From contig CAMNNO010000005.1 in assembly GCA_946545475.1 (NCBI GenBank), forward strand, positions 1 to 40,719: DNA of 40,719 nt. Reading direction: 5' to 3'. Positions within the stretch are counted from its first letter, which is position 1; each line of letters opens with the position of its first letter. This stretch comes from an uncultured Blautia sp. (lineage in GTDB: Bacteria; Bacillota; Clostridia; Lachnospirales; Lachnospiraceae). Both the position numbers and the translations under genes were made by a program. Shown here piece after piece: positions 1-40,719 of this stretch. The notes beneath the pieces are model-generated. The model was not told where the DNA came from and did not search any database. It was given only the letters and a program-made list of their open reading frames with translations.

Positions 1-18
1 CTGGTGAACCATTTAACA

Positions 19-53
19 GAAGCCACAGACCTTTATGGTCTGTGGTAGTTCAC
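19..53 (+). repeat. 35-bp edge hairpin repeat, left copy
   Basis: GAAGCCACAGACC...TAGTTCAC, containing a 9-bp stem (CCACAGACC with GGTCTGTGG) around TTTAT. It is an exact inverted match of 40665-40699 at the other end of the window. It carries the rsmD stop codon. The hairpin plus flanking TTCAC resembles IS200/IS605-type element ends, which is only a suggestion. Confidence 0.9.
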
Positions 54-590
54 AAACACATGCCGGTTTGTCTTATAGTCCTTGATGCGCACAATGGAAA
101 ACGGCATGTCCTCCAGATAGTCAAAGGAGGCTTCCATATTCTCCTCTACGATGATCAGGCTGTCCGGATGAAGAAGAGTTCCCTCCCCGAGGGCTGACAG
201 CACCTTCTCGGCCAGGCCCTGCCCATAGGGCGGGTCCATGAAGATAATATCAAAAGGCGCTTCTTTTTCCAGGAAACGCAGGCCCTGAAAAACATCCATG
301 GTCAGAAGGCGGCTCCTGTCCGAAAGCCTGGTAAAGGCAAGGTTCTTTTTTATACATTCGCTGGCCCTGGGGTTTTTCTCCACAAACGCGGCATAGGAAG
401 CCCCGCGGCTCAGGGCTTCTATGCCAATACCGCCGCTGCCGGCAAAAAGATCGAGGAACCGGCAGCCGGGGATATCGTTCTGGAGCATATTGAACAGGGT
501 CTCTTTAATTCGGTCGGTGGTGGGACGGGTCTCGTCCCCTGGAATGGTAACCAGGTTAAGTCTCCTGGCTGTTCCGGCGATAACTCTCAT
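33..590 (-). CDS. rsmD: 16S rRNA (guanine966-N2)-methyltransferase RsmD
   Basis: Predicted SAM-dependent methyltransferase that modifies G966 of 16S rRNA during 30S assembly. The 185 residues match the family length. Visible motifs are the N-terminal MRVIAGTARR, RPTTDRIKETLFN, the SAM-binding FLDLFAGSGGIGIEALSRGA, and the catalytic DPPYG. AGAGG stands about 6 bases before the ATG. The upstream neighbour in transcription order is mgsA, 73 bases away. The final codons (Y-H-R-P-stop) lie inside the palindromic repeat at the left window edge, so the natural C-terminus has probably been replaced by repeat sequence. coaD, a common neighbour of rsmD, is not in view. Confidence 0.95.
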   Translation of the reverse strand: MRVIAGTARRLNLVTIPGDETRPTTDRIKETLFNMLQNDIPGCRFLDLFAGSGGIGIEALSRGASYAAFVEKNPRASECIKKNLAFTRLSDRSRLLTMDVFQGLRFLEKEAPFDIIFMDPPYGQGLAEKVLSALGEGTLLHPDSLIIVEENMEASFDYLEDMPFSIVRIKDYKTNRHVFVNYHRP

Positions 591-663
591 GCGAAACCTC
601 TGCTTGGGAAACCGGCCGCCTCATGCCCGGCCGGCCATATGCTTTTTTGGTGAAGACTATGGC

Positions 664-1071
664 TCAGTCCTCAGAGCTTTTCAGGTTAAGGCGATAATCC
701 AGGTCGCCGCGGGCAAGCCCGAGGATGAGGAGTTCCGCGGTAGCAATGTTCGTCGCTACCGGGATGGAATACTGGTCACATCTTTTGGCAATGTTCTGAA
801 TATCCGGCTCCTTGGGGTCGATCATGGCCGGGTTGTAAAACAGGATGGCCAGATCCATGTCCTGCCTTTCGACCATCTGGATGAACTGCTGGTCACCGCC
901 CAGGCTGCCGGCGAGAAACTTGTGAACCTTAAGGCCGGTAACTTCCTCGATCCTGCGGCCTGTGGTACCGGTGGCATAAACCTCGTGCTTGGCAAGGATA
1001 TTCTTATAGGCAATGCAGAAATCCTCAATAAGCACCTTTTTGCTGTTATGAGCTATTATGCCTAAGTTCAT
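664..1071 (-). CDS. mgsA: Methylglyoxal synthase
   Basis: Converts dihydroxyacetone phosphate to methylglyoxal and phosphate, a cytosolic bypass of lower glycolysis used when phosphate is scarce or sugar phosphates accumulate. The 135-residue protein shows the early His motif (IIAHNSKK), TGTTGRRIEE for phosphate binding, the catalytic-Asp segment LAGSLGGDQQ, then DMDLAILFYNP and the C-terminal PVATNIATAELLI. I start it at the ATG of MNLGII because GGAGGTG lies 6 bases upstream; an earlier in-frame start at 1101 would place that ribosome site inside the gene. It has its own sigma-70-like promoter in the gap after rng. Confidence 0.95.
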   Translation of the reverse strand: MNLGIIAHNSKKVLIEDFCIAYKNILAKHEVYATGTTGRRIEEVTGLKVHKFLAGSLGGDQQFIQMVERQDMDLAILFYNPAMIDPKEPDIQNIAKRCDQYSIPVATNIATAELLILGLARGDLDYRLNLKSSED

Positions 1072-1112
1072 ATATTCACCTCCCATCAGAATAATGAGCA
1101 TAATTCATCGTT

Positions 1113-1141
1113 ATTATAACAAATACACAAAGCAACCGCAA
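1113..1141 (-). promoter_or_regulatory. Sigma-70-like promoter for mgsA
   Basis: On the minus strand, TTGCGG (1141-1136) and TATAAT (1118-1113) are separated by 17 bases. A TG one base before the -10 makes it an extended -10 type. It lies about 40 bases upstream of the mgsA start codon and downstream of rng, so mgsA (and perhaps rsmD) can be expressed apart from the radical-SAM/rng operon. Confidence 0.65.
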
Positions 1142-1183
1142 ACATTATCTTGTGTGTTTAGCAAAAAGTACAAAAGCGTATAA

Positions 1184-2401
1184 TTATTCATGGCCGGCAC
1201 ATCTAATCCGGTTAATGTCCTCGATGAGGGGGCGGCGCTTTTTCTTCCTGGTCATCTCAAATATATTCAGCGGCGTGATATCGACCGCCACGGCCCTGAT
1301 CGGATCCTTGCGGAGCGCCTTTTTCAGCACGTGGTAGAGCTCGTCCAGGTGGTCGGGATTGGACAGGTTGATGAAATCCGTCAGGATAATGCCGGACAGG
1401 TTCCGGAGGCGGATCTGTCGGGCGATCTCGCCTGCTGCCTCCAGGTTGATCTTGCGGAAGGTTTCTTCCGCCTTTTTGCCGCTGATGTTTTTGCCGGTGT
1501 TGACGTCTATCGACACAAACGCCTCGGTCTGCTCGATCATCAGGAAGCCCCCGCTTTTCAGCCATACCTTCTCCCGGCACGCCTCATCGATGGCCTGCTC
1601 GATGGCATAAAGCTTATAGAGCGGCAGCAGCTTATCGTCGTAAAAGCGAAGGGCCGTATTTTCCGGCAGCTGTACAGCGCCCCCCTCCTGCAAGTGCTGC
1701 AGGCAGGACGGCATGTCCGTCACCACCTCATCGAGCTCCCGGTGGCGGATGCCCTGGAGCATCTCAATATAAAAAGGCTCAGGGGAGTAGACCCTGCTGT
1801 AAATGGTCCGGTGCCGTCCCAGGACGACCGCGTTATGATACCTCTCCTTCAGGCGCGAGAACTCCTCAAGGATGTCCTCTTCCTTCGCGTCCGCGGCATT
1901 GGTCCGCACAATGGTGCCGAACTCCTTATCCGGGCGGCCGATCTCATCCTGGAAAAAGCCGGCCAGGCGCCTTCGCTCTTCGGCTTCCAGCTTCCTGGAC
2001 AGGCCAAACGAGCGGTCGCCGCTTGTCAGCACCACGTACTGGCCTGTGATCGTCAGGTTTGCGCTAAGGCGCGGCAGCTTTCCCTTCATGGCATCGCGGG
2101 ATACCTGAACCAGCACCTCATCCCCCACCTTAAGGGCTGTGCCGTCCTTCTTTCCGGTATAGATAAGGTCCTTTTCTTCTTCCAGTGGAAAATATCCGTT
2201 CAGCTCCGGCGCAATGCGGATAAAGGCAGCCTGTATATTCTGTGAAATGCTGTCTACCCGTCCGACATAGATGTTTCCCAGTATCGAAGGGTCATCTTGC
2301 TCGCCGATGGCCAGGTCATAGATCCGGCCATCCTCAACAAGGGCGCCGACAGCCACCGGAACGCCTTCCATCTCCATATGGGCGATGACAAAACGTCTCA
2401 T
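1184..2401 (-). CDS. rng: Ribonuclease E/G family protein
   Basis: Single-strand-specific endoribonuclease of the RNase E/G family, expected to act in rRNA maturation and mRNA decay. The N-terminal S1-like region (NIYVGRVDSI...AAFIRI) is followed by the DNase-I-like catalytic domain. The two metal-binding aspartates are visible as D299 (SIDVNTGKN) and D342 (ILTDFINLSNPDH), 43 residues apart, the same spacing as D303/D346 of E. coli RNase E. The protein ends at residue 405, just after a basic TRKKKRRP stretch, and lacks the CPxCxG Zn-link and small domain of the longer enzymes. Its ATG overlaps the stop of the DUF2344 gene by 4 bases, so the three-gene unit is translationally coupled. Confidence 0.92.
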   Translation of the reverse strand: MRRFVIAHMEMEGVPVAVGALVEDGRIYDLAIGEQDDPSILGNIYVGRVDSISQNIQAAFIRIAPELNGYFPLEEEKDLIYTGKKDGTALKVGDEVLVQVSRDAMKGKLPRLSANLTITGQYVVLTSGDRSFGLSRKLEAEERRRLAGFFQDEIGRPDKEFGTIVRTNAADAKEEDILEEFSRLKERYHNAVVLGRHRTIYSRVYSPEPFYIEMLQGIRHRELDEVVTDMPSCLQHLQEGGAVQLPENTALRFYDDKLLPLYKLYAIEQAIDEACREKVWLKSGGFLMIEQTEAFVSIDVNTGKNISGKKAEETFRKINLEAAGEIARQIRLRNLSGIILTDFINLSNPDHLDELYHVLKKALRKDPIRAVAVDITPLNIFEMTRKKKRRPLIEDINRIRCAGHE

Positions 2402-3237
2402 AGGGCTTCATCCTCACATCCGGAGAGGGCCCCAGCGTTATCTTCGGGCTCCTCGTTCTCACTCTTATGGCCAGGAAGGACCGAAGTCTCCTCCCGGCCC
2501 TCCTCCCGGTAAGCCTTCACGCCCTCGTCTTCGCCCAGGGCATACAGGGGGACAAAATCGTGCGTTTCCCCATCCCCCCTGTCCGCGTAGACCTCAAGCC
2601 GGCAGATCGTAAAGGACACATCCTCCCCGTCCTGCCCGGCAAAACGGATAAAGGAGCGCATCATGTCTTCCGGCCGGGTATAGTTTCCGCTGGCGGAAGC
2701 GAGGCGGCAGAAGATGGCTTCTCCCCTCTCCTCCATCTCATAGATATAGGGGCGGATATCCACCTGGCGCTCCCCGTTCTTGCCTTCTTTTGTTATCCAT
2801 ATCTCCTTCTCCTTGAGGAAGGCGCCCATCTTTCCGGAAATATCTCCCTTCATCGCCCGTCCGGGGCGGAAACGTATCTCGTAATCGGCGGCCGCCACCA
2901 GGGACATGGCGTTCTGGGCTTTTCCCTCCGGAATGCGGACCATGGCCAGCACGTTAATGTCCTCGACCATAGCCGCCTGGAGGCGTTCTCTTAAGGCATA
3001 AAGGTCAAGGGGAGAGTTCTCCTCCTCGGCAAGCTCCAGGTCAAAATATTCGCCCAGGCTTTCAATGCCGACCCCCAGGGGGGAAGCAAAGGACATGATC
3101 ATATGCGGGCTGAAACCGCCGGAAAAGGCCGCCGGAAGGCCCGCCCTCCTGATCGCCTTCTGGAAGTAGCGCATGGTGTCCAGGTGGCCGACAAACTTCA
3201 TGGGGCCGACCTTGGAAAACTTAATCCTTACCTTCAA
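2398..3237 (-). CDS. TIGR03936-type (DUF2344) radical-SAM-associated protein
   Basis: Protein of 279 residues belonging to the DUF2344 family, recognised from VRIKFSKVGPMKFVGHLD, FSPHMIMSFASPLGVGIES and the acidic middle. The family is nearly always encoded next to, or fused with, the large radical-SAM protein upstream, and its biochemical role is not established. I choose the TTG of (M)KVRIKF as start: the minus strand reads AGGAGG, eight bases, then TTG. The ATG 18 bases earlier (3255) lies within that ribosome site and is unlikely to be used. The gene overlaps the radical-SAM gene by 17 bases and rng by 4. The tail after about residue 240 is acidic and low-complexity. Confidence 0.88.
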   Translation of the reverse strand: MKVRIKFSKVGPMKFVGHLDTMRYFQKAIRRAGLPAAFSGGFSPHMIMSFASPLGVGIESLGEYFDLELAEEENSPLDLYALRERLQAAMVEDINVLAMVRIPEGKAQNAMSLVAAADYEIRFRPGRAMKGDISGKMGAFLKEKEIWITKEGKNGERQVDIRPYIYEMEERGEAIFCRLASASGNYTRPEDMMRSFIRFAGQDGEDVSFTICRLEVYADRGDGETHDFVPLYALGEDEGVKAYREEGREETSVLPGHKSENEEPEDNAGALSGCEDEAL

Positions 3238-5089
3238 CGCACACACCTCCTCCATACGCCAGGGCGCCGCACCCGGAGCACGCCTGCCGACAGTTTGGCG
3301 TCACGGTCTCCTTAAGGGCGTTCTGCCATTCCCGCCACAGGAAAGAGCGGGTAACGCCGGCATCGATAAAGTCCCAGGGAAGGATCTCATCAAAGGATCG
3401 CTCCCGGGTCGTATAAAAATCAAGATCCGTCCCCGCCTCTTCCATGGCTTTTTTCCAGATATCCATATGGAAGCTCTCCGTCCAGGCGTCGTAAAGGGCT
3501 CCCATCTCATAGGCCTTTTGGATGACAGCGCCGCAGCGGCGGTCTCCGCGGGCCAGAAAGCCTTCCAGCACGGTCACATCCGGCTCATGCCAGTTATAGC
3601 GGATGCTCTTCTGGTTCAGCATGGCGCGCACCTCGGCTTTAACGACCTTGGCCTTTTCTATAAAGGCCTCCTCCGTTCCCATGCCCACCCACTGGAAGGG
3701 CGTAAAGGGCTTGGGGACAAAGAAGGAGGTGCTGACGGTGATCTGGACCTTGCCGTGGCGCTGCTCCTTGGGGATCTCGTCGTAATAGGTCTCGGCGATC
3801 TTCTCGGCCAGATGGGCGATGCCCTTCATGTCCTCCTCCGTCTCGGTGGGAAGGCCGAGCATAAAGTAAAGCTTCACGCGGTTCCAGCCCCCGTGGAAGG
3901 CATCGGCCGCCCCCTTAAGGATCACCTCTTCCGTAAGGCCCTTGTTGATCACATCCCGGAGCCTCTGCGAGCCGGCCTCGGGGGCGAAGGTCAGGCTGCT
4001 TTTGCGCACATCCTGGACCTTGCTCATCACATCCAGGGCAAAGGCGTCAATGCGGAGCGAGGGAAGAGAGATATTCACCGCTTTTCCCTTAAACTCATCG
4101 ATCAGGAAATTAACCAGCTCCGGAAGGTCGCGGTAGTCGCTGGAACTTAAGGAGCTTAGGGATATCTCCTCGTGGCCGGTGCCATCCAGCATCTCCCGGG
4201 CCGATTCCTTAAGCTCCTCCACCGGGCGCTCCCGGGTCGGGCGGTAGAGCATGCCGGCCTGGCAGAAGCGGCAGCCCCTGATGCACCCCCTCATGATCTC
4301 CAGGGTGACGCGGTCCTGCGTGGCCTTGATGAACGGGACGACAGGCGCCTTGATGCGGTGATAGCTTTTGTCCATGTCGAGGACGAGCTGGCGCGCCACC
4401 TTTTGGGGAACATCCTCGTAAAGGGGCGTAAAGGAAGCTATGGTCCCGTCTTCTTTATAGCTTACCTGATAGAGCGACGGCACATAGATGCCGGGAATGT
4501 GAGCCGCCTTCCGCAGGAAATCGGCCCGGCTGCCGCCGTTCTTTTTATTCTCTTTATAGGCGTCGAAGAGGGCGTCGTAAGAAGTCTCCCCCTCCCCGAT
4601 ATAAAACAGGTCAAAAAAATCCGCCATGGGCTCAGGATTATAGGCGCATGTCCCGCCGCCAATCACGATAGGCCCCTCTGTTCGCTCGGAAGCCTTAAGA
4701 GGGATGCCGGAAAGGTCAAGGACCTGCAGCGCGTTGGTGTAGCACATTTCGTACCCCATGGAAATGCCAAGGAAATCAAAATCCCGTATGGGCTCCTGGG
4801 ATTCCAGGGCGAAAAGGCGAAGGCCCTCCCGCCGCATAACGCTGTCCAGATCCGTCCACGGGGAAAAGACCCTCTCGCACCACACGTCGGGTCTCTGGTT
4901 AAACAGGTCATACAGGATCATAAGACCCAGGTTCGACATCCCGATCTCGTAGACATCCGGGAAGCACATGGCAAAGCGGATATCGACGGAATCCTTATCC
5001 TTGACGATGGCGTTCACCTCGCCGCCTATATACCGGGCGGCCTTGTCGACGGACAGCAGCACATCGTCACTGAGGGCAAGCTTTCTCAT
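3221..5089 (-). CDS. TIGR03960-type B12-binding-like radical SAM protein
   Basis: Large (622 aa) cytosolic radical-SAM protein. An N-terminal cobalamin-binding-like Rossmann region (residues about 35-180, with FAMCFPDVYEIGMSNLG and GPIVIGGGTCAYNPEP) precedes the radical-SAM barrel. The [4Fe-4S] motif CIRGCRFC is at C269, C273 and C276. The HEISLSSLSSSDY, LPSLRIDAF and FAPEAGSQRLRDVINKG segments are typical of the family. The reaction is unknown; its fixed partner DUF2344 and the neighbouring RNase G hint at a role in RNA or translation, but that is inference from gene order. It is the first gene of the operon, and the space upstream is packed with palindromic repeats. Confidence 0.92.
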   Translation of the reverse strand: MRKLALSDDVLLSVDKAARYIGGEVNAIVKDKDSVDIRFAMCFPDVYEIGMSNLGLMILYDLFNQRPDVWCERVFSPWTDLDSVMRREGLRLFALESQEPIRDFDFLGISMGYEMCYTNALQVLDLSGIPLKASERTEGPIVIGGGTCAYNPEPMADFFDLFYIGEGETSYDALFDAYKENKKNGGSRADFLRKAAHIPGIYVPSLYQVSYKEDGTIASFTPLYEDVPQKVARQLVLDMDKSYHRIKAPVVPFIKATQDRVTLEIMRGCIRGCRFCQAGMLYRPTRERPVEELKESAREMLDGTGHEEISLSSLSSSDYRDLPELVNFLIDEFKGKAVNISLPSLRIDAFALDVMSKVQDVRKSSLTFAPEAGSQRLRDVINKGLTEEVILKGAADAFHGGWNRVKLYFMLGLPTETEEDMKGIAHLAEKIAETYYDEIPKEQRHGKVQITVSTSFFVPKPFTPFQWVGMGTEEAFIEKAKVVKAEVRAMLNQKSIRYNWHEPDVTVLEGFLARGDRRCGAVIQKAYEMGALYDAWTESFHMDIWKKAMEEAGTDLDFYTTRERSFDEILPWDFIDAGVTRSFLWREWQNALKETVTPNCRQACSGCGALAYGGGVCVEGKD

Positions 5090-5117
5090 ATTATAAATGC
5101 CTCTTTCCCATTATTAT

Positions 5118-5211
5118 AGGAAACGAATAAAGCGCTTGCGCTTTCATTCGTTTCCTGCGCCGAATTTTTGCCGCTTTAGCGGCATTATTCCGCTGAAAAT
5201 TCGTGTGCATA
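5118..5211 (+). repeat. 94-bp double-hairpin repeat, copy 1
   Basis: Two adjacent hairpins. The first is GGAAACGAAT paired with ATTCGTTTCC around an AAAGCG/CGCTTT inner stem. The second has CGAATTTT with AAAATTCG outer arms and an inner GCCGC-TTTA-GCGGC hairpin. The copy ends in GCATA. A second copy follows after 4 bases and a third, inverted copy lies at 30210-30303, all 94 bp. The stretch 5090-5401 upstream of the radical-SAM gene consists almost entirely of this copy, the next one, and a different 104-bp element. No ORF is evident there. Confidence 0.88.
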
Positions 5212-5215
5212 TTTT

Positions 5216-5309
5216 AGGAAACGAATAAAGCGCCTCTCGTTTTCATTCGTTTCCTGCGCCGAATTTTCGCCGCTTTAGCGGCCGTTTCCGCTGAAAATCC
5301 GTGCGCATA
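5216..5309 (+). repeat. 94-bp double-hairpin repeat, copy 2
   Basis: Tandem partner of the 5118-5211 copy in the same orientation. The outer arms of the first hairpin are identical, but the inner stem and loop have diverged (CTCTCG instead of TTGCGC), while the inner GCCGC-TTTA-GCGGC hairpin of the second is kept. Because stems are better conserved than loops, structure may be maintained. Confidence 0.88.
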
Positions 5310-5315
5310 CGATAT

Positions 5316-5419
5316 TATACTCGCGAGCAAATTTAATTGCCGACTGTAATTTTCTGCCGCGGTATATGCAGTTACACTAAAATAATTGCCTCCGGCAATT
5401 ATTAAGTGTAACTAGTATA
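5316..5419 (+). repeat. Modular TATA-ended palindromic element, copy 1 (104 bp)
   Basis: Begins TATACTCGCGAG, ends CTAGTATA, so the tips are short inverted repeats. The order is a head module (palindromes CTCGCGAG and CCGCGG around an AATTGC...GTAATT hairpin, then TATATGCA) followed by a roughly 19-bp-stem hairpin starting GTTACACTAAAATAATTGCC. The last 18 bases encode, on the minus strand, the final five residues and stop of the cobS-like gene. A 104-bp relative in the same orientation lies at 6827-6930; longer forms are at 10825-10999 and 40402-40587. Confidence 0.9.
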
Positions 5420-6271
5420 TTTCATAAAGACCACGCAGAAGGCGATGATCGCGGCGGCAGCCGTTTCGGACAGGCAGATGTAAAAGCCCGTGGCCTCTTT
5501 TGTCAGGCCGCCATGATATTTTAGTGACAGCCGCCGGGTATTCAGGTATAAAAGGACCATCCCGGCCGCCGTGCACAGCCCGGTCAGGATGTCCGCGTAA
5601 AGCATGAGCGCACATAGGAGGACGGCCAGGATGCCAAGGATGCTCCGGACCGGCAGCTCCGGCGTCACGTCCTTAAGGCTCTCGGCCCATCCCCCCTGAC
5701 GCAGGAGCGGCCCGGTCAGGATGCCGATGCCGGATATGGTGCGGGACAGGGCAAAGGCCAGGCACAAAACGGCAAGGGCACGGCTGCTGCCATAGATCTG
5801 GCAGCAGCTTCCAAAAAAGAGGAGAAGGTGGCACCCAAGGGCGAACACCGGCAGAGGAGAGACGCGCTTTTCATTCAGCAGGCGAAGGCGCTCTTCCCTG
5901 TCGCCCTGGCCGGCCAGAGAGTTGGCGCTATGTAAAAAGCCTGCCAGGTGAATGTCCCCGAAAAAGAGCACCGGGGAAAGCGCCAGGCATGCCCCGGCAA
6001 AAGACGCGTTGGCGCCGCTGCCGGCGAGCTCTGTCCCGAGAAAAAACAGGATCAGGCCGAAAAGCCCTCCCACCAGCGGGAAAAAGGCCAGGATGTAGGG
6101 AGAGCCTTCCTTTGTCCAGTCCGCCTTTGGCATGGGCAGGCTGGAGAAAAGGGAAAAGGCTGCTTTAAAGCTGTTATATGATCTTAAAGCAAAAACCTTT
6201 AGGGCGTTCTTCCCGGAAGACTTATCCGATGGCTTTTTCCGGATATGGGGAAATTTTAGGGAAGCAGGCAT
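5402..6271 (-). CDS. CobS-like membrane protein with substituted motif aspartates
   Basis: Integral membrane protein (289 aa) resembling adenosylcobinamide-GDP ribazoletransferase (CobS), which joins lower ligand and corrin ring in B12 synthesis. Family traits are FSLFSSLPMP, FFPLVGGLFG, GDIHLAGF...REERLRLL and several hydrophobic helices. In CobS the motif reads roughly GGxHxDGxxDxxD; here, numbering from an in-frame ATG at 6280, the three aspartates are A113, H117 and N120, and the later KD...G motif is also lost. B12 synthase activity is therefore doubtful. There are no other cob genes nearby, and an N-terminal extension of about 35 residues is present. The ATG at 6271 is preferred (AAAGGA 9 bases upstream). 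The C-terminus YTSYT and stop come from a repeat. It could be a decayed or repurposed CobS. Confidence 0.7.
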   Translation of the reverse strand: MPASLKFPHIRKKPSDKSSGKNALKVFALRSYNSFKAAFSLFSSLPMPKADWTKEGSPYILAFFPLVGGLFGLILFFLGTELAGSGANASFAGACLALSPVLFFGDIHLAGFLHSANSLAGQGDREERLRLLNEKRVSPLPVFALGCHLLLFFGSCCQIYGSSRALAVLCLAFALSRTISGIGILTGPLLRQGGWAESLKDVTPELPVRSILGILAVLLCALMLYADILTGLCTAAGMVLLYLNTRRLSLKYHGGLTKEATGFYICLSETAAAAIIAFCVVFMKYTSYT

Positions 6272-6289
6272 TGTTATCATTCCTTTAAT

Positions 6290-6724
6290 TTAATTTTTGA
6301 ATACAAGAAAACGGCTGAAGATATAGTTCAGGATCATGACGACCACGTTAGTCAGGATCTTGGCGCCCAGCTCGGCCATGCCTTTTTTCTCTTTAAAAGC
6401 AGGCAGGCGTGTCAGCCTGGATGACAGAAGCGGCACGCCGATCATTTCGAGGGCCATGGTGATAAGCCTGGCACTGACAAATGTCACAAAGGGCTGGATG
6501 TGGTCGGCAAGGCTGTGGTAGTCCGCATTAAAGACGTAGGAGGCGTTCACCACATAGGCGAATACGATCGCCAGGACAATGGAAATAAAATTTGCCCCGT
6601 TAAGAGGCAGGCCGCAAACGCGCAGCAGCCGGAAGGATATCAGGTTGACAAGAGTTGTGCAGCATCCGAAAAAGATGTAGCGGACAGCCTGGTTTTCAAA
6701 CAGTTCTTCTATTATATGGATCAA
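6290..6724 (-). CDS. GtrA-family membrane protein
   Basis: Small four-helix membrane protein (144 aa) of the GtrA family, commonly proposed to flip undecaprenyl-linked sugars made by a GtrB-like glycosyltransferase. Seen: AVRYIFFGCCTTLVNLISF, a central FISIVLAIVFAYVVNASYVF, and C-terminal NVVVMILNYIFSRFLVF, all typical. The start is TTG; AAAAGGAG lies 7 bases upstream. That ribosome site and start codon form part of a 40-bp unit repeated about three times upstream. The GT2 gene precedes it in transcription order, which supports a lipid-linked sugar transfer pair. Confidence 0.88.
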   Translation of the reverse strand: MIHIIEELFENQAVRYIFFGCCTTLVNLISFRLLRVCGLPLNGANFISIVLAIVFAYVVNASYVFNADYHSLADHIQPFVTFVSARLITMALEMIGVPLLSSRLTRLPAFKEKKGMAELGAKILTNVVVMILNYIFSRFLVFKN

Positions 6725-6830
6725 TGGAAAACTCCTTTTCCCGCTCTATAGGTATATGGATCAATGGAAAACTCCTTTTCCCGCTCTATAGGTATATGGG
6801 GCAACGGAAAACTCCTTTTCCCACTCTATA
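6721..6830 (-). repeat. 40-bp tandem repeat (about 2.75 units) carrying the gtrA ribosome site
   Basis: Units at 6721-6760, 6761-6800 and 6801-6830 (partial) are nearly identical, with small changes only in the third. Each contains GGAAAACTCCTTTTCC, which on the minus strand is a GGAAAA-GGAG-TTTTCC hairpin showing a Shine-Dalgarno core in the loop, followed by TTG in the first two. The unit nearest the gene provides the real gtrA start; since 40 is not a multiple of 3, the extra starts lie in other frames. Confidence 0.9.
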
Positions 6831-6930
6831 CTCGCGAGCGAATTTAATTGCCGACTGCAATTTTTCGCCGCGGTATATGCAGAAGTACTAAGAAAATTAC
6901 CGATGGTAATTTTCAATTACTTCTAGTATA
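6827..6930 (+). repeat. Modular TATA-ended palindromic element, copy 2 (104 bp)
   Basis: Same length, orientation and head module as the copy at 5316-5419, but carrying a different second hairpin (GAAGTACTAAGAAAATTACC with its partner ending TTACTTC). It ends CTAGTATA. Its last 18 bases encode the final five residues and stop of the GT2 gene on the minus strand. Together with copy 1 it brackets the gtrA/cobS-like segment in direct orientation. Confidence 0.9.
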
Positions 6931-7842
6931 TAAGCGGTCGGCGATCAGGTATCTGGGGCGGCAGCGCACTTCCTCATAGATCTTTGCCATATAGTAGCCG
7001 ATGACCCCAAGGCTGATCATAATGGCGCTGCCGATAAACAGGATGACGATGATAAGGGTGGTATAGCCTTCCACCGCCCTTCCCCGGATGTACTGGCCGA
7101 GCGAATAGATGCCAAGAAGGAGCGAGCAGAAAAAACAGATGAAGCCGGCGACGGTGATGATCTGGAGAGGGAACGTGGTAAAAGCGGCGATATTGTTGAG
7201 GGCATAGCGGGTCAGCGCGATGGGCGACCATTTAGATCTTCCGGCCTCCCTCTCCGCCACCTGGTAGGTGACGGTGGCCGTGGGGCCCCCAAGCCACCCT
7301 GTCGTGGCGCGGAAGAACATGTTCCGCTCCGGCATGGAGAGTATGGCGTCAATGGCCTTGCGGTCGAGCAGTTTAAAGTCCGATGTGTCCGCCATGGCAT
7401 GGCCGGAAAAGCGGGTCATGATGCGGTAAAAAATGCGGGCGGCCTTCCGGTGGAGAAGGTTCTCCCTTCCCCGGTCTTCCTTGATGCCCTCCACGATCCA
7501 GGCACCCTCCTCCCAGGCCTTTACCATCTCCGCAAGTTTTTCGGGCGGGTGCTGCAGGTCGCAGTCCAGGACAGCGGCGGCATCGCCCCTGGCCTCCTTA
7601 AGGCCGGCAAAAATGGCGCTCTCCTTGCCGAAGTTCCGGGAAAAGCGGATGCCCCGCACATGCGGGTCCGCCCCGTTCGCCTTCTGGATCTCCTGCCAGG
7701 TGTTATCCCGTGAGCCGTCGTCCACAAATATGATCTCATAAGGAACAGCCATGCCCTCCATAACCTCCCGGAGACGAAGGGCGCACCGCCCGGCCATTTC
7801 CTGTTCATTATAGGCGGGCACAATGATTGAAAGCAGATTCAT
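6913..7842 (-). CDS. Family 2 glycosyltransferase, GtrB/DPM-like
   Basis: Membrane-associated GT2 enzyme (309 aa) expected to move a sugar from a nucleotide donor to undecaprenyl phosphate. Seen: SIIVPAYNEQE at the N-terminus, VDDGSRDNTW, the metal-binding DCDLQHPPE, and two C-terminal transmembrane helices (about residues 225-250 and 260-290) ending YYMAKIYEEVRCRPRYLI. The ATG of MNLLSI is chosen because GAGG lies 7 bases upstream; an earlier in-frame TTG at 7863 has no such site. gtrA follows, giving a GtrB-GtrA-like pair; no serotype-specific third glycosyltransferase is visible. The last residues (YTRSN) and stop are supplied by an inserted repeat. Confidence 0.92.
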   Translation of the reverse strand: MNLLSIIVPAYNEQEMAGRCALRLREVMEGMAVPYEIIFVDDGSRDNTWQEIQKANGADPHVRGIRFSRNFGKESAIFAGLKEARGDAAAVLDCDLQHPPEKLAEMVKAWEEGAWIVEGIKEDRGRENLLHRKAARIFYRIMTRFSGHAMADTSDFKLLDRKAIDAILSMPERNMFFRATTGWLGGPTATVTYQVAEREAGRSKWSPIALTRYALNNIAAFTTFPLQIITVAGFICFFCSLLLGIYSLGQYIRGRAVEGYTTLIIVILFIGSAIMISLGVIGYYMAKIYEEVRCRPRYLIADRLYTRSN

Positions 7843-7983
7843 CTGATAACCTCGGGGAAACAAAAATAAGTTAAACGCAAGTAAAATATGTGATGGGTGA
7901 TTATAGCATACTTTTTCTTAAAATAAAAGAGAAAATTCGTGATTATTTTCGGCTAAAGCCAAATTTTAGTGACAAATCAATCG

Positions 7984-8111
7984 CCGCAGGACGATATTTC
8001 CTTACACCGCCCCCGCGATAATAGGGTAGAGGGAGGCTTGCCTCGCCTCTACCCCCGGCGGGCCGCCCGTCACCGTCAGGTGACAAATTTCTTATGGGCG
8101 GCCCTGCCATA
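7984..8111 (-). repeat. 128-bp structured element with covarying stems, copy 1
   Basis: On the minus strand it begins TATGGCAGGGCCGCCC directly after the T-rich tail of the ackA terminator. Three hairpins can be drawn: outer GGGCCGCCC/GGGCGGCCC enclosing the invariant GTCACC-TGAC-GGTGAC, and GGGTAGAGG/CCTCTACCC. The second copy (27879-28006) has different bases on both sides of the outer and third stems, so pairing is kept. The 7843-7983 stretch to the left is AT-rich and holds nothing I recognise. A 62-codon minus ORF across the element is not considered a gene. Confidence 0.88.
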
Positions 8112-8112
8112 A

Positions 8113-8156
8113 TAAAGAAGCTGATCGACACCTTCCGGATGCCGACCAGCTTCTTT
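8113..8156 (-). terminator. Intrinsic terminator after ackA
   Basis: On the minus strand, AAAGAAGCTGGTCG pairs with CGATCAGCTTCTTT (one G-T pair) around a 15-base loop, and the hairpin runs into TTCTTTATT. It is 28 bases beyond the ackA stop. It can also function in the other direction (CTTCTTTTGTAC). Confidence 0.85.
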
Positions 8157-8183
8157 TGTACTTTTCCGGGCCTGCTGCCTGGA

Positions 8184-9377
8184 TTATTTCACCAGTGCCA
8201 CCGTGTCGCGGCAGATGGCGAGCTCTTCGTTGGTGGGGATGACGGCGACTTTGACTTTGGAGTCGGGCGTGGAGATGACGATGTCCTCGCCGCGCTTCTT
8301 GTTGGCGTCCTCATCGAGGCAGATGCCAAGGTAACCCAGGTTCGCAACAACGGCCTTTCGCAGGTTCCCGTCGTTCTCGCCGATGCCGGCGGTGAAGACG
8401 ATGGCGTCAACGCCGTTCATGGCCGCCACATAGCCGCCCACGAACTTGGTGACCTGGTAGGCGAGGACATCCAGGGCATTCCTGGCATTCTGGTTTCCGC
8501 CCTCGGCGGCAGCCTCAAGGTCGCGCATGTCACTGGACACGCCGCCGGAAAGGCCAAGGAGGCCGGACTTCTTGTTGAGCACGTTCATGATGCCGGCAAG
8601 GTCAAGGTTTTCCTTCTTGCCCACATATTCCATGATGGCGGGGTCAATGTTGCCGGAGCGGGTGCCCATGATCAGGCCCTCGAGCGGGGTAAGGCCCATG
8701 GTGGTATCCACGCACTTGCCGTTCACGACCGCGCTGATGGAGGAACCGTTGCCCAGGTGGCAGACGATGACCTTGGAGTTGTCCTTGTCAAGGCCGAGGA
8801 ACTCGATGGCCCTCTTGCTGACAAAGCTGTGAGAGGTGCCGTGGAAGCCGTAGCGGCGGACTTTGTACTTGTTGTAATACTCCACGGGAAGGCCATACAG
8901 ATAAGCCTTGGGCGGCATGGTCTGATGGAAGGCGGTATCAAAAACAGCCACGTTCGGCACGCCCGGCATCAGCTCCTGGCATACCCGGATGCCGATGAGG
9001 TTGGCGGGATTGTGCAGGGGAGCCAGCTCGTTGCACTCCTCGATGGCCTTGATCATGTCGTCGGTGATAACTGCGGAGGAAGCAAACTTCTCGCCGCCGT
9101 GGACAACGCGGTGGCCGATGGCGTCAACTTCCTTAAGGCTCTTGATGGCGCCGGTCTTGTCGTTGGTCAGAGCATCAAGCACCAGCTGGATGGCTTCCTT
9201 GTGGCTGGGCATGGGGGCGTCGGTGATCTCCTTGTCGAGGCCGGCCTTCTGGTAAACCAGGCGGCCGTCAATGCCGATGCGCTCGCAGAGGCCTTTGGCC
9301 AGGACCGCTTCCGATTCGGAATCGATCAGCTGATACTTGAGGGAAGAGCTGCCGCAGTTGATAACTAATACATTCAT
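8184..9377 (-). CDS. ackA: Acetate kinase
   Basis: Cytosolic kinase converting acetyl phosphate and ADP to acetate and ATP, the substrate-level ATP step of acetate fermentation. The 397 residues match the family. Visible: N-terminal VLVINCGSSSLKYQLID, DAIGHRVVHGGEKF, the substrate-binding VFDTAFHQTMPPKAYLYGLP, RYGFHGTSH with catalytic residues, HLGNGSS, and FTAGIGEN near the C-terminus. The ATG at 9377 matches the usual AckA N-terminus; an upstream in-frame ATG at 9431 adds an 18-residue basic tail not found in the family. It lies downstream of pta in the same direction, separated by a 157-bp palindromic element, and is followed by a strong terminator. Confidence 0.97.
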   Translation of the reverse strand: MNVLVINCGSSSLKYQLIDSESEAVLAKGLCERIGIDGRLVYQKAGLDKEITDAPMPSHKEAIQLVLDALTNDKTGAIKSLKEVDAIGHRVVHGGEKFASSAVITDDMIKAIEECNELAPLHNPANLIGIRVCQELMPGVPNVAVFDTAFHQTMPPKAYLYGLPVEYYNKYKVRRYGFHGTSHSFVSKRAIEFLGLDKDNSKVIVCHLGNGSSISAVVNGKCVDTTMGLTPLEGLIMGTRSGNIDPAIMEYVGKKENLDLAGIMNVLNKKSGLLGLSGGVSSDMRDLEAAAEGGNQNARNALDVLAYQVTKFVGGYVAAMNGVDAIVFTAGIGENDGNLRKAVVANLGYLGICLDEDANKKRGEDIVISTPDSKVKVAVIPTNEELAICRDTVALVK

Positions 9378-9428
9378 GTCTATTTTCCGCCGCCCATGGG
9401 GCGGCTCTCCTTTTCTATAAAAAATTGC

Positions 9429-9585
9429 CACCTGTACGGTTGGATCATCTAAAGATGGGCCAACCTAAACCTCCAAAATCTGCAAGCTCTGTTTGCTCAT
9501 TTAGAAGGCAGGTTGCTCGTATCATAGCGGTTTTCATGTGATGAAATCGCATGAAAACCGCTATGATACGGCAACCGTACAGGTG
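9429..9585. repeat. 157-bp MITE-like palindromic element between pta and ackA
   Basis: Flanked by a 14-bp perfect terminal inverted repeat, CACCTGTACGGTTG (9429-9442) and its complement (9572-9585). The right half holds a very strong hairpin: a 21-bp perfect stem (9518-9538 with 9550-9570) around 11 bases, extended by GGTTGC/GCAACC beyond a one-base bulge. No coding capacity. It lies in the pta-ackA intercistronic gap and may act as a transcriptional attenuator or RNA processing site. Confidence 0.9.
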
Positions 9586-9602
9586 TAGAAATTAATGCTT
9601 TA

Positions 9603-10788
<1,186 letters not shown>

Positions 10789-10817
10789 ATTATATACTCG
10801 CGTTCTCAATAAAACAA
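10789..10817 (-). promoter_or_regulatory. Possible promoter for pta-ackA, partly inside a repeat
   Basis: On the minus strand, TTGTTT (10817-10812) and TATAAT (10794-10789) are 17 bases apart. The -35 hexamer and spacer fall within the outer arm of the nested repeat at 10793-11030, so the repeat would supply much of the promoter. Only the -10 is a full consensus match. Confidence 0.45.
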
Positions 10818-11030
10818 CACTTTTTATACTAGAAGTACTTGAAAATTACCACCGGTAATTTTCTTAGTACTTCTGCATATACCGCGGCACAGAATTATAC
10901 TAGTTACACTTAATAATTGCCGGAGGCAATTATTCTAGTGTAACTGCATATACCGCGGCACAGAATTGCAATCGGCAGCTAAATTCGTTCGCGAGTATAA
11001 AAATGTTATTTTATTGTATCCGCGAGTATA
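10793..11030. repeat. Outer palindrome interrupted by a nested repeat
   Basis: Left arm TATACTCGCGTTCTCAATAA... (10793-10824) is an imperfect inverted copy of the right arm (11000-11030), which ends CCGCGAGTATA. The unit between them, 10825-10999, is a complete modular element. The arrangement reads as one palindrome that received another. It fills most of the 10608-11032 gap and stops 2 bases short of the J-like/SEC-C stop codon. Confidence 0.75.
10825..10999 (-). repeat. Modular TATA-ended palindromic element, copy 3 (two-hairpin form)
   Basis: Inverted relative to copies 1 and 2. Read on the minus strand: TATACTCGCGAAC head, then the GTTACAC hairpin of copy 1, a partial second head (GTGCCGCGGTATATGCA), then the GAAGTAC hairpin of copy 2, ending CTAGTATA. 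It therefore joins in one element the two hairpins that occur singly at 5316 and 6827. Confidence 0.88.
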
Positions 11031-11032
11031 AG

Positions 11033-12421
11033 TCAAACGTTTTTGTTCATGCAGCAATTCTTATACTTTTTCCCGCTCCCGCATGGGCACGGGTCGTTGC
11101 GGCCTATCTTTTTTCCAGGGCGGATATAGGTCTCCCCGCCTGACGCGACAAGACGGCCATGCGCCTTCTCGCGTTCCTCCGGGTACCATTCGTAATACGA
11201 ACTTCCGCTGTAGCCCCTCTCCGTCAGTGTTTTCAGTTCTCTCTCCAGGGCCTCCTTCATCAGGCCGATATCCTTATCTTCCTTCGGCAGCCGCTCTATT
11301 ATGCCGTTAACCGGTTCCACAAGCATGGGGTATTCCCTGCGGGCATAAGGCAGCGCTTTCCAAAAATCCTCCCACTCGGACAGGATGCACAAAGTCGCGT
11401 CCACCTCGGCATAGTGCCGCACGCTTTTTGGGGCCTCTTGGCATCTGCAGAGCTCGGTTATGGTCCTTTTTATCCCCTCATCCTCATTGAACAGCTTCCA
11501 CACGCAGTTGCCTTCACGCTCTTCAATATCATCACGGTCATCCTGGTCTGACGCTGCGTTCTTAAGGCTGGCAAAAGCCTGGGATACCTTGATGGCGTTG
11601 CCGTTTCCGGAGGAGACAAGATATGTGGCGTGATCCAGCAGTTCGGCGGCCTCGCCCACCTTCCGGGCAAGGTTTATGGCATTCTGGCCGACAAAATGGA
11701 CAATGGCATCGAAATATTCCTGGAAATCCCTGCGCTTATAGTAATATTGCGACCAGTCATGAACGATCATGTCGCCCAGGAACAGTCCCTTCCCGAGCTC
11801 ATCTCTGTTCCAGCTCGTCTTCTTCTGCATCGCCTCCAGGAGAAAGGAAAGCTCCAGGATGCGCCCTTCCGGCTTCTCGTTATATTCTTCCGCATATTTC
11901 GCGATAAAGGAGATATCGCGCAGCCCTTTTTCTCCGGCTTCCCGGAATGCCTTCCAGGCTTTGGCGTGGTACCCCCTCTCATAGTAAGCTTCGGCAAGGA
12001 TGCCTGTAAAATAGACGTTGCCCGCCTCCATGGCCGCGAGCCTTTCCGCGTTTTTGACCGCCTTCCCGCTGTTGCCGGCCTTGATCTGTGCCTGGATAAG
12101 CTTATATAAAAAGTAGGTGCTTTCCGGGAAATGCGATACGGCCTCCTCGGCGGTGTCGCGCATCTTTTCCCATTGCCTGTACTGCTCAAAATCCTCGATC
12201 TGTTCAGAAAGCGCTTTCTCCGCCTCCTGGCTAAACGGCGGGAAAACGGGCCCGCTGCTCTCCTCCCGGTTTTTCAGTTCCTCATAGGCCCTGCGCAGGC
12301 GCTGGAATCCTTTTGGGTCCTTATCCGGCGTATGCTCTCTTATAAGCCTGGCGTAGGCGCTCCGCACCTCCTGCGGCTTTGCGCCTTCCGGCACGCCAAG
12401 GATCTCATATGCACTGGCCAT
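11033..12421 (-). CDS. J-like domain protein with C-terminal SEC-C zinc motif
   Basis: Cytosolic protein (462 aa). Residues about 1-65 form a J-like domain ([31 protein letters not shown]). The HPD tripeptide that stimulates Hsp70 is changed: aligned HPD positions read TPD within REHTPDKDP. The middle is helical and TPR-like. The C-terminus carries a SEC-C motif, [18 protein letters not shown], as in SecA, where it binds zinc and contacts SecB or ribosomes. The ATG of MASAYE is preferred (AAAGGAG 5 bases upstream). It is the last gene of an operon after Hsp70 (55-base gap), so it is probably the dedicated co-chaperone. The substrate is unknown. Confidence 0.85.
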
Positions 12422-12476
12422 GGCTTCTCCTTTCTTCTGCGCGATACTCTTCACACGCAGAAAAACAGCACTCTTT

Positions 12477-14228
12477 TTAAGACATGAGCTTTATCAAGCT
12501 GTCCATCACATCGGTGGCTGACTTTAATTCTGCCTCTATCTTTTCCGCCGATTCCCATTCTTCAAGCACTATAGTCCGCTTCAACAGGTCAACAACTTCC
12601 TGGAGGCTGTCGACGGCTTCTGTCACCTCTTTTTCCTTGAATGTCCTGCCCTGCCGGATCAGGCGCTCCGTGCGCCGGATGATCGCCCGGTAAGGCTCGG
12701 AGCCTTCAACATCCTTCCATTTTGAAATATCGACCATTTCCTCATCATCCCGGAAGGGATCTTCCGGCGCGCTTTCATTCATGTTAATCTGGATGGAAGC
12801 CTCATGGCCGGTGCTCTCAATGACGGCCGAAACATTCAAAAGCCCGTTGATGTCATAGGAGAAGGTGACACGGATCTTCTCCTTTCCGGCCTTCTTTGGC
12901 GGAATGCCGCCTATGCGGAACTCTCCGAGGAAATGATTACTGCTGGCGATCTCGCTCTCTCCCTGGTAGACGCGGATATCCGCCTCGCGCTGATTATGCT
13001 CGTATGTCCTGTATATCCGCGTTTTTTCCACCGGGATAGTGACATTTCTTGGAATGACCACGCTCATCACGTCATAGGAGAACCCGTCAAATACCTGCAG
13101 GCCCAGCGTATAAGGATTGACATCCGTCATGACAAGGCCTTCTGCAGGGTCTATCTTCCCTTCTATCATGGCCGCCATGATGGCTGCGCCCTGGGCGACG
13201 GCATAGTCCGGATCGACCGCGCGCGAGGGCTCTTTTCCCAGGTAGGATGCGATATCCTGCGCGATCATGGGCATGCGTGTGGAGCCGCCCACCAGGATAA
13301 TGTGGTCGATCTGGGATGGCGTTATGCCCCCGTCGCTGAGGACGACATCGATCGGGCGGTGCGTGCGCGCCACCAGGTCGGCTGTGAGGCTCCTAAACTG
13401 CTCCGCGCTGATCGTCTCATCGATGGCCAGGGGCCTTCCTTCTTTTTTGGCGATCATGGGGAGCTGTATGCGGTAGCTGGCATCGGTGGAAAGCGCGATC
13501 TTGCACGCTTCCGCTTCGTCCCGGATGCGGACCATGGCATGTCTGTCCTCATTAAGGTCAATGCCGTAACTGTCCCGGAATTTCTTCACCAGATAGTCGA
13601 TCACCTTCTGGTCAAAGTCCTTTCCGCCCAGCTCGTTATCCCCGCTGCTGGCCTTGACCTCCAGTATGCCCTCAAACATTTCCAAAAGTGTCACGTCGAA
13701 GGTGCCGCCGCCCAGGTCGTACACCAGGACATGGCTCTCTTCGTCCATGTGGTCCAGGCCGTAGCAGAGGGCCGCCGCCGTGGGCTCATTTAAGATCCGC
13801 TCCACCTGGAACCCGGCCATGGTGCCGGAGAGAAGCGTCTCGTGCCTCTGGATATCGTCAAAATAGGCCGGCACGGAAACCACCGCGCGGGAGACCTCTT
13901 CCCCAAGGTAGTGGCCTGCGTATGTCCGGACATATTCCAGGATCTTAGCCGAGAGGGCTGCGGGCGTATAGGGCTGGCCGCCCAGAATGATGTCCTCGCC
14001 CTTTCCGATCTTGCGCTTCACTTCCATCGCGGTTTTTTCCGGGGAGAGAAGGAGCTGGGCCTTCGCCCGCTCTCCCACGACCCAGTTTCCGCTTTCGTCG
14101 ATCCCGACCACGGAAGGCACGATCGCTTTATTGTCAAAGGTAAGGATCATCTCCGTTTTGCCGTCCCGGTATATGGCTGCCTCGGTCGTCGAGGTCCCGA
14201 GGTCAATGCCGATAATGGTCTCGCTCAT
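12477..14228 (-). CDS. Accessory Hsp70 (DnaK-family) chaperone
   Basis: ATP-dependent chaperone of 583 residues. The nucleotide-binding domain shows [15 protein letters not shown] (phosphate 1), [26 protein letters not shown] (phosphate 2), and [12 protein letters not shown] (adenosine). The linker region [11 protein letters not shown] departs from the DnaK consensus. The substrate-binding domain and a short helical lid follow. It begins GIDLGTS(T)TE, unlike housekeeping DnaK (IGIDLGTTNS), and sits between a GrpE-like and a J-like gene, not with hrcA-grpE-dnaK-dnaJ. It is therefore judged a second, specialised Hsp70. Start at MSETII: AAGGAG is 5 bases upstream; an in-frame start at 14288 is less likely. 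Confidence 0.93.
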
Positions 14229-14341
14229 AATGTCTCCTTTCAAATGGCCCTGCCATTCTGTGAGATGCGTCTTCCATGCCCTGCGCATGTGCCGCAGGCT
14301 TTCCGTGCCCTGTGCATATAGCTGTAACTCAGCCCTTCCGG

Positions 14342-14968
14342 TTATGCGCGGAGCCTGTAAGCGCCTACGCGGGCTTTTTTCTTTACCTTTCCCTGGTAAA
14401 CATAGCCCGGGGCAAAGGTCGTTTCTACCGTCCCGTTTTTTTCGGGCTGGTCCGTCTCCGTAACCGAGATAACCTCGTGCAGGTCATAGTCCACCATCTC
14501 CCCCGCTTTTCCCGTAACCACCAGCCCGGCACGCAGCCGGGCGGAAGAAAGGGAGGCGTCAAGGAGCGCCATCTGGTCTTCCCAATCCTTGTTCCCCGAA
14601 AAGGCCTGCCGCAGCAGGTGAAGGCCTTCCTCATACCTGCCGCAGAGCCCAAGAAGGGCATCCACCTCCGGCTGGCGGTCGGAGGAGCGGATCTGCTCCC
14701 TGAGCTCGTCCCACTCATCCAGCATCTCCTCCTGCGCCATATCATGCCGTCCGATAGCCTTCTGCATATCGCCAAGGACAGCCGCCTGACGGCCGGATGT
14801 TTCCCGTAGCTCCTTCATGGCCTCTTCGGCGTGTTCGCTCCCGGCCTGCACAAGGCCCTCCAGCCTGGCGGCCAGCTCCTTTACTTCCTGCATGGAATCC
14901 CACAGCGCGGCGGCTCTCTTTTCTTCTCTTTCTTTATCCTCTTTCCGTTTTTTTCCTATTCCAAGCAT
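14342..14968 (-). CDS. GrpE-like nucleotide exchange factor (divergent)
   Basis: Protein of 208 residues: a basic N-terminus, a long coiled coil (about residues 10-100, rich in E, K, R, L), then a small beta-like C-terminus with APGYVYQGKVKKKARVGAYR. This resembles the GrpE pattern (dimeric coiled coil plus GYxYxGKVxRxAxV). Similarity is weak elsewhere. It is the first gene of the operon with Hsp70 (113-base gap), as expected for its exchange factor. A poor AAAAGGGG ribosome site stands about 10 bases before the ATG. Alternative: an unrelated coiled-coil partner. Confidence 0.7.
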   Translation of the reverse strand: MLGIGKKRKEDKEREEKRAAALWDSMQEVKELAARLEGLVQAGSEHAEEAMKELRETSGRQAAVLGDMQKAIGRHDMAQEEMLDEWDELREQIRSSDRQPEVDALLGLCGRYEEGLHLLRQAFSGNKDWEDQMALLDASLSSARLRAGLVVTGKAGEMVDYDLHEVISVTETDQPEKNGTVETTFAPGYVYQGKVKKKARVGAYRLRA

Positions 14969-15002
14969 GCTGTTTTTCCCCTTTTCCCATAAGATATGGT
15001 AT

Positions 15003-15031
15003 ATTATAGCGCATCAGGCGCTTCCTGGAAA
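15003..15031 (-). promoter_or_regulatory. Predicted promoter of the GrpE-like/Hsp70/J-like operon
   Basis: On the minus strand, TTTCCA (15031-15026) and TATAAT (15008-15003) are 17 bases apart, 35 bases before the GrpE-like start. The -35 matches consensus in 4 of 6 positions. No CIRCE-type inverted repeat (TTAGCACTC-N9-GAGTGCTAA) is present, so HrcA control is not indicated. Confidence 0.55.
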
Positions 15032-15095
15032 GATTCTTTTTCAGGGAACAGAAGAGGCGTGTATTCTTTGCATTATACCCCTGCTGATGATATCA

Positions 15096-15132
15096 CATCG
15101 GGCAGGAGAGAAATCCTCTCTCCTGCCCGATG
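15096..15132 (-). terminator. Strong hairpin after the ABM-domain gene
   Basis: A 16-bp perfect stem (15096-15111 with 15117-15132) around a 5-base loop, 16 bases past the stop of the ABM gene. It lacks a clear T-tract on the minus strand, so it may end or stabilise the transcript, or mark a boundary before the chaperone operon promoter. Confidence 0.5.
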
Positions 15133-15147
15133 ACACGTCGGCTTTTT

Positions 15148-15468
15148 CTATTTTCTGATGAACCTCTCGTCCACCCCGATATCCTCGCTGACAAACCTCT
15201 CCACGCTCATGTGCAGGTCGTACTTCTCCCGGAGCGCCGCTATCTGGGCCATCATGGGGCTGGCGTGGTGCGCGTCGATGGCGGCCTGGTCCTTCCAGCT
15301 GTCGATGAGCAATATGGTTTCCGCATCATCAAGGGGCTGGAAATACTGGTATCGAAGGTTCCCTTCTTCCGCGCGGATGGCATCGGCGATCCCCGCATCT
15401 TCCATCTCTTCGGCAAACGCCCTGGCCGCGCCATGGACACCTTTGTAATAAAGATTGACTGTTATCAT
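15148..15468 (-). CDS. Putative quinol monooxygenase / ABM-domain protein
   Basis: A 106-residue protein with the ferredoxin-like ABM fold seen in YgiN-type proteins: MITVNLYYKG opening, EEGNLRYQYFQPLDD, TILLIDSWKDQAAIDAHHAS, then MSVERFVSE. Members oxidise quinols or aromatic compounds without cofactor, but many are uncharacterised; the substrate cannot be inferred here. It lies 36 bases after the MBL hydrolase gene in the same direction, so the two may share a transcript. Confidence 0.82.
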   Translation of the reverse strand: MITVNLYYKGVHGAARAFAEEMEDAGIADAIRAEEGNLRYQYFQPLDDAETILLIDSWKDQAAIDAHHASPMMAQIAALREKYDLHMSVERFVSEDIGVDERFIRK

Positions 15469-15504
15469 TTGGATTCTCCTCTCCCGCTAGGCTATGCGCA
15501 TTTC

Positions 15505-16305
15505 CTATAGTTCCAAAGCTTCCAGGTCATCCGGTATCCACAGGGAGCCGTGATAATATTTCCGGCCCTCTTCGCTGTACAGCTCTTTCCGGCTGGCCAG
15601 GTTCCTGTCCTCGGTATGGTACAGGAGGAGGTTTTTAACGCCCAGCCGCTCGGCCAGCTCGCAGGCGTCCTTTACCGTGGAATGATGCTTTTCGTAGGGG
15701 TTAAAGATGTCCGCCTGGGAATGCAGGCAGAAGGCTTCGTGCAGCATCCATTCGCTCCCTTCGGCATATGTTTCCAGGGGAGCGGTCAGCGGTTCATCCC
15801 CGCAGCAGGTCAGCATCTTTCCATCCGACATTTCCATGCGGAAGCCAAACTGTTTCGCCTTTGTGGACTGGATATCAAAAAATGTCACCTTATGGCCGAT
15901 GATATCCCGCGTCTCCCCGTCGGCGACCTCGACCAGGTGGAGCCTGTCGTCAATAAATGCGGTCGTTTTCTTTTGCAGCAGCTTCCCCGCCATGTCGCGA
16001 ATCAGGTCCAGGATCTCCCTGTGCGAATAGATATAGGCCTCGCCCTCATATTCGCCCTGCTTCATGTACTGGGTGATCATCCGGACCATCCAGATGATTC
16101 CCATGATATGGTCCACATGCTTATGGGTCACAAATATATGGCGCATATCCTTCCAGTTATAGCCGGCGTATTTGATCTGGCGAAGGACGGCATTGCCGCC
16201 TCCCCCGTCAACCATGAAGACCTGGCCTTTGTCCTCGATCAGGAAGCAGGTATTATAGCACTCTGTCACAAGCGCATTTCCGGTTCCAAGCATTGTCAGC
16301 TTCAA
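15505..16305 (-). CDS. MBL-fold metallo-hydrolase, RNase Z-like
   Basis: A 266-residue metallo-beta-lactamase-fold hydrolase. Seen: LTMLGTGNALVTECYNTCF and MVDGGGGNAVLRQI at the N-terminus, the zinc motif THKHVDH, then HEAFCLHS and LLLYHTED with the remaining ligands. The layout is like the RNase Z group but shorter than tRNase Z and without its exosite, so a small-molecule or phosphodiester substrate is equally possible. The start is TTG with AAAGGAG 8 bases upstream; an ATG four codons further in is an alternative. Confidence 0.82.
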   Translation of the reverse strand: MKLTMLGTGNALVTECYNTCFLIEDKGQVFMVDGGGGNAVLRQIKYAGYNWKDMRHIFVTHKHVDHIMGIIWMVRMITQYMKQGEYEGEAYIYSHREILDLIRDMAGKLLQKKTTAFIDDRLHLVEVADGETRDIIGHKVTFFDIQSTKAKQFGFRMEMSDGKMLTCCGDEPLTAPLETYAEGSEWMLHEAFCLHSQADIFNPYEKHHSTVKDACELAERLGVKNLLLYHTEDRNLASRKELYSEEGRKYYHGSLWIPDDLEALEL

Positions 16306-16439
16306 ATGATCATCTCCTTTTTTTGGCAGAAAGCGAATAAAACGTTTGACTGCTTTCTATACTCGCCCTCTGTCTTCCAACTCTTCGGCCTTGCGTGTCT
16401 TTTTACGCAGGTGTTTGATAATACATCATATCCGGACAT

Positions 16440-16721
16440 TTATTTCTTAAACAACTCCGCATGCGTTCCGAGGCGGTACAGCATAAGAACAAGCACTTCA
16501 TTCCGGATTTCATATACCAGAAGCCAATCCGGTTCAATGTGACATTCTCTTGTTCCTTTATAATTGCCGGACAAATCATGATCTCGATACCTTGCTTCCA
16601 GCGTACCTCCGTCAGCAAGGATACTAACAACCTCGTACAGCTTATCCAGATCTTTATTCTGTTTTTTAGCCAGCTTAAGATCCTTCTTGAACTGATTTGT
16701 AAACTTTACCTCGTACTTCAT
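16440..16721 (-). CDS. yafQ: YafQ-type toxin (mRNA interferase)
   Basis: Type II toxin of the RelE superfamily (93 aa), predicted ribosome-dependent mRNase. The catalytic cluster of the YafQ subfamily can be read: DHDLSG, CHIEPDWLLVYEI, and LYRLGTHAELF. Its ATG overlaps the dinJ stop (ATGA), the usual coupling in these pairs. The region is visibly AT-richer than the surrounding genes, consistent with transfer. Confidence 0.93.
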   Translation of the reverse strand: MKYEVKFTNQFKKDLKLAKKQNKDLDKLYEVVSILADGGTLEARYRDHDLSGNYKGTRECHIEPDWLLVYEIRNEVLVLMLYRLGTHAELFKK

Positions 16722-16990
16722 GCTTCCAAGGCTGCCTTCAGTTCTTCCATGCTGGTATAGCCCTTTACGGAACTGTCGGATGCAATACGCCTTCCTTCCT
16801 CAATGGCTGCAGCTGTCACCTCATTCGGCACATCAAGCTTCAGCGCAAAAGGAATCCCGTTTTCTCTTATCGTTGTTCTGAGAAACATATTGATCGCCGT
16901 AGTCATATTCAATCCCAGCTCGGAAAAAATCCTGTCAGCCTGATCCTTGATTTCTTTATCGGTTCTGATATTCAGGTTCGTGGTAGCCAT
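16718..16990 (-). CDS. dinJ: DinJ/RelB-family antitoxin
   Basis: A 90-residue antitoxin: ribbon-helix-helix N-terminus (TTNLNIRTDKEIKDQADRIF, GLNMTTAINMFLR) for DNA binding and autorepression, and a C-terminal toxin-wrapping segment (EEGRRIASD, SMEELKAALEA). AAGGAGGTG lies 5 bases before the ATG and a consensus promoter lies about 25 bases upstream. It neutralises the YafQ toxin encoded next. Confidence 0.95.
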   Translation of the reverse strand: MATTNLNIRTDKEIKDQADRIFSELGLNMTTAINMFLRTTIRENGIPFALKLDVPNEVTAAAIEEGRRIASDSSVKGYTSMEELKAALEA

Positions 16991-17013
16991 GATAACACCT
17001 CCTTCGCAACGGT

Positions 17014-17042
17014 ATTATAGATGTATTTCCATCTTTTGTCAA
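17014..17042 (-). promoter_or_regulatory. Consensus promoter of dinJ-yafQ
   Basis: TTGACA (17042-17037), a 17-base spacer, and TATAAT (17019-17014) on the minus strand, matching both consensus hexamers perfectly. The start of transcription would be about 17 bases from the dinJ ATG. The spacer region includes AGATG...CATCT, a short inverted repeat (GATGGAAATACATC) that could be the antitoxin operator. Confidence 0.85.
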
Positions 17043-17193
17043 CACACTGTCATTATAGTATCAGGGTAAACGCACGTTTTTTAGAACTTCTCTGTACGTT
17101 TTTGCGGACATCAAAAAGCACATTTTTAAGCTATGCTGTTTTCTTTTCCATTATTCTATTCGATTGTTTAATTTTGACAGGGCTTTCAGCTTT

Positions 17194-17334
17194 TCACCTT
17201 TTTTTGACATCATTCCCATTTCCAACCTTCTCTTGATACAGCCGCATTAGCCAGGCAACACAAGCGTTTTCGTCCGTTTCCTTGATAGGCATTCCGTATG
17301 CTTGCATTACAGCCTTATCATTCGCTTGATGAGC
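17194..17334 (-). pseudogene. C-terminal relic of an MmeI-like (type IIL) DNA methyltransferase
   Basis: Read on the minus strand, one open frame of 46 codons gives AHQANDKAVMQAYG, ETDENACVAWLMRLYQEK, then VKKR and a stop. This resembles the conserved C-terminus of large MmeI-type restriction-modification or class I DNA methyltransferase proteins. An in-frame TAA precedes it exactly where the 58-bp hairpin repeat begins, so all the rest of the gene is gone. The remainder of the 16991-17531 gap holds the dinJ promoter, the hairpin, and about 140 bases (17394-17531) in which I see nothing. Confidence 0.6.
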
Positions 17335-17335
17335 T

Positions 17336-17393
17336 TAGTTCATGGGGTCAGGCACTTTGTGAAACATTTTGCAAAGTGCCTGACCCCTGTCTT
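17336..17393 (+). repeat. 58-bp perfect-hairpin repeat, copy 1
   Basis: TAGTTCATGGGGTCAGGCAC... with a 16-bp stem (GGGGTCAGGCACTTTG and its complement). It differs from the copy at 23414-23471 by one base in the loop. It abuts the methyltransferase relic. GTCAGGC-type hairpins of this sort resemble REP sequences mobilised by REP-associated tyrosine transposases; no such transposase gene is in the window. Confidence 0.92.
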
Positions 17394-17531
17394 TTAATAA
17401 TATTTCCCTTGGCCTCTGCATCCTGTGTCTCAGGATTTAGGGCTAAAAACCAAGCAAAATTCATTTTCTAAACATGCACACCCTCTTTCTCTCCCTTGGT
17501 TCCCGATAATCCTGGATGGATAACCTGCTAC

Positions 17532-19862
17532 CTATATCTGAGACCTCAGTTTCTCCCCCGCACGCCCTGGCGTAGTATTTTCATACCTCTTAAAAGCCCG
17601 GTTCATCGTCACCGTACTGCTGTATCCCGATTTTTCCGCCACCTCCTGAAGGCTTAATTTTCCCTCCCTGAGCCATTCCTTAGCCTTTTCAATCCTCATC
17701 CGGTGGACATATTCCAGATAGGAAACATCCATTGTCTGCCGGAAAGCTTTGGAAAAGGTCGATGCCGGCATGCCGGCTACTTCCGCGCACTCTGCCGCGC
17801 TAAGACCTGGGTCTGTAAAATGAGAACGAATATAATCTACTGCCTTATCAATACATGACGAATTAACCGCGCCGGTTTCCATCGCATAGGGAGCCAGTCC
17901 TTCCAGTCCTTCCGCGATATGCAGAAGAACTGCCGGAGACGGCTCCTTTTTAAATAGTTTTTCCATGCCCAGAGCCGCATACGCCACGCAAAAATCGTCA
18001 TTCTCTGCCTGGCACCGCTTATCCATCTCATCCGATAAAACGGCCATAAGACAGGAAGTCTCCAGCGGAACCCCCTTATAAAAATGCTGTCCTCCCAAAG
18101 CCAGTGCTCCTGAAAGCAGCCGTACTCCCTTTGCCGCCGACTTAAACGCCCCCTCCCGGATAAGAGAAGACACTCTTGCCGCCTCCGGCAGATAATCCGG
18201 CACATCTTTGCCTCTTGCGTTATCCTTCTGGAAATCGTCATACAAACGGATAGTATCATAATCTCCCGTCCATGCCATATCCTGGATGAGTTCCATCAGC
18301 TGGCTGTAGGAATAAGGCAGGTCATCAAAGCTTAAAAAGGAACGGGAGATCAAAAGAGAGCAGGTCAGGGATTCATCGCCAGCTTCCGTTTCCTGAAGAG
18401 GCGACAGAAGGCTGCGCACGGTCTCATCCGTTTTGTCGGCCGAGGCATCATCCTCTGCCCCTTCATCCGCCGAAATTTCCAAAAGCCCCAGGATTTGCCG
18501 GCCGTCCATGGCCATGATATGAGGGAACGTGCTAAGAAGCTTCTCTCCCGCCATTTTTTTCTTCTCCAGCTTCAGGTAATCCTGAAGGATTTCCCCGGTA
18601 TTCCCCGCCTCCTGCCTGTCGTCCATGCGAAGCGAAAAAAGCACCAGCCTCTTTCCGGCACCGCTTTCAAATCCACTTTCCCGGCATAGAGAGATAAAGG
18701 CGTCCTTCAACGTGATCTCTCCCTTTAATGTTCGTAAAAAATAAATCTTTTTAAGCTCCCCTTCTTTATCTGCCAGCCTGTCCTGATAAAGATTTTTCTG
18801 CTCTTCCAGCCATTCCATGGCATTTTCAACCAGCGAGATCTCGCCCCACTTTCCCGGCGTCTTACAGGGAGACAGGCGCCTGGCCCGGTCAGCTACCTTC
18901 TGGACAGGCAGAGACAAAAGCCAAGCCAGGATAAAACTCAAAGGAACTCCGGCCATAAACAAAAGGGCAATGACCGGAAAATATCCCCGCATAGAAGCCT
19001 GCGAAAAGGCATCAGCCGGGATCAGGGCCACCTGCTGAAGATCGCCATCCATCAGGGAAGAGTGGTAGACATAAAAGGAGCGGCCTCCAAGAGCCTGCTG
19101 CCCGATTTCGGGAAGGGATGGGAGGTCCTCCCAGGCATAGGGACAGGGTATGGGGGCCGTATTATCATTGGCATAAGTGATGTCCTGCCCGCCCTGCGTC
19201 AGCAGCATAACCTGCGCACCATCAGGCAGCTGAGAGGTTTCCATCATGTCCATGATATGGCTGTCGCTGATACCGGTGATAAAGACAATATTCCTGGTTA
19301 TCTCCTGGGCCAGCATAAGCCTCCGGTTAGCCATGGTCCCATCCCAGATCGTGTCTACGACTGCGTCCTCTCCCGCGTCAAGAAGACGGGTGAAAGACGA
19401 TACCGACATTTCAAGCATAGGCAGAACATCCTGGGCATTGACGAAATATTTCTGCGGCACGACATCCAGTAGCAGCCCAGAAGTTCTCAGATAAAGAAAA
19501 GCCACCTGCTTATAGGGATAAGCCGCGTTCCAACTGTAATTACTGTTGGCTTCCTTAAGCGCAGACTGTATCGCCACCTCATTTCTCATGCCTGGCGGCG
19601 ATGCGGCCAGGCTTAAAAGGGACTTCTGCTGCCCGTAGGTCTCTCCCAGACGATAGAACCCTTCCACATACTTGCGGACATCAAGGGCTTCATCAACCAA
19701 AAGACGGCTGTAGCTCATATGGAGAGCTTCCTCGGCTTCCTTTTCTGAATGGAGCATTGCAAACATAAAGACTATGCTGCATGCACTGATGATCAGGGCA
19801 AATCCCAGCCATAAGGCACTAAAATATCTAGATTGTAAGCGGACCTTTATCTTATCTGCCAT
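17532..19862 (-). CDS. Membrane-anchored AraC-family regulator
   Basis: A 776-residue one-component regulator. A first transmembrane helix (about 15-38) is followed by an extracellular Cache-like sensor (about 40-290), a second helix (about 297-320, ALLFMAGVPLSFILAWLL), a cytoplasmic linker with an EEQKNLYQDRLADKEGELKK coil, a long middle region, and a C-terminal AraC DNA-binding domain with two helix-turn-helix units (about 670-776, AAECAEVAGMPASTFSKAFR and LQEVAEKSGYSSTVTMNRAF). Such proteins usually sense extracellular sugars and drive adjacent carbohydrate genes. It is divergent from a secreted protein and a secreted GH3 enzyme, its likely targets. The ATG at 19862 has GAGGAG 7 bases upstream. 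Confidence 0.88.
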   Translation of the reverse strand: MADKIKVRLQSRYFSALWLGFALIISACSIVFMFAMLHSEKEAEEALHMSYSRLLVDEALDVRKYVEGFYRLGETYGQQKSLLSLAASPPGMRNEVAIQSALKEANSNYSWNAAYPYKQVAFLYLRTSGLLLDVVPQKYFVNAQDVLPMLEMSVSSFTRLLDAGEDAVVDTIWDGTMANRRLMLAQEITRNIVFITGISDSHIMDMMETSQLPDGAQVMLLTQGGQDITYANDNTAPIPCPYAWEDLPSLPEIGQQALGGRSFYVYHSSLMDGDLQQVALIPADAFSQASMRGYFPVIALLFMAGVPLSFILAWLLSLPVQKVADRARRLSPCKTPGKWGEISLVENAMEWLEEQKNLYQDRLADKEGELKKIYFLRTLKGEITLKDAFISLCRESGFESGAGKRLVLFSLRMDDRQEAGNTGEILQDYLKLEKKKMAGEKLLSTFPHIMAMDGRQILGLLEISADEGAEDDASADKTDETVRSLLSPLQETEAGDESLTCSLLISRSFLSFDDLPYSYSQLMELIQDMAWTGDYDTIRLYDDFQKDNARGKDVPDYLPEAARVSSLIREGAFKSAAKGVRLLSGALALGGQHFYKGVPLETSCLMAVLSDEMDKRCQAENDDFCVAYAALGMEKLFKKEPSPAVLLHIAEGLEGLAPYAMETGAVNSSCIDKAVDYIRSHFTDPGLSAAECAEVAGMPASTFSKAFRQTMDVSYLEYVHRMRIEKAKEWLREGKLSLQEVAEKSGYSSTVTMNRAFKRYENTTPGRAGEKLRSQI

Positions 19863-19945
19863 AATCCATCTCCTCAGCATTAACCGGAAAAGTAACGCTT
19901 CTCACATATATTTTTCGGGATAGGCTGTCTTTTTTGTTATATTTT

Positions 19946-19974
19946 ACTATAAAACTTTTGAAAAGCAAAGTCAA
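19946..19974 (-). promoter_or_regulatory. Promoter of the AraC-family gene in the divergent gap
   Basis: TTGACT (19974-19969), 17 bases, TATAGT (19951-19946) on the minus strand, about 80 bases before the regulator ATG. The remaining part of the 19863-20186 gap, 19975-20186, must hold the control region of the plus-strand genes; I see AT-rich sequence but no convincing promoter or repeat operator there. Confidence 0.65.
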
Positions 19975-20186
19975 CAAGAATAGAATGAACGTATTCTTGG
20001 CAAAATCCGACCTTTTTGATGGAAAAAAATGACATTTGGCAGAAATAATCGCTTTTGCAGGGCTCTTCACTTTCATTATTTAATGTTTCTTGCTTTCCGG
20101 ATGACCGGAGCGCATAGTGAAAAGCGAAGCAAGAGTGTCAACATGTTATGCCATCAAAGTGATGGAAAAGAGAAAGGAGGATCTGC

Positions 20187-20825
20187 TTGAAAAAAAGTCT
20201 GTATCTTTTTGGGACAATGGCGCTCCTGTTTTCATTGTCCTGCGCCGTAGCGGCGTCCGCCCCGGGAGCATCCAGTCCGGAAGAAGCCATTATCTCTGAA
20301 GAAGCATCATCCGAACAGGCGGCTCCCGAAAACGAAACCGGGGCTGAAAACGAAACCGCTTCTGTTATCGAACTCATCATGGCCGAGAAGTTTAATGTTT
20401 ATGTAGACGGGAGCCTTTCCTTTAAACCTGCGATCCGGGAAAACGGTGAGGAGCGGCCGCTATCGGAAAAGGAACGGTTTTTCGTCGCCGAGATCAACGG
20501 CGCCGTTGCCCGGGCCGACGTGTATGGAGACAGTGTCGTCCTGACCGGCGTCCAAACCGGCAAGACAGCCTTTATCCTGGCTCTCCAGCGCCAGAATGAA
20601 GCCGGAGAATGGGAAGATGTCTATACCCTGCCGCCGAAAACCACGGAAGGCGAAAATAACGTTTCAGAAAATGCCGCGCCGGAAGGAACCCCAAAATCCT
20701 CAGAAGAAAACTCCGTAAAAGCTTCTGAAAGTGCATCTTCCGCTAAAAATGGGGAAGACGCAGACGCTTCTGCCGCCCATCTCAGGGTAGAAGCCTCCGC
20801 CAACGTCTATGCTGCCGACAGCTGA
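20187..20825 (+). CDS. Small secreted protein of unknown function
   Basis: A 212-residue protein I do not recognise. It begins with a signal peptide (MKKSLYLFGTMALLFSLSCAVAASA, n-region KK, long hydrophobic core) and has an acidic, Ser/Glu/Ala-rich segment, a predicted compact domain (about 50-150: FNVYVDGSLSFKPAIRENG, VAEINGAVARADVYGD, VVLTGVQTGKTAFILAL) and a low-complexity, unfolded-looking tail. The start is TTG: AAAGGAGG lies 6 bases upstream. It is followed after 136 bases by the GH3 gene and lies opposite the AraC gene, so a role beside the enzyme at the cell surface, such as ligand binding, is possible but unproven. Confidence 0.75.
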   Translation: MKKSLYLFGTMALLFSLSCAVAASAPGASSPEEAIISEEASSEQAAPENETGAENETASVIELIMAEKFNVYVDGSLSFKPAIRENGEERPLSEKERFFVAEINGAVARADVYGDSVVLTGVQTGKTAFILALQRQNEAGEWEDVYTLPPKTTEGENNVSENAAPEGTPKSSEENSVKASESASSAKNGEDADASAAHLRVEASANVYAADS

Positions 20826-20961
20826 TCTTGCCAGAGCCTGGCCGCGCGTTTACGTCTGAATCGCGCCAGCTCAGACTCTGTGTTGCTTTCGATCAGTGCT
20901 AAAGCCGGCATCTATAGAAAAACCTGTCCAAAGAAACAACAAAAAAAGAAAGGAGCCCTCT

Positions 20962-23337
20962 ATGTCTAAGATAAGAAAAGGCCTTGCCTTAGGCCTCGTT
21001 TCTACCATGATCCTGGCATGTGCCTCTCCGGCTTTCGCTTCCGGAGAAGCTGCCGTTGCCCAGATTCCTCTTGACGCCCGTGCCAAAGAGATCATCGAGG
21101 TTGATGGCCTGCAGTTTAAAGATCTGAACGCCAACGGCGAGCTGGACGCCTATGAAGACTGGCGTCTGGATACGGAAGATCGTATCACGGACCTTCTGGA
21201 CAACCAACTGACTCTGGAAGAAAAGGTCGGCATCCTCTTCCACTGCATGACTGCCGGCCAGTTCTCACCGACCTACCCCATGGACGACCAGTTCATCTAT
21301 GAACAGGATTGTCCCTTCGAGGCTAATGTCCTGAACGGCAGATATCCGGACGGCTATTCTATCTGGTATTACGTCAACGTCTACAACATCAATTCTTTCC
21401 TCGACGATGCCACCGGTACCCCCCGTGAAATCGCCGAATACCACAATAAGGCCCAGGAAGTTGCCGAGGGCAGCCGTCTCGGCATCCCGCTCACCTTCTC
21501 CTGCAACCGGGAATACAACTCATGGGGCAGCTATGTTGACAAGCCGCAGACCGCTTTTGGCACCACTTATGACCGGGAGCTTTCTGCCGAGCTCTGGGCC
21601 CGGTACACCCTGGAAAACCTCGCTGTTGGCTATCAGTTCACCATGGGCGCCATGGGCATGGAGCTGACCAGCTACTTCGGCGAGGATCCCAACTACGTCG
21701 CCGAAATGTCCGCTCTTGAGACCTCCACCATCGAAGGCCTTGGCTATGGCGACTGCGTCAAGCACTTCATCGCGCGCGGCAATCCCGGCCTGTCCTTCGG
21801 CGCCGCCCGAAGCGTCGCCCAGATGGTCGATAACTGGATGGTTCCGTGGAAAGCGACCATCGAGGCCAATCCCAGCTGGCTGATGACCAACACAGGAAGC
21901 GGCCTGAGCAACACGGTCCGCGTTGACTATGACAAAGAAACCATGGACTACCTCCGCAACGTCCTTGGCTATGACGGCGCGATCCTGACCGACTGGGGGC
22001 CTGTCGGCCGCGGCAGCATGAGCGGTATCACCGCCGATGGCATTGACCTATCCACCCTCTCCTGCGGCGAGCTCTATGTCATGATGCTTGAGAACGGCGT
22101 CGACCAGTTTGGCGCGGTCTCCGTACAGCCCGGCCTTGACACCTCAAGCCCCAGAGATATCTCCAACTGGCCGGACACCCTGATCGAGGAGATCAATAAC
22201 GGCAAATGCGACATCGCCCTCATCGACCGTGCCGCCCGCCGTATTCTCCGCACCAAGTTTAACCAGGGCCTGTTTGAGAACCCCTATGTCGATGTCGATG
22301 CCGCAGAAGCCCTTTGCTGCAGCCAGGAGTACCTTGATGCTCCGTGGGAGATCACCAATAATAAAGATCTGGAGAGAGCCCGCAATCAGGAAGTCGTTGC
22401 CCTTGAACACAGACTGGCTGCAGAGTCCGCTGTCCTTCTTAAGAACGATGACAACATCCTTCCGCTTAAGGCCGGCGTAAAGGCTTATATCACCGGCGAC
22501 AATGTCATCGCCTGTGACCTTGGAAAAGAGGCCTTTGCCGAATGCGGCGGCATTGTCGCCGATACGATCGACGAAGCCGAGGTTATCATCATCCGCTGCT
22601 CTACGCTCGCCACGGAAGATCGCTGGGGAAATCCCATCGAGACGACGGCTGCTCTTATCGCTTCTATTGATGAAGCCGTATCCTCCGGAAAGCCTATCGT
22701 CTTCATCTTTGATACCATGGAGCCCACCGCCGACCTCGTCGAAAGCTCCGCGGCTGTCCTGTACCTGACATACAAGACCACGCCGTCTCACGGTGCTTCC
22801 CTGCCCAACATGCTTCAGGTCACCGCTCCCTGGGTTCTCTCCGATATCCTCTTTGGAATTAGCGAGCCCACAGGCGCCCTGGTAAAAGAGATTGCCCGTA
22901 GCAGCGAGCAGTACGCCGAGCAGTGGAATGACCTGGCCAACGATACTGGCGCGTCCATTAAAGACCGTCTGCTTATGATGGAGATGGTCCGCCTGAACCC
23001 GACCGTTGACCTTCCCGATAACTGGGGCGACCCACTCTATACCATTCGCTTTGGCATGGAGTATGGCAATGAGCCCGCCTTTGTCTACGATACCCTCGTT
23101 GTCCCGTCCACGGTCGGTGCCGGTGAAAGCTTTACCGCAGCCACCGTCATCCGCAATGACGGCGATGCCGCCACCACCACCGCGCAGCTCACCATCGATG
23201 GAGAGGTTTCGGACGAGATCTTCATGGCAGTAAATGACGGCCAGTTCCGCGTGATCGAATTCACAGCCTCCATAGCTGAGCCTGGCACCCATACCATTGG
23301 CATCGGCACTCTCGAGAGCAAGATCACGGTCCAGTAA
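20962..23337 (+). CDS. Secreted glycoside hydrolase family 3 protein
   Basis: A 791-residue exo-acting glycosidase, substrate probably a beta-linked gluco- or xylo-oligosaccharide. It has a signal peptide (MSKIRKGLALGLVSTMILAC...AFA), a GH3 N-terminal barrel (about 60-370) with the nucleophile Asp344 in ILTDWG, the C-terminal alpha/beta domain starting near RLAAESAVLLKNDDNILPLK, and a terminal beta-sandwich (about 700-791, GESFTAATVIRNDGD) like a CARDB or fibronectin domain. The ATG at 20962 has AAAGGAG 6 bases upstream; an earlier in-frame ATG (20896) would hide the signal peptide. Codon choice is more C-ending than in the adjacent regulator. Confidence 0.92.
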   Translation: MSKIRKGLALGLVSTMILACASPAFASGEAAVAQIPLDARAKEIIEVDGLQFKDLNANGELDAYEDWRLDTEDRITDLLDNQLTLEEKVGILFHCMTAGQFSPTYPMDDQFIYEQDCPFEANVLNGRYPDGYSIWYYVNVYNINSFLDDATGTPREIAEYHNKAQEVAEGSRLGIPLTFSCNREYNSWGSYVDKPQTAFGTTYDRELSAELWARYTLENLAVGYQFTMGAMGMELTSYFGEDPNYVAEMSALETSTIEGLGYGDCVKHFIARGNPGLSFGAARSVAQMVDNWMVPWKATIEANPSWLMTNTGSGLSNTVRVDYDKETMDYLRNVLGYDGAILTDWGPVGRGSMSGITADGIDLSTLSCGELYVMMLENGVDQFGAVSVQPGLDTSSPRDISNWPDTLIEEINNGKCDIALIDRAARRILRTKFNQGLFENPYVDVDAAEALCCSQEYLDAPWEITNNKDLERARNQEVVALEHRLAAESAVLLKNDDNILPLKAGVKAYITGDNVIACDLGKEAFAECGGIVADTIDEAEVIIIRCSTLATEDRWGNPIETTAALIASIDEAVSSGKPIVFIFDTMEPTADLVESSAAVLYLTYKTTPSHGASLPNMLQVTAPWVLSDILFGISEPTGALVKEIARSSEQYAEQWNDLANDTGASIKDRLLMMEMVRLNPTVDLPDNWGDPLYTIRFGMEYGNEPAFVYDTLVVPSTVGAGESFTAATVIRNDGDAATTTAQLTIDGEVSDEIFMAVNDGQFRVIEFTASIAEPGTHTIGIGTLESKITVQ

Positions 23338-23413
23338 GCTTTCCCGGTTTCTGCCGGCTTTGCTGACTTTTTCTCCTGGCAGATAGATCGCTATTTGTCA
23401 AGGTACTTGAAAA

Positions 23414-23471
23414 TAGTTCATGGGGTCAGGCACTTTGTGAAACATTTCGCAAAGTGCCTGACCCCTGTCTT
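23414..23471 (+). repeat. 58-bp perfect-hairpin repeat, copy 2
   Basis: 57 of 58 bases match the copy at 17336-17393, same orientation. It ends 6 bases before the ATG of the parE fragment, where an antitoxin gene would normally be. The two copies bracket the AraC, secreted protein and GH3 genes. Confidence 0.92.
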
Positions 23472-23477
23472 CTATTG

Positions 23478-23612
23478 ATGGACTCATACAAAATCATCAT
23501 TACTCCAGACGCCGAAGATGATCTGGTTGAACTGAGAAACTATATTGCAGACGTTCTTCTCGCCCGCGATACGGCAAGAAACTATATTCACGCCATTTGG
23601 AAAGAGATTGGT
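23478..23612 (+). pseudogene. 5' fragment of a ParE/RelE-family toxin gene
   Basis: From the ATG, about 45 codons match the N-terminal half of a ParE-like toxin: YKIIITPDAEDDLVELRNYI, ARDTARNYIHAIWKEIG. The frame then continues without family similarity to a stop at 23669. The missing half and missing antitoxin show this is a relic. The join lies near 23610, and the converging AAA-ATPase gene takes its last codons from it on the other strand. Confidence 0.75.
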
Positions 23613-25288
23613 ACGCTCTTGGTTAGCAGCTTTACCTTCGCCTGTTTCTGGAAGAAAGCTATTCCATAGCAAAGTATCTGCTCATAACCGTAAAGACCTT
23701 CAGCATACTTCTCATCAACGATCTGCTTTATCGCCTTATCACAATCCTTGCCCAGATCGGATTCCTTGTCAGCTTTTTTTGCCTCTATAATGATAGCCCT
23801 TCTGTTTTTTCTATCTTTCAGAAATATATCCGGTCTGCCGAGACCTTTCTCTTTATTGGATTCCACTTCATATCCTCTTCCAACAAAGACACCTGCAAGG
23901 AATGCATGATAATAGTCCTCATGATAATCATTATAACTGATCGTATCCCATAACAAACCGGATAGTATTTCTCCGGATCTTATTTCGTCCTTTTCCCACA
24001 GCGCTTCCAGCAGGTTCTGTATGGTATCGGAGTTTACCGTATCCGTGAAATATCTTGCAACGGAATCCTGAAAAATAGATGCAATCTCTTTGTTGGGTAT
24101 CTTTAGGGAAACTGTATCTCCATCTTCATCAGGATCAGCCTTTGTGACATAGCCCGTCATTAAAAGAACACTCCATAGATTATCCTCGGTGGAATGAAGA
24201 GTGTCATAAGTTAATTCATCAGATATTGTCTGAACAATAGTTCCTGCGTTTAGCAGTTTTTCAAATTTACCGGCAACATCAAAATCCGTGTGCTTCACAA
24301 AAGTAAGCAGGATTCCATTATGGCTGGTGTTTTTCCAATAATTCTTTGGTTTTGCCGTCCTTTTGTACCTCAGTGCCGATATATGATTGATAACATCCCA
24401 TGGACAGTACAAATAGGAATTTCCAAACACATATCCATCATACCATTCCTTGATTTCTTCGGCTGCTTCTTCCCTATCCGCAGCCTCAAGCATCGCTTTC
24501 ACCTCATTTTCCAAAAAGCCGAAATATTTACTGAACCTTTCGTCAAGAACAGAGTATGAGGCAAAATTGTTGGTGCCTGTAAAAATACTCTCCTTTGCGA
24601 TACGAAGACATCCCGTAGTCACGGCAAATTGAAGAAACTCATTATCTTTAAGGGCGGTACTCATAATTCCCTTGATAACATCAAGCATCTTGGAATAGTA
24701 ACCGTTTTTTGATGTATCCTTTTCACTCGCCTTCGCAAGAGGGACATCGTACTCATCAATCAAGAGAATAACTCTTTTGCCATAGACGGCATTCATCATG
24801 CGCATGAGCATTTTTAAGGAATTTTTTACATCAGATTTTTTCCCTGATTCAGCTTTCAGTCTGCGAAATGCCTCCCTGTCATCTTCATCTACCGCATCCG
24901 TATCAATGACATCTGCAAGGTCTTTACAGACATCCGCAAGCCTGACACCTAGCATATCGTAGGCATCAGAGAATTCTTCTGCTTCAACATCCTTGAAAGA
25001 AACAAACAACACCGGATATTGATTCATCCATTCCTTGCAGAATTCTCTGTGTTCTGTTATGGAAAGCCCTTCAAATATACTCTTGCTAGCCTTCCGTATA
25101 CTGAAGAAGTTTTCCATCATACTCATCATAAGCGTTTTTCCAAACCTGCGTGGCCTGGTAAAAAGGGTTACCTTGTTTTTTGTATCGTGTACAAGCTCAT
25201 AAATAATTTCTGTTTTATCCACATAATAGGCATTTTCTTTGCGGAGCACTGCAAAATCTGCTTCACCAATCCCTACCGTAAAACTCAT
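23588..25288 (-). CDS. AAA-ATPase-like / PD-(D/E)XK nuclease-like protein
   Basis: A 566-residue protein of the family pairing an AAA-ATPase-like domain (PF09820 type) with a C-terminal PD-(D/E)XK-like domain (PDDEXK_9, DUF1703 type), common as multiple copies in gut anaerobes; function not established. Seen: IGEADFAVLRKENAYYVDKT, P-loop RPRRFGKT, Walker B VILLIDEYDVPLAKA, and the nuclease signature GRPDIFLKD...IIIEAKKA. The final dozen residues (...SVPISFQMA) are read from the antisense of a parE fragment and are not family sequence. It is AT-richer than queA next door, suggesting transfer. Start ATG at 25288 with GGGGG about 9 bases upstream. Confidence 0.88.
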   Translation of the reverse strand: MSFTVGIGEADFAVLRKENAYYVDKTEIIYELVHDTKNKVTLFTRPRRFGKTLMMSMMENFFSIRKASKSIFEGLSITEHREFCKEWMNQYPVLFVSFKDVEAEEFSDAYDMLGVRLADVCKDLADVIDTDAVDEDDREAFRRLKAESGKKSDVKNSLKMLMRMMNAVYGKRVILLIDEYDVPLAKASEKDTSKNGYYSKMLDVIKGIMSTALKDNEFLQFAVTTGCLRIAKESIFTGTNNFASYSVLDERFSKYFGFLENEVKAMLEAADREEAAEEIKEWYDGYVFGNSYLYCPWDVINHISALRYKRTAKPKNYWKNTSHNGILLTFVKHTDFDVAGKFEKLLNAGTIVQTISDELTYDTLHSTEDNLWSVLLMTGYVTKADPDEDGDTVSLKIPNKEIASIFQDSVARYFTDTVNSDTIQNLLEALWEKDEIRSGEILSGLLWDTISYNDYHEDYYHAFLAGVFVGRGYEVESNKEKGLGRPDIFLKDRKNRRAIIIEAKKADKESDLGKDCDKAIKQIVDEKYAEGLYGYEQILCYGIAFFQKQAKVKLLTKSVPISFQMA

Positions 25289-25369
25289 ATGGCCAGCCCC
25301 CTTACCCCCAAATGTATCTTTACATGACACAGGCAGATATTTGTTCTGCTCGTGATTTTCAGTCGAGAC

Positions 25370-26407
25370 CTATCTGATCAGCATCGCATCTCCAAAGGAA
25401 AAAAAGCGGTACCTCTCCTTCACTGCGCTCTCATATGCGGCGAGGATGTGCTCGCGGCCGGCCAGGGCGCTGACCAGCATGAGGAGGGTCGACTCGGGGA
25501 GATGGAAGTTGGTGATGAGACTGTCCAGGACCTTGAAGCGGTAGCCGGGATAGATGAAGATGTCGGTCCAGCCGCTGCCGGGCTTTAAGGTTCCGTCGGG
25601 CTGGGATGCCGATTCCAGGGTCCGGCAGCTTGTGGTGCCGACGCAGATGACGCGGTGTCCGTTTGCCTTTGCCGCATTGATCTTTTCCGCCTCGGAGGGC
25701 TCGACGACGTAGTATTCGGAATGCATGTGATGCTCTTCGACATTCTCGACCTTGACCGGGCGGAAGGTGCCAAGGCCCACGTGAAGGGTCACATGGGCGA
25801 TGACGACGCCCATCTGCTCCACCTTGGAAAGAAGTTCCTTTGTGAAGTGGAGGCCGGCGGTGGGGGCGGCGGCGGAACCGCTGTTCTTGGCGTAGACGGT
25901 CTGGTAGCGGTCCTTGTCCTTCAACTTGTGCGTGATGTAGGGCGGAAGGGGCATCTCACCCAGCTGGTCCAGAATCTCCTCAAAAATGCCCTCGTAGGTA
26001 AAGCGGATATGGCGGTTTCCGTCGGGAAGGACATCCGTGATCTCCCCGGTCAGGATAGGCTCTCCCTCGTGGCCGCCAAAGCTCAGGCGGGCGCCGGCGC
26101 GCAGCTTCTTTCCGGGGCGCACCAGGCACTCCCAGGTATCCTTGTCCTCGCGCTTAAGGAGCAGCACCTCGCACAGGGCGCCGGTGCCCTCCTTGACGCC
26201 GTAGAGCCTGGCGGGAATGACTTTGGTGTCGTTGATGACCAGGCAGTCGCCCGGCGTAAGGTACTCTAAGATGTCCGTAAAGTGGCGGTGCGTAATCTCG
26301 CCGGTTTCTTTATCCAGCACCATCAGGCGCGAGGCGCTCCTGTCCTCCAGCGGGTCCTGGGCGATCAGCTCCGTTGGCAGGTCATAATAAAAATCCGATG
26401 TATTCAA
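25370..26407 (-). CDS. queA: S-adenosylmethionine:tRNA ribosyltransferase-isomerase QueA
   Basis: Transfers and isomerises ribose from SAM onto preQ1 in tRNA to make epoxyqueuosine. The 345 residues match the family: [71 protein letters not shown], and [20 protein letters not shown] start at the TTG of (M)NTSDFY: GGAG lies about 11 bases upstream and the gap to trmD is 16 bases, whereas an in-frame start at 26482 would overlap trmD by 59 bases with a non-family extension. It occupies the place after trmD where rplS is usually found. Confidence 0.95.
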
Positions 26408-26423
26408 ACTTCTAATCTCTCCT

Positions 26424-27260
26424 TCATTCCACAGCTTTGGCCGTTTTTTCCTCCATGGCTTCCGCTGCCTCATCTCCTTCACCGTTTTGGCCGGCTTCTT
26501 TTGCCGCGGCTTTTTCGGCTTCCTCTTTCCAGCTCTTTCTAAGCATCCGGACGTAATTCCACTCTTTGTTGGTGAGGTCGGCGTGTTTTAAAAGGTCCGG
26601 GCGGAAGCGGGCGGTCCGCTCGATGGACTGCTGCCGGCGCCAGGCATCCACATTCCCGTGATGGCCTGAGATCAGCACCGGCGGGACTTCCCGGCCGTGC
26701 CAGACCTGGGGGCGGGAATACTGGGGATATTCGAGAAGGCTCCCGGAGAAGGATTCCTGCACGCCGGATTCCTCATTGGTCAGGACCCCGGGCACCATGC
26801 GGGCGATGGCGTCCATCATCACCATGGCAGGCAGCTCGCCGCCGGTCAGGACATAATCGCCGATGGACACCTGGTCGGTCACGATCTCCTCCAGGACCCG
26901 CTCGTCGATCCCCTCGTAGTGGCCGCAGAGAAAGATGAGCTCCTCCTCCCGGGCAAGCTCCCTGGCCATCTCCTGGTTAAAGGTTTTTCCCAGGGGGCTA
27001 AGATAGATGGTCCTCGGCTTTTTTTCCAGTGCTTTTGTGATATGCTCCCAGCAGAGATATACCGGCTCCGGCTGCATGAGCATCCCGGCCCCGCCGCCGT
27101 AAGGGTAGTCGTCCACCTTCTGGTGCTTATTGAAGGCGAAATCCCGTATGTTGACCGCGTTTACGCGGATAAGCCCCGCCTCAATGGCCCGGCCGATGAT
27201 GCTGCTGTTCATGCCGGTCTCGATGAGCTCGGGGAACAGGGTCATGACATGGAAATTCAT
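26424..27260 (-). CDS. trmD: tRNA (guanine37-N1)-methyltransferase TrmD
   Basis: Makes m1G37 in tRNAs and so prevents frameshifting. Seen: [20 protein letters not shown], the [10 protein letters not shown] loop, [21 protein letters not shown], and the trefoil-knot SAM site [20 protein letters not shown]. The protein is 278 residues, about 30 longer than usual, owing to an Ala/Glu/Lys-rich tail after [10 protein letters not shown]. Its ATG overlaps the rimM stop by 4 bases. Confidence 0.96.
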
Positions 27261-27793
27261 ACCTGGCCACCTTCTTTTTTCTCATCGTCGTCAAGACCCG
27301 GCAGAAGGCGGATGACCATGCTCCCCTTCTCCACATCCACGGAGAGGATGCAGTCGTGGATGGCCGGCACCAGGACTTCCTTTCCGTCCGGCTTGTTTAT
27401 GACATAGACATCGTTCGCCCCCGTCTCCATCACGTCCTTAAGGGTGCCATAGGCTCTGCCGTCCTCCAGAAAGACGCTCATCCCGAGAAGATCGGCAATG
27501 TAATACTCGTCCTTGTCAAGAGGCGCGCCGTCCTCCCGGCGGATATAGAGATCCTTTCCCCGGAAGGATACGACATCGTCCACGTTGTCCAGCCCCTCAA
27601 ATTTCAGGATCACCAGATTTTTAAAATATTTGACCTGGGCGATGGAAAGCTCTTTTTTCGTATTTCCCTGGTCAAGCAAAACGTAAGAAAGGTCCTCAAA
27701 GCGTTCGGGGTCATCTGTCGTCGGAAAAACCTTCACCTCGCCCCTGACGCCATGGGTTGTCGTCACAACCCCCACCTTCAGAAAATCTTCCAT
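27257..27793 (-). CDS. rimM: Ribosome maturation factor RimM
   Basis: Binds S19 and helps mature the 30S head. The 178-residue protein shows the RimM N-domain (VGVVTTTHGVRGEVKVFPTT) and the C-terminal PRC-barrel (VLVPAIHDCILSVDVEKGSM). The ATG at 27793 (AAGGAG 5 bases upstream) is preferred over the GTG two codons earlier, which is too close to the ribosome site. An intrinsic terminator and a structured repeat separate it from khpA, so rimM-trmD-queA is probably a separate transcript, although no clear promoter was found. Confidence 0.95.
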   Translation of the reverse strand: MEDFLKVGVVTTTHGVRGEVKVFPTTDDPERFEDLSYVLLDQGNTKKELSIAQVKYFKNLVILKFEGLDNVDDVVSFRGKDLYIRREDGAPLDKDEYYIADLLGMSVFLEDGRAYGTLKDVMETGANDVYVINKPDGKEVLVPAIHDCILSVDVEKGSMVIRLLPGLDDDEKKEGGQV

Positions 27794-27878
27794 AGTCACT
27801 CCTTATCTGAAAATATCAAACCGGAGAAATCCCGCCCGCGTTTGGCCGGAATTTTTTCTCTGCGCGGGCCTGCGAATA

Positions 27879-28006
27879 CGTCAAAGGGAGGCGTATCCTC
27901 CCTCTAACCCCTGCCAATAGGGCAGAGGGGGACATATTCTCCCTCTGCCCACGGCGGGGCGCCAGTCACCGTCAGGTGACAGGTTCCACTTGGCGCCCCT
28001 GCCATA
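27879..28006 (-). repeat. 128-bp structured element with covarying stems, copy 2
   Basis: Same length and orientation as the copy at 7984-8111. On the minus strand it begins TATGGCAGGGGCGCCA right after the T-tail of the khpA terminator. The outer stem is GGGGCGCCA/TGGCGCCCC and another stem GGGCAGAGG/CCTCTGCCC; the GTCACC-TGAC-GGTGAC hairpin is identical in both copies. It fills much of the 27794-28100 gap. Confidence 0.9.
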
Positions 28007-28040
28007 AAAAAGCAGAGGCCTTAATAAAAGCCTCTGCTTA
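28006..28040 (-). terminator. Intrinsic terminator after khpA
   Basis: On the minus strand AAGCAGAGGC pairs with GCCTCTGCTT and is followed by TTTTATGG, a classical hairpin plus T-run, 61 bases after the khpA stop. It should end the ylxM-ffh-rpsP-khpA transcript. Confidence 0.9.
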
Positions 28041-28100
28041 TATTTCCGCTGTAGAAGACACGCTGCCCTGCCCCGTTGCCGGGAACCGGGCGTTTCCCTC

Positions 28101-28328
28101 TCACATGATATCCACGATAACCTTTTTGGTCGTCTTTGAAGCGCCTGCCTTGACAACAGTACGGATGGCCTTCGCGATACGGCCCTGGCGGCCTATGACC
28201 TTGCCCATATCTTCCGGAAGGACCTTAAGCACGACGACGATGGCATCCTCTTTTTCTGTTTCTGTGACAACCACCTCATCCGGATGATCGACAAGCGATT
28301 TAGCAATGACTTCAACCAAATCCTTCAT
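28101..28328 (-). CDS. khpA: KH-domain RNA-binding protein KhpA
   Basis: A 75-residue KH-domain protein with the GxxG loop (GKVIGRQGRIAKAIRTVV). In other Firmicutes it pairs with KhpB and binds many RNAs, affecting division and wall synthesis. Its position after rpsP is the standard one in Clostridia. Confidence 0.95.
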   Translation of the reverse strand: MKDLVEVIAKSLVDHPDEVVVTETEKEDAIVVVLKVLPEDMGKVIGRQGRIAKAIRTVVKAGASKTTKKVIVDIM

Positions 28329-28445
28329 ATTTACCCTCCATGGCTTGGCCGGCAGGCCAAAGGCTTCCCGGCGGGTACTTTCCCTACCCGGGCAGAGCGC
28401 GGGGACAACATTTCTCCCCGCATAAGGCGGGACAGGTATGCCCCA

Positions 28446-28691
28446 TTATTTTTCAATGCCGGCAAGCTTGAAGATCCTGGAGACAGTCTCAGTGGGCTGA
28501 GCGCCGACGTTAAGCCACTTCTTGGCGGCTTCTTCGTCTACCTTGAAGGTGCTGGGCTCGGTGTTGGGATCATAGGTGCCGATCTCCTCGATAGCCCTGC
28601 CATCGCGCTTCATGTGGGAATCCGCCACAACGATCCTGTAGTATGCGGATTTCTTCTTGCCCATTCTTCTCAATCTGATCTTAACTGCCAT
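28446..28691 (-). CDS. rpsP: 30S ribosomal protein S16
   Basis: The 81-residue protein is a normal S16: [39 protein letters not shown], and the C-terminal [15 protein letters not shown]. It lies between ffh and khpA in the same direction, with gaps of 133 and 117 bases. Confidence 0.98.
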
Positions 28692-28824
28692 AACATTTTT
28701 CCTCCATTTATGAAATAATTATTATATATGCGGCGCCTGTAAGACACCGGCCACGCATGCAGCCCCGTGTTCCACTGTCTTCGGAACCTAAACCACATGA
28801 GAGTTTCCTTTATCAGATGTACTG

Positions 28825-30186
28825 TTAAAACGGAAGCTTTAAGCCGCCCAGCTTTCCCAGGCCGCCAAAGCCGCCCATTCCTTTTCCGGAAGCGGGGAAC
28901 TGCTTCATCATCTTGCGGCTCTGCTCGTACTGCTTGACCAGCTTGTTGACCTCGGAGATATCCACACCCGCGCCCTTGGCGATGCGGTTTTTTCGGGATA
29001 CGTTGAGAAGCTGGGGATTGCTGCGCTCCTTTGGCGTCATGGAAAGGATGATGGCCCGCGTCCTGGCCATGGCCGACTCATCCACCATGCCCTCGATATC
29101 CGCTGCCTTAGATCCAAGCCCCGGGATCATGCCCAGGATGGAGCTTAGGCCCCCGGCCTTTTTCATCTGGTCCATGCTGAGAAGAAAGTCGTTAAAGTCA
29201 AACTCCTTCTTCTTCAGGCGCTTTTTCATGTCCTCCATGCCGTCTTCGTCCATGGCGGACCCAAGCTTGTCAATAAGACTCAGCACATCGCCCATGCCCA
29301 GGATCCGGGAAGCCATGCGGTCCGGATAGAAGGGCTCCAGGTCGCCAAGCTTCTCGCCCATGCCGACAAAGTAGATGGGCTTGCCTGTGACGGCCTTTAT
29401 GGAAAGGGCCGCGCCGCCCCTGGTATCGCCATCCAGCTTGGTCAGGATAACGCCGTCAATGCCGGCCTCGTCCGCAAAGGTCTTGGCTACATTCACCGCG
29501 TCCTGGCCGGTCATGGCATCCACCGTGAGCAGGGTGGCATCCACGGGAACCGCTGCCTTAATGTCCTTAAGCTCCTGCATCATGGCCTCGTCCACATGCA
29601 GCCGGCCGGCCGTATCCAGGATGACCACGTTCTGCTGATGCGCCTTCGCGTGAAGGATGGCCGCCTTCGCAATATCCGCGGGCTTATTCTTGTCGCCCAT
29701 GGCAAAGACTTCCACGCCCTGCCGCTCGCCGTTGACCTGCAGCTGCTTGATAGCCGCGGGCCGGTAGACATCGCATGCCACCAGCAGGGGGTGGCGCCCC
29801 TTGGATTTCAACTGCCCGGCCATCTTAGCCGCCGTCGTCGTCTTGCCGGCGCCCTGAAGGCCCGCCAGCATGATCACCGTCATCTCGCTCCCGGATTTTA
29901 AGGGGAGCTCGACGGGCGTTCCGCCCATAAGGCTGACCATCTCTTCATTGACGATCTTGATGACCATCTGCCCCGGGTTAAGCCCATGCAGCACATCCTG
30001 CCCGACCGCGCGCTCCTGCACGCTCTTGACAAACTGCTTAACGACTTTAAAATTGACATCCGCCTCCAGGAGAGCCATCTTGACTTCCTTCATGGCGGAC
30101 TTGACATCCTCCTCGGTCAAAAGCCCCTTACCTCTAAGACGCTTAAAAACATTCTGGAGTTTGCTTGTCAGGCTTTCAAATGCCAT
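28825..30186 (-). CDS. ffh: Signal recognition particle GTPase Ffh
   Basis: SRP54 homologue (453 aa) that binds signal sequences and 4.5S/6S RNA at the ribosome. N domain (about 1-85), G domain with P-loop GLQGAGKTTTAAKMA, DTAGR and TKLDGDTRGGAALS, and a Met-rich M domain from about residue 300 (MKKAGGLSSILGMIPG, RKNRIAKGAG) ending in a Gly-rich tail. AAAGGAG lies 9 bases before the ATG. A 94-bp repeat has been inserted between it and ylxM. Confidence 0.98.
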   Translation of the reverse strand: MAFESLTSKLQNVFKRLRGKGLLTEEDVKSAMKEVKMALLEADVNFKVVKQFVKSVQERAVGQDVLHGLNPGQMVIKIVNEEMVSLMGGTPVELPLKSGSEMTVIMLAGLQGAGKTTTAAKMAGQLKSKGRHPLLVACDVYRPAAIKQLQVNGERQGVEVFAMGDKNKPADIAKAAILHAKAHQQNVVILDTAGRLHVDEAMMQELKDIKAAVPVDATLLTVDAMTGQDAVNVAKTFADEAGIDGVILTKLDGDTRGGAALSIKAVTGKPIYFVGMGEKLGDLEPFYPDRMASRILGMGDVLSLIDKLGSAMDEDGMEDMKKRLKKKEFDFNDFLLSMDQMKKAGGLSSILGMIPGLGSKAADIEGMVDESAMARTRAIILSMTPKERSNPQLLNVSRKNRIAKGAGVDISEVNKLVKQYEQSRKMMKQFPASGKGMGGFGGLGKLGGLKLPF

Positions 30187-30209
30187 AAATTAAAACTCCT
30201 TTATTATAG

Positions 30210-30303
30210 TATGCGCTCGAATTTTCAGCGGAAACGGCCGCTAAAGCGGCGAAAATTCGGCGCAGGAAACGAATGAAAACAAGAATCGTTTTATCCGTTT
30301 CCC
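30210..30303 (-). repeat. 94-bp double-hairpin repeat, copy 3 (inverted)
   Basis: Inverted relative to the pair at 5118-5309 and the same length. The second hairpin is nearly identical to copy 2; the first hairpin has AAAAC/GTTTT in place of AAAGCG/CGCTTT, a change on both sides that keeps pairing. It lies within the ylxM-ffh operon, ending about 20 bases before the ffh ribosome site. Confidence 0.88.
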
Positions 30304-30343
30304 ATAAACATCAGAAGCCGCGCCCTTACAATATATAAGGAAC

Positions 30344-30694
30344 CTACAGCTCATCCAAGATCCGCCCCGAGATCCCCTCAATTTCCTTAAGGCACCCCTC
30401 AAGGCCGGGATCAGGGCTTTTGGCACAGGCAGCCAACGACTGGATGCGTAAAAGCTCCTCCTTTATTTTAAGAAACTTCTCCACAAGCCCCAGCTTTTTC
30501 TCATACTCTTCCAGAGTATTTGTACAGCGCCGGACCATATCGTGCACGCCCTGCCGGCTGATACCCAGCTCCTCAGCAGCCTCACTCAGCGAGCAGTCAT
30601 CGATAACCACGCTCTCATAAACCTGCTTCTGCCTGTCCGTCAAAAGCTCGCCATAAAAATCATACAACAAAGCCTGCTTGACAAACCCTTCCAA
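30344..30694 (-). CDS. ylxM: YlxM-family SRP-associated DNA-binding-like protein
   Basis: A 116-residue protein with a sigma-factor-like helix-turn-helix (LTDRQKQVYESVV, LSEAAEELGISRQGVHDMVR). YlxM binds the SRP and modulates Ffh/FtsY in streptococci. The start is TTG, with AGAGGA 9 bases upstream. It is the first gene of the SRP operon; a consensus promoter lies about 70 bases before it. Confidence 0.93.
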   Translation of the reverse strand: MEGFVKQALLYDFYGELLTDRQKQVYESVVIDDCSLSEAAEELGISRQGVHDMVRRCTNTLEEYEKKLGLVEKFLKIKEELLRIQSLAACAKSPDPGLEGCLKEIEGISGRILDEL

Positions 30695-30760
30695 AACAAC
30701 TCATCCTCTCGGATAACTCTTTTTAACAAGCAGAACAGCGCCGTTCTCGGCACTTGCTGT

Positions 30761-30789
30761 ATATTATCGCATTTCCCGACCCCTGTCAA
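30761..30789 (-). promoter_or_regulatory. Strong promoter of the ylxM-ffh operon
   Basis: TTGACA (30789-30784), a 17-base spacer, then TAATAT (30766-30761) on the minus strand. The -35 is perfect; the -10 matches 4 of 6. The leader would be about 60 bases. Confidence 0.75.
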
Positions 30790-30849
30790 GTATTTTTTCT
30801 TGACAAAAAACATTTTTTCCAAATCCACTCCCAAGTATCTCTCCCTCAC

Positions 30850-31010
30850 AACCAATTGGCGTGCCCCTGGGGGGAGGGGTGCAGGGGAGAGGGACGCGGA
30901 CTTCGAGAGCTTTGAGCGGCCCCCCTCCCCTGCGCCTACCGGCAGGTAAGCGTAAAATAAAGAACTTAACAACCTCGGAGGGGGTAGCAGGGGGCACTCC
31001 CCCCTGCAAA
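30850..31010. repeat. GC-rich double-hairpin intergenic element
   Basis: Between GH2 and the ylxM promoter. GCAGGGGA (30881-30888) pairs with TCCCCTGC (30926-30933), and GCAGGGGG (30987-30994) with CCCCCTGC (31000-31007). It looks like the other structured intergenic elements here, but only one copy is in the window. The last hairpin is 6 bases beyond the GH2 stop and might aid termination. Confidence 0.5.
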
Positions 31011-31012
31011 AC

Positions 31013-33472
31013 CTATCGGCAGATCACCGTGAAGGAGAGCGACACCGGCTCAAACCCGCTTCCCCCAAGTGTCACATGGATGCTGCCGGCCTGCACGGCC
31101 GTCTTGATATAAAAGCCGCCCATGCCGCCCTTAAGACTTATGACATCCGGCCCGATGAGCGTCCCCACCCCGGACAGGCGTATCTTCACCGGCTCCTGGT
31201 AGTAGGGCAGCACGTTCCCGTTCTGGTCCTCCATCCGCAGCCTTACGGCCCGGACATCATAGCTGTTCCCTTCCACCAGCGGCGACACCGTATCCGTGAT
31301 CGCCCTCAGATGGATGCTCTTCACCGGCTCGCGCTTGACGACCGCCACGGTCTTATTATCCACCCTGGCCTCAAACCGGTAGGACGGGCGCTTGCCGCCC
31401 CAGTTTGCCACATACTTTCCAAAAAGCCGGACACCTTCATCAAAGGTCATGTCCCCAAAGGTCACCAGCCGGAAGGCCTTCATCCTCTCCTTCAAGGGAA
31501 TATTGTCCACGCCGTAGCGGCTGATCGCCTTAAACAGCTCCTTCACATCCCTGGCCCGGTTTTCCGTCATGCCTTCCTTTGCGACCAGCTGGTTGCCGAC
31601 AAAATCGTCCATCACGATCGGCCCATGGGCCAGATGGGTATAGGGCGAATCCGCCGCCTTTACGGAAATGATGGCCTCGTCATCCTTATAGAAGACCACC
31701 TCGTCCGCGTTGGTGTAGATATCCACCTCGGACAGGCATCCGGCCGGGTAATCGCCGATATCCATGGTCGAGCCCACTTTCAGCACGGCGCCCTCCTCCG
31801 GGTCCCTCTGGCTCTTGTAGACATAGGCCGCCAGCTTGGGATTCCGGAACATGTCCATGACGCCGTGGTAGCACACGCCGTCACCGGAGCCGAACTCGTG
31901 GTGCGTATTATAGTCCGCAAAGCACCACCCAAAGCTTCCGGCAATGTTATATTCCTGGTTCACGGCGTTGAGGACCGTGGCATGGCGGCGGGCGTGGCTG
32001 ATGCGGTGGGGCTCGTCGTCATAAGGCTTGGTGGGGTACATATGGCCGCAGTATTCCGTCACCAGGTAAGCCTTCGACATATCGGACGTGATCTTGCTCT
32101 TGGGCTCCGCCCCCTGGTTCGTGCCGTTATGGACGAAGTCATTATAGGTATAGACATCCTCAAGGAAGCTGCTCTTCGCAAAGTTCCGAACGCCGCCGGT
32201 GGGGCGGAAGGGGTCCAGGGCATGGGCGATCTTGTTGGTGTTCGTATAAAGGGCGTCGTTATCCGGCGACTCATTGATGCGGACGCCCCACAGGATGATG
32301 GAGGTATGGTTCCGGTACTGCCGGATCATCTCCCGCACGTTCTGCTCCGCCTGCTTCTGCCAGGATGCCCCCCCGATGTGCTGCCAGCCCGGGAACTCCA
32401 TAAAGACCAGAAGGCCGATCTCGTCGCACCGGTCGATGAAATGGTGGGACTGGGGATAGTGAGAGGTGCGCACCGCGTTCAGGGCAAGCTCGTACTTCAT
32501 GATATCCGCGTCCGTCTTCTGGATGGAGGCCGGCATGGCATAGCCCACATACGGGTACATCTGGTGCCGGTCAAGGCCGCGGATCTTATAGGGCCTTCCG
32601 TTGAGGAAAAAGCCTTCTTCCATAAAGACCGCTTCCCGGAAGCCCATGCGCACCGTGCGGCGGTCGAGGAGGGTGCGGTCCTGCCAGAGGCTGAACGTGA
32701 TATCGTAAAGGTAGGGCTCCTCCGGCGACCACAGCTTGAAGCCGGTGACCGGGATGTGGAAACGCATCCGGTGTCCTTTTATGTCGAGATAGTCGCGGAA
32801 GAAACAGAGGTTTTCCTCGCGCTTTACGGCGTGGCCGCGGTTAAAGGCAGTATCCGAGAGAGACCCTTCCACATGGAGCGACAGGCCCTCGGGCAGGACA
32901 TCCTTCTTGCCGCCGCATGTCACAAGGGCAAACATGCGGGCTCTGTCCCCTTCTATGGCCTCGCTCATGCAGAAGACATCCTCCAGGCTGATCTTTTCAT
33001 GGATCTCCAGATACACCTCCCGGTAAAGCCCGCCGAAGGTCAGATAGTCGATGACATTGCCAAAAGGGGGAACGTCCAGAGTTTCCCGGGTATCAAGCCT
33101 TACGCAGAGGATATTGTCCCCGCCGTATACCAGATAGTCCTGGATGTCGGCGGAAAAGGCCGTATAGCCGCAGCGGTGGATCAGGATGCGCTTCCCGTTG
33201 ACAAACAGCGTCGCCTCGTGGGCGGCGCCCTCGAATGTCACCGTGACTTTTTTTCCTTCCCAGGCCTTGTCGGCATTAAGGTGCCGGCGGTAGCCGCAGA
33301 CCTCCTGGTAATCCTCCTCATTGCCATAGTTTAACGGGATCTCCCGGTTGGTATGGGGAAGGCGCACCCTTTTCAGGTTGTCCTCCATGCACGCCATCTG
33401 GGCCATCTCCGGGCGCCAGACATGGTCAAACAGCCAGCCACTATTTAAATATATTCTCTCTCTCACATTCAT
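31013..33472 (-). CDS. Glycoside hydrolase family 2 protein
   Basis: Cytosolic retaining glycosidase (819 aa, no signal peptide), beta-galactosidase or beta-glucuronidase-like; exact sugar not determinable. Jelly-roll N-domain (about 10-180, VTFEGAAHEATLFVNG, GGLYREVYLEI), immunoglobulin-like domain, barrel from about 290 (GRPYKIRGLDRHQMYP) with acid/base E401 in WGVRINES and nucleophile E473 in LVTEYCG, then further C-terminal beta domains (DUF4982-like region about 580-640). Its ATG overlaps the tetR stop by 4 bases, so the two are co-translated. Confidence 0.93.
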   Translation of the reverse strand: MNVRERIYLNSGWLFDHVWRPEMAQMACMEDNLKRVRLPHTNREIPLNYGNEEDYQEVCGYRRHLNADKAWEGKKVTVTFEGAAHEATLFVNGKRILIHRCGYTAFSADIQDYLVYGGDNILCVRLDTRETLDVPPFGNVIDYLTFGGLYREVYLEIHEKISLEDVFCMSEAIEGDRARMFALVTCGGKKDVLPEGLSLHVEGSLSDTAFNRGHAVKREENLCFFRDYLDIKGHRMRFHIPVTGFKLWSPEEPYLYDITFSLWQDRTLLDRRTVRMGFREAVFMEEGFFLNGRPYKIRGLDRHQMYPYVGYAMPASIQKTDADIMKYELALNAVRTSHYPQSHHFIDRCDEIGLLVFMEFPGWQHIGGASWQKQAEQNVREMIRQYRNHTSIILWGVRINESPDNDALYTNTNKIAHALDPFRPTGGVRNFAKSSFLEDVYTYNDFVHNGTNQGAEPKSKITSDMSKAYLVTEYCGHMYPTKPYDDEPHRISHARRHATVLNAVNQEYNIAGSFGWCFADYNTHHEFGSGDGVCYHGVMDMFRNPKLAAYVYKSQRDPEEGAVLKVGSTMDIGDYPAGCLSEVDIYTNADEVVFYKDDEAIISVKAADSPYTHLAHGPIVMDDFVGNQLVAKEGMTENRARDVKELFKAISRYGVDNIPLKERMKAFRLVTFGDMTFDEGVRLFGKYVANWGGKRPSYRFEARVDNKTVAVVKREPVKSIHLRAITDTVSPLVEGNSYDVRAVRLRMEDQNGNVLPYYQEPVKIRLSGVGTLIGPDVISLKGGMGGFYIKTAVQAGSIHVTLGGSGFEPVSLSFTVICR

Positions 33473-34029
33473 GCTTTCTCCAATCCTCGGAACAGGACCT
33501 GGATCATTTGCTCCAGGGCTTCCTCATAGGTGACTTGTCCCTTTTCCAGGTCGCCGCTGGAAAGGAACTCTTTCATGGCTCCCTGCACCATGTTTTTGAA
33601 AATGACTTCGGGAATGTCTTTCAGCCGTCCCTCCTTTATGGCCTGACGGTACAGGATCAGGGTCGGCTCCCATTCCGTGCTCAGGTGCCGCTCGACATCC
33701 TTGTAGACATCCGGATACCTCTCAATGAGGTCCCTCATCCGGCTGAAATCCACCCGCATCTGCCTTTCGGGGAGAACGATAAGGACCTTTTTCAGTCTTT
33801 CGAGCGTGTCCAGGTTTTCGTTGTCCAAAATCTCCCTCTCGCAGGATTTGACCATGTAGAAGTAGTATTCCACGGTCCGCTTGAGCAGTTCCTCCTTTCC
33901 GCTTATGTGAATGTATATCGTTTTTTTGCTGATGCCCAGGCTGTGGGCAATGTCATCCATGGTAAAGCGGTAATTTCCCCTGTTTAATTCCTGAAGGGCA
34001 GCAAATGCCATTTCTTCAACCAGGTCCAT
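33469..34029 (-). CDS. TetR-family transcriptional regulator
   Basis: A 186-residue regulator: N-terminal helix-turn-helix (FTMDDIAHSLGISKKTIYIHI, followed by GKEELLKRTV) and an all-helical ligand domain. It is the first gene of a two-gene unit with GH2, so it probably controls its own operon in response to a sugar or aglycone; this is inferred from order alone. The ATG at 34029 is preferred (AAGGAG upstream); an in-frame earlier start at 34074 has none. Confidence 0.9.
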   Translation of the reverse strand: MDLVEEMAFAALQELNRGNYRFTMDDIAHSLGISKKTIYIHISGKEELLKRTVEYYFYMVKSCEREILDNENLDTLERLKKVLIVLPERQMRVDFSRMRDLIERYPDVYKDVERHLSTEWEPTLILYRQAIKEGRLKDIPEVIFKNMVQGAMKEFLSSGDLEKGQVTYEEALEQMIQVLFRGLEKA

Positions 34030-34069
34030 AACACCTCTCCTTAATATAGAAATATAAGATATGTCGCCT

Positions 34070-34126
34070 GCCATAAAGGCCTGAAAGCTGGGGCTATGGC
34101 AAGGGAAGCTTTGTGGCCTTTATGGC
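34070..34126 (-). terminator. Long hairpin between yvcK and tetR
   Basis: GCCATAAAGGCC (34070-34081) pairs perfectly with GGCCTTTATGGC (34115-34126), with an inner AAAGCT/AGCTTT stem. It starts 11 bases after the yvcK stop. There is no T-run, so it may be a weak terminator, or an operator for the TetR protein because it lies 41 bases before the tetR ATG. Confidence 0.5.
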
Positions 34127-34136
34127 GGCTTGTGCT

Positions 34137-35078
34137 TTAATGCTCCATAAGATAAGAAAATACCAGATACCCTGTCTTCAGCGCGTTGTGGCGGATGGTG
34201 CCTTCCTCCATGCAGAAGACATCGCCGGCCAGGAGCGTGCAGCCCAGGCGGCCGATTTCCTCCTGATCAATATCGACGATCTTTTTGTTCTCGGTTTTGT
34301 AGATATCCCGGACTTCCCGGCTGATTCCCCCGTTGTTGGCAATACAAAGGTCGATGGTTCGGTCCTGGAGATACTGGTTGAGCACCTTTAAATGGTCGCT
34401 GACCGTGTAATCGTCGGTCTCGCCCGGCTGGGTGACCAGGTTGCAGATATACATGAGGGGGGCTTTCGCCTTTTTAAGCGCCTCGCGGACCTCCTGGGAG
34501 AGAAGGTGGGGGAGGATGCTGGTGTAGAGGCTGCCCGGGCTGAATATGATGAGATCCGCTTCCCGGATCTTTTCGGTGATCTCCCGGCAGATGTGGATGT
34601 CGTGGTCGTAGGAGAGGCGCCGGATGCTCCCCGCGTGCCGGCTGACCTCTTCCTCCCCGTAGTAGTCGCCCTCCGGGCCCCTTCCCACAAGCTCCACCTT
34701 TTCCTCGGTGAGGGGAAGGACCGTGCCCTTGACGGCCAGAAGGCCGGCCATGTACCGGGTGGCCTCGGTCAGGTTTCCTTTCAGGTCTATGAGGGCGGCC
34801 AGGAGGATGTTCCGGACCGGGTGGTTATAGAGGGACCCCTTCTTTTTAAAGCGGTAGCGGAGGAGACGGACAAAGTCGTCGTCTACATTTGCCATGGACA
34901 GGAGGACCTTGCCGACATCCCCTACGGCAGGGATGTCGAGTTCCTCTTTCAGGACGCCCGTGCTGCTGCCGTTATCGCTGACGGCTATCACGGTCGTCAC
35001 GTCCAGGGGAAAGAGCTTGAGCCCTGAGAGCAGGCAGGAAAGCCCCGTCCCGCCGCCAAAAACCACTACTTTCTTCAT
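34137..35078 (-). CDS. yvcK: YvcK-family gluconeogenesis/morphogenesis factor
   Basis: CofD-like fold protein (313 aa) that in Bacillus binds UDP-GlcNAc and is needed on gluconeogenic carbon and for cell shape. Seen: VVVFGGGTGLSCLLSGLK, SDNGSSTGVLKEEL, NHPVRNILLAAL, IIFSPGSLYTSILPHLL, and CNLVTQPGETDDYTVSDHL. AGGAGG lies 11 bases before the ATG. It is separated here from the usual partners rapZ and whiA. Confidence 0.94.
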   Translation of the reverse strand: MKKVVVFGGGTGLSCLLSGLKLFPLDVTTVIAVSDNGSSTGVLKEELDIPAVGDVGKVLLSMANVDDDFVRLLRYRFKKKGSLYNHPVRNILLAALIDLKGNLTEATRYMAGLLAVKGTVLPLTEEKVELVGRGPEGDYYGEEEVSRHAGSIRRLSYDHDIHICREITEKIREADLIIFSPGSLYTSILPHLLSQEVREALKKAKAPLMYICNLVTQPGETDDYTVSDHLKVLNQYLQDRTIDLCIANNGGISREVRDIYKTENKKIVDIDQEEIGRLGCTLLAGDVFCMEEGTIRHNALKTGYLVFSYLMEH

Positions 35079-35232
35079 AACTATCTAATCCTCCTGTTGT
35101 CTTGTGTGGGATCATGCTTTGCCGTCACGGCCGGAGTACATCCCGCCGCGAAGGCGGATACTGTTATTCTCTGCTGCTGATAGAGATGACGGGGATATCT
35201 TTCGGCAATCCTAACATCTGCCGCCGGAAAAG

Positions 35233-35880
35233 TCAACCGTCGTCAGAGCGGATCACATCCTCCCACTCGTCTTCCTCTTCGTCCTCCTCTTCCTGTTTTG
35301 GGTTTAAGAAGGCCTGCACGGCGATCCCGGCGGCTGTCAGGACGAGGCCGGCCAGGTAGGGATACCAGCCGCCAAAACGCAGAAGCTTTGACGCGCAAAA
35401 GCCGGCCATCAGGCCTCCGGCGAGAGAGGTCAGGATAATGATGAGCCACCGGGAAGTGCGCAGCGCAAGGTATCCCAGGGCAAGGCCGATCAGCACGCAC
35501 AGGAAGAACGCGGCGGAGGAGAGGGGGTGAAGAAGGTAGAGGGAGACGCCAAAGCCGACGCCGGCGCCAAGAATAAATATCCCCACCCGGTAGATGAGGA
35601 AGCCGATGGCACCGATAAAGACGCCAAGGCCTGTCATGGCGGCGATGTAGGTGCTATTCCCCTCGGCGCCGAGCTCGCGCAGGACCAGGTACGCGCCGAG
35701 GGCTCCCAGGCCAAACCCGAAGAGCATGACCCAGAAGCGGAGCAGGCGATACCCGAGAACGACATTGATAAGGCCAAAGGCCAGGATGGCGATGAGAAAG
35801 AGCATCTCCGCGGTGGTGTCCGGCTCCATGTCCCTTATGCGGGATGCGACGGACAAAAGGCGCTGCAGGACCTCGTGCAT
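35233..35880 (-). CDS. DUF4203-type multi-pass membrane protein
   Basis: A 215-residue integral membrane protein with about seven hydrophobic helices from residue 25 on (EMLFLIAILAFGLINVVLG, FWVMLFGFGLGALGAYLVL and onward) and a very acidic C-terminal tail (EEEDEEEDEWEDV). The layout matches the DUF4203/TMEM198-like family, function unknown. Three starts are possible; the ATG at 35880 gives the best spacing (8 bases) from AAAGGAAGTG. It follows the transglutaminase-like gene by 38 bases in reverse order along the transcript only as a downstream neighbour of a different unit. Confidence 0.8.
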   Translation of the reverse strand: MHEVLQRLLSVASRIRDMEPDTTAEMLFLIAILAFGLINVVLGYRLLRFWVMLFGFGLGALGAYLVLRELGAEGNSTYIAAMTGLGVFIGAIGFLIYRVGIFILGAGVGFGVSLYLLHPLSSAAFFLCVLIGLALGYLALRTSRWLIIILTSLAGGLMAGFCASKLLRFGGWYPYLAGLVLTAAGIAVQAFLNPKQEEEDEEEDEWEDVIRSDDG

Positions 35881-35918
35881 GGGCATCACTTCCTTTCAGT
35901 ATATTATGCCTGTGTATA

Positions 35919-37166
35919 TCAAAAGATATAGTAGATCGTCTTAAAGTCCCGCAGGACCCCCCTGTGGTAGTCGACCTCCATGAGGCCGTTGAACATCATG
36001 TAATACTGGGCCACGGCTCCCGGGGAGTCTCCTTCCACCCAGTCGGCGTAGGCCTCCTGGAAGGCTTCCTCGGTGGCGAATTTAAAGCGCACCACGGCGG
36101 CTTCGTTGTTGATGCGCATCTGGCAGAGGTTATAAACGCTTTCCCAGTCATAGTCATAAAAGCAGGCCTGGTTCAGGACGTAAAAATTTTTGTCCCGGGC
36201 GAAGCAGGGCGGCACGGGGAAATCCGGGGATGGGGTGTATGTGAGCTCGTATTCTTCGGGGAAGGGGCACAGGTAGTCGTACAGGGTGGTCTTGTGCCAT
36301 TCCTGGGAGGAGGCGTCCCCCATAAGAAACTCCGGCTGGTCGCCGTTGGTGGGGTCGGCATAGTAGTAAATGCCGTCCAGCTCTATAATGTCCCAGGCGT
36401 GCCCGGAATCCGCCCCCTTGGCGTCTCCGGAGACATAGATACATCTCATGCCGAGCCGTTCCATAAGGTACTGCATGGCGGCGGCATAGCCTGCGCACAC
36501 GGCCTTTTTCTGCCAGAAAACGCCGGCTATGTTCTGGTCGTGGTCCGATTGCTCGTATTCGGTCTGGTCGATCAGGTAGGTATAGACCTTGCGGGCTTTT
36601 TCGTAGTCGGAGTCGTAGGGCGAGATCTGGGCGCTGACTTCCGAAAACCCTCTCTCAAGGCTTTCGTCCACCTCGGCCATTTCTTCCGGCGTGTAGCTGT
36701 TTCCCGGGGAGAATACGCAGTAGTCGTCCCCCTCATGGTAATAGGTAGCGGCCCGCTCGTGGTTCCTCACCCAGTAGATCTCGGGATGGTCGTTCAGGAC
36801 GGCTTCGTAAACGCGGCTGATGGATTCGCTGTCCGCCGTGGTCAGGTAAAATTCATTTTCCCGGGACCGGAAGCCCTGCAGCATTTCGCGGTACCAGCGC
36901 TGCTCATTTTCGTTCAGGACGCCGAAATAGTATTCCAGACGCCCCTCCTCCCGGGGCGCGACTTCCATGTGCCGTAGGGCGCGGACTTCCTTTGGCTCCA
37001 TGGAAAAAAAGTCCCGGACCTCGCTTAACAGGGTCCTTCCCTTTTCTTCCAGGGTGCGCGAAAAAGAGGGAGCGTTCAGGCTTATGCCCCTTAAAAGCAG
37101 CAGCAGGAGAAACAGCACAAGGACTGTGGGCACAAACCAGTGTTTTTTTTGTTTTCTTCTTCTCAT
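35919..37166 (-). CDS. Membrane-anchored transglutaminase-like protein
   Basis: A 415-residue protein with a basic N-terminus (MRRRKQKKHW) and one transmembrane anchor (about 11-27), leaving the rest outside. The transglutaminase-like catalytic triad reads C224 (KKAVCAGYAAAMQYLM), H256 (SGHAWDIIELDG) and D271 (YYADPTNGD). Members act as proteases, peptide cyclases or cross-linkers at the cell surface; the substrate is unknown. The DUF4203 gene follows 38 bases downstream in the same direction, so they may form a cell-envelope pair. Confidence 0.88.
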   Translation of the reverse strand: MRRRKQKKHWFVPTVLVLFLLLLLLRGISLNAPSFSRTLEEKGRTLLSEVRDFFSMEPKEVRALRHMEVAPREEGRLEYYFGVLNENEQRWYREMLQGFRSRENEFYLTTADSESISRVYEAVLNDHPEIYWVRNHERAATYYHEGDDYCVFSPGNSYTPEEMAEVDESLERGFSEVSAQISPYDSDYEKARKVYTYLIDQTEYEQSDHDQNIAGVFWQKKAVCAGYAAAMQYLMERLGMRCIYVSGDAKGADSGHAWDIIELDGIYYYADPTNGDQPEFLMGDASSQEWHKTTLYDYLCPFPEEYELTYTPSPDFPVPPCFARDKNFYVLNQACFYDYDWESVYNLCQMRINNEAAVVRFKFATEEAFQEAYADWVEGDSPGAVAQYYMMFNGLMEVDYHRGVLRDFKTIYYIF

Positions 37167-37216
37167 GTCGGTTTAAAGTTCCTCCCCATAGAGCGTGCCG
37201 CGATAATCAAAAACAG

Positions 37217-37410
37217 GTTACTATTCACGGCTCAGCCGCAAGCGGCTGAGCCTGCTCCCTTCATTCGGAAGGAACGCCCTGACGGGCTTCACCGCCGCTT
37301 CGCGGCTTTCCTTCCTCATGGAGGGAGCAGACCTTGTAAGGATACAGATTTTCCTCGCTCATGCAAGCATGGCGAGGAAAATCTGTATCCTTACGGCCGT
37401 GAATAGTAAC
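37217..37410. repeat. 194-bp long imperfect palindrome with 14-bp terminal repeats
   Basis: Ends in GTTACTATTCACGG (37217-37230) and its complement (37397-37410). Inside are CTCAGCCGC-AA-GCGGCTGAG, a pair of about 26-bp imperfect arms starting TGCTCCCTTC and ending GAGGGAGCA, and a 21-bp perfect stem (starting AAGGATACAGATTTTCC). It fills most of the 37167-37496 gap and has no ORF. Its right end touches the T-tract of the terminator at 37411-37485. Confidence 0.9.
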
Positions 37411-37485
37411 AAAAACAGCTTTTTGACCGCAGAATTACGTGGAGACGGGCTCCTTTTCCCTATGTCTGTGGATCAAAAAGCTGTT
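37411..37485 (-). terminator. Terminator-like hairpin after the NlpC/P60 gene
   Basis: On the minus strand, AACAGCTTTTTGA pairs perfectly with TCAAAAAGCTGTT across a 46-base loop and the hairpin is followed by TTTG. It begins 12 bases after the stop codon. The long loop is unusual, but the stem plus T-tract suits termination. Confidence 0.5.
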
Positions 37486-37496
37486 CTTGGTTATTC

Positions 37497-40337
37497 TTAG
37501 AACAATTCAACCTGGGAATCATCGATCAGTTCTGTCTGATAGAAGGTTCCGGTCGTATTTTCCGGCGCGCGGAGGGATACGGTGATCGTGCCGGTCTCCT
37601 CGTCCAGCTGGACATTCTTGGCAGGGACAGTGACATAAAACAGCTCAACATCGGTGTCAAAGAGAATGACCGGCGAATCGTCCACCAGGATGGCGCTGGC
37701 CTTTTCCTTGCCGGTGGCAGCAGCTTTGGGCTCCGCGGAGGATATAAAGCCAACACCGCCCCTAAGTTCCAGGGCATCGGCATAGTAGACCGTTCCGTCG
37801 GCGCTGACCGCCCGGATGCCCTCGGCCGTCAGTTCCTCGGAGACGATGTCCTCTCCCCGCATAATGCGGATCTCTTCCTCGGTGGGGTAGAAATCCGGCT
37901 GGCGGATGTAGCGGAAGCTGGCACCGTAGGCTTCACCGACGGTGACGCCGTTTTTGGACGAGGCGCAGTGGACGGCGATCCAGTCGCCGTTTGCTGTTTT
38001 TCCGCAGAGGATGCCGACATGGTTATCGCTGCCGGCCTCCGGGCCTCTCTGGAAGACCAGGTCGCCCGGCTGGGCGTCCTCTTCTCTGACGACGTTGGCC
38101 AGCTCCCACTGCTGGGAGGTGCCTTCGCCGACAATGCCCCTCATGCCGGCATCCTGGTAGCCGTTGATCACGGCCCAGGTGACAAAGCCGCTGCAGTCCA
38201 GGCCAAGGGCCCTTATGGTGCCTGTGGTGGGGCTTCCCGCGGAGGTTACCTGATAGGCTTTGCCCCATTCCGGGTTTTCACCGATCAGGTTGTACTTGCC
38301 GCCCCAGAAGTAGCCGACCTTTCCGATCAGGGAATAGGCGGCCGCGATGACATTGACCCTCTCTTCCGAGACATCCTCGCCCACGCTTTCACGGATAAAG
38401 CCCTTGGCGCCCGTGACGACAGCGCAGAGAAGCTCGCAGTCCGTTTCCATATATTTTTTCAGGATCTCGCGGTCGTCCCGGTTGATCTTGTTTTTCTTGA
38501 TGTAGTAGTTGATGTGCCGTTCCCCGTAGGAAACCTTGGAAGGATCCGCGGGATCGGGGACCAGGGGGTTCATCTCTTCAAAGATCTCATAGAGCTCCCC
38601 GGCGGCCTGGCCGTCCAGATAGAAGCGGTCCTCTCCGGCCATGGTGTGCCGATAGATATATATGGCCAGGATGTCCTGCCAGTTCCGGACAAGATAATTG
38701 TCTGCCGAGGTGTTGATGGGCAGGGCGGCCATCTCGCTGACCTCCACCAGCTTGTTGGCTTCGCGGTAGGTGCGCTCGATATCCTCCATGATCTCGGCGA
38801 AATCGTCCGAGAAGGACAGGCGGTAGTTCTCCTGCAGGCTGTTCAGGTAAAATTCCTTGCCGGCATGAAGGTTTGAGATCATGTTGGTGTAATAGACCGG
38901 CGTTCCTTCCAGTACGATGGTGGAGTTGTCGAGGGTCAGGGCAGACAGGTCGCTGGCGCCGTCACTTATGTCGGCCAGGAGAAGGATAAGCGTCATGGCT
39001 TTTTCCGCGTCCTCAAAGATCCTGTAGTTCGTAACCTGGGCCTTTTCCTCCTCGGTCAAGGCGTCGTAAAGGGCGCGGATGGCTTCCATCTCCCCCTTCT
39101 GCTCGGCGCTGAGTTCGATCTTGTCGAGGGCGCTGATCCTCTCAATGACCGCGGCAGCCGCCTCGCTGGCAGCGGGCGTGGGGGTCGGAGACGGGGTGGG
39201 CGTGCCTTCGGGGGTGGGCGTCGGTGTCCCATCAGGCGTTGGCGTTACCTCGGGAGTCGGCGTCGGTGTTCCATCCGGCGTTGGCGTTACCTCGGGAGTC
39301 GGCGTCGGTGTGCCCTCGGGCGTTGGCGTTACCTCGGGGGTCGGCGTCGGGGTCCCATCCGGCGTTGGTGTTACCTCGGGGGTCGGCGTCGGTGTGCCCT
39401 CGGGCGTTGGTGTTACCTCGGGGGTCGGCGTCGGGGTCCCATCTGGCGTTGGCGTTACCTCGGGGCTCGGTGTCGGGGTGCCATCTGGCGTCGGCGTTAC
39501 CTCGGGGCTCGGTGTCGGGGTGCCATCTGGCGTCGGCGTTACCTCTGGGGTCGGCGTCGGGGTCCCATCGAGCGTCGGCGTTACCTCGGGGCTCGGCGTC
39601 GGGGTCCCGGAAGGCGCAGGCGACGGGACAGGGCTCAGAACCGGTGTCGGATAGACTGAGGGTTCCGGAGTGATGGACGGTATGGGCGTAAGGTCAGGGC
39701 CCGGCGTCGGCGTCAGGCTAATGACAAGCTCCGGAGTAGGCGTAAGCTCGGCTTCGGGCGTTGGCGTTAAAGGCCCTTCCTCTCCGCCGGCCGGCGTGGG
39801 TGTCACAGAAAGCACCGGGGTGGGCGTCGGGGTAAGAGACGGGGTAGGCGTCACAGAAGGCACAGGAGTGGGCGTCGGTGTCGGCGTTGGAACTGGGGTC
39901 GGCGTCGGATCGGGAACCGGCGTCGGCGTCGGAACCGGGGTCGGATCGGGCTCTTCCGGCATCGGATCCGGGTTCTCCACACCGGAATCCGTCCCTCCTC
40001 CCGGCACATCGGAGACATCTATGTAGGAAGCTTCCGCTGTATCGACGAACGAATCCTCCAGCGACTCCTCATAAGGCTCTTCATAGTCCGGCTCCTCCGC
40101 GTATGCCACGGCATCCACATAGGTCTCCGTTTCTATTACCGTTTCTGTCTGTGTTTCTGTTTGTGCCGGCGCTTCCGTCTCCTGCCATGAAGAGCTTTCA
40201 TCTGCTGCCCCGGCCTCTTCTGACGAATACTCTCCGGTATTCTCAACGGGCTCAGGCCTTGCCGGAATGGGACGCGGAGCCACCAATGCGCCTACAAGCG
40301 TCACATACAGGCAGTGCTTTACATATTTGTTCTTCAT
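37497..40337 (-). CDS. Secreted NlpC/P60 endopeptidase with long PT-rich repeat spacer
   Basis: A 946-residue wall-associated protein. Signal-like N-terminus ([20 protein letters not shown]), acidic Glu/Ser/Thr segment, a PT-rich spacer (about 115-395) containing nine 14-residue units of the type [14 protein letters not shown], a helical middle region, then NlpC/P60 (about 655-800) with Cys715 ([11 protein letters not shown]) and His773 (DNHVGILCG), and a C-terminal beta-rich tail. It should cut gamma-D-Glu/diaminopimelate bonds in peptidoglycan, or process another peptide; the spacer likely spans the wall. The ATG at 40337 starts a proper signal peptide; an in-frame GTG at 40397 has no suitable ribosome site. 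GGGAG lies about 12 bases upstream. Confidence 0.9.
39231..39608 (-). repeat. 42-bp coding minisatellite (9 units)
   Basis: Nine tandem 42-bp units within the NlpC/P60 gene, each encoding 14 residues. They differ at only a few sites: Thr/Ser at position 6, and Asp/Glu at position 14, with one Leu variant. High DNA identity implies recent expansion by recombination or slippage, so the copy number may vary between strains. Confidence 0.92.
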
Positions 40338-40401
40338 AGAACTGAAAAACTCCCTTCCGTTACATGTCAGGCTTTCGTTTTCTTCAAATGAAAACACCTT
40401 T

Positions 40402-40587
40402 TATACTCGCGAGCGGATTGAATTGCGGATTGTCATTTTCCGCCGCGGTATATGCAGTTACACTAGAATAATTGCCTTCGGCAATTATTAAGTGTAACTA
40501 GTATAACTGCGTTTTAAAGCTCGCACCGCAGTATATGCAGAAGTGCTAAAAAATTACCAATGCTAATTTTCGAGTACTTTCAGTATA
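40402..40587 (+). repeat. Modular TATA-ended palindromic element, copy 4 (two-hairpin form)
   Basis: Begins TATACTCGCGAG, contains the GTTACAC hairpin, an intermediate partial head (ACCGCAGTATATGCA), and a decayed GAAGTGC hairpin, ending AGTATA. The order of modules is the same as in copy 3 but in the opposite orientation. It lies 65 bases upstream of the NlpC/P60 start and fills half of the 40338-40719 gap; the rest (40588-40664) is AT-rich with nothing recognised. Confidence 0.88.
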
Positions 40588-40664
40588 AAAAACGTTGCTA
40601 TTTTCTGCGGAAAACATTGGAGTTTCCTACAGAAAAGTGTCACTGTATAACATCCTTTTCAAGG

Positions 40665-40699
40665 GTGAACTACCACAGACCATAAAGGTCTGTGGCTTC
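40665..40699 (-). repeat. 35-bp edge hairpin repeat, right copy
   Basis: Exact reverse complement of bases 19-53. About 20 bases of further sequence follow (GAGAGCCTGACGGCTCT, itself a small palindrome: AGAGCC/GGCTCT), which the left copy does not share. Its place at the window end suggests the assembly stops at this repeat. Confidence 0.9.
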
Positions 40700-40719
40700 T
40701 GAGAGCCTGACGGCTCTGT

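Follow-up and report, generated by a model that had tools for sequence, protein, structure and literature searches.

The operon and its gene products

The window analyzed here, a 40,719-nucleotide stretch from an uncultured Blautia sp., carries on its minus strand (14968–11033) the genes for a GrpE-like factor, an Hsp70 and a J-domain/TPR/SEC-C protein, in one direction as the original prediction had stated (Table 1). The genes are separated by gaps of 113 and 55 bp. For the Hsp70, the ATG at 14228, where a GGAG resembles a ribosome site, was preferred over the start at 14288 in the ORF list; for the J/SEC-C protein the ATG at 12421 was preferred, giving the 462-residue product. Transcription from a single promoter had also been proposed. 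One promoter-like match does lie upstream of the GrpE-like gene, but shuffled sequence gives 2.8 ± 1.7 such matches where the region holds 5, which weakens the proposal. The predicted lack of CIRCE regulation was borne out to the extent that no CIRCE-like site was found in the window with up to three mismatches to the consensus.

Table 1. Positions and supporting evidence for features of the trio.
Feature	Positions	Strand	Basis
GrpE-like nucleotide-exchange factor, 208 aa	14342..14968	-	Pfam GrpE
Accessory Hsp70, 583 aa	12477..14228	-	Pfam HSP70; below NCBIfam DnaK cut-offs; trees; site table
Interdomain linker [11 protein letters not shown]	13095..13127	-	Alignments, sequence; Thr at DnaK L392 position, D393 kept
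J-domain / TPR-like helical superhelix / SEC-C protein, 462 aa	11033..12421	-	Pfam; AlphaFold2 model; TPR fold matches
TPD (ACG CCG GAT) replacing HPD, residues 31-33	12323..12331	-	Sequence, alignments
SEC-C zinc motif, residues 441-459	11045..11101	-	Pfam; all 51 aligned relatives keep the four Cys
Promoter-like match TTTCCA-17-TATAAT	15003..15031	-	Consensus scan; ~35 bp upstream of GrpE-like gene; count within chance

A Pfam HSP70 match (E 9e-153; 510 bits, cut-off 20.6) places the second gene product in the Hsp70 superfamily. Its scores fall below the NCBIfam DnaK cut-offs (521.0 vs 822.55 for TIGR02350 and 527.5 vs 648 for PRK00290), and its identity to the DnaKs listed is about 37–45%. 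The GrpE-like protein matches Pfam GrpE at 34.5 bits (cut-off 25.8); a profile match to 1dkg was obtained, and the model and fold matches show a long helix followed by a C-terminal beta-domain. The third protein exceeds the Pfam cut-offs for both DnaJ (37.5 vs 27.8 bits) and SEC-C (39.5 vs 20.4 bits), and contains the CxCx8C(C/H) zinc motif. The C-terminal tail of SecA carries a motif of the same CxCx8CC type, here attached to a J/TPR protein. The AlphaFold2 model (pLDDT 91.2) contains J-domain helices II and III. The Pfam TPR match is weak, and the TPR fold matches are ties among many TPR proteins that carry no functional information.

The trio is accessory to ordinary DnaK and HPD-type J proteins in the same genome: its own assembly also holds a canonical DnaK-DnaJ pair (C109) and two more J proteins with HPD. 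DnaJ-family matches were present in all 16 trio-positive genomes searched, the sole match in one of them (G470, 72% complete) being the trio's own J protein. A SecB match was not found in the window's own assembly (91% complete).

Conservation and distribution of the trio

Genome contigs were scanned with two J peptide patterns, [EQD]IK[KR]AYF[KSR]L and F[RQ][EK]IREAY, which bias the columns that they cover; the HPD position lies in neither. The best 80 of 156 confirmed loci form the named-genome set. Within it, the flanks retrieved around the J relative contain an Hsp70 gene in 75/80 loci and a GrpE-like gene in 68/80, in line with the predicted co-occurrence of the three families in other genomes. 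The order GrpE-Hsp70-J on one strand recurs in 58/58 intact trios from other genomes, a count from which our thresholds removed trios with a short J protein or a weak GrpE match; the arrangement is therefore not due to chance. Pairwise distances among the three proteins are strongly correlated (J-Hsp70 0.89, Hsp70-GrpE 0.86, J-GrpE 0.83), the largest value in 500 permutations being 0.27. The GrpE-like, Hsp70 and J/SEC-C genes thus form a conserved module that is inherited together, adding a complete accessory Hsp70 system for Lachnospiraceae and relatives.

The clade is spread over several phyla, and its presence is patchy (11/64 genomes of the genus; strong matches in 6/397 of the family sample). 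Cultured carriers include Schaedlerella arabinosiphila DSM 106076 (locus L163) and Caldicoprobacter algeriensis (L209). Other orders occur in distant relatives, namely J-GrpE-Hsp70 (L133, L134, L224, L227, L229, L230 and L232) and Hsp70-GrpE-J (L130). Of the best 80 loci, 14 yielded no SEC-C match, among them every one of the 7 whose phylum is another one or is unnamed. A first family search with the J protein was dominated by SEC-C-only matches, and a plasmid search returned four records with partial C-terminal matches. A conserved wider neighborhood was considered and rejected, no neighbor family occurring in more than 10 of the best 80 loci; the commonest were a small TPR gene (10) and what we read as an ABC-ATPase family (8) and an AAA-type family (7), with all others at 6 or fewer. 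Assignment as a defence system was likewise dropped, PADLOC matching the SEC-C tail only and neither the Hsp70 nor the GrpE-like protein.

The J motif and the Hsp70 docking site

The hallmark motif of J-domain proteins is HPD. The predicted change of this motif to TPD was confirmed and extends throughout the clade: among 109 related J-domains, His occurs at the motif in none, Pro in 108 and Asp or Glu in 108. These J-domains, and the 98 accessory Hsp70s discussed below, include duplicates, some genomes and named contigs being the same assembly (e.g. L144 and L153). A sequencing error or local mutation was discounted, since relatives from many genomes also lack the histidine. The loop is 6 residues shorter than that of E. 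coli DnaJ in 108/109 related J-domains, and the spacing from the motif proline to Phe47 is 7 in 108/109, compared with 12–16 in 7 HPD J proteins. Column entropy averages 1.28 bits in the J-domain, 2.5 in the linker and 2.9 in the middle region; SEC-C columns are also conserved. Residue R30 of helix II is R or K in 108/109, and was rejected as a substitute for the histidine because DnaJs also have basic residues there. The loop shortening, the parallel with HscC/DjlB/DjlC and the retained docking site had been overlooked in the original prediction.

The xP[D/E] motif is intact in 75/75 loci with an Hsp70 among the best 80 of 156. Two broken motifs were seen, both among the 5 loci without Hsp70 (Fisher p 0.003, a test that depends on two loci and takes no account of relatedness); the other 3 of these 5 keep it. 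In a relative on a Nostoc plasmid, which has Hsp70 and GrpE genes next to it, the motif is PAH.

In the Hsp70 tree the trio clade (100/98) lies outside the DnaK/HscA clade (8 rows, 100/99). HscC and giant-J relatives, one of them from the window's family, form a further clade of their own (100/100). The accessory Hsp70 thus belongs to a clade separate from both DnaK and HscC, and its assignment to either was rejected on the tree and GrpE-loop tests. The GrpE-signature loop has 28 residues in 76/82 clade Hsp70s and 7/7 DnaK, versus 22 in 8/9 HscC.

The residues of DnaK that dock the J-domain are largely retained, R167, N170, D393 and P419 each in 82/82 clade Hsp70s and Q378 in 78/82, with Met at the Q378 position in the window Hsp70. 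Among more distant accessory Hsp70s, 14 of 16 retain R167. None of the 82 has D477, which in DnaK forms a salt bridge with DnaJ K48. Position 392 is Leu in 7/7 DnaK and in E. coli HscA, Thr in 9/9 HscC, and Thr (86), Val (10), Ala (1) or Ser (1), never Leu, in the 98 accessory Hsp70s. The linker difference noted in the original prediction is not confined to this operon. The whole clade has the form TDVxPYxLG, which resembles TDICPYSLG of E. coli HscC. The change at position 392 follows the clades and may reflect one or two events. It is not strictly tied to loss of the J histidine, because HscC has Thr392 throughout and yet E. coli DjlB/DjlC keep His.

A candidate dedicated Hsp70 cycle and its alternatives

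His33 of HPD normally contacts the Hsp70 linker near Leu391/Leu392. Since the three families co-occur and are co-inherited and HPD is replaced clade-wide, the dedicated, altered Hsp70 cycle originally proposed is credible. The most likely reading (probability roughly 0.6) is a self-contained cycle driven by the His-free J-domain, with its own GrpE-like factor. We infer from sequence that the J protein would use the usual docking site of its partner Hsp70 and stimulate the ATPase of that Hsp70, hydrolysis being triggered by the shortened His-free [S/T/P]P[D/E] loop. The acidic motif residue would still engage Arg167 and the proline would still pack on Pro419, with the His33-linker contact presumably rebuilt on both sides, from His to Ser/Thr/Pro in the J protein and from Leu392 to Thr in the Hsp70. 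The dedicated GrpE-like protein would then reset the nucleotide. The TPR superhelix and zinc SEC-C may pick the site or substrate, possibly ribosomes or nascent chains. This last role is speculative. The SEC-C is a canonical one, and the SEC-C-type domain of SecA binds ribosomes according to the available text of PMC6620043, which need not hold for the trio protein.

Precedents for such stimulation appear in the accessible portions of two papers: HscC is stimulated by E. coli DjlC, whose loop is just as short and whose motif is HPE (PMC8215388), and Hsc70 by a designed J analogue that lacks HPD (PMC13254874). Against this, the same portions report that H-to-Q or D-to-N changes in HPD abolish stimulation in every system tested. 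Also counted against a dedicated cycle were the HPD DnaJs of the cell, which could supply stimulation, the failure of simulated H33A to reach the stimulated state (PMC13012618), the D477 loss, the Met at Q378, the incomplete retention of R167 in more distant accessory Hsp70s, the PAH motif in the Nostoc plasmid relative, the other gene orders in distant relatives and the loci without a SEC-C match. J proteins neighboring HscC, moreover, keep xP[D/E] in only 8 of 11 cases.

An appreciably less probable explanation is a type IV pseudo-J protein, whose His-free J-domain binds Hsp70 without triggering hydrolysis and serves as recruiter or inhibitor, with a canonical HPD DnaJ stimulating. The HPD J proteins in the same genome and the DnaJ-family matches in the positive genomes fit this explanation. 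So does a 2026 review that, in the part available, calls HPD-altered J-domain proteins presumably nonfunctional and raises such roles (PMC13254874), as does a simulated H33A that, in the excerpt available, still binds and does not reach the stimulated state (PMC13012618). However, a profile that also scores DnaJs (41–52 bits) picked up no HPD J gene among the listed frames flanking the trio loci, the motif Pro and acid hardly vary, the two breaks of the motif among the 80 loci both fall where Hsp70 is missing, and DjlC, with its short loop and HPE, stimulates HscC. The type IV proteins Pam16 and DnaJB13 share with the trio J protein a non-conservative HPD change; they lose the HPD aspartate (DKE/DKS and HPL, respectively, in the part of PMC13254874 available), whereas the trio J protein keeps Pro and acid in place and has linked Hsp70 and GrpE-like genes.

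It is improbable that the operon is simply the HscC/DjlC system in Bacillota. The window J-domain matches E. coli DjlB and DjlC (E 1e-6 and 5e-5), which share its short loop and carry the HPD variant HPE, and the trio Hsp70 is similar in length to E. coli HscC, also an accessory Hsp70, with an HscC-like linker of the form TDxxPYxLG and an HscC-like FSYDINGLL strand. But the short-loop J profile finds DnaJs (41–52 bits) and DjlB/DjlC (48.5 and 37.7 bits) equally close, HscC branches apart from the trio clade, and the trio Hsp70 retains the GrpE loop that HscC has lost and is accompanied by a dedicated GrpE-like gene. In the available text of PMC8215388, GrpE is not expected to act on HscC, and DjlB/DjlC keep the histidine and are tail-anchored; they have no SEC-C, in contrast to the His-free, SEC-C-bearing trio J protein. 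A decayed dnaK-grpE-dnaJ duplicate of no special function is very unlikely. The patchy distribution would suit decay, but the frames are open, J-domain and SEC-C columns are conserved, and gene order is constant within a clade that spans several phyla. With canonical GrpE-DnaK-DnaJ, the trio has in common the three-part set, the J-docking residues, the GrpE loop and the GrpE fold; it differs in the absence of HPD and CIRCE and in the TPR and SEC-C on its J protein.

The prediction that the system is undescribed agrees with our literature search, which found no description of it among open-licence PubMed Central papers. According to the portion available of a May 2026 review, HPE in DjlB/DjlC is seemingly the sole tolerated HPD change, and whether other deviations reflect accident or positive selection "remains enigmatic" (PMC13254874). 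In dozens of genomes the His-free J form has been kept next to a partner Hsp70, and in most of them a GrpE-like gene is there as well. These natural J/Hsp70 pairs, together with Hsp70 position 392, make the question of HPD deviation directly testable, and offer a natural test of the Hsp70 switch with a helper that lacks the histidine thought essential for switching it on. More tentatively, and with somewhat less than even odds, much of the bacterial Hsp70 tree outside DnaK/HscA may run on a second class of J-domain, His-free, 6 residues shorter in the loop and matched to Thr/Val392 linkers. This class would take in the trio clade, most sampled HscC-linked J proteins, the giant-J/Hsp70 pair and several smaller clades. 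If so, the histidine would be a feature of DnaK/HscA-type switching and no requirement of J-driven Hsp70 chemistry.

Conservation and setting of the trio

The GrpE-like, Hsp70 and J/TPR/SEC-C genes lie on contig C5 of assembly G000 (3.33 Mb, 91% complete). This assembly also encodes a canonical DnaK plus three J proteins with HPD, and the trio is therefore accessory; its Hsp70 scores far below DnaK cut-offs. An operon with one promoter and no CIRCE site had been proposed. A scan of the window found no CIRCE site; a promoter match exists, but the number of such matches is within chance.

Features of the trio locus
Feature	Position	Strand	Remark
GrpE-like gene	14968-14342	minus	
Hsp70 gene	14228-12477	minus	
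J/TPR/SEC-C gene	12421-11033	minus	
Monooxygenase-domain gene	15148-15468	minus	upstream of trio
Phosphotransacetylase gene	9603-10607	minus	downstream of trio
Two tandem 71-nt units	10824-10965		

A first search of 250 genomes returned mostly SEC-C-only matches but yielded three complete trios in other genomes of the family. With a four-sequence J-domain+TPR profile (A1), matches above 100 bits were obtained in 6 of 397 genomes of a family sample and 8 of 398 of a phylum sample, own genome counted. At a loose cut-off, 201 and 359 genomes matched, respectively, these weaker matches including canonical DnaJ and giant J proteins. The whole J protein was matched in 11 of 64 genomes of the genus (own counted) and in 3 of the 34 high-quality ones. 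Scanning named genomes gave 156 relatives. The best 80 of the 156 were kept, mainly from Lachnospiraceae but also from Oscillospiraceae, Peptococcaceae, Caldicoprobacter, Clostridium and Treponema, with farther forms in Calditrichota, Chloroflexota, Armatimonadota and Cyanobacteria. Fetched flanks of up to 5 kb contained an Hsp70 at 75/80 loci, a GrpE-like gene at 68/80 and SEC-C at 66/80; some of the missing partners fall at contig ends (e.g. L185, L192). The order GrpE-Hsp70-J on one strand was seen in all 58 trios passing length and score thresholds, bearing out the co-occurrence in the original prediction. The trio is a real, conserved module. More distant loci show the orders J-GrpE-Hsp70 (L133, L134, L224, L227, L229, L230, L232) or Hsp70-GrpE-J (L130). 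For the three proteins, pairwise distances are correlated (0.83-0.89; permutations reach at most 0.27), showing joint inheritance, not contact between them. Genes around the trio vary from locus to locus and its occurrence is patchy, a pattern consistent with a self-contained module that is transferred or often lost.

A small TPR protein gene (L214, 2969-3580) recurs in 10/80 loci, mainly Peptococcaceae-like and related Clostridia, and L125 and L127 carry a similar gene between their Hsp70 and J genes. Each 71-nt unit comprises a palindrome, whose stem differs, and a constant part, GCATATACCGCGGCACAGAATT. This part has 92 copies in G000 (39 forward, 53 reverse; ≤2 mismatches), against 0 for its reversed control; an Rfam search of the window, including these units, gave no match.

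J-domain motif and Hsp70 docking residues

The proposed alteration of HPD was upheld: the window protein reads TPD, and His is found in none of 109 related J-domains (a set containing duplicates), where the first motif position is occupied by Ser (54), Pro (30), Thr (17) or another residue (8). The motif Pro and Asp/Glu are each retained in 108/109. Spacing from this Pro to the conserved helix III Phe is 7 in 108/109, compared with 12-16 in seven HPD J proteins. The J-domain is the second most conserved part of the protein (mean column entropy 1.28 bits), after SEC-C (0.84) and ahead of TPR (1.73) and the middle (2.94). An AlphaFold2 model (pLDDT 91.2, 51 sequences) predicts helices II (16-29) and III (36-54) joined by a turn of six residues, followed by a helical superhelix reaching residue 421 and, with less certainty, the SEC-C tail; residues 63-187 match the fold of TPR domains in general. 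Among the 80 named loci, the motif is broken in only two J genes (L201, L225), both with no Hsp70 within fetched flanks. It is intact in 75/75 loci with Hsp70 and in three Hsp70-less ones (L160, L223 and L192, which begins at the J gene; Fisher p 0.003, uncorrected for relatedness). SEC-C proteins of 431-467 aa in L044, L047 and L048 have no visible J-domain; they resemble the window J protein over their C-terminal ~100 residues.

A careful tree was built from 54 Hsp70s, with arbitrary root and HscA as a long branch; in it the trio clade holds 19 rows (support 100/98), or 22 with a cyanobacterial/armatimonad group (98/93); a larger quick tree was also built. HscC with a giant-J relative (13 rows, 100/100) and DnaK/HscA with its sister group (15 rows, 100/99) are separate. 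Published work describes DnaJ H33 contacting the L391 carbonyl, P34 contacting P419 and D35 contacting R167 and Q378 (PMC8215388), with the HPD aspartate disturbing R167 interactions (PMC7289447) and H33 with L391/L392 forming a signal relay (PMC13012618). All 82 clade Hsp70s have R167, N170, D393 and P419, and 78 have Q378 (Met in the window protein); D477 is absent from all and position 392 is Thr in 80. Sixteen more distant accessory Hsp70s keep D393 (16), P419 (16), N170 (15) and R167 (14). Across all 98, position 392 is Thr in 86, Val in 10, Ala in 1, Ser in 1 and never Leu, the residue of DnaK (7/7) and E. coli HscA. It is also Thr in HscC (9/9), yet E. coli DjlB/DjlC retain His. Set against the known contacts, these residues show the Pro and acid contacts preserved in J protein and Hsp70 alike, and the His contact altered in both. 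This two-sided change is clade-wide, perhaps reflects one or two events, and is suggestive, not proof.

Proposed cycle and its main rival

Hsp70-J-GrpE machines, HPE J-domains and 'type IV' J proteins are already known. Our searches of open-licence PubMed Central found no published account of the trio, nor any treating naturally occurring J-domains without His as a class that is selected and has its own Hsp70. We propose that the J protein would dock ATP-Hsp70 by helix II and P-acid contacts and trigger hydrolysis via linker contact without His; the GrpE-like protein would then free ADP, with TPR and SEC-C supplying the address. The main rival is a J-like recruiter lacking stimulation, canonical DnaJ doing the chemistry. 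Bearing on this choice, simulated H33A binds and the stimulated state is not reached (PMC13012618); a 2026 review (PMC13254874) calls natural HPD changes presumably nonfunctional, leaves selection on them open, and reports a designed J analogue without HPD that stimulates Hsc70. For the address in the His-independent cycle, PMC6620043 describes a SecA SEC-C-type domain binding ribosomes and, in E. coli, also SecB. A SecB search of G000 (91% complete) gave no match, and a ribosomal role is therefore possible but unproven. SEC-C is missing from distant relatives.

Comparison with HscC and other J systems

E. coli DjlB and DjlC, the HscC partners, have the short loop in common with trio J-domains, and their motif reads HPE. 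His loss extends to HscC systems, since only 3 of 11 J proteins near HscC (9 records, including E. coli) have His; what remains of the motif is less strictly kept there (xP[D/E] in 8/11). A Vibrio plasmid J protein reads HPE, with no HscC in the fetched stretch, and a clear exception is a Nostoc plasmid relative that adjoins Hsp70 and GrpE and has PAH. By short-loop J profile score, the family is no nearer DjlB/DjlC (48.5 and 37.7 bits) than DnaJs (41-52 bits), so the DjlB/DjlC link rests on the loop and the window J protein's own match.

A second His-free J/Hsp70 pair was observed in the window's family (L249-L254), where a giant J/TPR protein (1,110-1,197 aa, NPE in 6/6) immediately precedes its own Hsp70 (562-567 aa in complete copies). 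Four such Hsp70s placed in the tree group with HscC; no Hsp70 of this kind is among the Hsp70 matches of the window's genome. J matches in frames >940 aa occur in at least 40 of the 397 family-sample genomes, among the matches listed; six were examined. A related layout, short J (98-129 aa), GrpE-like protein (255-430 aa) and Hsp70, spans several phyla and a Nostoc plasmid (L224, L227, L230, L232, L247, L133, L134). A TPR protein is encoded upstream in L134 and L247 at least. Six of these seven loci are in the 54-row tree, where they fall within a group sister to DnaK/HscA.
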